A stretch of DNA of 34,058 bases from Candidatus Pacearchaeota archaeon (GCA_018304055.1 JAGVWY010000003.1:1-34058); one strand, 5' to 3'; counted from the stretch's first letter, positions 1 to 34,058 are shown. Notes: a model not told the origin generated them from the letters alone. Numbers and translations: made by a program.

Positions 1-184
1 CAGTCAGATGGGAGTGTACTTCGGCGAGAGACTGACAAATCATCTGATGAGATAAGATAAGTAAAAAGGGAGTTTCAACAAAAAAAGTTACGCTACCCTT
101 TGGTTAGAGCACATAGTTTAGGAATTATCAATTAGAGAATTCTGAACTAAATGTAATCTAATCATCAGAATTGTCTATAGATAT
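1..184. other. Non-coding 3' flank with inverted repeats
   Basis: No convincing reading frame is visible. Two inverted repeats are present: TCAGATG (4-10) with CATCTGA (41-47), and AATTCTGA (138-145) with TCAGAATT (165-172). The second lies just past the stop of the minus-strand gene ending at 185 and could be a 3'-end structure of its mRNA. The window edge cuts whatever lies to the left. Confidence 0.4.
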
Positions 185-1945
185 TTAATTTTTCCACATG
201 TCTTCTCTTACCTTGCTTATCATTAATTTTTGTTTTGGGTGATTTGTTGTTATGTCGCCAATAGATGTTATCTGCTGTCCATCATAAAAAATGCCTTTTT
301 TGTCTTCATAATGCTGTAATCGAAACTTATTTTCCTGGTCTAATTTATTTGAAAGCTGGGCAAAGCCATAAGGAGCATTTTTAACTAATCTTGGATACAT
401 AATTCTCTGTCCTTCTATTTTTATTTCAATATCTCCTGAAAATATTTTTATATTTTGCCCTCCTGCTTCAACATCTTCAAAGGTTTTTAGTGCATACACA
501 TTTATATCTCGTCCTGAAACATCTAAATTATGTTCAAATAATTTAATGTATTGTCCGAAATTAACTTGTTGGGCTGAAACTAATGGAAAGATTTCTGAAA
601 AATGAAGCAAGGGAAAAAATAATGTATATACTGTTCCTGATGATCCAACTTCTGGAATTTCAGAATTTGAAGAAGATGGTGGGTTTGATGGAGAGTTTCC
701 TTCAGTACCTGCTAACTGAAGTGTCGTGGTTTGTTCAACTTCTCCTGCCAATTGTTTTGGAACTAAAAAATCAACATTTTCCAATTCTGTTTCTTCTTCA
801 TCTTTTTTAGTTTTTACAACAGATTTTCCATCTTCATTTAATGCTAGTAAAGTGTCTTCTCCATTTTTATTCAATGCAATACCTGCTCCATCTTCTAATT
901 CTGCAGTAACCCCTCCAAATTCATTTGGTCCTGAAACAGAAGTCTTTCCTTTTCCGTTAGATTTCATTGATTCTGCTAAAGGTCCTAAAAGTGATTGAGC
1001 TAACTGCACCATTTGCTGTGCAACTTGAAATGCTTCTTGGAAACTTTGTTCTATTCCTCCTCCACCTCCTCCGCCGCCCGCACTACCTCCGCCACCTCCT
1101 GATGGACCTCCAAAATCTCCTGCACCTGCTGCAACAGGAGATGCTGATGGGTTGAATTTTGCAAGAGATTGGTCATATATTGGTGTCCATCTCATGTCTC
1201 CTTTAACTGCCATGGGATAATTTGTTTTTAGATTTATCACTATAGCATTTCCATTATTAAATGTAATTTCATACCCTTTTGTTAAATCCATTACAATTTC
1301 CGGACCATTATTTCCATATTTCAATGTGTTAATTGATTCTTCTCCTGCTGAAATCACGTCCCATTTCCATCCTTGTAAATTAGAATTAGGATCAACATTG
1401 TATCCCATATTTTCCAGAACTTTTATAGCTTTTTGACTATTTTTTGTAATTTCTTCCCATATTTTAGGATTATTTTTATCTCTTATTAAATCTCTCAAGT
1501 TATTTGATAAGGTTAATTGATTTGCATCTAATTCAGAAACTTTTACTGGATTTTTCATGAGGAAATCTTTTCTTAAATTATCTGGAATATTATTCCATAA
1601 CTGTTTAAGATTTTTCGCAGTTTCCATATTGTTTACATCTAGAGGGGAATTTGGAACCCCATTACTATTCGCTGGACTTGAGGTTATTTCATCTTTTTCT
1701 GTATCGTAATATTTTTCATTTTGAGAGCCGATATCTTCATCAGGAGAATCAGTTACGAAATCATTTATTGTCGGATTTTGAGGGGCATTCACGTTCCCTC
1801 CACCTCCTCCAGAAGGTACAGGACATCCACCTGGCCCACACTGCCCCATCACACTCACAGGCAGCAGCGAAATCATTAGCATCATACAAATACCTAACAT
1901 TACACTTTTTTTTGTTATCTCTTTATTCATTATTTTCTTTTTCAT
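185..1945 (-). CDS. Secreted Gly-rich hypothetical protein (586 aa)
   Basis: Function not recognised. The N-terminus has a basic stretch followed by a hydrophobic core (about residues 15-34) ending near VSVMGQC, which reads as a secretory signal peptide, possibly a lipoprotein-like one. A Cys-Gly-Pro segment and a poly-Gly linker follow at about 36-50, and a second Gly/Ser-rich low-complexity tract lies near 275-300. A hydrophobic stretch near 445-460 (LFFPLLHFSEIFPLVSAQ) precedes a folded-looking C-terminal part. The start is 5 nt after the stop of the pilin-like gene at 1951-2736, so the two are almost certainly co-transcribed and probably act together at the cell surface. Surface or pilus-associated roles are inference. 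Low-complexity linkers joining domains suggest an extended envelope protein. Confidence 0.75.
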   Translation of the reverse strand: MKKKIMNKEITKKSVMLGICMMLMISLLPVSVMGQCGPGGCPVPSGGGGGNVNAPQNPTINDFVTDSPDEDIGSQNEKYYDTEKDEITSSPANSNGVPNSPLDVNNMETAKNLKQLWNNIPDNLRKDFLMKNPVKVSELDANQLTLSNNLRDLIRDKNNPKIWEEITKNSQKAIKVLENMGYNVDPNSNLQGWKWDVISAGEESINTLKYGNNGPEIVMDLTKGYEITFNNGNAIVINLKTNYPMAVKGDMRWTPIYDQSLAKFNPSASPVAAGAGDFGGPSGGGGGSAGGGGGGGGIEQSFQEAFQVAQQMVQLAQSLLGPLAESMKSNGKGKTSVSGPNEFGGVTAELEDGAGIALNKNGEDTLLALNEDGKSVVKTKKDEEETELENVDFLVPKQLAGEVEQTTTLQLAGTEGNSPSNPPSSSNSEIPEVGSSGTVYTLFFPLLHFSEIFPLVSAQQVNFGQYIKLFEHNLDVSGRDINVYALKTFEDVEAGGQNIKIFSGDIEIKIEGQRIMYPRLVKNAPYGFAQLSNKLDQENKFRLQHYEDKKGIFYDGQQITSIGDITTNHPKQKLMISKVREDMWKN

Positions 1946-1950
1946 CTTAT

Positions 1951-2736
1951 CTAATTTGTATTTTCTACTATCTCATATTTATTCAAAAACTGGAAAATAT
2001 AAGGTTCTGGTTGTGTCTGATTTTCTATAATCATTACTAGTGTTGAATCTGGCTCAAAAGCAATAAAATCAACATAAACATTTTTCTCTTTTGATAATTG
2101 TGCAAGGCAATTAATACAGATAAAATCTTTGTCTTCTTTGTGTGATTCTGTTATATACTCTGCTATTTTTAAAATGTCGTTTAGAGATGATTCAATCTCA
2201 ACAAGGTGCTTATTTAACGAAAATAAAGTTGTTTTACCTTTATTATCAATAGTAAGGTCAAGATTTGTTGTAAAAGTTACTTTATTTTCTAGGATATTAG
2301 TTTTTGTTGATGGATTTGAATAAGATATCTTAAATGTTTTAAAGTTTTCATTTAACTCGTCAATGCAAACAAGAAGTTTGTCATCTACAAAATTTGAAAG
2401 TTCATTCTGAATTTTTTCTTTACTAGGCATAAGGATTTCTCCTTTATAAAAATAGTAAGGAACAAACGCCCATTCTAAATCATAATACTTTTCAGGTTTA
2501 TTATAATAACCTCCTTGAATGCCAGTGGTTTCTAAAGCTTTTAACGATGTTTCTTCTAAACAATCTATACTAAATTCTTGCATATTATTAAGAGACGGTT
2601 CAATGCCTTTTTCAATGAAATACTCCTTATTTATATTTGAACGGGATTTTGAATAGTTCATGAAGACAATTAAAGAGACTATTGCAATGATGATTACTGC
2701 TATAATAACAAACAAAGATATCTGGCCTCTTTTCAT
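1951..2736 (-). CDS. Membrane-anchored pilin-like protein, copy 1
   Basis: The N-terminus MKRGQISLFVIIAVIIIA matches an archaeal class-III signal: basic residue, Gly, then Gln at the predicted cleavage point followed by a hydrophobic helix. The usual acidic residue at about +5 is absent. The remainder (about 230 aa) is predicted extracellular. It is clearly paralogous to the protein at 8366-9142: shared blocks include IQGGYYN, the VPYY/IPYY segment, LMP[ST]KEKI, VDD, and a C-terminal EPY[IV]F[QE]FLNKY. Cysteines are conserved between the two copies, including one before IQGGYYN, one after the VDD block and a CxxC near residue 207, so disulfides are likely. It is first in a two-gene unit with the Gly-rich secreted protein. 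A TATA-like TTTAAATA lies about 25-30 nt upstream. The exact structure it builds is unknown. Confidence 0.75.
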   Translation of the reverse strand: MKRGQISLFVIIAVIIIAIVSLIVFMNYSKSRSNINKEYFIEKGIEPSLNNMQEFSIDCLEETSLKALETTGIQGGYYNKPEKYYDLEWAFVPYYFYKGEILMPSKEKIQNELSNFVDDKLLVCIDELNENFKTFKISYSNPSTKTNILENKVTFTTNLDLTIDNKGKTTLFSLNKHLVEIESSLNDILKIAEYITESHKEDKDFICINCLAQLSKEKNVYVDFIAFEPDSTLVMIIENQTQPEPYIFQFLNKYEIVENTN

Positions 2737-2805
2737 AGAAGAATGAATGAAAAGGATTATTTAAACATTCTGGATTTAACAGTATATTGCGACTTATTGA
2801 AAAAG

Positions 2806-3600
2806 CTAAATCATTAAATATCCGCCATTCACGTTTATACACTCTCCATTAATATAACTAGCATTATCAGAAGCTAAAAAACGAACAACTTTTGCAACTT
2901 CTTCAACATCTCCAAATCTCTTGCTAGGAATCTTTTTCTTATATTCTGTCTTTTTCTCATCACTCAATTCAGAAGTCATACCGCAATTAATAAATCCTGG
3001 AGCAACACAGTTTACTCTTATTCCGTAGGCCCCTAAAGCCTTGGCGAAATCTCTAGTTAGCTTAATCATGCCTGCTTTAGAAGCCCCATAACCCAAACTA
3101 GTTGTTGATTCAATTCCCTTAACAGATGAAATATTTACAATGCTGCCTCTTTTATTTCTCAACATATATCCTGCAGCAATATAAGAACAAATAAAACTTC
3201 CTCTTAGATTCACATTTATCTCTTCATCAAATCCACTTAGGTTATCATCTAAATTTTCAAACCATTTAGGAATATTATCAACATTCAAACTTCTCCTAGA
3301 ATTAATTCCCGCATTATTTACTAAAACATCAATGCTTCCAAATTTATCATAAATCTTACTAAACACTTCCTTAACTCTAAATTTATCAGATATATCACAT
3401 TCAAATCCAATGCATAAAGGTTTGTAGTCATAATTGTTATTTTTAATTTTTTCTTTTAATTCATCTAAAGTTCTGACCAATTCAGAAGGATGATGGTTAT
3501 TCCTAGAAATTAAAGCAACATTATAACCACTTAAAGCTAACTCTTCTGTAATAGCTTTTCCTATTCCTCTAGATGCTCCAGTAATAATAGAATTCTTCAT
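2806..3600 (-). CDS. SDR-family NAD(P)-dependent oxidoreductase
   Basis: Classical short-chain dehydrogenase/reductase of 264 aa. The sequence shows the nucleotide-binding TGASRGIG at residues 7-14, NNAG at 95-98, and the catalytic Ser158/159-Tyr171-Lys175 set in SYGASKAG-like context. Substrate is not determined by sequence; FabG-like ketoreductases and sugar or cyclitol dehydrogenases share this fold. Its start overlaps the stop of the radical SAM gene by 4 nt (ATGA), so translation is coupled. It is the last gene of the cluster containing a Gfo/Idh/MocA dehydrogenase and 6-phosphogluconolactonase. Context therefore favours oxidation or reduction of a carbohydrate intermediate over fatty-acid synthesis, but this is inference. 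Confidence 0.85.
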   Translation of the reverse strand: MKNSIITGASRGIGKAITEELALSGYNVALISRNNHHPSELVRTLDELKEKIKNNNYDYKPLCIGFECDISDKFRVKEVFSKIYDKFGSIDVLVNNAGINSRRSLNVDNIPKWFENLDDNLSGFDEEINVNLRGSFICSYIAAGYMLRNKRGSIVNISSVKGIESTTSLGYGASKAGMIKLTRDFAKALGAYGIRVNCVAPGFINCGMTSELSDEKKTEYKKKIPSKRFGDVEEVAKVVRFLASDNASYINGECINVNGGYLMI

Positions 3601-4949
3601 GAAACTAATGCCTCCTGCAAATTAATTCTAGTATCTTTTCCTAAAAAAGCAAAATAATCATTAAATGCCTTAACATATCTTTCATCCATTAAACAAGATC
3701 TCTCTACTCTATCAATAAAATTTCTGCTTTCATAAAAATCACCATGTATCTTTTTCTGTAAATACTTAATAGTTTTTTCATCTAAATATTTGTGGTTGAA
3801 AACCAAATGATTCCTGTCATGTCTCGTTAAATCACTATCAAAAATATATCCTTGTTCAACCATTTCGTATCTAAGCCTGCTCAAAGGTATTGGCGTAAAT
3901 ATTCCAATATTCAATTGATGTATTGGTACATATTTTAATCTCTCTGCATTTTCTAATATATCATCTTCATTTTCCCAAGGGAATCCTATGATATAATATC
4001 CTTGATTAAGAATCCCTGCCTCAACTGATTTATCCAAAACTCTAATAGATTGTTCATAGCTTAAAATATTTTCATTAACACCTTTATTCATTTTCTTTAA
4101 AGAATCGTCATTAGTAGATTCAATACCCCACGCGATTTTGTAGCACCCTGCTTCTTTCATTTCACTAAGTAATTCCCATTCTCCATCAACACTGTCAATA
4201 TTACTCATACAATACCAAGAAAAATCTAATCTTCTTCTAATAATTTCCTGGCAAAGATTATGCACAAATCTTTTTGAAGCTGTGAAATTCATATCTATAA
4301 AATAAAAAATATCTGCTCCTTTATCCTTTAAACCAGACATCTCATCCACAACTCTTTCAGGAGATCTAAAAGAAAGTTTATTCCCATAAAATCCAGGAAC
4401 ATCACAAAACTTGCACTGATAAAAACACCCTCTGCTTGCTTCCATAATTGCATATCCTGGATTTTCAGATAAAGGAGGTATAGAAATACCTTTATAAGGT
4501 TGTTTTAGAATAACATCAAATCTCAATGCATTCGGCAGTTTATCTAAATTAAAATTCCTTTCTCTTGGAGAAGTAAACAATACACTATTTCCTTTTTTAG
4601 CAGCAATTCCTCTAACGTTTTCATAATCTTCGTTTCCTTCAATCTCCATTAATAACTCTCTAAAAATTTCTTCTCCTTCTCCAGAAACAAAAAAATCAAA
4701 TGGCTCTTGAATTAAAACCTCAATTTCTCTTCTCTGATGTAAATAGCTAGAATATCTATTTCCAGCAACATTAACAATATTTTTATTTCTTCTCTTTAGC
4801 TCTCTGGCTATTCTCTTTCCCATGGGATACTGACATGTAAACATAGAATAAGCAGCAATATCAGGCTTAAAATCAACGATTCTTTCAGTCATTTCTTTTT
4901 CATCAATACTAATCACTTTTCCATTAACCTCTTTAAAAGGCATAAACAA
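3597..4949 (-). CDS. B12-type radical SAM protein (main reading frame)
   Basis: Radical SAM enzyme of the cobalamin-binding-domain architecture: a Rossmann-like N-terminal half (about residues 1-140) with the typical FVSGEGEEIFRELL block, then the radical SAM core with CFYQCKFC (Cys175, Cys179, Cys182) for the 4Fe-4S cluster. No clear DxHxxG cobalamin motif is seen in the N-terminal domain, so B12 binding is uncertain. The frame opens here at a TTG with no ribosome binding site, whereas a good ATG with TATA box lies at 5070 in another frame; the true gene is very probably 3597-5070 with a one-base frameshift. Family members modify lipids, cofactors, sugars or aminocyclitols, so the substrate is open. 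It is coupled to the SDR by a 4-nt overlap. Confidence 0.8.
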   Translation of the reverse strand: MFMPFKEVNGKVISIDEKEMTERIVDFKPDIAAYSMFTCQYPMGKRIARELKRRNKNIVNVAGNRYSSYLHQRREIEVLIQEPFDFFVSGEGEEIFRELLMEIEGNEDYENVRGIAAKKGNSVLFTSPRERNFNLDKLPNALRFDVILKQPYKGISIPPLSENPGYAIMEASRGCFYQCKFCDVPGFYGNKLSFRSPERVVDEMSGLKDKGADIFYFIDMNFTASKRFVHNLCQEIIRRRLDFSWYCMSNIDSVDGEWELLSEMKEAGCYKIAWGIESTNDDSLKKMNKGVNENILSYEQSIRVLDKSVEAGILNQGYYIIGFPWENEDDILENAERLKYVPIHQLNIGIFTPIPLSRLRYEMVEQGYIFDSDLTRHDRNHLVFNHKYLDEKTIKYLQKKIHGDFYESRNFIDRVERSCLMDERYVKAFNDYFAFLGKDTRINLQEALVS

Positions 4950-4956
4950 TTCAACA

Positions 4957-5070
4957 TCATGTCCATCTTGTTTTAGCTAAAATCATCTCTAATCCATAAG
5001 GCTCACTAACAGCATGCTGAATCTTTGGGTCAAGTTCAACATCACAAGGATAAATCCCAGCTATTTTCAT
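4957..5070 (-). pseudogene. Displaced 5' end of the radical SAM gene (frameshift)
   Basis: An ATG at 5070 opens MKIAGIYPCDVELDPK, continues as a plausible Rossmann N-terminus, and stops at TGA after 37 codons. Removing one base from the four-T run at 4971-4974 (four A on the coding strand) joins it seamlessly to the next frame: ILAK then QDGHDVELFMPF, typical of this family. The restored protein would be about 490 aa. A TATA-like stretch at about 5088-5097 sits about 25 nt upstream of the ATG, fitting a leaderless start. Either the gene is truly broken, or the assembly has a homopolymer error, or the frameshift is programmed; the first two are more likely. Confidence 0.75.
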
Positions 5071-5169
5071 AATTAAAGAACAGAAAAAATAAATATAATA
5101 TTTACCAATATTTTCACTTGTCTCACTATTCAACTATATTAGATATATGCATAATATTTTTTTCATAAG

Positions 5170-5859
5170 CTAACTTCCGACAAATACATATGACCTTTTT
5201 ACAGAATTAACAATCTTTGCAGGACAATCATAAAGCCCTAAGCTATTATCACAAAAATTTTCATAAGCCTTTCTTTTTTTATCTCCAAAAAATAACAATA
5301 GTCTCAAATCAGACTTTTCTATTAATCTCCTTGAAGCAGACATTCTTTTTGGAGGAGGCTTTGGGGAATTATCAACATAAATATAAAATTCAGAATTGTC
5401 TTCAATAGATGGATGATTAGGATAAAGCGAGCCTACATGCCCATCCTCTCCAGAGCTCAATAAAACAATATCAAATTTTCCCCCAATTTCCTCTAAATCT
5501 TTAGAATACTTCCTAATGCAATCCTCTTTGTTAAGAGAATCATACAAAAAAGGATGAATATTCTCCTCATAAATAAGTGCTCTTCCTAAAAGCTCATCAA
5601 TAAAGCTTTCTTTAGCTAATTTAAAATTACTTTCCTCGCTATTCAAAGGAACTAGCCTTTCATCCACCATAAAAATATGAACTTTTTCCCAGGAAATATT
5701 TCCTTCCTTTAAATTATAAAAAATTCCATTCACTGAACTCCCTCCAGGAATTGCAAGAACAATTCTTTCTTTCTCTCTTGCTAATCTATTAATATTCTCT
5801 GCAATTAAATTAAAAACTTTTTTCTCAAGCACAGATACACTATCATTTATTAGTTCCAT
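5170..5859 (-). CDS. pgl: 6-phosphogluconolactonase
   Basis: Hydrolyses 6-phospho-D-gluconolactone to 6-phosphogluconate in the oxidative pentose phosphate route. The protein (229 aa, normal length) shows AIPGGSS near the N-terminus, the VHIFMVDERLVP block followed by SNFKLAKESF, the LLSSGEDGHVGSLYPNH signature, and SPKPPPKRMS. These separate it from glucosamine-6-phosphate deaminase, its relative. Cytosolic. It follows the Gfo/Idh/MocA-type dehydrogenase by 64 nt, the natural partner if that enzyme makes the lactone. A strong Shine-Dalgarno GGAGGT at 5877-5882 is placed for an ATG at 5871, but that ATG is followed by AGC and an in-frame TAA; the chosen ATG at 5859 comes next in the same frame. 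Confidence 0.85.
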   Translation of the reverse strand: MELINDSVSVLEKKVFNLIAENINRLAREKERIVLAIPGGSSVNGIFYNLKEGNISWEKVHIFMVDERLVPLNSEESNFKLAKESFIDELLGRALIYEENIHPFLYDSLNKEDCIRKYSKDLEEIGGKFDIVLLSSGEDGHVGSLYPNHPSIEDNSEFYIYVDNSPKPPPKRMSASRRLIEKSDLRLLLFFGDKKRKAYENFCDNSLGLYDCPAKIVNSVKRSYVFVGS

Positions 5860-5923
5860 TGTTTAGCTCATTAAATACCTCCATTCATAAAAGGTAAATT
5901 CCATATTCGCATAATTTCATCGT

Positions 5924-7144
5924 TTAAAAGATTTTTAATGGTGTTGCTCTTTCATAAATGTAAAATATATCCTTCACGTTTTTAATAGCTTTGTTAATTG
6001 AAGTAAAGGATTCTTTTCCTCTAGAAATACAATCATATAAATCAGTGAAAACATAATAGAATGCATCTCTCGAAAAAATCTTATCTTCTATAACAACACC
6101 CTTGCTATCATATACACGCAGGCTTTTATCACCCATTTTAAGTTCAACCCTTCCATTTTCATGATGAATAACAAATAGTTTCTTTTTTTGGTAACGGGGG
6201 TCTTTTCCTGCTAATACATTTACATTACAATTATGGAAAGAATCTCCTGTAACATAGAAATTAGCATCTATAGAAGTTTCTCTATACCTACTATCTTTTA
6301 TTGTTGGATCATCCATTTTTAATAGATTTGCTTTCACATCATTATCATAATCAATTTCCCCACCTAGATTCCTTATGAAAGCAATAGCATGAATTCCTGT
6401 ATCAAGCCACATGCCTCCTCCAGATTTTTCAATATCTATAATATCTCTATTTCTTTGGTTTGAAAAGTCCTCTTTCTCAAGAATATACAATTCTATACCC
6501 TTAACCATACCGAATCTTTCAGTATATTTATCAAAATAACGAAAATACTCTCTAACATTAGGATAATGAGAATAATGTTCTGCATCACTTACTACTCGTT
6601 CTCTTAAATCTAAATTAGAAAAATAATCTTCGAATTCTAAAATTTCCTCAAGTGAAGAAGAAAGCGGTTTTTCTATGATTAAGTTAGCATCGGTTTTTTC
6701 TAAAATCTGTTTTGCGAGGGTAATATGAAATTTATTTGGCACAGAAACATCAAAAATATCTCCTTTGCATATATTACCTAGAAATTCATCAGAAATAATA
6801 GGTTCGATAGGATCCATAGAGAAATATTTTATCATCCCATTTGATAAACCGCTAACAATTTCAGATTCTACTTTTTCATTCAAACTGCCCTTTAACCTGA
6901 CTGTTTTTATCACGTTTAATAAACCAGCAATTCTGCTTTGATCACTGAATTCTTCATACTCATATATATCTCCTATTGAAGAAATCTCAAAAATATTATT
7001 TAGATTTTCTAAGATAACAGGATATTTCCTGATAAGACATGCATCACCTAATCCTCCTAAAAAATGAATTCTTATCTTTTCCTGGTCAAAGTCTTTGGTT
7101 GCCTCATTTTTTTCTAAGCATTCTAATGTAAACTCATTAGTCAT
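5924..7144 (-). CDS. Gfo/Idh/MocA-like dehydrogenase, Zwf-like N-terminus
   Basis: Probable NAD(P)-dependent sugar or cyclitol oxidoreductase of 406 aa. Near residue 29 the sequence FLGGLGDACLIRKYPVIL resembles the GxxGDLxxRKLxPxL nucleotide-binding motif of glucose-6-phosphate dehydrogenase. Further on come VPNKFHITLAKQIL, the family lysine in LIIEKPLS, EHYSHYPN (compare the catalytic His region of Zwf), and GGGMWLDTGIHAI, which is typical of Gfo/Idh/MocA proteins. The adjacent 6-phosphogluconolactonase suggests that it oxidises a sugar phosphate to a lactone. That substrate is inferred; inositol or other sugar oxidation is possible. It is first in the minus-strand cluster, with an AT-rich 230-nt upstream region shared with the divergent AbrB-PhoU gene. 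Confidence 0.7.
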   Translation of the reverse strand: MTNEFTLECLEKNEATKDFDQEKIRIHFLGGLGDACLIRKYPVILENLNNIFEISSIGDIYEYEEFSDQSRIAGLLNVIKTVRLKGSLNEKVESEIVSGLSNGMIKYFSMDPIEPIISDEFLGNICKGDIFDVSVPNKFHITLAKQILEKTDANLIIEKPLSSSLEEILEFEDYFSNLDLRERVVSDAEHYSHYPNVREYFRYFDKYTERFGMVKGIELYILEKEDFSNQRNRDIIDIEKSGGGMWLDTGIHAIAFIRNLGGEIDYDNDVKANLLKMDDPTIKDSRYRETSIDANFYVTGDSFHNCNVNVLAGKDPRYQKKKLFVIHHENGRVELKMGDKSLRVYDSKGVVIEDKIFSRDAFYYVFTDLYDCISRGKESFTSINKAIKNVKDIFYIYERATPLKIF

Positions 7145-7340
7145 TCAAATATAAAAACAAAAGTCTATTTCATCTTTGTCAATATTGACCTTATTTCACA
7201 ATATCAAGTATATAAGTTATATTCTAAATAAGAATGTAGCATAATAAATTAACTTCCCACTATAACTCTAATTAAAACAAGTATAAGCACTTTTCTATAA
7301 TGAATATATTTTTCACTATTTTCAATATATTATATATACC

Positions 7341-7355
7341 AAAAAGATTTATATA
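7341..7355 (+). promoter_or_regulatory. BRE/TATA promoter of the AbrB-PhoU gene
   Basis: A purine run (7341-7346) followed by TTTATATA (7348-7355) is centred about 25 nt upstream of the ATG at 7377, the normal archaeal TATA-to-start-site distance. Transcription should therefore begin at or next to the start codon, giving a leaderless mRNA. The same spacing recurs at many genes in this window. Confidence 0.6.
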
Positions 7356-7376
7356 TTCCATAACACAATAATTTCT

Positions 7377-8369
7377 ATGAAAAGAAAGGTCATAAAACAA
7401 GGACATAATACTCTAACAATAACTATTCCTAGTAAATGGGCTAAAAGATTTAATTTAAGCGCAGGTGATGAAATTGATCTTTTTGAAAGAGAAAACGGCC
7501 TTTTTATTTCAACTGAAAAACGAAACGAATTTCTAAAAACAGAATTAAATATGTCAGGTCTCGACATCCCAACAATATGGAAATATTTTATGGCTATATA
7601 TAGAGAAGGATACGATGAAATAATCATGAAGTTCAATCCAAATTCAAAATGGGATAGTCCATACAAATTTTTCATCCATCATAAATTAGACCAAAAATAT
7701 GGTAAGGATAGTTTAAAGAAAAATCCAGTGGAGTTCTTGCAAGAATTAGTAAACAGGTTCATTGGATATGAAATAATCAATTATGGGAAAGACTTTGTTA
7801 CAATAAAAGAAATGAGCGAGCCAACTTCAAGAGAGTTTGATAATGCGCTTAGAAGAATTTTTCTTCTTTTGCAGCAAATGGCAGAAGAAATCTGCGAATC
7901 ATTAGACAGTAAGGATACAAAAACATTAAGTCATATTCATGACATTGATACAAATATTGATAAATTTCATGATTATTGTATAAGAATCCTGAATAAAATT
8001 GGAAATAAAGATTCAAAGAAATCTTCTATTTTTTTCTCAATTCTCTTCTTTCTTGAGCTAATCGGAGATGAATTCAAAAATATTTCACATCATCTCCTCT
8101 ATGATTTCCAAAAAGGTGACTACAATCACATAAAAGATGTAACAGAGTCAATAAAACAGCAATTCGACTTATTCTATGAAATTTTCTATAAATTTGATGA
8201 TAATAAAATCATCAAAATGTCTGAATTAGATAAGTCCAGATATTTTAATGTAGAAAACGTATATAAAAAAGTAAAAAAAGACGAGGAAAAAGAAATCTTC
8301 CATCATATTAGAATTATAACTCGATATATAAATGCATTAACAGAGCTAAGAATTGAGATGGAATTCTAA
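7377..8369 (+). CDS. AbrB-PhoU phosphate-uptake regulator-like protein
   Basis: Residues 1-48 form a SpoVT/AbrB swapped-hairpin DNA-binding domain (VIKQGHNTLTITIPSKWAKRFNLSAGDEI). From about residue 115 onward the protein is helical, with PhoU-like repeats (QQMAEEICESL, SHIHDIDTNIDKFHDYCIRILNKIG). This AbrB-PhoU architecture is common in archaea and is usually annotated as a phosphate uptake regulator. No pst transporter genes are in the window, so the regulon is unknown. Its 3' end overlaps the convergent pilin-like gene by 4 nt. Length (330 aa) is normal for the family. Confidence 0.85.
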   Translation: MKRKVIKQGHNTLTITIPSKWAKRFNLSAGDEIDLFERENGLFISTEKRNEFLKTELNMSGLDIPTIWKYFMAIYREGYDEIIMKFNPNSKWDSPYKFFIHHKLDQKYGKDSLKKNPVEFLQELVNRFIGYEIINYGKDFVTIKEMSEPTSREFDNALRRIFLLLQQMAEEICESLDSKDTKTLSHIHDIDTNIDKFHDYCIRILNKIGNKDSKKSSIFFSILFFLELIGDEFKNISHHLLYDFQKGDYNHIKDVTESIKQQFDLFYEIFYKFDDNKIIKMSELDKSRYFNVENVYKKVKKDEEKEIFHHIRIITRYINALTELRIEMEF

Positions 8370-9142
8370 ACTACATATTTATTCAAAAACTCAAAAACAT
8401 AAGGTTCTGAACTTGTGTAATTTTCAGAGATTACTATTAACGTGCTTGATTCATCGCCAAAATCGAGCATATCTACATATAAATTTTTAGATTCAGCCAT
8501 GTCTGCAACACAGCTAATACACACAAATTCTGGGTCTTCTTTATGTCCTTCTGTTATATAAGAAGCAACTTCTAAAATATCTGAAAGTGCCGATTCAATC
8601 TCTACAGGATGATTTGATAGTTCAAATTCAGAACTTGAATCATCTTTTTTAAAAGTAATTTTTAAATCTGTTATAAAACTTACTTTTTTCTCTTCGATTG
8701 TTGCAGTTGTTTTAGAGTTATCATAAGATATACTAAATTCATTATACTCAAGTTCATTAAGGCAAGCAGCAAGATTATCATCAACATACAGAGAAAGTTC
8801 TTGTTCAATTTTTTCTTTAGTTGGCATTAGAAATATTCCTTCATAGTAATAATACGGAATAAAAGTCCAGCCTAAATCAACATTTTTTTCAGGAGCATTG
8901 TAATAACCTCCTTGAATTCCTATTATAACTAATGAATCTCTTGCAGTATTCTCAACACAATCCAGAATTGATGACTGAACTAGAGAAGACTGGGTTTTAA
9001 TTCCGAGTTTGGAAAATATGTTATCTAGTTTTGTTTTTGATTGAGAGAAATTAATGATTAAAAATATCACTGCAACTGCAATGATTATAACTGCTATAAT
9101 GATGAAGACAGAAATTTGTCCTCGCTTTCCTCTTTTTTTCAT
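8366..9142 (-). CDS. Membrane-anchored pilin-like protein, copy 2
   Basis: Paralogue of the protein at 1951-2736. The N-terminus MKKRGKRGQISVFIIIAVII again gives a class-III-type signal (RG before QIS) and one membrane helix. Shared blocks are DC[LV]E, IQGGYYN, PYYYYEG, LMPTKEKI, VDD, HKEDPEFVCISC and EPYVFEFLNKY. The CxxC (here CISC) and the other cysteines are retained, arguing for structural disulfides outside the membrane. Unlike copy 1, it has no Gly-rich partner downstream and stands alone between the convergent AbrB-PhoU gene and the divergent truB. A TATA-like TTTATATA lies about 25 nt upstream of the ATG. Confidence 0.75.
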   Translation of the reverse strand: MKKRGKRGQISVFIIIAVIIIAVAVIFLIINFSQSKTKLDNIFSKLGIKTQSSLVQSSILDCVENTARDSLVIIGIQGGYYNAPEKNVDLGWTFIPYYYYEGIFLMPTKEKIEQELSLYVDDNLAACLNELEYNEFSISYDNSKTTATIEEKKVSFITDLKITFKKDDSSSEFELSNHPVEIESALSDILEVASYITEGHKEDPEFVCISCVADMAESKNLYVDMLDFGDESSTLIVISENYTSSEPYVFEFLNKYVV

Positions 9143-9195
9143 ATCTTAAATTATGAATAAAGGTATATAAATGTTATTAGGGTTATAGGAATAAG

Positions 9196-9948
9196 ATGAA
9201 AAACATTATCAATTTATACAAACCAATTGGCATGACTCCATTGCAGGCTTTGGAGAAATTCAGGTTCAAAAATAAAGAATATCATGGAAAGAAGATGAGT
9301 TATCCTGGAAGATTAGATCCTATGGCTGAAGGAGTTTTATTAGTTTTAGTTGATGAGGAAAACAAAAAAATGAAACAATATATGAAATTAGACAAAGAAT
9401 ACGAGGCAGATATTTTACTAGGATTTGAAACTGATAGTCATGATATTTTAGGAATGCCAAAAAAAGGCGAGAGAAAAGAGATAAACATGAAATCATTAAA
9501 GAAAAAAATAAAAAGCTTTAAAGGAAATTATAACATGGAAGTTCCTGTTTATTCTTCTATTAGAGTTAAAGGAAAAGCTCTTTTTAATTTAGCACGAAGA
9601 GGTAAAATTCCATCAGAGATACCTAAACTTAAAGTTAAAATTAAAGACATCTTTATAGATTATATTTATGAAATAACTGGAAAAAAATTATTAAAACTTA
9701 TTTTAAGAAAAATTAATTTAATAGAAGGAGATTTTAGGCAGGAAGAAATTAAAATGAAATGGAATTTGTTATTAGAAAATTCTGAAGAAAAGTTCAAAGT
9801 TGTAAAATTATTTGTAAGATGTTCTTCTGGAACTTATATAAGAGCATTAGCAAGAGATATTGGAAAAGATTTTAATGGAGGAATTTTATTAAGATTGAAG
9901 AGGACAAAAGTTGGGAAATATGAGATAAGGGATAGTGTGAGAATGTAA
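9196..9948 (+). CDS. truB: tRNA pseudouridine synthase, bacterial TruB type
   Basis: Predicted to isomerise uridine to pseudouridine, probably U55 in the T-loop of tRNA. Motifs: LYKPIGMTP, catalytic Asp41 in PGRLDPMAEGVLLV, the EYEADILLGFETDSHD block, VPVYSSIRVKGKALFNLARRG, and VRCSSGTYIRALARDIG. The GRLDPxAEG form and overall layout resemble bacterial TruB more than archaeal Cbf5 (which usually has GTLDPKVTG and a C-terminal PUA domain); here no PUA domain is visible and the protein ends at 250 aa. Archaea normally make this residue with Pus10, so lateral acquisition or a DPANN-specific form is plausible. The start is the ATG with GGAAT just upstream. Confidence 0.85.
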   Translation: MKNIINLYKPIGMTPLQALEKFRFKNKEYHGKKMSYPGRLDPMAEGVLLVLVDEENKKMKQYMKLDKEYEADILLGFETDSHDILGMPKKGERKEINMKSLKKKIKSFKGNYNMEVPVYSSIRVKGKALFNLARRGKIPSEIPKLKVKIKDIFIDYIYEITGKKLLKLILRKINLIEGDFRQEEIKMKWNLLLENSEEKFKVVKLFVRCSSGTYIRALARDIGKDFNGGILLRLKRTKVGKYEIRDSVRM

Positions 9949-10005
9949 GCTCAAAGTTGCATTCTTTAATCCATTTGTTTTGAATAAGAAAGTTTGAAAA
10001 TAGAT

Positions 10006-11736
10006 TCAATATCCCCAATTTGGAGCTGTTTTTCTTTTAATGTCCGCAATTTTTTGTAGTGTTTGAAGTTCTTTTTCTGAAAGAAGATCTTTATTATCTT
10101 TGAATTTTTTAAATTGTTTTTCAGTAAGATCTGAAAATAAATAACTTACATTTTGTAATTGTCGTTCAAAATTTGTTCCAGGAATAGAAACTGCTATTTC
10201 TTTTCCTTCATCAGCTTCTTGTATACTTTGTTTTTCTTCTTGAATATCTCTTATTTTTCCAATGCCTTTGCCTTCTTCGGTTATTAAAGGAATTCCTGTT
10301 TTTATTTTTCCTGCCTCAACCTTTACTCCAAAAACTGCAGGATTGGAATTTCTAAAAACAAAATTATGAAAAATTTTTAATTTTGAAATTGTTGCCAGTT
10401 CCAATAACCTTTCTCTTTTAATTTCATTTTGTTTTTCCTCTTGGAATTTTTTAACATCTTCTATTAGTCTATAAATAATTTCATGAGTAAAAATGTTGAC
10501 ATCTTTGTTTTCTTTTATCTCTTCATCTTTATCAACGTTAAATCCGAGTATTACTGCATTAATTTTATCAACTTCAATATTTGCTTTAGCTTGAATAACA
10601 TCTTTTTTATTTATTTTTCCAATACCAGCACTAATTACCTGGATTTTTTCTTGTCTTAATAAAGTTAATAGTGCTTCTAAACTTCCTAAAGAATCTGCTT
10701 TAACAATAATTCCTTGCTTGTCTGTTATAATTTTAGTTAATTCTTTTTTAAATTCTTTTTTAATATCTTCTAAATTGTTTTTAATAACAGTAAAAGGCAT
10801 TCCTGGAAGTATGTTCTTAGAATTAATTAATTGCATTCTAATTCCAGTTGATGCAGCAGCTTCTTTTACTGGCTTAAACTTAAGTGATAAAGGCTCAATC
10901 TCCTCAAGAACTCTAATTTTAGTTATTATTGGTTCATCAAAACTTGCAATAGCTATTTCATCTTTTATATTTAAAATACCATCGTAAATAATTGCTTCGC
11001 TATACTCAAAATTTTTTTCTTTTTTTATTTCTAAAATTACTCCTCTTGTCACATTTCCAATTTTTAATTGCTCTTTTAAAAATTTTTGGGATAATCCAGA
11101 TATTGTTAAAATTAGTTCTTTAATTCCCTCTCCTGTTTTAGCAGAGCATGGTACAAGCGCAAGTTCTTTAGAAAAATCCTTAATTTCATAGAAGGGTTTA
11201 GCTTTAAAACCATGATGATGTAAAGCTCCGATTATAGTATAAAGTTTTTCATCGAATTGCGATTTAGTAGTAATTGATTGAGCTTCAATGTTTTCTTTTA
11301 AATTTATAGATATTTTCTTCCAACTGCTAATATTATCAACTTTGTTTAAAGCTATAACAAAAGGAACTTTGTTTAATTTTAAAATGCCAAGAACTTCTAT
11401 TGTCTGAGGCATTAGTCCTTCATTAATGTCGATTACTAATATAGCAAGGTCCGCTAGACTTCCTCCTCTTTTTCTTAAATGGGAGAATGCTGCGTGTCCA
11501 GGAGTATCGATAAACAAGAAACCAGGAAAATCTAATCTAACCCCTTTTTCTTTTAAATGATAAGTTTTTTCTATATGACTTATTGGAACTTTTGTAAAAG
11601 AAATTTTTTGTGTTATTCCTCCTGCTTCTGTTTCTGTAATCTCTGTTTTCCGTATACTATCCAGTATTGAGGTTTTTCCATGGTCAACATGGCCTGCTAC
11701 TGTGATAATAGGACTTCTAATTTTTTCATTTGCCAT
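10006..11736 (-). CDS. infB: Translation initiation factor IF-2 (aIF5B)
   Basis: GTPase that promotes ribosomal subunit joining and initiator-tRNA placement. The sequence shows G1 GHVDHGKT (15-22), G3 DTPGH (77-81), G4 NKVD (131-134) and a SAKTGEG G5 near 195, followed by beta-barrel domains and the C-terminal IF-2 region. At 576 aa it has archaeal/eukaryal eIF5B proportions without a long N-terminal extension, and no intein interrupts the P-loop. The start ATG has AT-rich sequence upstream and is divergent from the small membrane protein at 11787, with about 50 nt between them. No other translation gene is directly linked. Confidence 0.95.
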   Translation of the reverse strand: MANEKIRSPIITVAGHVDHGKTSILDSIRKTEITETEAGGITQKISFTKVPISHIEKTYHLKEKGVRLDFPGFLFIDTPGHAAFSHLRKRGGSLADLAILVIDINEGLMPQTIEVLGILKLNKVPFVIALNKVDNISSWKKISINLKENIEAQSITTKSQFDEKLYTIIGALHHHGFKAKPFYEIKDFSKELALVPCSAKTGEGIKELILTISGLSQKFLKEQLKIGNVTRGVILEIKKEKNFEYSEAIIYDGILNIKDEIAIASFDEPIITKIRVLEEIEPLSLKFKPVKEAAASTGIRMQLINSKNILPGMPFTVIKNNLEDIKKEFKKELTKIITDKQGIIVKADSLGSLEALLTLLRQEKIQVISAGIGKINKKDVIQAKANIEVDKINAVILGFNVDKDEEIKENKDVNIFTHEIIYRLIEDVKKFQEEKQNEIKRERLLELATISKLKIFHNFVFRNSNPAVFGVKVEAGKIKTGIPLITEEGKGIGKIRDIQEEKQSIQEADEGKEIAVSIPGTNFERQLQNVSYLFSDLTEKQFKKFKDNKDLLSEKELQTLQKIADIKRKTAPNWGY

Positions 11737-11786
11737 AAAAATCAGAGAGAAAATAAGTTTAAAAATATGACTAACTCTTATTTTTT

Positions 11787-12128
11787 ATGGGATGGAAAAA
11801 GCTGCCTTATTGGTTGATGGGAGGAGTGATTGGGTTAATAGTATCGATTTGTATTTTTTTACTATTTTTTACATTTATTTCACCAGTATATGACTATATT
11901 TTTAATAATTATTTTAATTATGCTGCGGATTTTGAAAGAATCTTATCATTAATTACTCTTTCTTTTTATTTAGGTTTTCTGATAGATGAAGGCTCTATGA
12001 TTTCAATTATACCTATTATATCCCATTATGTAGTACTATGGTATGTTATTCTTGTCACATTCTCTTACTTTGTTATAGGTTCTATTATCGGTTGGATTTA
12101 TGGAAAAATAAAGCAAAGAAAAAAGTAA
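11787..12128 (+). CDS. Small multi-pass membrane protein
   Basis: Function not recognised. A 113-aa protein with about three hydrophobic helices (about residues 8-32, 45-65 and 80-105) and a basic C-terminal tail (YGKIKQRKK). Size and layout resemble the protein at 32852-33184, which also ends in a Gly-rich last helix and a lysine tail; whether they are homologous is unclear. Divergent from infB. Confidence 0.65.
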   Translation: MGWKKLPYWLMGGVIGLIVSICIFLLFFTFISPVYDYIFNNYFNYAADFERILSLITLSFYLGFLIDEGSMISIIPIISHYVVLWYVILVTFSYFVIGSIIGWIYGKIKQRKK

Positions 12129-12296
12129 ACTTAACCTTCTTTAATTAAGTTCATTATCCCACTAAAAGTTCTCTCTAATTCCTCCTTGTAATAATTAATA
12201 TGTGCCTTACATATTTTAAGCAATAAAGGAAAATCTCAAACACTTACTGTGTGTACAATGTCATGTATAAATATTTTTAATGTATTAAAACAAAAA

Positions 12297-12671
12297 CTAA
12301 GTATTTTTCTTAAAGAAATATTTATCGCTTATTGCATTGTAAAGTTTTTCTAAAAATTTTTCTGATGTATTATGCTCCATGCCCTCAATAGGACAACGAG
12401 TAATTTTAATTGCATATGTTTTCTGTTCATCAGGACCTGTATACGCTGTTCCCAATCCATGGTAAAAATAATTTTTAATTATGTCATCAATAGTTTGCTC
12501 TAATCTTGATAGTGCTCTATGAAATAATCTCATTGATTCATTCGGTCTAAATTCAATATCAATGTTATTATTTTCTTGATCAAGATTCCCCCTTATTCTA
12601 ATATTTTGGAAAAATCCGCTGTTTTCTAAAAGTTCTCTAATTGCATTTTGTAATTCTTGCTTTGGTTTCAT
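12297..12671 (-). CDS. Hypothetical protein (124 aa)
   Basis: Not recognised. Soluble, mixed alpha/beta, with a helical N-terminus (KQELQNAIRELLENSGFF), a beta-strand-like IDIEFRP, a helix through LFHRALSRLEQTIDDIIKNYF and a further strand at TYAIKITRCP. No signal peptide or membrane segment. A TATA-like ACTATATATAG lies about 25 nt upstream of its ATG. The roughly 170 nt between it and 12128 hold no clear gene. Confidence 0.6.
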   Translation of the reverse strand: MKPKQELQNAIRELLENSGFFQNIRIRGNLDQENNNIDIEFRPNESMRLFHRALSRLEQTIDDIIKNYFYHGLGTAYTGPDEQKTYAIKITRCPIEGMEHNTSEKFLEKLYNAISDKYFFKKNT

Positions 12672-12715
12672 ACTATTAAAGAGGCAATAAACTATATATA
12701 GTTTCCTTAATGATA

Positions 12716-12816
12716 TGGATAACTGCGTGATTTATAACACCATAGTCGCAGTTTTCCAGATAGAGAACAGCAAAATAAATGAGACATAAGCTATGCAGTT
12801 CTCTATAACAGGAAAA
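12716..12816. repeat. Two adjacent long inverted repeats
   Basis: First: 12716-12727 pairs with 12747-12758 (11 of 12 positions; core AACTGCG/CGCAGTT). Second: 12752-12771 pairs with 12795-12816, combining TTTTCC/GGAAAA with ATAGAGAAC/GTTCTCTAT and a small bulge. The arms share bases 12752-12758, so the two hairpins are alternatives at that point. The element is just 3' of the ZIP gene (stop at 12829, minus strand), so it may end or protect that transcript. Confidence 0.6.
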
Positions 12817-12828
12817 AATATTTTTTAG

Positions 12829-13569
12829 CTATCCTACAAGATATTTTGCCGTGATTAGCAATATTATTCCTATGATTATAAACAATATATTTGTTATTAT
12901 TTTTTTCTTATTTTTTTCTTTAAATATTTCAGGAGTTAAGTCTGCAAGCGCAATATATAGAAATCCTCCTGCAGTAAATGGTAAAAGGTAAATGACATAT
13001 TCTTTTGTTGTTAAAAAAAAGTATCCTAGTATTCCTCCAATTACTGAAGTAATTTGAGACAAAAAATTATAGAAAAGTGCTTTTTTCTTTTCCAAACCTC
13101 CATACACTAAAACACCGAAATCCCCGATCTCCTGAGGAAGTTCATGCGCCATAATTAGTATACTAGTAATAAAACCGAATGGAATTGAAATCAAAAATGA
13201 ACCTGCTATTATTAATCCATCTAAGAAATTATGAAGCGCATCTCCCCATAGCAATAAATAAGTAAAAGGATGTTCTTCACATTCTCCTTCATGACAGTGA
13301 TGCCAATGTAGAAACTTTTCTATAGCCAAAAATCCAAAAAATCCAACTAGCGTTATAAAGAATGTTTGTTTGATTGATATTTTTTCAATTGATTCTGGAA
13401 TAAAATGAAATAAAGCCCCTCCAATTAATGCCCCTGTTGTAAATGATACTAAAAAAATGAGAAATTTCTTTATATTTTTTCTGAAAATTATATAGAAAAT
13501 AGCTCCTGCAAATGCCAATAATCCATTAATAATAGTCATCACTATAATCCAAAATAAAACCTCTGCCAT
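12829..13569 (-). CDS. ZIP-family metal transporter
   Basis: Imports divalent metal, probably zinc or iron. About eight hydrophobic helices; the metal-path motifs HNFLDG (about residues 113-118) and HELPQEIGDF (about 142-151) are intact, and a His-rich loop HWHHCHEGECEEH (about 88-100) is the usual variable metal-binding loop. The start at 13569 (MAEVLFW) is preferred over an ATG at 13584 because the TATA box TTTATAAA at 13590-13597 lies about 25 nt upstream, so 13584 would precede the expected transcription start. Divergent from a Fur-family gene with a palindromic operator between them, which points to metal-dependent repression. Confidence 0.9.
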   Translation of the reverse strand: MAEVLFWIIVMTIINGLLAFAGAIFYIIFRKNIKKFLIFLVSFTTGALIGGALFHFIPESIEKISIKQTFFITLVGFFGFLAIEKFLHWHHCHEGECEEHPFTYLLLWGDALHNFLDGLIIAGSFLISIPFGFITSILIMAHELPQEIGDFGVLVYGGLEKKKALFYNFLSQITSVIGGILGYFFLTTKEYVIYLLPFTAGGFLYIALADLTPEIFKEKNKKKIITNILFIIIGIILLITAKYLVG

Positions 13570-13589
13570 ATAAGAATATAACATAAATA

Positions 13590-13622
13590 TTTATAAATGT
13601 TATTGATATTGATTATCAATAA
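13590..13622. promoter_or_regulatory. ZIP TATA box and Fur/Zur-type operator
   Basis: TTTATAAA at 13590-13597 is the ZIP promoter element. Directly beside it is a perfect 23-bp palindrome at 13600-13622: arm TTATTGATA, a 5-nt centre, arm TATCAATAA. Its GATA...TATC character is close to Fur-family boxes, and a Fur-family gene starts 66 nt away. Bound protein would cover the BRE side of the ZIP promoter and the likely promoter region of fur itself. Binding is inferred from context. Confidence 0.7.
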
Positions 13623-13679
13623 GAAATTCTGCGAAATTTCTTAAGCATTCAACTGCATTCAAACAAGTAGCAGTTGAAT
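13621..13679 (+). repeat. Two tandem hairpins in the fur leader
   Basis: AAGAAATT (13621-13628) pairs with AATTTCTT (13635-13642), loop CTGCGA. ATTCAACTGC (13647-13656) pairs with GCAGTTGAAT (13670-13679), loop 13 nt. They fill the space between the operator palindrome and the fur start codon, so if transcription starts in the operator region the mRNA would carry both in its leader. Confidence 0.6.
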
Positions 13680-13687
13680 CAATAAGA

Positions 13688-14050
13688 ATGAAACAATCAC
13701 GACAGACACGGCAGAAGGAGATTTTATATAGTGAAGTTAAAAAATTTAGCTCTTTTTTTAATGCAGAGGAACTTTATGAAAAAGCCAAGAAAAAAGATAG
13801 GACCCTTGGAATAGCAACCATTTACAGGTTTTTAAAAGATTTAAGAGAAAATAATAACGTTCATTTTTATGTTTGTGAAAGGAAATTGATTTATTCTTTT
13901 GATAAACAAAGCCACTGTCATTTTACCTGCAAAAAATGCGGTAGGATGAGTCATCTGAAGATAGATTCATTAGATTTTTTAAAAAAGAAATTTGGCGCGA
14001 TTTGCCATTTTCAAATAGATGTTGAGGGCATTTGTATGGATTGTCTCTAA
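13688..14050 (+). CDS. Fur-family metal-responsive repressor
   Basis: 120 aa, slightly short for the family. N-terminal winged helix about residues 1-70 with the recognition region LGIATIYRFLKDL, then HCHFTCKKCG (His76, His78, Cys81, Cys84) and a C-terminal CMDC (Cys116, Cys119), forming the structural zinc site. Divergent from a ZIP transporter and next to a perfect palindrome, so a zinc- or iron-sensing repressor of uptake (Zur or Fur like) is the best reading; the metal cannot be decided from sequence. No TATA is found at leaderless distance, so it probably has a leader of roughly 65-70 nt. Confidence 0.88.
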   Translation: MKQSRQTRQKEILYSEVKKFSSFFNAEELYEKAKKKDRTLGIATIYRFLKDLRENNNVHFYVCERKLIYSFDKQSHCHFTCKKCGRMSHLKIDSLDFLKKKFGAICHFQIDVEGICMDCL

Positions 14051-14059
14051 TATTTGGAA

Positions 14060-14209
14060 TTATTTTTTTGGAGCTGTTATTTTCAATATTCCCTTTTTAA
14101 ATTCTGTTTTTGCTTTTTTATGTTTTATAGAAGGCAGGGATGTTGAATAACTAAACTGCTTGAATATTACTTTCTTATGAATTTCATCATTTCTATTCGT
14201 AAATTTCAT
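14060..14209 (-). CDS. HSP20/alpha-crystallin-like microprotein
   Basis: A 49-codon frame running from ATG at 14209 to TAA at 14060. The C-terminal part, SLPSIKHKKAKTEFKKGILKITAPKK in pieces (SLPSIKHKKAKTEF then KKGILKITAPKK), resembles the end of the alpha-crystallin domain in HSP20 proteins (xLPxxVxxxxxxAxxxxGVLxIxxPK). A TATA-like AT-rich block lies directly upstream. It may be a stand-alone beta-sheet micro-domain or the decayed 3' end of an HSP20 gene; the presence of an in-frame ATG and promoter favours expression. Convergent with the Fur gene, 9 nt apart. Confidence 0.5.
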   Translation of the reverse strand: MKFTNRNDEIHKKVIFKQFSYSTSLPSIKHKKAKTEFKKGILKITAPKK

Positions 14210-14261
14210 ATATTTATATTATTATACAAATTATTATATATCACTATTCTTTCTTTTATTT

Positions 14262-14978
14262 ATGGATGATATATCTTTTGAATATTTTTATGAACACTAC
14301 AGGAAAAGAAAATTAAATGATTTCTGGATTTCTAGGCCAAAACTGAGAGACGGCTCTGGTTATGGTGAACATTCTTGGTGTAGGTTATCATTAACAGAAT
14401 TATGTAGAAATATCGTTGGACATAGAAGCAAATTAACAAAACTATTTCGTTTTATGTTCGGTATTTCAGATTTTCAATTACCTCCTAGCGATATTTATTC
14501 AATATGCATTTTTGGTGATATTTTAGAAAGTAATTTTGTAAGAAGTTTTGATGTTTTAACTATATCCAGTAGAGGAAATATCGATGAGAAGGTTATTCGT
14601 CCAAAATTTAAGGAGGAGTATGAAGAATCTTATGAATCTGAATATACTTATTATTTTACAGGAGGACCAGAAACCAAGAGAGTATGGATTCCTAAAAAAG
14701 TTGTTAAATTTGCACCAGTAAGCTCTAATGTAGGAGCAAATCCCAACTTACATATTGTTTATAGATCTTTAGATCAATTTTTAGAAGAAATTGACAAAAA
14801 TGATGAAGTTAGAGAAGATGTACTTAAAAGAGGGATTCCGATTATTGGTATATCATCATTTAATGAAATCACTAGTAGATTAGTGGGAAACAGAGAAAAA
14901 AATTATGATTTAAAATGGTCTGAAAATCCTTATAAAGGAGAATTAGAAGGAAAATTAAGTTTAATATATAAAAATTAG
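14262..14978 (+). CDS. Hypothetical protein, possible degenerate nucleotidyltransferase fold
   Basis: Not securely recognised, 238 aa and soluble. The stretch SICIFGDILES...SFDVLTIS (about residues 80-102) has the shape of a polymerase-beta-type nucleotidyltransferase motif (hydrophobic, G[S/D], then hDhxhh), and RGIPIIGISSFNEI near residue 190 resembles the later strand found in such enzymes, but the second catalytic acid is missing. Treat the relationship as a weak hint. The 3' end overlaps the convergent sugar nucleotidyltransferase by 4 nt. Confidence 0.6.
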   Translation: MDDISFEYFYEHYRKRKLNDFWISRPKLRDGSGYGEHSWCRLSLTELCRNIVGHRSKLTKLFRFMFGISDFQLPPSDIYSICIFGDILESNFVRSFDVLTISSRGNIDEKVIRPKFKEEYEESYESEYTYYFTGGPETKRVWIPKKVVKFAPVSSNVGANPNLHIVYRSLDQFLEEIDKNDEVREDVLKRGIPIIGISSFNEITSRLVGNREKNYDLKWSENPYKGELEGKLSLIYKN

Positions 14979-15799
14979 TTTATCCTTCTTAATTCTTCCC
15001 TTACAATATTTTCATCTTCAGGATTAGTAATACCAAGCCATTTTTCTTTGCTTTCATACACTCTTAGTTTTATTTCATTATTTTTACAAAGTTCAGCTAA
15101 TTCAACATGAATAAAACATTCTATTTTTCTGTCATTTTTATTAATTTCTTTAAATGCCTTTACTCTTTCATCAATTTTATCTATTACTTCTGGATGTAAT
15201 CCAAATAAATTTATGTTGCATAAACTGTTTTCTGTTAGATTTTTTTCTTTAAAGTTGGTTTGAGAAATGTTGAAAACCTCTATTGCTTCTTGAAGATAAT
15301 TATTTTTTACTTTGAAAATACCTCTTGTAACTTCTCCTTGTTCAGGGAGAGTTTTTATTAAGGGCATTGATATGACTGCATTTTCTTTTGTATTTTTGTT
15401 TTTTTCAAAATGGTTTAATAAGGTTTTAAAAGAGCTTTCACCATAAAGGTCATCTCCATTGCATATGCTGCAGGGTTCATTTATGATATCTTTGATAACG
15501 GAAATTGCGTCTGCAGTTCCCCAAGGTCTATCTCTCTTTTCGATGTCGTATGTTTGTTTTACATAATAAATTGGAATTCCTTTGTATTTATCTTTAAATA
15601 ATTCCTTAAAAGGATCAAAGGTTTTTTCTCCAACAATAAAAATGATTTTTGAAATTTTATTATTAGTTCCTTTTAATGCTTGTTGAATTGAACATTCTAT
15701 AAATGTTTCATTATTTTTTCCAACTTTTGTTAATTGCTTTATTTTTCCGCCGAATCTGCTAGATAATCCAGCAACCATGTAGACTAAGGAAAGTTTCAT
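14975..15799 (-). CDS. Sugar-phosphate nucleotidyltransferase
   Basis: NTP_transferase-family enzyme (274 aa) that would join an NTP to a sugar 1-phosphate to make an activated sugar. Evidence: the N-terminal MVAGLSSRFGGKIKQL variant of the GxGxRxxPxTxxxPK loop, RPWGTADAISVIKD (compare the GTA motif), and ICNGDDLYG, equivalent to the metal-binding NxDD/GD step. The specific sugar and nucleotide cannot be assigned. Its start overlaps the stop of the upstream membrane protein by one base (TAATG), implying translational coupling. Confidence 0.8.
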   Translation of the reverse strand: MKLSLVYMVAGLSSRFGGKIKQLTKVGKNNETFIECSIQQALKGTNNKISKIIFIVGEKTFDPFKELFKDKYKGIPIYYVKQTYDIEKRDRPWGTADAISVIKDIINEPCSICNGDDLYGESSFKTLLNHFEKNKNTKENAVISMPLIKTLPEQGEVTRGIFKVKNNYLQEAIEVFNISQTNFKEKNLTENSLCNINLFGLHPEVIDKIDERVKAFKEINKNDRKIECFIHVELAELCKNNEIKLRVYESKEKWLGITNPEDENIVREELRRIN

Positions 15800-16188
15800 T
15801 AATTGAGATAAGATTTGGGTTTTATAATGTTTTGTGTTGAGGATTTTTTAGACTCATCAGAACCTTCATTGATATTTTCTGTTATTATATCTTCAAGACT
15901 ATCTAGATAATCAAATTCTCTTAAAATTTTTTCGTCATGAGTATCATCTGAATGTCTTTCCTTAAATTCTAAATACATCCTAGATTCATCTAAAAATCTG
16001 TGTCTATCTTCTAAAAATTTTAAATATATCCTTTGTTTTTGTTCATTTAGTTTTCTTTCATATGTTCCACTTATATTATCATACCTAATAGAATATCCTA
16101 AAATACCTGATGCTATCATACCAATTAAAGTCATCACTCCAAATTTTCTCGTTTCACATTCTTGATTTTCCATTTTAATATTCTTCAT
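15799..16188 (-). CDS. Hypothetical single-pass membrane protein
   Basis: 129 aa, not recognised. One hydrophobic segment (about residues 17-32, GVMTLIGMIASGILGYSI) followed by a long charged helical, probably coiled region rich in Arg, Glu and Lys. Translationally coupled to the downstream nucleotidyltransferase. TATA-like sequence TATAAATATAAT lies about 25 nt upstream of the ATG, divergent from trmB-like gene. Confidence 0.6.
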   Translation of the reverse strand: MKNIKMENQECETRKFGVMTLIGMIASGILGYSIRYDNISGTYERKLNEQKQRIYLKFLEDRHRFLDESRMYLEFKERHSDDTHDEKILREFDYLDSLEDIITENINEGSDESKKSSTQNIIKPKSYLN

Positions 16189-16236
16189 TTAAGAGTAATA
16201 ATTTTTATTATATTTATATTTTTGTCGTAAGTTTAC

Positions 16237-16264
16237 ATACAAATATTTATAAGTCGGTTTGTAT
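16237..16264 (+). promoter_or_regulatory. TATA box flanked by inverted repeat, TrmB promoter
   Basis: ATACAAA (16237-16243) and TTTGTAT (16258-16264) form a 7-bp inverted repeat whose 14-nt spacer holds the TATA box TTTATAAG (about 16246-16253). The TATA is about 25 nt from the ATG at 16275. A protein bound to both arms would block TBP, so this is a candidate autoregulatory operator. Confidence 0.5.
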
Positions 16265-16274
16265 AGAATTTTAT

Positions 16275-17003
16275 ATGTTTGAAGAACTTAAAGAATTAGG
16301 ATTAACTGATAATCAAATAAAGATTTATGAAATACTTCTCAAAGAAGGTATGTTAAAGCCAGCAGAGATTGCGAAAAAAATTGAACATTCACGACCCTAT
16401 GTTTACGAGTCTTTAGAACGGCTTGAAGAAAAACAAATGGTTAGTTCGCTCATTAATGATAATAAAAAAGTATATCAGGCAACTGACCCAAAGAGAGTTA
16501 TTGAAATTATGAAGGCTAAACTTACGCGAGTTGAATCTATTTTACCAAAGCTTTTAACTCTGTCTGAAACTTCTCATGGAGATATTAAAGCCGAGTTATA
16601 TAAGGGAAAAAATGTTATGTCACAAAATTTGTTAAAAGATATTATTGCTCGCTTGAAAAAAGGAGATGAAGTTTTAGTTTTTGGTATTGATGATAAAAAA
16701 TTAATCAAAGAAGATAAATATTATCAGGTTAATTTACTAATTTATCTTGAAAAGATAAAGAGATTGGGGATTAAAGAAAGGATAATTGTTAAGAAAGGGA
16801 CTGAATTAGAACATGTTGAAAAAACAACTAAATATAAACATTTACCTGATAGGTATTTTGGAAATGTTACTTTCCAGGTTTATGGGAACAAAACTGCTAT
16901 TTTATTATGGGGAAATTTGCATCATTTAATCTTGATCGAAAACAAAGAAGTTGCAGATGCGTATAGAAAACAATTTGAGTTATTATGGAAAATCGCGAAA
17001 TAG
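16275..17003 (+). CDS. TrmB-family transcriptional regulator
   Basis: 242 aa. The N-terminal winged helix (about residues 1-75) contains LTDNQIKIYEILLKEGMLKPAEIAKKI and SRPYVYESLERLEEKQMV, typical of TrmB, followed by a linker helix (KAKLTRVESILPKLL) and a C-terminal ligand-sensing-like domain (VLVFGIDDKKLI, then TAILLWGNLHHLILIENKEVADAYRKQFELLW, here split). Family members sense sugars or other metabolites; the ligand is unknown. Leaderless start supported by the TATA position. Confidence 0.88.
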   Translation: MFEELKELGLTDNQIKIYEILLKEGMLKPAEIAKKIEHSRPYVYESLERLEEKQMVSSLINDNKKVYQATDPKRVIEIMKAKLTRVESILPKLLTLSETSHGDIKAELYKGKNVMSQNLLKDIIARLKKGDEVLVFGIDDKKLIKEDKYYQVNLLIYLEKIKRLGIKERIIVKKGTELEHVEKTTKYKHLPDRYFGNVTFQVYGNKTAILLWGNLHHLILIENKEVADAYRKQFELLWKIAK

Positions 17004-17037
17004 AAAATTATATAAATACTTATATTTATATATACAT

Positions 17038-17247
17038 ATGAGCAAAATAATAACTATTACTGATGAATTGTATGGAAAGCTAAAAGCAATGAAAAAAGAT
17101 GACGAGAGTTTTTCTAAAGTTATAGTTAGAAGTATAAATAATAAAAGTAATAAAAATAAAGTTCTAGAATTAGCTGGTAAAAGGAAAGATTTAGACATTG
17201 ATTTAAGAAAAATTCGTAAAGAATGGATATGGAACAGGCATGTTTAG
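17038..17247 (+). CDS. vapB: VapB-family antitoxin
   Basis: 69 aa: ITITDELYGKLKAMKKDDESFSKVIVRSI is the ribbon-helix-helix-like start of archaeal VapB (DUF217-type) antitoxins, followed by a Lys-rich linker and a helical tail (LDIDLRKIRKEWIW) likely to wrap the toxin. Starts at the ATG directly after a TATA-rich stretch (TATATTTATATATA) just upstream. It overlaps the toxin gene by 25 nt, typical of a VapBC operon. It would repress its own promoter with the toxin. Confidence 0.8.
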   Translation: MSKIITITDELYGKLKAMKKDDESFSKVIVRSINNKSNKNKVLELAGKRKDLDIDLRKIRKEWIWNRHV

Positions 17248-17600
17248 ACACTGATTTTTTAATTGAACTTATTAAGGGAAACCAAAAAGCTGTATCAAAA
17301 ATTAATGAGTTGTCTTGTAATTTTTGTATTTCAGTTATATCTGTTTATGAATATGGAAGAGGAAAATTAAGCTTAGAGCAGGTTATAGAAGATATAAAAG
17401 ATTTTGACTTTATAAACATTGATCATAAGATTATAATAAAATCAATTGAGATTTACAAATATCTTATTAAGAAAGGCGAGTTAATTGATGATAATGATAT
17501 TCTAATAGGAGCCTGCTGTATTATTAACAATATACCTATTTTAACTTTGAATAAAAAACATTTTGAAAGATTGAAAAAGTTTGGATTGAAATTAGTATAA
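17223..17600 (+). CDS. vapC: VapC-family PIN-domain toxin
   Basis: 125-aa PIN-domain ribonuclease. Conserved acids are visible: CLDTDFLIELIKG (Asp9, Asp11), SVYEYGRG (Glu43), and IDDNDILIGACCI (Asp90/Asp92), followed by ILTLNKKHFERL. In the complex with VapB it is inactive; free VapC cleaves RNA (often tRNA), so it can arrest growth. The overlap with vapB ensures coupled translation. Intact active site suggests a working pair. Confidence 0.85.
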   Translation: MDMEQACLDTDFLIELIKGNQKAVSKINELSCNFCISVISVYEYGRGKLSLEQVIEDIKDFDFINIDHKIIIKSIEIYKYLIKKGELIDDNDILIGACCIINNIPILTLNKKHFERLKKFGLKLV

Positions 17601-17698
17601 GAAAGTAAAAAGATCTGATGTACTTAGCGATTCCTGGATTATTTTTGACAAAATAAAAAAGAAGAAATCTTCTTAAACTAATAGATTCTAGATATTTT

Positions 17699-19096
17699 AT
17701 GAATAATAAAGAAATAAAAAATATCCTCATAGGCTTGGAAATTCATGGTTATATTGAAACAAAGGAAAAATTATTCTGTAGATGTAGGAATTTTCATGAC
17801 ATGAAAGTTATTAAACCAAATATGAATGTTTGCCCTATTTGTACTGGACAACCGGGAACAAAGCCCATGCTTCCGAATAGCTCTGCAATTGATAAAATTT
17901 TAGAAATAGCATTAATGTTACACGGTAAGCCAAATATTATAGAAGAAAAAAAATTAATTTTATTTCAGCGAAAACACTATGATTGGCCGGATATGCCATA
18001 TGGCTATCAACGAACTATTTCAGGAGCATATTCTATTCCTGTTGCAGAACAAGGATTATTTGAAGGGATTAGGATTAGGGAAGTTCACCTAGAAGAAGAC
18101 CCTGCTTCTTGGGATCCTAAAACTGGTGAAATTGATTATAACAGGGCAGGGGTTCCTTTAGTTGAAATTGTTACTGAGCCAGATTTTAAAAATGGTGAAG
18201 AAATAGATCAATGGTTGAAGAAATTAATTCTAACTTTATCCTACATAAAAGCATTAAATAAAGATGCAGGTATTAAAGCAGATGTTAACATTAATATTAG
18301 AGGTATGAGCGAGAGAACTGAAATAAAAAATGTTAATTCTATACGAGAAATTGTTAAAGCTATTGGTTATGAAATTGAAAGACATTTACATGAAAAACCT
18401 GTAAAACGAGAAACAAGAAGATGGAATTCCTTAAAAGATAAAACAGAATTAATGAGAGAAAAAGAAGAGCAAGCAGATTATAGATTTATTCCTGATCCTG
18501 ATTTGCCCGTTATAAAAATTACTAAAGCTAAGATTAATTATTTGAAAGGAAAACTTCCTGAAAGTCCTATGGAGAAACTTGGTAAAATTATAAGGAAATA
18601 TCATCTAAACAGAGAGGATGCTGAAGTATTAACAAAAAATCTGGAAGTTGTAGAATTATTCGAGGAAGTAAGCGAAAAAATAAGTCCTGCTCTTGCACTA
18701 CCCTGGATAACAGTAGAATGGCTTAGTGTTTTAAATTATAATAAAAAAACTATGGATGATATAGAAGTAAGGGCAGAACATTTTATTGAACTTTTAAGTT
18801 TATTAGAAAAAGGAAAAATAACTCCATTAAAAGCAAAGGATATTTTACGGAAATTCGTCCCAAAAAGTTTTTCTCCCTCTCACGAAGCTGAGAAATCTAT
18901 GGTTATTGATAATAAAAAAGAATTAATAAACATAATTAAAAAAGTTTTAAATGATAATAAGAGTTTAGCAGAAGATTACAAAAAAGGTGAGAAAAAAACC
19001 TTTAATTTTTTGATGGGACAGGTTATGAAAGAAACAGGGAAAAGGGCGGATTATAAAACAGTAATAGAACTTTTAAAAAAAGAACTGGAAATATAA
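17699..19096 (+). CDS. gatB: Asp/Glu-tRNA amidotransferase subunit B
   Basis: Subunit of GatCAB, which converts mischarged Glu-tRNA(Gln) and/or Asp-tRNA(Asn) to the amide forms. Evidence: IGLEIHGYI, a Cys-rich zinc motif (CRC...CPIC) ending in CTGQPGTKPMLP, FQRKHYDWPDMPYGYQRT, LEEDPAS..., YNRAGVPLVEIVTEPD, and a C-terminal helical YqeY-like tail that binds tRNA. At 465 aa it is full length. gatA and gatC are not in the window. A small hairpin (AAGAAG/CTTCTT, 17659-17674) lies in the gap after vapC. Confidence 0.93.
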   Translation: MNNKEIKNILIGLEIHGYIETKEKLFCRCRNFHDMKVIKPNMNVCPICTGQPGTKPMLPNSSAIDKILEIALMLHGKPNIIEEKKLILFQRKHYDWPDMPYGYQRTISGAYSIPVAEQGLFEGIRIREVHLEEDPASWDPKTGEIDYNRAGVPLVEIVTEPDFKNGEEIDQWLKKLILTLSYIKALNKDAGIKADVNINIRGMSERTEIKNVNSIREIVKAIGYEIERHLHEKPVKRETRRWNSLKDKTELMREKEEQADYRFIPDPDLPVIKITKAKINYLKGKLPESPMEKLGKIIRKYHLNREDAEVLTKNLEVVELFEEVSEKISPALALPWITVEWLSVLNYNKKTMDDIEVRAEHFIELLSLLEKGKITPLKAKDILRKFVPKSFSPSHEAEKSMVIDNKKELINIIKKVLNDNKSLAEDYKKGEKKTFNFLMGQVMKETGKRADYKTVIELLKKELEI

Positions 19097-19414
19097 CTTT
19101 TATTAAAACGTAAACTTTTGCATTTTATGTATAAAATATAACGTAAGACTTAAATTTTTCCTCATTTAATTTAAGTCTTCCGAATACTGAAAACTTTTTT
19201 TAAGTTTTCAGGACAGAAATTTTGTAAATTGTAAAAACAAAATTTCTGTATAGCGAAAGATAATCAAGGGAATTTTGAAAGTCTTTTGCTATACTGCAAA
19301 AGTTTCCGAACTGAACTTTTGTTGAATCCCCTTATAAAACACCAAGGTCCCTTATGTAAAACACGAAAGTTCAGAAAACTAAATGTTTATAAAAATCATT
19401 TTGTTTATAATCTA
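19097..19414. repeat. Hairpin-rich intergenic element A
   Basis: A 318-nt gap with a chain of stem-loops. ATTTTAT/ATAAAAT (19122-19137); AAGACTTAAATT/AATTTAAGTCTT (19145-19156/19168-19179, 12 bp); CTGAAAACTT/AAGTTTTCAG (19187-19196/19202-19211); ACAGAAATTTTG/CAAAATTTCTGT (19213-19224/19238-19249); GTATAGCGAAAGA/TCTTTTGCTATAC (19248-19260/19282-19294, one G-T); CAAAAGTT/AACTTTTG (19297-19304/19314-19321); CTGAACTTT/AAAGTTCAG (19311-19319/19366-19374), which competes with the previous one. A direct repeat (CCCTTAT...AAAACAC) lies at about 19328-19364. No coding frame is supported. The last part is the promoter of the next gene (TTTATAAA near 19386). Confidence 0.65.
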
Positions 19415-19882
19415 ATGGGTAAAAAAGAGGTTAGCAATGAAATACTTAAAGTAAGGAATTCACGAAGAGTGTATTTGCCTTTTTATTTTATGATATTTAT
19501 TCTTTTTGGGACTATGCTTTACATTAAATTTTCTGGGAGAGTTGTTAATGATCTTGCTTTGAAATTAGTTATTTTTTTCGCTTCTCTTGTAGTAGTAATC
19601 ACTGAAATTCACAGACTTGGGAATTCTTATGAGATTAACGATCACTCTATTGTTCATAAAAAAGGATACTTTAATATATTCTCAAGTAGATTTGAATTCG
19701 GAGCTATAAGTGATTCAGATGTTCATCAGAATTTGTGGCATCGCCTCTTTTCATATGGTAATGTTGAGGTTCATTTGTTTTCTAGAGACAATAGAATTGA
19801 TATAAAAAATATTAATGATCCTTATGGATTTGTAAAATTTTTGCATAAAAAAATGGGAAATTTTAGAAGGAGAAATGGATAA
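19415..19882 (+). CDS. PH-like (YdbT/DUF304-type) membrane protein
   Basis: 155 aa from the ATG at 19415. Two hydrophobic helices (about residues 20-40 and 50-68) are followed by a bacterial-PH-like beta-rich region: YEINDHSIVHKKGYFNIFSSRFEFGAISDSDVHQNLWHRLFSYGNVEVHL, here split by the reader into its strands, ending in a basic tail. The pattern of the NVEVHL...INDPYGFVKFL fits DUF304/bPH2 proteins. An upstream-extended frame to 19286 exists but runs through the hairpin element; the TATA at about 19386-19393 places the leaderless start at 19415. Overlaps the next gene by 1 nt. Confidence 0.75.
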   Translation: MGKKEVSNEILKVRNSRRVYLPFYFMIFILFGTMLYIKFSGRVVNDLALKLVIFFASLVVVITEIHRLGNSYEINDHSIVHKKGYFNIFSSRFEFGAISDSDVHQNLWHRLFSYGNVEVHLFSRDNRIDIKNINDPYGFVKFLHKKMGNFRRRNG

Positions 19883-20598
19883 TGGCGAAAACAGAAATTG
19901 TCGAGGGAGAAAAATCCAAAAGTCATCATTTTTGGTTGTATCTAACCATACTTTTTTTAGTGATACTATCTTTTTTGATTTACACTTCTTTTTATAATCC
20001 TAGTTTTTCTAGTAAATTCACTGGAAAAATTACGGGAAATATAATTAGCAATAAAAATTCATTTAATAATATAATCGCGAAATTAGATGTTCCTGGACAT
20101 TTAGTTATAGATTCTTCAATTGACAAAATAAGTATTAAAACGAGCGAACCTTTAAACATTGTTATTGGTGATCAGAAAGCAGAGCTAAAAAAACAATCAA
20201 GTTTGGTTATTAATGATTTTAAGGGGAAAATTATTTTAGAAAAACAAAAATTAACTAAACTAGATGGCAACGCGCAGGAAATTTTTATTGACGGTATTCC
20301 TATGACTAGAAAATCAGGTTCATCCATTCCTATTTCTATAGAAAAAAACGTTACCTTTTATTATTTAGAATTAAAGAACACGCGAATAAATACCATTAAT
20401 TATATTGCTTCTGGAGATTTAGATATTAATAATGGTAAGGTAACAATTAATTTAAAAAATGAAAAACTTAAAATAGATTCTTATGAAGGAGATTTTCTCG
20501 TCAATAAAAATGTTTTGTCTATAAATGGAAAATTCAGCGATATAAACGCAGATGAATTAATCGGATTAACAATAGTGAAAAATGAAACTGAAAAATAA
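19882..20598 (+). CDS. Hypothetical single-pass surface protein
   Basis: 238 aa, not recognised. Short cytoplasmic N-terminus, one hydrophobic helix (about residues 17-40, FWLYLTILFLVILSFLIYTS), then an extracellular domain rich in beta strands, Ile, Lys and Asn. The post-helix GKITGNIIS segment is frequently seen after the membrane anchor of archaeal envelope proteins. It overlaps the stop of the PH-like gene by 1 nt (ATAATGG), so the two are co-translated and probably cooperate in the membrane. Confidence 0.65.
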   Translation: MAKTEIVEGEKSKSHHFWLYLTILFLVILSFLIYTSFYNPSFSSKFTGKITGNIISNKNSFNNIIAKLDVPGHLVIDSSIDKISIKTSEPLNIVIGDQKAELKKQSSLVINDFKGKIILEKQKLTKLDGNAQEIFIDGIPMTRKSGSSIPISIEKNVTFYYLELKNTRINTINYIASGDLDINNGKVTINLKNEKLKIDSYEGDFLVNKNVLSINGKFSDINADELIGLTIVKNETEK

Positions 20599-20614
20599 AA
20601 AAAATGAGGAAACA

Positions 20615-20712
20615 TTTATATATTAGTTAGCATTTATTTTATGACTTTCTCTAGTTTTTAATTGTCTAGAGTTTGTTTGCCCAACGAGTGGTTGCATAAA
20701 GAGGAGTGTTAC
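20615..20712 (+). promoter_or_regulatory. TATA box and structured leader with tiny uORF
   Basis: TTTATATA at 20615-20622 should start transcription near 20641-20647. An ATG at 20641 opens a six-codon frame (MTFSSF, stop at 20659-20661). CTCTAG/CTAGAG arms flank the stop. A Shine-Dalgarno GAGGAG at 20701-20706 then precedes the real start at 20713 by 6-7 nt. This leader differs from the leaderless pattern nearby and may carry regulation. Confidence 0.45.
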
Positions 20713-21168
20713 ATGCCAGAGATATTGGAAAAAATAATAAAGGAAAAGATAAGCGCAGACCACCTTCTTTATGTTAGCATGAAATATACGAAAACATGTG
20801 ATGTTATTATTAACCTTATTAAAAGATGGAAGATTATGTTGGATTATGCGTTGGATGGTCTTTTGGAAATTGCAAAAAAGAAGAAAATTATAAAAAAAGT
20901 TCCAGACGCTCCAAAACTTAAAGTTGATGCCATCAAAGATATTTTCTCCAAGAATCCTGAAGTTTTAAATGCTATAAAAGAATATGAGATGTTTAAGCTT
21001 ATTGATATTCTTAAGAAAACTCGAGAGAATGAGTTTAGAAAAGGCGTATGTTTAAGAGTAATTTATAAAAACGAAGAGACAGCCATCAATCTTGATAAAT
21101 TAAAGGAGTATTCTGATATTCTCGAAAGATTTATAAATTTTACAAAATTGTATCTCACAAACAAGTAA
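20713..21168 (+). CDS. Helical hypothetical protein upstream of minD
   Basis: 151 aa, not recognised. Almost entirely helical: ILEKIIKEKISADHLLYVSMKYTKTCDVIINLIKRWKIMLDYALDGLLEIAKKKKI (given here only as its composition of amphipathic helices) and a second helical half ending KLKEYSDILERFINFTKLYL. The first half vaguely recalls HEPN-type bundles, but no RxxxxH motif is present. The start at 20713 has a GAGGAG ribosome binding site; a TTG start at 20662 is possible. It lies 28 nt upstream of minD and is probably co-transcribed. Confidence 0.6.
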   Translation: MPEILEKIIKEKISADHLLYVSMKYTKTCDVIINLIKRWKIMLDYALDGLLEIAKKKKIIKKVPDAPKLKVDAIKDIFSKNPEVLNAIKEYEMFKLIDILKKTRENEFRKGVCLRVIYKNEETAINLDKLKEYSDILERFINFTKLYLTNK

Positions 21169-21196
21169 ACTATTCTTGTTAGTTTTTTCGTATACT

Positions 21197-21967
21197 ATGA
21201 CAAAAATATACGCAATAATCTCTGGAAAAGGTGGTGTTGGAAAAAGCACTACAGCTGTAAATTTAGGAATGTCTCTTAATAAATTAGGAGAAGATGTTAT
21301 TATTGTAGATGGAAATTTGACAACTCCAAATATTGGTATACATTTAGGAGCTCCGATTGTTCCAATCACTTTTAATCATGTTCTAAATAATCAAGCAAGA
21401 ATTGAAGATGCTATTTATGAGCATGAGTCTGGGACTAAAATAATTCCCGCGTCTCTCTCTTTGAAAGAAGTTGAGAGGATTGATTATAGAAAAATTCCTG
21501 ATATTTTTAAAAAACTTAAGAAATTAACTAATTATGTTTTAATTGATTCTGCTGCTGGATTAGGTGATGAAGCACGGTTTTCTATGATATCTGCTGATGA
21601 AATCATAATTGTTACAAATGCTGAAATGACTGCAGTTACTGACGCTTTAAAAACCATAAAATTAGCTGAAGAATATAATAAACCAGTTAAAGGCATTATC
21701 TTAACGCGTTATGAGGGAAAGAGAACTGAAATGTCCCTTTCAAATATAAAAGACATGCTTGAAGCGCCTTTTTTAGGGATTGTTCCTGAAGATGATGCTA
21801 TTAAAGAATCCCAGATTTATAAAAATGCTGTTGTTTATACTAGCCCACGAAGTGTGGCAGCCAGGAGTTATATTGAAACAGCGAGGAGATTACTAGGAGA
21901 GGATATTCCTGTTTGTGATCCGTATAGTGGGTTTTCGCGATTTTGGAGGATAATCTTAAGAAAATGA
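21197..21967 (+). CDS. minD: MinD-family ParA-type ATPase
   Basis: 256 aa. Deviant Walker A KGGVGKST at residues 11-18, VDGNLTTPN (equivalent to the Walker A' D), VLIDSAAGLGDEA (Walker B region) and IIIVTNAEMTAVTDALKTIKL, with a C-terminal basic amphipathic stretch (SGFSRFWRIILRK) that fits membrane targeting. Archaeal MinD proteins position membrane structures or cell poles, while MinE is absent here. The start is the ATG at 21197, not the upstream TTG. Partner may be the helical protein directly upstream; this is inference. Confidence 0.88.
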   Translation: MTKIYAIISGKGGVGKSTTAVNLGMSLNKLGEDVIIVDGNLTTPNIGIHLGAPIVPITFNHVLNNQARIEDAIYEHESGTKIIPASLSLKEVERIDYRKIPDIFKKLKKLTNYVLIDSAAGLGDEARFSMISADEIIIVTNAEMTAVTDALKTIKLAEEYNKPVKGIILTRYEGKRTEMSLSNIKDMLEAPFLGIVPEDDAIKESQIYKNAVVYTSPRSVAARSYIETARRLLGEDIPVCDPYSGFSRFWRIILRK

Positions 21968-22095
21968 AAAATTTGATAATTTTTCAATTATGTAAATTTA
22001 AATTATAGTGAAAGACATAAGTTTTTTACCAAATTTGTATGTCTTTCCCTTGATAGTCAAGGCGCAAATGGTAAAAATTCAGCGTCCTTGACTAT
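21965..22095 (+). repeat. Intergenic element B: hairpins with complementary loops
   Basis: TGAAAAAT/ATTTTTCA (21965-21972/21979-21986) begins at the minD stop. Hairpin A: GAAAGACATA (22010-22019) with TATGTCTTTC (22038-22047), 18-nt loop. Hairpin B: ATAGTCAAGG (22053-22062) with CCTTGACTAT (22086-22095), extended inside by CGC/GCG. Loop A carries TTTTTACC (22023-22030); loop B carries GGTAAAAA (22070-22077), its exact complement, so the two loops could kiss. Ends 25 nt before the next start codon. Confidence 0.65.
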
Positions 22096-22119
22096 AAATA
22101 AACAACAAATTTCCACAAA

Positions 22120-22455
22120 ATGAAAAAAACAATTGATTTTAGCGAATGGCAAAAGTTAGATTTACGAACAGGAGAAATTTTAAAAGCAGAAGAAATTAAA
22201 GGAGCTGATAAGTTGTATAAACTAAAAGTTGATTTGGGAACAGAAACGAGAACACTTGTTGCAGGATTAAGAGCATATTATACAAAAGAAGAATTAGAAG
22301 GAAAGAAATGTATTGTATTTACTAATTTAGAACCCAGAAAAATTAAAGGCATTCAAAGCCAGGGCATGTTGTTAGCTGCGTTTAATGATGATCAAAGTGA
22401 AATTAAGCTATTACAAGCGGATGGGGTTGTGGATGCAGGGTGGAGAGTTGGGTAA
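22120..22455 (+). CDS. metG2: MetRS C-terminal (EMAPII/CsaA) tRNA-binding protein
   Basis: 111-aa OB-fold protein homologous to the C-terminal tRNA-binding domain of methionyl-tRNA synthetase: DLRTGEILKAEEIKGADKLYKLKVDLG, RTLVAGLRAYYTKEELEGKKCIVFTNLEPRKIKGIQSQGMLLAA (shown by its motifs) and a closing ADGVVDAGWRVG. The catalytic MetRS encoded at 25467-26885 lacks this domain, so the enzyme here is split into two genes about 3 kb apart, as known in several archaea. CsaA-like proteins share the fold. Gene symbol is a descriptive convention only. Confidence 0.85.
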   Translation: MKKTIDFSEWQKLDLRTGEILKAEEIKGADKLYKLKVDLGTETRTLVAGLRAYYTKEELEGKKCIVFTNLEPRKIKGIQSQGMLLAAFNDDQSEIKLLQADGVVDAGWRVG

Positions 22456-22539
22456 TGGTAGGGGATGATGTTTATAGTTTATTTATCCGATACAATAATT
22501 TATCTAAATATTTTTAAATAATATTATATATATTTCCGT

Positions 22540-22794
22540 ATGAAACTTGAAGATATGCCTGAATTGAAACCTTTAGATAGAATTGAGATTGAATATTTTC
22601 AAAATGATCAATTAAAAGATAAGATATATAAAACTCTAGGTTATTTTCTTGATATTTCTTTTGAGGGAGAGTATTATAGACAACACTCATTATTTTATAC
22701 TACGCATTTATTTGATGGCAAATCTGGTAATAGCAAAAGTATTTACATTTCTCATATTACCAGTCTTAAGGTTTTACAAGAATCTTCACAATAA
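22540..22794 (+). CDS. Small hypothetical protein (84 aa)
   Basis: Not recognised. Beta-rich, acidic, no membrane segment; LDRIEIEYF and a YISHITSLKVLQE ending suggest an SH3-like or Sm-like small barrel, but this is a guess. A TATA-rich stretch lies directly upstream (ATATTATATATAT) about 25 nt before the ATG. Convergent with the next gene, 4 nt apart. Confidence 0.5.
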   Translation: MKLEDMPELKPLDRIEIEYFQNDQLKDKIYKTLGYFLDISFEGEYYRQHSLFYTTHLFDGKSGNSKSIYISHITSLKVLQESSQ

Positions 22795-22798
22795 TAAA

Positions 22799-23014
22799 TT
22801 AATGTCTCTTTTTATATTCTTCTTCTTGATATTTTTCACATCCTTTCTCAAATTCATTACGAGGAGGAAGGCCAGGATCACTATACTGAACTTCAAAAAT
22901 TTCTGCTAATTTTCTAAACAAATCAGGGTAATACCAACATCTATCATGTCCTTGTTTGCTTACCCATTCTTGGATTATTGTCTTTGCTTCATAAAATTTT
23001 TGTTCAATTGTCAT
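22799..23014 (-). CDS. Small hypothetical protein (71 aa)
   Basis: Not recognised. The compact helical sequence with HDRCWYYPDLFRKLAEIFE in its middle reads as a genuine conserved small protein rather than a shadow. The His-Asp-Arg-Cys and Trp-Tyr-Tyr cluster may be functionally important. No signal or membrane segment. ATG at 23014 with a TATA-like TATATAAC upstream. Confidence 0.55.
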   Translation of the reverse strand: MTIEQKFYEAKTIIQEWVSKQGHDRCWYYPDLFRKLAEIFEVQYSDPGLPPRNEFEKGCEKYQEEEYKKRH

Positions 23015-23096
23015 TCAATTAAATATAATAACAGTTATATAAATTTTGTTAAATTATCACATAAAACCATAAATACTCTTTTTCTTATTAATTTAT

Positions 23097-23186
23097 ATGT
23101 CAAAAATTATTGAAATAAATCCTGCAACTGAAGAAATTTATAAAGAATTTGAAGAAACTTCTTTTGAGAAAATTTCACGAATGTAA
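23097..23186 (+). CDS. 29-codon frame resembling an aldehyde dehydrogenase N-terminus
   Basis: ATG at 23097 to TAA at 23184-23186. The peptide MSKIIEINPATEEIYKEFEE looks like the start of an aldehyde/semialdehyde dehydrogenase (xxINPATGExIxExE), then breaks off. A TATA-like CATAAATAC lies about 25 nt upstream, so it may be transcribed without a leader. It could be a remnant left by deletion or a genuine microprotein. The frame runs into the next gene's frame after two stops. Confidence 0.35.
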   Translation: MSKIIEINPATEEIYKEFEETSFEKISRM

Positions 23187-23210
23187 AACATGTTTGGGTT
23201 GTGAGATAAA

Positions 23211-23933
23211 ATGTATTCATTAGCAAAACCATTAGAATTTTGGAAAGAAACGATTAATGAATTTGGAAATGATAAATTAGAGAAAATCCTGAATGCCTAT
23301 TCATATCATATTGTTGGAAGTGAAATAAAGTTCTTACCAGATACTGGAGATTTCAAAAATGATTATTTAGGATTTTACGAAGAATTAGTAAGAGAGGGAT
23401 TACTAGAATTAGATTGTTATGAAAAAATAGCTTTATCATGCGAAAGATTAGATAATGAAAGCTTCTTGAGATTATTCCCTCTTAATGATATATTTATTGA
23501 CGATCTATTTTGGTTGAGTCCTTTACAAGGCGAGTATTTTTTTGATGGCTTTGATTATAATTTAATTTCTTCTAGTATTTTTACAAATGAAAGAAAAGGT
23601 ATAATCTTTCCAAATAAATATGAAATAGAGAGATATAATAGACATAGATTAACGAGAATAAGTTTACATGAAATTCATAAGGAAAAATATATTCACGGAT
23701 TTATTGATATGAAGGATATTATTGATATTGAATATCCTCAATATTATTGGATAAAAGGTAATAGAATAGATAGAAACTTAAGATTATATTTAGCTGGAAA
23801 AAATGTAAGACAAGAAAATCTTCCACTTAAGATCATCTCCCAAAGATTTCCTCTTTCTTTTTTAAAAGAATTTACGTCTTCTAAGAAATTATATTTCGTA
23901 ATTAATACAAATTTTCAAATAAGCCTGGAATAA
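23211..23933 (+). CDS. Hypothetical protein (240 aa)
   Basis: Not recognised. Soluble, aromatic-rich (many Phe, Tyr, Trp) with acidic charge; segments such as FYEELVREGLLELDCYEKIALSC and RISLHEIHKEKYIHGFIDMKDIIDIEYPQYYWI suggest an alpha/beta enzyme-like fold, but no catalytic motif stands out. It has no clear neighbour partner. Confidence 0.55.
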   Translation: MYSLAKPLEFWKETINEFGNDKLEKILNAYSYHIVGSEIKFLPDTGDFKNDYLGFYEELVREGLLELDCYEKIALSCERLDNESFLRLFPLNDIFIDDLFWLSPLQGEYFFDGFDYNLISSSIFTNERKGIIFPNKYEIERYNRHRLTRISLHEIHKEKYIHGFIDMKDIIDIEYPQYYWIKGNRIDRNLRLYLAGKNVRQENLPLKIISQRFPLSFLKEFTSSKKLYFVINTNFQISLE

Positions 23934-23969
23934 AGAAATAATTATAAACTATTTATCTTTTTATGTTAG

Positions 23970-24056
23970 ATGATTGACTGGAGAGATATTATTATTTGGA
24001 TGTTGATAGTATTAGGAATATTGTTGCTCATAGCTTCCTTTTTTAAGCAAACTTAA
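23970..24056 (+). CDS. 28-aa single-helix membrane microprotein
   Basis: MIDWRDIIIW followed by a hydrophobic helix (MLIVLGILLLIASFF) and a short KQT tail; stop TAA at 24054-24056. Only one base separates it from the next gene (24058), which shares the DIIIW motif at its own N-terminus, so the two look like a duplicated or cooperating membrane pair. Not recognised as a known family. Confidence 0.45.
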   Translation: MIDWRDIIIWMLIVLGILLLIASFFKQT

Positions 24057-24057
24057 A

Positions 24058-24282
24058 ATGAAAATTAGAATAAGCGATATAATAATATGGGTATTTTTTA
24101 TCTTAACACTAATATTCGTATTCTGGTATATATTCGGAGATAGTCCAACTTTTGAACAATCAATTCTGATGTTAATTTTAACTCTCTCAATTGCGACTAT
24201 AATCAAGATAACCAAACTGGAAACAAGATTTAATTATTTAGCGAGAGATTTCAGAAGCCATATGAAACATTATCATAGTTAA
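24058..24282 (+). CDS. Small membrane protein with DIIIW motif
   Basis: 74 aa with two hydrophobic helices (about residues 8-26 and 36-50) and a basic/His-rich tail (FRSHMKHYHS). Starts MKIRISDIIIWVFF, matching the DIIIW of the 28-aa protein just upstream. Function unknown. Overlaps the convergent gene ending at 24279 by 4 nt. Confidence 0.55.
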   Translation: MKIRISDIIIWVFFILTLIFVFWYIFGDSPTFEQSILMLILTLSIATIIKITKLETRFNYLARDFRSHMKHYHS

Positions 24283-24722
24283 TGAATAGAGTTTTGTTTA
24301 TCTGTTTCTTTTTTATATTTTTCTTCTAATCTTCTAAATATATCCTTAAATAAATCCAGATATCTATCATCAACTTCCCAATCTTGAGAAGGTATTTTTT
24401 CAGATTGAACAAAATTAATTCTTTCAACCTTTTTTCTCCCCCCAAGAAATCTTCTCGCAGTTTCTTTTAATTCATTATTACAGTAAATTTCTAATTTTCT
24501 CTCAGATGATTCTTCGGATATAACATTAATCTCGCCATAAATAGTTGTTTTTGTTACATCAATTAATTTAATTACTAAATCATCTAATCGTGTTGTCCTA
24601 GTTTGCTCATTGTATAATAATGTCTTTGGCAATACTCCGTTTATTCCAGAAATCACCTTGTTATCTCCATGTTCATGTAAATAAGCAACAATTTTCTCGA
24701 GTGTATCATAAATTTCATGCAT
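24279..24722 (-). CDS. Hypothetical protein (147 aa)
   Basis: Not recognised. Soluble and charged, with a helical start (IYDTLEKIVAYLHEHGD) and a long helical end (DLFKDIFRRLEEKYKKE). GGRKKVERI in the middle is basic. Located 43 nt downstream of queC on the same strand, so it may be co-transcribed with it; no functional link is evident. Confidence 0.6.
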   Translation of the reverse strand: MHEIYDTLEKIVAYLHEHGDNKVISGINGVLPKTLLYNEQTRTTRLDDLVIKLIDVTKTTIYGEINVISEESSERKLEIYCNNELKETARRFLGGRKKVERINFVQSEKIPSQDWEVDDRYLDLFKDIFRRLEEKYKKETDKQNSIH

Positions 24723-24765
24723 CTTACTTTAAATTAGGATATTAAAGAATTTATAATTTACGCTT

Positions 24766-25437
24766 TTATTTTCTGAATAAAGGATCCTTAATTTCAGCTT
24801 TCTTAAAAGCTTCTGCTCTCCATTTACACTGATCACATTTCTGACAAGGATATTCTTCTCCAAAATAACATGACCATGTTAATTCTAATGGAACTTTTAA
24901 TTCGATTCCTTTTTTGATTACTTCATGTTTCATCATATGAATTAAGGGGGTAGAAATTTTCATATATTTACCGACTTTATTTGAATATTTAGTATCTAAT
25001 ATTTCATTAAGAGAGGTATAGATTTCTGGAAGTATATCTTCAAAATTAAATGTATCTTCTTTTGTGGTTGCAATAACTACTTCTCCATTTTTATAATTGT
25101 CATTCTCTATAAGTAGTCTTTCTAACCAAGAAGCTGCTAAAAGCATAAATGTTTCATCTCTTGTAAATGGATATCCCTGAGGGATTAAACTTTGCTTTTC
25201 AATTGTTCTTAGCTTCATATATCCTATTATTTTTAGTTCTTCATATTGCTTAACATTGCTAAAATTTGTTTTTAACCAAGATACAACTTTATTTCTTGAT
25301 TCCTGTTCTTTTTTAGAAGGAGGAGATTCATAATCAATGGATAATAAATATATATCTGTATCTTTTTCCTTAGCTTTCATAGTAGCTGCTATACATGAAT
25401 CTAATCCTCCACTCAATAAAACAATCGCTACTTTCAT
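24766..25437 (-). CDS. queC: 7-cyano-7-deazaguanine synthase-like (QueC)
   Basis: ATP-dependent PP-loop enzyme that makes preQ0 for archaeosine. Seen: SGGLDS (residues 9-14), SLIPQGYPFTRDETFMLLAASW, ISTPLIHMMKHEVIKKG, PLELTWSC, and the zinc motif CYFGEEYPCQKCDQCKWRAEAF in its Cys spacing (four Cys in this C-terminal stretch). 223 aa is normal. It lies 29 nt downstream of metG on the same strand, so the two probably share a transcript. Other deazapurine genes (queD, queE, arcTGT) are not in this window. Confidence 0.85.
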   Translation of the reverse strand: MKVAIVLLSGGLDSCIAATMKAKEKDTDIYLLSIDYESPPSKKEQESRNKVVSWLKTNFSNVKQYEELKIIGYMKLRTIEKQSLIPQGYPFTRDETFMLLAASWLERLLIENDNYKNGEVVIATTKEDTFNFEDILPEIYTSLNEILDTKYSNKVGKYMKISTPLIHMMKHEVIKKGIELKVPLELTWSCYFGEEYPCQKCDQCKWRAEAFKKAEIKDPLFRK

Positions 25438-25466
25438 TTCTAGTGTTTGGATTTGCTATTTTGTTT

Positions 25467-26885
25467 TTAAATCTTCTTGAACAAAATCTCAGATTTTTTT
25501 ATAGATATTATTTTTAATGGATTATCAATTTCTGAATAATCAATATTAAATTTTAGATGTTTAGCAATTTTTTCACTAGTTTCAGGAATAAAAGGCCATA
25601 ATAAAATTACTATGACTTTGATGCTATCAATTAGTTCATATAGGATTTTTTCTTTATTTTTTGTTTCAGATTCCCATGGTCTTTTTTCTTGTATGTACTC
25701 ATTACAGGAATCAATAAAAGAAAATATTTCGCTTAGAGCTTTATCTAATTCATAGTTATTTATCAGTTTCCCTATTTTTTTAAGATTTAATTTCTTTAAT
25801 AATTTATTTTCAGTTTTTTCAATGCCATATTTTTCAGCTAAAGCCGTTGTTCTTGAAATTAAATTTCCGAGTTTATTAGCTAATTCATTATTATGTCTTT
25901 CAACTAAAATTTCTTCAGAAAAATCTGAATCTTCAAATACAGAGCATCTTAATAAAGAATATCTCACTGAATCTGCACTGTATTTTTTAGTGAGCCCAAT
26001 AGGGTCAATAACATTTCCAAGGCTTTTTGAAATTTTCTGGCCTTTAATATTTAAATATCCATGCACTAATAATTTTTTTGGCAGTTCAATTTCTGCTGAT
26101 AATAAAATTCCTGGCCAGATAACAGAATGAAACCAATTAATTCCTTTCCCAATAACGTGAAGATCTGCTGGCCAGTTGCCATTTTCTGCAGTTAAATAGT
26201 TGATTAAAGCATCTATCCACACATAAATTTTAAATTTTTTATCAATAGGATTATCAATACCCCAGTCCAAGTTTGTCCTTGAAACGCAAATGTCTTTTAA
26301 TTCCTCGTTTTCTAAACGTGAAATTATTTCTTTTTTTCTAGATTCAGGGATAATAAACGTTTTGACGAATTTCTGAATCTGATTTTTGTATTTGCTTAAT
26401 CGAAAAAAGTATGCCTCTTCTGAAATCCACCTTGGAATCTTGTTATGTTCAGGACACTTTCCATCTAATAATTCTTTCTCTGTTATAAAGGATTCACATC
26501 CATCGCAGTAATGTCCTTCATATTTTCCTTTGTATATATCTCCTTTATTATAAATTTTTTTGAAAATTTCCTGGGATTTTTTTATATGAGCCAATTCAGT
26601 AGTTCTAATAAACTGGTTATATTCTACATTCAATCGTTTGCATAATTCAATAAAAATCTTAGAGTTTTCATCCACAAATTTTTTTGTTTCTATTCCAAAT
26701 TCTTTTGCTGCTTGTGCATTTTTCGGCGCATTTTCATCAGTTCCTGTTACAAACCAAATTTTATATCCTTGCAAATGCTTCCAGCGAGCTATAGCATCGG
26801 CTATTACTTTCTCAAATGCATGTCCAATATGTGGCTTTGCATTAACATAATCAATAGCTGTTGTAATGTAAAATTTATTTTTCAT
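25467..26885 (-). CDS. metG: Methionyl-tRNA synthetase, catalytic subunit
   Basis: Class I synthetase. HIGH at residues 19-22 (KPHIGHA), KISKS at about 284-288, and a zinc-type Cys cluster (YCDGCESF...KCPEH) near 127-147. The anticodon-binding helical domain follows (KRPWESETKN). At 472 aa it ends before the EMAPII-like tRNA-binding domain, which is found at 22120-22455. The TATA-like TTTTTATATATG lies about 25-30 nt upstream of the ATG at 26885. The N-terminal sequence is clearly leaderless-compatible. Confidence 0.95.
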   Translation of the reverse strand: MKNKFYITTAIDYVNAKPHIGHAFEKVIADAIARWKHLQGYKIWFVTGTDENAPKNAQAAKEFGIETKKFVDENSKIFIELCKRLNVEYNQFIRTTELAHIKKSQEIFKKIYNKGDIYKGKYEGHYCDGCESFITEKELLDGKCPEHNKIPRWISEEAYFFRLSKYKNQIQKFVKTFIIPESRKKEIISRLENEELKDICVSRTNLDWGIDNPIDKKFKIYVWIDALINYLTAENGNWPADLHVIGKGINWFHSVIWPGILLSAEIELPKKLLVHGYLNIKGQKISKSLGNVIDPIGLTKKYSADSVRYSLLRCSVFEDSDFSEEILVERHNNELANKLGNLISRTTALAEKYGIEKTENKLLKKLNLKKIGKLINNYELDKALSEIFSFIDSCNEYIQEKRPWESETKNKEKILYELIDSIKVIVILLWPFIPETSEKIAKHLKFNIDYSEIDNPLKIISIKKSEILFKKI

Positions 26886-26919
26886 ACAGTAGACAGAAAT
26901 AGCATATATAAAAAGCTAA

Positions 26920-27042
26920 TTATCTCATCACCATACTTACGAGGCCTTCGTCTTCTTCAATTTGCTCCATGTATGGTTTGATGACGTATGCGATTAAGCG
27001 AAGTGCTGAGCCCTTTAAAAATTTCCTCTAGATTTTTCCCAT
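26920..27042 (-). pseudogene. Possible decayed coding fragment
   Basis: Reading the minus strand from the ATG at 27042: MGKI, an in-frame TAG (27028-27030), then 35 sense codons ending at TAA 26920. Those codons (RKFLKGSALRLIAYVIKPYM, then EQIEEDEGLVSMVMR) look protein-like and the base composition is visibly richer in G and C than the surroundings. The family is not recognised. It may be the C-terminus of an inactivated gene or of a fragment brought in by transfer. Confidence 0.35.
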
Positions 27043-27293
27043 ATGGTGAAAGATCAGAGCTGAGAAATTATTGCTGAGAAATTATTGAGAGATGGTGAGG
27101 CATTTGGGAGAGCAGGAGAAACTGCGTCCGCAGAGTTTTTTCGTCGCCGAAAATTCCATTGATACTATGGTTTTTACTACTCTACCATAAATTACTGCGA
27201 AGCAGACTAAATATCTGTAGGAATGGGAGAGTTGTGTTCTATAAAACAATATAATTTATAAATAAATAAGTATTTACATAATATAAAAAGGAA
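27043..27293. other. Non-coding stretch with tandem repeat and terminator-like hairpin
   Basis: Holds a perfect tandem duplication of GCTGAGAAATTATT (27059-27072 and 27073-27086), a hairpin CTGCG/CGCAG (27122-27133) followed by AG and six T (27136-27141) that looks like an intrinsic terminator on the plus strand, and inverted repeats TATGGT/ACCATA (27166-27188) and CTGC/GCAG (27195-27205). A TATA-like TTTATAAATAAAT (27255-27267) serves the next gene. No gene is supported; a small plus-strand RNA ending near 27141 is possible. Confidence 0.4.
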
Positions 27294-27341
27294 GTGATTG
27301 ATAATAACCTCTTGGAAATTCTTGAGGTTTGGAGGATTAAA

Positions 27342-28514
27342 ATGAAAAGAACAAATTCAAGGATAATAAAGCTACCTTCAATAGTTGAAACTGGCGGAGA
27401 ACTTGCTACAGGTTTAAGTCCAGAGGAAGTAGAAGAACTAAATGCAAGATCATTTGATTATGGAAGAAGAACTGCTAACCCTACTTTGGATGATTATGTA
27501 ATAGAGCCTTTCAGCACAGCATTCAAAGAAAAAGCTTTTACTGAAGCAGTAAGAGAAGTAGGCTTAGATTCAGAGGGAATTCTGAATGGTAGGTACTCAA
27601 CTGACCGACTTCTTAATGGCAGAAAATTCGTTGTTAGTGCATATCCCACTACTCGTACGTCATATGAAACTGTTTTATCATTAACTAAAAGTTTTCTAGA
27701 TACTGTAATAGCAGATAGTAAAGTAGGAGTAACTCGGGAAGGGAGTAGAAAAGTTGACACAGATGCTTATATTTTTATTGAATACCTTCTAGATGAAATG
27801 AATAGATTTGTAAGCGAAAATTCAACTAGGTTTAATAGACAAGATTTGGCGGTAAATGATTCCGAGACTGATAAAAAACTTCAACTAGATGAGAAGGTTG
27901 AAGAAATGCGTGTATATCTAGAACTTAAGAGATTTGCTAAAATTAATGCAAAAAATGCTGATGGTTTTCATGATGCTAGAAGTTTAAGAAGTCGTATAAA
28001 CTCGTTTTTAGTAGTTTTCGAGCAAGGCATAATAAATAGGTATGGTGTAAGCCCTGCAGGATTAGAAGAAAGTCAAGCTTTTGATTATGAATTAAGCGAT
28101 GGATCTGCTGTGAGGTATCTTTTTTTCCCCAGGCCATCAACTGAACATGGAAAAATTTATTCTGGATTAGTCGGAAGGGAAACAAAGAATATCGTAGCAA
28201 GTAATGGAGATTTAGATATACTAAAAGAATTGGCCTTTAAAGAACCATATGAATATATAAGGGGGGGATCAGGTGTTAGAGTTGCTACTGAAACTAAGGA
28301 TAAGAGTGCTAAAGGAAAAACAGAAATAGTAAGGGTATCAAAAGATGGAGCTGAAGACGTAAGAGTGTATCCGGTATTCGATAATGATGGAAAGGTTTAT
28401 GTTAGAGTTGAAAGTGTATTGGATACGCTAAGAATAATAACAAAACAATTTAGTTCAACTTCGACTCAATTAAAAGTAGACCTTTTCGCAGCGCCTCCAG
28501 TATACTTAAAATAA
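27342..28514 (+). CDS. Hypothetical protein (390 aa)
   Basis: Not recognised. The start at 27342 has a clear Shine-Dalgarno TTGGAGG (27329-27335) at good spacing; a GTG at 27294 in the same frame is less likely. The protein is soluble, charged, without signal or membrane segment. The C-terminal 90 residues include an RGGSGVRVATETKDKSAKG loop and strand pairs EIVRVSKDGAEDVRVYPVF / GKVYVRVES, suggesting a separate beta domain. Codon and amino-acid use (Arg, Val, Asp rich) differ somewhat from neighbours, and it sits beside a decayed stretch, so recent arrival is possible. Confidence 0.65.
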   Translation: MKRTNSRIIKLPSIVETGGELATGLSPEEVEELNARSFDYGRRTANPTLDDYVIEPFSTAFKEKAFTEAVREVGLDSEGILNGRYSTDRLLNGRKFVVSAYPTTRTSYETVLSLTKSFLDTVIADSKVGVTREGSRKVDTDAYIFIEYLLDEMNRFVSENSTRFNRQDLAVNDSETDKKLQLDEKVEEMRVYLELKRFAKINAKNADGFHDARSLRSRINSFLVVFEQGIINRYGVSPAGLEESQAFDYELSDGSAVRYLFFPRPSTEHGKIYSGLVGRETKNIVASNGDLDILKELAFKEPYEYIRGGSGVRVATETKDKSAKGKTEIVRVSKDGAEDVRVYPVFDNDGKVYVRVESVLDTLRIITKQFSSTSTQLKVDLFAAPPVYLK

Positions 28515-28808
28515 TCTTTCGCTAAATTTAAATCAAAACTTCTGTATAAAAAAAGAACCGAAAACAGAAATAGTTTAAAAAGATTTATCTGTTACACTTT
28601 GTATATCTTCTTTTTGTATCTTTCAAAGATATGTATATCTTTAGTATACACATATACTTTGTATATACATATGTTTTTTTATGAAGAGAGAAACATTTAT
28701 AAATTGTATATATTTTATATATACAGCTCTGAAAGGGATAAAGAGGTGCACTAAGGGATTTTTTCCCTTAGTGTTCTATAATATTAAAATGGAGTGTTAT
28801 TATAAAAA
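28515..28808 (+). promoter_or_regulatory. AT-rich promoter region and structured leader
   Basis: 28600-28680 is a run of related GTATATC/GATATAC-type sequences. TTTATAAATTG (about 28694-28704) and the following TATATATT form the probable promoter. The transcript would carry a strong hairpin: CACTAAGGGA (28749-28758), loop TTTTT, TCCCTTAGTG (28764-28773), 36 nt before the AbrB start. A GGAGTG (28790-28795) precedes that start. A 60-codon frame at 28681-28863 overlaps the AbrB gene and is not supported. Confidence 0.45.
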
Positions 28809-28964
28809 ATGTCAAAAAGGAAATTTGATGTTAAACTTAGGAAAGTTGGAAACTCGTATGTAGTTACTATCCCGAAAGATACTATAGATAGATTTGATTT
28901 AAAAGAAGGTGATTATCTGACAGTTGATATTGATTCAGAGGATATAAAGAGGATAAGAAAATGA
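28809..28964 (+). CDS. Stand-alone AbrB-domain microprotein (51 aa)
   Basis: ATG at 28809, TGA at 28962-28964. The protein MSKRKFDVKLRKVGNSYVVT then IPKDTIDRFDLKEGDYLTVD is a complete SpoVT/AbrB swapped-hairpin DNA-binding domain, like antitoxins of the MazE/AbrB class and like the N-terminus of the AbrB-PhoU protein at 7377. It overlaps the next gene by 4 nt (ATGA), so the membrane protein at 28961 is translated with it. It probably represses its own operon; the partner is a membrane protein, not a recognisable toxin. Confidence 0.75.
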   Translation: MSKRKFDVKLRKVGNSYVVTIPKDTIDRFDLKEGDYLTVDIDSEDIKRIRK

Positions 28965-29353
28965 TATTTGAACATACCTACTATCGTGCCTTTATGTATA
29001 TTTCAATTACTTTAATTTCTGTTCTGATTGTTTTTAACCTTCTTGATATTATATCTGTCCAGCCAATTAGCGGGAAAGTTGTATCTGATATAGACAATTT
29101 TGAAAAACTCGAAAAATCAAAATTCTCTAAGAAGGACTCAGAGAACAAGTTCTCTGATACATTCAAAATCTTCGATTTTGAAGTCTTTGACGAATTTTCT
29201 TCCGGAAAACGTGGTTATTCAAAGTCTTCTATAGATAATAGTTATAATCTTGGATCTTATTTCATTTATATTTCAATTTTGAGTTTTTTAATGATATCTA
29301 TTTTTCTCTTAATTATACGAATTGTTTTTCCTTTTATTAAGAAGTATACTTAA
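28961..29353 (+). CDS. Two-helix membrane protein partnered with AbrB
   Basis: 130 aa, not recognised. Hydrophobic helices at about residues 10-30 and 103-125 frame a hydrophilic Ser/Lys/Asp-rich loop that contains ISGKVVSDIDNFEKL, a pattern often found just after the membrane anchor of archaeal envelope proteins. Coupled by ATGA overlap to the AbrB microprotein. Its 3' end overlaps the convergent endonuclease V gene by 4 nt. Confidence 0.65.
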   Translation: MIFEHTYYRAFMYISITLISVLIVFNLLDIISVQPISGKVVSDIDNFEKLEKSKFSKKDSENKFSDTFKIFDFEVFDEFSSGKRGYSKSSIDNSYNLGSYFIYISILSFLMISIFLLIIRIVFPFIKKYT

Positions 29354-30036
29354 GAAATTTCTTTCTTAACTTTTTTGGCGTATTTAGAAGCTATGTGAAG
29401 AGGTTCTGGTCTTTTATGAGGAAAAACAATAAGTTTTTTTGATAATTCATAAGAGGTTTTTATGGAGATATTGTTTCCCGGACTAACATAAAGAGGATTA
29501 CTTCCTTCTTTTCCAACCAAAACCTTTCCTACTCTCTTTCCATTTTTCAGTATATCGGTTCCATCTTTTTTTCCAGTAATATCACAGTCTATTACAATAT
29601 TTGAAATTCCTATAGAAGGAATTCCTGTAGAAAGCCCGAAATGGCTTGCTAATCCTAGCCTTGGATGTATTATTCCTTGAGCAGATATAAAAATAACATC
29701 TGGTTTTTCGATTATTTTTTCCATGGTTTTGATCATTGTAGGCAATTCCCTATAACCTCTGAATCCTGGAATGTATGGAAATTTGACTTTTTCAAACACA
29801 TAAGTTCTGTCTATTATTTCATAATTTTTATCACATACTATAAAGCAGCATAATATGTTATTTTTTATAAACATAGTATCAAATGCCCCAAACTTTTCCG
29901 CTAAAGAGAAGTCTATTTTGTCTTTAATAACAAGATTTTTCGCGAGCATTTTTTGTTCTTCCTCTAACTTATCAAAATCTATATTATATTTTTTAGAAAG
30001 TTCTTTTTTTCTTAATTCTATACTACTTTCATCCAT
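29350..30036 (-). CDS. nfi: Endonuclease V homologue lacking one catalytic Asp
   Basis: Endonuclease V family (deaminated-base repair: cuts near inosine), 228 aa. Aligning by motif: first acid Asp53 in FGAFDTMF, YIPGFRGYRE with Glu97, then FISAQGIIHPR where family members have xDGxGxxHPR; so the Asp-Gly is Ser118-Ala119. HPRLGLASHFG, IPSIGISN, and the C-terminal PLYVSPGNNIS and HKRPEPLHIASKYA follow the family. Two of three metal-binding acids are present. The protein may have changed activity or bind inosine without cutting. Start ATG at 30036. Confidence 0.8.
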   Translation of the reverse strand: MDESSIELRKKELSKKYNIDFDKLEEEQKMLAKNLVIKDKIDFSLAEKFGAFDTMFIKNNILCCFIVCDKNYEIIDRTYVFEKVKFPYIPGFRGYRELPTMIKTMEKIIEKPDVIFISAQGIIHPRLGLASHFGLSTGIPSIGISNIVIDCDITGKKDGTDILKNGKRVGKVLVGKEGSNPLYVSPGNNISIKTSYELSKKLIVFPHKRPEPLHIASKYAKKVKKEIS

Positions 30037-30176
30037 TTCAACCTCTTATTAATTATTATAATATGTTCTTTATGTTTAAAAAATTTTGTAAAAATCGTAA
30101 AGTCTTTTAAGCCACAAAAATCTTTTCTTTTTTGATGAATCATAATATTTTTAAAGTCTCATTTGTTTTTAATAGA

Positions 30177-30815
30177 ATGTTCGGAAGATATTGTTCACAT
30201 TGTAGAAACAAAGTTAAAGAGGATTATGATTATTGTCCTTTTTGCGGGGAAAGTTTAAAAACAGTTCATGATAAAGAAGACTATGGTTTTTTAGGAAGAA
30301 ATGATTTTGTTGATTCTGATATTTCTTTTTCAAGAAATCCTGTTGGTAATCTTTTTGAAAATGCCATGAGGATTTTAGAGAAACAGATGAAATCATTCCA
30401 GAAAGAGTTGCTAAGGGAGGCAAAGGAGTCTTCTAAAGAACATAATAGACTAAATATCCAATTTTTTGTTAATGGAAAAAGAGTTCTTCCTGAAAAAATA
30501 GGGAAAGAAGCTTTTGTGAGAGTAAGAAAAGACAGCATTATCCAGGAGAAACTTAAGAATGCTTCGACTCTTCCCAAGAAAGAGCCAGAAGCCAGATTAA
30601 AAAGATTGTCTGGAAGAATAGTTTATGAAATACCTGTGCCTGGTGTAAAGTCAGTAGATGATGTACTGATTAATCAGCTTGAAAATTCTATTGAGATAAA
30701 AGCTTTATCTGATAACCAAATTTATCATAAGAATCTAAAAGTCAATCTTCCAGTTATGAGATATGATTTAAAAAATGAAATTCTTATTTTAGAACTTCAA
30801 TCTTTCATGAGCTAA
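30177..30815 (+). CDS. Zinc-ribbon protein with HSP20-like C-terminal domain
   Basis: 212 aa from ATG at 30177 (a start at 30135 is possible but has a weaker TATA). Residues 1-28, MFGRYCSHCRNKVKEDYDYC then PFCGESLK, form a CxxC...CxxC zinc ribbon. The middle is helical (FENAMRILEKQMKSFQKELLREAKESS). The last about 70 residues (GRIVYEIPVPGVKSVDDVLINQLENSIEIKAL... LKVNLPVM... EILILELQS) have the alternating-strand pattern of an HSP20/p23 CS domain. It is best read as a small-heat-shock-like adaptor whose client-recognition end is a zinc ribbon. Function is inferred. Confidence 0.65.
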   Translation: MFGRYCSHCRNKVKEDYDYCPFCGESLKTVHDKEDYGFLGRNDFVDSDISFSRNPVGNLFENAMRILEKQMKSFQKELLREAKESSKEHNRLNIQFFVNGKRVLPEKIGKEAFVRVRKDSIIQEKLKNASTLPKKEPEARLKRLSGRIVYEIPVPGVKSVDDVLINQLENSIEIKALSDNQIYHKNLKVNLPVMRYDLKNEILILELQSFMS

Positions 30816-30844
30816 AAGCTTATAAATATTTTTTATTTTTATTG

Positions 30845-31378
30845 ATGATGGCAATAACTGCTTCAACTATAATAAAAACTGAATTTGGAGACTTTAAAGT
30901 AGATTTACAACATAATGAACCAATTGTTAGACTACATTCTGCATGTCTATTTGGAGAGGCATTTCGTTCCTTGCACTGTGATTGTTCCCATCAAATTACA
31001 GAAACAATGCGTTTAATTCAAGAAAATGGAAATGGTGTTATAATTTATTCTTACCAAGAAGGAAGAGGGATTGGATTAAAAAATAAAATTAAAGCTATGG
31101 AAGTAGAAAGAACTAATAAAGTTGATACTGTTGAGGCATTTAAGAAGTTAGGGTTTAAAACAGATTACAGAGACTACAAAATTGAAATTAAGGCATTAAA
31201 AGAATTAAATTTAAATAAAAAAATTAAAACTTTTTCAGGAAATCCTAAGAAAATTGAAGCATTGGAGAAAGAAGGATATATCATTGAAAGAATTATACCA
31301 GAAAAACCATTAAATCTAAACGAGATCGCCAATAAAGAAAGAATGACTAAAACAAAAAAATTAGGATATAAATACTAA
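30845..31378 (+). CDS. ribA: GTP cyclohydrolase II, bacterial RibA type
   Basis: Converts GTP to the first riboflavin precursor. HSACLFGEAFRSLHCDCSHQ holds the three zinc Cys (Cys34, Cys45, Cys47), and IYSYQEGRGIGLKNKIKAME carries the catalytic EGRGIGL stretch with Arg74. 177 aa, a little shorter than bacterial RibA, without a fused RibB domain. Archaea normally use ArfA (GTP cyclohydrolase III) for this step, so the gene hints at lateral transfer or a DPANN preference. Start at 30845, preceded by TTATAAATA about 25 nt upstream. No other rib genes are in the window; VKOR follows by 24 nt. Confidence 0.88.
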   Translation: MMAITASTIIKTEFGDFKVDLQHNEPIVRLHSACLFGEAFRSLHCDCSHQITETMRLIQENGNGVIIYSYQEGRGIGLKNKIKAMEVERTNKVDTVEAFKKLGFKTDYRDYKIEIKALKELNLNKKIKTFSGNPKKIEALEKEGYIIERIIPEKPLNLNEIANKERMTKTKKLGYKY

Positions 31379-31402
31379 ACCTTTAATGTTATAGCTATCA
31401 AA

Positions 31403-31801
31403 ATGAAAAAAATAATCCCTTATATCATAATAACATTAATCATAATCAATATTCTTATTTCCTTGTATGTCTATTATCCTATTTTTGATGATGGAAAAGG
31501 TTTTTGCTTAACAGGAGAATCTTGTTTAAAAGTTCAAGGATCTAAGTATGGATATTTATTAGGAATTCCTGTAAGTTTAATAGGAGTTATTGCATTTTCT
31601 ATTTTACTTTTTATTTACATAAAATCATTCAAAAATGATAGATATAAATTATATTTTAAAATTCTTTCATTAATAGGGGTATTATTCTCGCTGTATTTTA
31701 TTTATATTCAGTTTTTTGTTTTAGAAATGTTATGTTCTTTTTGTTTGATTGTTGATTCCTCAACTATAATAATTTTTTTGTTGGCTTTAGTGAGAAGATA
31801 A
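31403..31801 (+). CDS. Vitamin K epoxide reductase (VKOR)-family oxidoreductase
   Basis: Four-helix membrane enzyme that passes electrons from newly made disulfides to a quinone, supporting disulfide formation outside the cell. All four catalytic cysteines are visible: Cys35 and Cys41 in CLTGESCLKV, and the quinone-side CxxC Cys111/Cys114 in EMLCSFCLIVDSS; the conserved YGYLLGIPVSLIGV loop is present. No fused thioredoxin domain is found, so a separate partner is expected. Fits the extracytoplasmic Cys-rich proteins at 1951 and 8366. Co-transcription with ribA is likely (24 nt gap). Confidence 0.9.
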   Translation: MKKIIPYIIITLIIINILISLYVYYPIFDDGKGFCLTGESCLKVQGSKYGYLLGIPVSLIGVIAFSILLFIYIKSFKNDRYKLYFKILSLIGVLFSLYFIYIQFFVLEMLCSFCLIVDSSTIIIFLLALVRR

Positions 31802-31890
31802 AAAAATTTAGGAACTCTTATAAACATGTCAAAAAGTATCTTTTATTTAAAAGAAAGTTTTAAATAACTTTAAATATCTTAGTTCTTTAG

Positions 31891-31965
31891 GGTCCCGTAG
31901 CTCAGCCTGGTTAGAGCACTACTCTGATAAGGTAGGGGTCCCAAGTTCAAATCTTGGCGGGACCA
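31891..31965 (+). tRNA. trnI: tRNA-Ile (GAT anticodon)
   Basis: Complete cloverleaf: acceptor GGTCCCG (31891-31897) pairs with CGGGACC (31958-31964) plus discriminator A; D arm GCTC/GAGC; anticodon stem CTACT/GGTAG with loop CTGATAA giving anticodon GAT; T arm CCAAG TTCAAAT CTTGG. CCA is not encoded and no intron is present. TATA-like TTTTAAATA at 31858-31866 and a T run right after the gene bracket the transcript. Confidence 0.95.
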
Positions 31966-31974
31966 CTTTTTGAA

Positions 31975-32274
31975 ATGGAATTTAGGGATTTTATTAATGC
32001 AAATAGACAATATCCTTTTGTTGAGAGATTATGGGAGAAATTAGAAGCAGAAAGACCTAGTTTAAATTTAAATTTAGAGGAGCTATCTTGGGTTAGTTTA
32101 AGTGATAAGAATCCTCAAGTTGAAGATTTTGCATATGATGTTGAAACTGAGTTAAATGTTAGAGTTGCAGGAGCTTTTGAATTGTACGATATTGTCTTTG
32201 AATTATTTTATTATGGTTATAGTATAGAAGAAAATAACAAAAAACATAGTACATCACTAAACCCGAGGACTTAA
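31975..32274 (+). CDS. Hypothetical acidic protein downstream of tRNA-Ile
   Basis: 99 aa from ATG at 31975, 9 nt after the tRNA; an upstream in-frame TTG would lie in the tRNA and is rejected. Not recognised; acidic (many Glu, Asp), with a helical centre DFAYDVETELNVRVAGAFELYDIVFELFYYGYSI (described by its composition). It is co-directional with the following hydrolase, 4 nt apart, so the pair is co-transcribed. Confidence 0.6.
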   Translation: MEFRDFINANRQYPFVERLWEKLEAERPSLNLNLEELSWVSLSDKNPQVEDFAYDVETELNVRVAGAFELYDIVFELFYYGYSIEENNKKHSTSLNPRT

Positions 32275-32278
32275 TCTT

Positions 32279-32821
32279 ATGAAAGCTATGATTATTCCAG
32301 GAAATAATAACACAGATATTTCTACAAATTGGTATTTGTATGTTAAGAAAGAATTAGAGAAATTAGGGATTAAAGTTGTAGCTGAAAATATGCCTGATCC
32401 TGATTTAGCAAGAAAGGAATATTGGTTACCTTTCATTAAAGAAAACGTTGGTGAAGGAGATGTTATTCTAATTGGTCATTCATCTGGAGCAGTTGCTATA
32501 ATGAGATATTTAGAAACTCATAAAATTTTCGGAGCTGTATTAGTAGGAACTTGTTATACTGATTTAAATGATAAAAAAGAAAAAGCAAGCGGATATTATA
32601 ATGAACCATGGCAATGGGATAAAATTAAGAAAAATGCCAATTGGATTATTCAATTTGCTTCAATTGATGACCCTTATATTAATAAAGAAGAATTTAGATA
32701 CATTAATGAGATGTTAGATACAGAATATCATGAATATAAGACTAGAGGGCATTTTGAGGAAAAAGAATTTCTAGAATTGGTTTTTCATGTGAGACAAAAG
32801 CTTGGAAATGAATTTAAATGA
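32279..32821 (+). CDS. RBBP9/YdeN-family serine hydrolase
   Basis: Alpha/beta hydrolase of the RBBP9/YdeN family (DUF1749-type), 180 aa. Nucleophile Ser68 in the GHSSG elbow, Asp130/131 in ASIDDPYI, and His158 in TRGHFEEKEF complete the triad. N-terminal IIPGNNNTDIS is the typical loop of this family. Substrate unknown; esterase or amidase activity is likely. It overlaps no neighbour and follows the acidic hypothetical by 4 nt. Confidence 0.85.
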   Translation: MKAMIIPGNNNTDISTNWYLYVKKELEKLGIKVVAENMPDPDLARKEYWLPFIKENVGEGDVILIGHSSGAVAIMRYLETHKIFGAVLVGTCYTDLNDKKEKASGYYNEPWQWDKIKKNANWIIQFASIDDPYINKEEFRYINEMLDTEYHEYKTRGHFEEKEFLELVFHVRQKLGNEFK

Positions 32822-32851
32822 ATATTTATAGTAATATATTTTATCTTTCTA

Positions 32852-33184
32852 ATGAAACTATGGTTAAAATGTGGGTTAATATTTTTAATAATTAATATAA
32901 TTTTAATTCTGATAGATGGATTATTTTTCGGAGATTTTTTTGGATATTATTCTAATACAGGAGATACAATAGATTTAATCATTAAAGTTCCAGGTGAAAT
33001 ATTCCTAAGTCCTTTAGGAATAACTGATTGTATTTATCAATCTCTTCTTGGAGAAGACTATAGCTGGTGCCCTAAACGATTAACTCTAGACTTTTATAGA
33101 TACTTTTCAACAGTGATTTTCTATTTTTTACTTGGAGCAATTTTAGGATTAATTATTGAAAAAGTTAAATCTAAGAAAAAATAA
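32852..33184 (+). CDS. Small membrane protein, Lys tail
   Basis: 110 aa with two clear hydrophobic helices (about residues 8-30 and 88-104) and a moderately hydrophobic segment between; ends GLIIEKVKSKKK. The middle holds a Cys-containing CIYQSLLGEDYSWCPKR segment with two cysteines that could form a disulfide on the outer face. Function not recognised. ATG follows an AT-rich TATAGTAATATATT segment. Confidence 0.6.
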   Translation: MKLWLKCGLIFLIINIILILIDGLFFGDFFGYYSNTGDTIDLIIKVPGEIFLSPLGITDCIYQSLLGEDYSWCPKRLTLDFYRYFSTVIFYFLLGAILGLIIEKVKSKKK

Positions 33185-33240
33185 TTCATACAAATACATT
33201 TAAAAATCCTCTTTTTCTATTGAGTTTATTAAAAATAAAA

Positions 33241-33813
33241 ATGACAAAGGGATTATATCATCATTTAAGACAGATATGGAAAAAACCAGATAAATCTCGA
33301 TTGCGAGAGCAAATGGTTGAATGGAGAAAAGATAATACTGTTAAGAAACTTGAAAAACCCACAAGATTAGATAGAGCAAGAAGTCTTGGTTATAAAGCGA
33401 AAAATGGTTTTGTTGTTGTAAGAGTTAGAGTTAAAAGAGGAGGAAGAACAAAGCCAAGGCCACGAAAAGGAAGAAGAAGTAAACGAATGACTATTATGAA
33501 AGTATTAAAAATGAGTTATAGATGGGTTAGTGAAGTTAGAGCTCAAAAAAAATTTCCTAATTTAGAGGTGTTAAATTCTTATTATTTAGCTAAAGATGGG
33601 AAACATTATTTTTACGAGATTATTTTAGTTGATCCTGATAAACCTGAAATAAAAAATGATCCAACAATAAATTGGATTTGCAGTGTGAAAAACAGAGGAA
33701 GAGTATACAGAGGATTAACAAGTGCTGGAAAAAAATCAAGAGGATTAAGAAGTAAAAATCCTATGAATAAAAACAGGCCTTCTGTGAGAGCAGGAATGGG
33801 AAGGGGAAAATAG
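33241..33813 (+). CDS. rpl15e: Ribosomal protein L15e
   Basis: Large-subunit protein L15e (190 aa). Evidence: GLYHHLRQIWKKPDKSRL, RLDRARSLGYKAKNGFVVVRVRVKRGGRTKPRPRKGRRSKRM (shown by its basic blocks), YRWVSEVRAQKKFPNLEVLNSY, YEIILVDP and the basic tail LRSKNPMNKNRPSVRAGMGRGK. Start at 33241 (MTKGLYHH) rather than a TTG at 33220. TATA-like CATTTAAAAATC at about 33196-33207. Archaeal and eukaryotic only, so a strong domain marker for this contig. Confidence 0.97.
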   Translation: MTKGLYHHLRQIWKKPDKSRLREQMVEWRKDNTVKKLEKPTRLDRARSLGYKAKNGFVVVRVRVKRGGRTKPRPRKGRRSKRMTIMKVLKMSYRWVSEVRAQKKFPNLEVLNSYYLAKDGKHYFYEIILVDPDKPEIKNDPTINWICSVKNRGRVYRGLTSAGKKSRGLRSKNPMNKNRPSVRAGMGRGK

Positions 33814-33824
33814 CAAAAAGTTAT

Positions 33825-34031
33825 AGAGAATTTTGAAAAAATAGGAATACAGAAATTTCGAGTAAGTGATTGTAACGAAATTTCTGTCCCAAAAACTTCA
33901 AGCAATATACAAGAAGTTTTTGTTAACAAAATTCTCTAAGAAGAACTTTGCTAGATTTCCTTCGGAAATTGGATTTATGCAAAGATGTCATGAGAATTCT
34001 AGAAAAATAGATTAAAGACTTTGTCTTTAAT
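33825..34031 (+). repeat. Predicted three-way-junction element C after rpl15e
   Basis: Outer stem AGAGAATTTTG (33825-33835) with CAAAATTCTCT (33927-33937) encloses two hairpins: ACAGAAATTTCG (33849-33860)/CGAAATTTCTGT (33876-33887) and CAAAAACTTC (33890-33899)/GAAGTTTTTG (33913-33922). Two further hairpins follow: ATTTCC/GGAAAT inside CTTTGC/GCAAAG (33946-33984) and ATTAAAGAC/GTCTTTAAT (34011-34019/34023-34031). No reading frame is supported. Starts 12 nt after the rpl15e stop, so it is probably in the 3' part of that transcript. Confidence 0.65.
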
Positions 34032-34058
34032 TTAATAATAAAAATATAGCTGCCTTTG

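What the first reader, a model, noticed from the sequence alone, without database searches (positions are those of the whole stretch)
2806..7144. Zwf-like dehydrogenase, lactonase, radical SAM and SDR in one cluster: candidate undescribed oxidative carbohydrate module
Seen: four same-strand genes, a Gfo/Idh/MocA-like enzyme with a Zwf-like RKxxP nucleotide loop, a clear 6-phosphogluconolactonase, a B12-type radical SAM protein and an SDR coupled by ATGA. Known: G6PDH plus 6PGL make 6-phosphogluconate; radical SAM plus Gfo/Idh and SDR enzymes occur in cyclitol and aminosugar pathways. Inference: a DPANN archaeon oxidises a sugar phosphate to a lactone, opens it, and further modifies it by radical chemistry. 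I know of no pathway with this set.
Basis: partly seen in the sequence, partly recalled or inferred. Interest (0 to 1): 0.65.

Follow-up and report, generated by a model that had tools for sequence, protein, structure and literature searches.

The report
Sugar-phosphate oxidation and radical-enzyme cluster
A small-genome (DPANN) archaeon carries neighbouring genes that probably oxidise a sugar phosphate to a lactone and open it, beside a radical enzyme of unknown substrate; relatives keep the set but mostly use an unrelated lactone-opening enzyme.

Summary
All four genes exist at the stated places, on one strand, in a Pacearchaeota-type DPANN genome. The cluster is really conserved: all six archaeal loci with this radical SAM protein have the dehydrogenase (DH) within about 4 kb. 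But it is two joined modules. Module 1 is DH plus a lactonase. The DH is a divergent Gfo/Idh/MocA enzyme (K-D-H triad kept) with some Zwf-like motifs; it is not a Zwf. In six relatives the 6-phosphogluconolactonase (PGL) slot holds a PF04199 'cyclase'. At 45 DPANN 6-phosphogluconate dehydrogenase (Gnd) loci, cyclase (16) and PGL (13) never co-occur, so PF04199 is probably an unrelated 6-phosphogluconolactonase. [quoted passage not shown] Module 2 (methyltransferase, B12-type radical SAM, SDR) also occurs in a Clostridia bin without DH; its substrate is unknown. The window genome also has canonical Zwf, PGL and Gnd elsewhere, so here module 1 is redundant or acts on another sugar phosphate. The radical SAM gene is frameshifted in this assembly. 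No enzyme activity is shown.

The parts
5924..7144 (-). Gfo/Idh/MocA-superfamily dehydrogenase (DH) with Zwf-like sugar-phosphate motifs; proposed sugar-6-phosphate 1-dehydrogenase
   Evidence: K159/D248/H252 triad, invariant H190-Y191 and E289-T290...K314; best folds are Gfo/Idh/MocA
5170..5859 (-). 6-phosphogluconolactonase (PGL, devB type)
   Evidence: TIGR01198 above cut-off; best solved relatives are 6-phosphogluconolactonases 1vl1/1pbt, 7e-22
3597..5070 (-). B12-binding-type radical SAM protein, broken by a small indel near 4974 (N-terminal part 5070-4975 in frame -3, rest 4973-3597 in frame -1)
   Evidence: 52-57% identity to intact relatives; CxxxCxxC kept (SRGCFYQCKFC)
2806..3600 (-). 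Classical SDR oxidoreductase, ATGA-coupled to the radical SAM gene
   Evidence: TGASRGIG and YxxxK kept; 51-60% identical to the SDRs next to rSAM in L016, L017, L055
7377..8369 (+). AbrB/MazE-PhoU two-domain protein, divergently transcribed; candidate regulator of the cluster
   Evidence: PF04014 1e-9, PF01895 3e-7; same divergent neighbour in L012, L013, L016, L017, L018, L055

Best explanation
The locus joins two conserved modules. Module 1 (DH + PGL) most likely oxidises C1 of a hexose 6-phosphate, probably glucose 6-phosphate or a close relative, with NAD(P)+ to a 6-phospho-aldonolactone, which PGL hydrolyses to the 6-phospho-aldonate. The DH is a lineage of the Gfo/Idh/MocA superfamily that works like Zwf but is not a member of the Zwf family. 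In most relatives an unrelated PF04199 hydrolase does the lactone-opening step. Module 2 (B12-type radical SAM + SDR, usually with a class I methyltransferase) modifies a carbohydrate or sugar-derived substrate: a radical step, followed or preceded by SDR redox of a hydroxyl or keto group. Shown by sequence: gene identities, catalytic motifs, co-conservation, lactonase swap. Inferred: lactone chemistry. Conjectured: G6P as substrate, and any substrate link between the modules.
For: rSAM and DH co-occur: strong rSAM hits (E below 1e-260) in 4 of 369 genomes, all among the 8 DH genomes (hypergeometric 9e-8, not corrected for relatedness), plus DH near rSAM in L055 (Aenigmatarchaeota) and L057. 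Lactonase swap: the six DH genomes with the cyclase are the only ones with a strong cyclase hit among 137; G000 and G003 lack it and carry PGL after DH. Independent support: at 45 DPANN Gnd loci, 16 have PF04199, 13 have PGL, none both, with orders such as Gnd-Zwf-CYC, Zwf-Gnd-CYC and Zwf-Gnd-PGL. L057 reads DH-CYC-CYC-Gnd-cupin, its Gnd is above the TIGR00872 cut-off, and its genome has no Zwf match. The cupin profile hits archaeal cupin glucose-6-phosphate isomerases (2e-4). DH keeps the K-D-H triad and shows Zwf-like HYxxK (8 of 10) and ET...K (10 of 10). Fold neighbours include glucose-fructose oxidoreductase and a scyllo-inositol/L-glucose dehydrogenase solved with an L-glucono-1,5-lactone. 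MT-rSAM-SDR occurs in Clostridia L058 without DH.
Against: The window genome has Zwf (C40) plus a second PGL and Gnd (C28), so a second G6P oxidation would be redundant unless substrate, cofactor or regulation differs. The HYxxK lysine is Tyr in the window and G003 (HYSHY). None of the six DH genomes with the cyclase had a Gnd match, so the fate of the aldonate is unknown there; they are 60-87% complete. Profile similarity to Zwf is modest (1.7e-6). In L055 no lactonase is seen (contig end) and the catalytic His is Tyr. The window rSAM frame is broken. No substrate, cofactor or activity can be read from these data.
Confidence: 0.55

Rival explanations
1. The DH oxidises C3 of a hexose phosphate or nucleotide sugar (as NtdC or GnnA do), and the whole cluster makes an unusual nucleotide sugar for a surface glycan; PGL and cyclase then act on another ester or lactone.
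For: Fold neighbours include UDP-GlcNAc 3-dehydrogenase GnnA and the sugar 3-ketoreductase KijD10. In L016 the same operon holds PMM/PGM, a nucleotidyltransferase and a GalE-like epimerase. NtdC as a Gfo/Idh/MocA enzyme acting on G6P at C3 is from own knowledge.
Against: A lactonase of one of two unrelated families follows DH in nine of ten loci (L055 begins at a contig end); PGL is above the 6PGL cut-off; in L057 the neighbours are Gnd and a PGI-like cupin.
Confidence: 0.2
2. Radical SAM plus SDR work like AprD4/AprD3: radical dehydration of a 1,2-diol of a sugar or aldonate, then reduction of the carbonyl, giving a deoxy product.
For: AprD4 is the best solved sequence relative of the rSAM profile (9e-14); [quoted passage not shown] rSAM and SDR are adjacent in four archaeal loci.
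Against: Among NCBIfam models BchE, PhpK and others score far above AprD4 (148.7 and 108.7 vs 56.3 bits); the PDB ranking reflects few solved structures. L018 and L057 have the rSAM without an adjacent SDR.
Confidence: 0.2
3. The adjacency is an island of functionally separate genes under one regulator (AbrB-PhoU), with no single pathway.
For: The modules separate in other genomes; the window cluster and regulator lie between two 50%-identical paralogs.
Against: Similar operon-like arrangement in loci assigned to Pacearchaeota, Aenigmatarchaeota and an unclassified archaeon; overlapping or near-overlapping genes in L016.
Confidence: 0.2
4. The rSAM gene is a pseudogene here and only DH-PGL (and perhaps the SDR) is active in this organism.
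For: Frame break near 4974; the methyltransferase partner is missing (best hit in the genome is a 32% paralog).
Against: The remaining 450-aa frame is intact with conserved motifs; two other genes of the same assembly (Gnd and SIS on C28) are also frame-broken, which suggests assembly errors.
Confidence: 0.35

Closest known systems
Glucose-6-phosphate dehydrogenase Zwf (G6PDH family)
   Same: Two-domain Rossmann fold; EKP, HY(xxK), D...H, ET...K in colinear order; proposed same reaction; Foldseek finds H. pylori and L. mesenteroides G6PDH within its first 50 hits
   Different: No G6PDH family hit in Pfam or NCBIfam; profile closer to Gfo/Idh/MocA; a canonical Zwf is present in the same genome
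Gfo/Idh/MocA superfamily (GFOR, levoglucosan DH, scyllo-inositol/L-glucose DH, NtdC)
   Same: Best fold matches, EKP plus DxxxH catalytic residues, profile match 5.8e-15
   Different: Window protein scores below the Pfam gathering cut-offs; ET...K and HY(xxK) features; context with phosphosugar enzymes
6-phosphogluconolactonase (devB/pgl, TIGR01198)
   Same: Above curated cut-off with GxDGH and DER motifs
   Different: Paired with a non-Zwf dehydrogenase; a second PGL lies with Gnd, Tkt and Tal on another contig
PF04199 cyclase / arylformamidase / isatin hydrolase family (in relatives)
   Same: Metal motif HxxTHxDAPxH kept
   Different: Genomic context is DH, Zwf and Gnd, not tryptophan breakdown; below the TIGR03035 arylformamidase cut-off
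AprD4/AprD3 and other B12-type radical SAM systems (BchE, PhpK, TokK)
   Same: Domain order, CxxxCxxC; radical SAM next to an oxidoreductase
   Different: No equivalog cut-off reached for any named family
Haloarchaeal SDR-type G6PDH (archaeal Zwischenferment)
   Same: An archaeal, non-Zwf enzyme for the proposed reaction; three non-homologous G6PDH types are described (PMC8506132)
   Different: That enzyme is an SDR; this DH is Gfo/Idh/MocA-like

Membership tests
Zwf (G6PDH family) | Match to PF02781/PF00479 or TIGR00871 | tested here: not met
   No such hit in Pfam or NCBIfam scans of DH up to E 0.1; no G6PDH among the 60 chains shown for the DH profile
Zwf (G6PDH family) | DHYxxK substrate motif | tested here: inconclusive
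   HY invariant in 10 of 10, xxK in 8 of 10, not in the window protein (HYSHY)
Zwf (G6PDH family) | Oxidation of glucose 6-phosphate | not testable with these tools
   Needs an enzyme assay
Gfo/Idh/MocA superfamily | Fold and K-D-H catalytic residues | tested here: met
   K159 and D248 invariant, H252 nearly invariant; top Foldseek hits; profile 5.8e-15
6-phosphogluconolactonase (TIGR01198) | Score above curated cut-off and GxDGH motif | tested here: met
   142.5 vs 124.45 bits; SSGEDGH
B12-type radical SAM | CxxxCxxC and B12-binding-like N-terminal domain | tested here: met
   the N-terminal part lies across a frameshift; cobalamin binding itself not testable
AprD4 radical SAM diol dehydratase | Match to NF033070 at cut-off (500 bits) | tested here: not met
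   56.3 bits
Classical SDR | TGxxxGIG and YxxxK | tested here: met
PF04199 acting as 6-phosphogluconolactonase (in relatives) | Takes the PGL position in Zwf/Gnd operons and does not co-occur with PGL | tested here: met
   16 vs 13 vs 0 both at 45 Gnd loci; activity not testable

The most novel reading that the evidence does not exclude
Probability: 0.2. Interest if true: 0.78.

Novelty: new variant of a known kind. Interest (0 to 1): 0.6.

Why it matters
The oxidative pentose phosphate branch was long assumed absent from most archaea; G6PDH and 6PGDH have since been reported in a few groups, Pacearchaeota among them (PMC8506132). If right, this adds a new enzyme type for the first step, explains who opens the lactone at many DPANN Gnd loci that have no PGL nearby, and gives directly assayable proteins: the lactonase prediction needs one spectrophotometric assay. 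The radical SAM/SDR module points to unexplored carbohydrate chemistry in organisms with very small genomes.

Tried and rejected
DH as the genome's missing G6PDH: rejected for the window genome, since canonical Zwf, PGL and Gnd are present. DH as a Zwf family member: rejected. PGL-family protein as glucosamine-6-phosphate deaminase: rejected by scores (TIGR01198 142.5 bits vs nagB 30.7). rSAM as an AprD4 or BchE orthologue: no equivalog cut-off reached. More distant rSAM hits (L036-L041) show none of the DH, SDR or close methyltransferase partners within about 1.5 kb. Shared inverted repeats between the regulator and the cluster: only AT-rich, chance-like repeats. Literature searches for PF04199 as a lactonase, for a DPANN lactonase and for a cyclase next to 6PGDH gave nothing on point.

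Full report
Observation. The four ORFs are at the stated coordinates on the minus strand: DH 5924-7144, PGL 5170-5859, radical SAM 3597-4949, SDR 2806-3600, with a 4-base ATGA overlap between the last two. Family scans: DH is a weak Gfo/Idh/MocA match (below the Pfam cut-offs), PGL is above the TIGR01198 cut-off, the rSAM has a radical SAM core and a B12-binding-like domain, the SDR is classical. The rSAM gene continues upstream to about 5070 in another frame: relatives' residues 1-32 match 5070-4975 in frame -3, the rest from 4973 in frame -1. Two further genes on another contig of this assembly (Gnd and a SIS-domain isomerase on C28) are frame-broken too, so an assembly error is at least as likely as a real mutation.

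Source. The window is contig 11 of a 1.23-Mb genome, 92% complete.

Co-conservation. DH occurs in 8 of 369 related genomes, the close rSAM in 4, all four inside the eight (hypergeometric 9e-8; related genomes are not independent, so this is a guide only). Outside them, L055 (Aenigmatarchaeota) has DH, cupin, regulator, methyltransferase, rSAM, SDR, and L057 (unclassified archaeon) has DH, two cyclases, Gnd, cupin, methyltransferase, rSAM. So all six archaeal loci with this rSAM have the DH within about 4 kb; the SDR is adjacent in four; the methyltransferase is adjacent in five (not in the window). In L016 the set is one nine-gene run: methyltransferase, rSAM, SDR, DH, cyclase, cupin, PMM/PGM, nucleotidyltransferase, epimerase. 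DH with a lactonase but no rSAM nearby is seen in G003, G006, G012 (short contig) and G051. A Clostridia bin (L058) has methyltransferase, rSAM and SDR with an AA_kinase, an NDK-domain protein and ABC transporter genes, without DH. Hence two modules.

The lactonase swap. In six of the eight DH genomes DH is followed by a PF04199 'cyclase' and a cupin; the other two (the window genome and G003) gave no match for either anywhere in the genome and have PGL next to DH (G003 is only 76% complete). Strong cyclase hits occur in no other of 137 genomes. This suggested that PF04199 and PGL do the same job. The idea was tested away from the cluster: 36 newly fetched and 9 earlier Gnd loci of DPANN genomes were scanned with profiles for both lactonases, Zwf, DH, Gnd, transketolase and others. 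Sixteen had the cyclase, thirteen PGL, none both, sixteen neither (some stretches are short) (chance of no overlap 9e-4, not corrected for relatedness). Orders include Gnd-Zwf-cyclase (L091, L136), Zwf-Gnd-cyclase (L152, L153, L159) and Zwf-Gnd-PGL (L093, L139, L141). The DH-linked cyclases are about 40 residues longer and only about 24% identical to the Gnd-linked ones, so the job may differ in detail.

What the DH is. By profile it is nearest to Gfo/Idh/MocA (5.8e-15) and less near to Zwf (1.7e-6), although the Zwf alignment runs colinearly over 279 columns, while the four ordinary Gfo/Idh/MocA proteins used here align to Zwf over only 26 columns (2.5e-3). Predicted structures of the window protein (pLDDT 83) and of the L057 protein (pLDDT 89) both put Gfo/Idh/MocA enzymes first, with G6PDHs first appearing at rank 28 and rank 37. 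The K-D-H triad is present; HY is invariant, HYxxK is in 8 of 10 but reads HYSHY in the window and G003; E-T and a lysine 25 residues on in the window protein are invariant, the same spacing as in the genome's own Zwf. That HYxxK and a later lysine bind the phosphate in Zwf is from own knowledge of the L. mesenteroides structure. L057's genome has no PF02781 match, and its cluster is DH-cyclase-cyclase-Gnd-cupin, the best single case for a Zwf-like role. The window genome, however, has Zwf on C40 and PGL and Gnd on C28; there the DH must differ in substrate, cofactor or control, or be redundant.

Mechanism. Most likely: hexose 6-phosphate + NAD(P)+ to 6-phospho-aldonolactone (DH), then hydrolysis (PGL here). 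Gene presence, motifs and the swap are shown; lactone chemistry is inferred; glucose 6-phosphate is the favoured substrate because the neighbours in relatives (PGI-like cupin, PGM/PMM, Gnd in L057) share it. For rSAM+SDR the evidence does not choose between radical dehydration with reduction (AprD4/AprD3 style, PMC5461906), methylation and other radical steps; the protein is not within any named equivalog.

Novelty. The literature names three non-homologous G6PDH types (Zwf, F420-dependent, SDR) and notes G6PDH and 6PGDH in Pacearchaeota (PMC8506132). No paper found links PF04199 to 6-phosphogluconolactonase, but the library lacks most subscription journals. I rate this a new variant of a known kind: known enzyme superfamilies in an undescribed combination, with two testable function predictions.

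Noticed in passing
L091 2586-5507; L136; L152; L159 (other DPANN genomes): PF04199 'cyclase' genes sit in Zwf-Gnd operons in place of PGL and never beside PGL at 45 Gnd loci: candidate unrelated 6-phosphogluconolactonase.
   Followed up: yes
L019 (G000:C28) 12361-13346 and 5676-6546: Gnd is split by a near-perfect short tandem duplication and the SIS-domain isomerase gene is split too; with the rSAM frame break this suggests indel errors in this assembly.
   Followed up: partly
window 1951-2736 and 8366-9142: Two 50%-identical proteins starting with an RGQIS(L/V)F hydrophobic segment flank the cluster plus regulator on both sides, as if the island lies within a duplicated gene.
   Followed up: partly
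window 7377-8369 and L012, L013, L016, L017, L018, L055: An AbrB/MazE-PhoU fusion protein is a conserved divergent neighbour of the cluster; L018 has two copies in tandem.
   Followed up: partly
L058 8489-17378: Clostridia bin with methyltransferase, rSAM, AA_kinase, NDK-domain protein, SDR, NTP_transf_5 and ABC-transporter genes: looks like an undescribed natural-product-like cluster.
   Followed up: no
L057 11476-13080: A second B12-binding radical SAM gene directly follows the first.
   Followed up: no
L012 10300-11109: Protein without a Pfam match downstream of DH-PGL in G003, where the window has rSAM and SDR.
   Followed up: no
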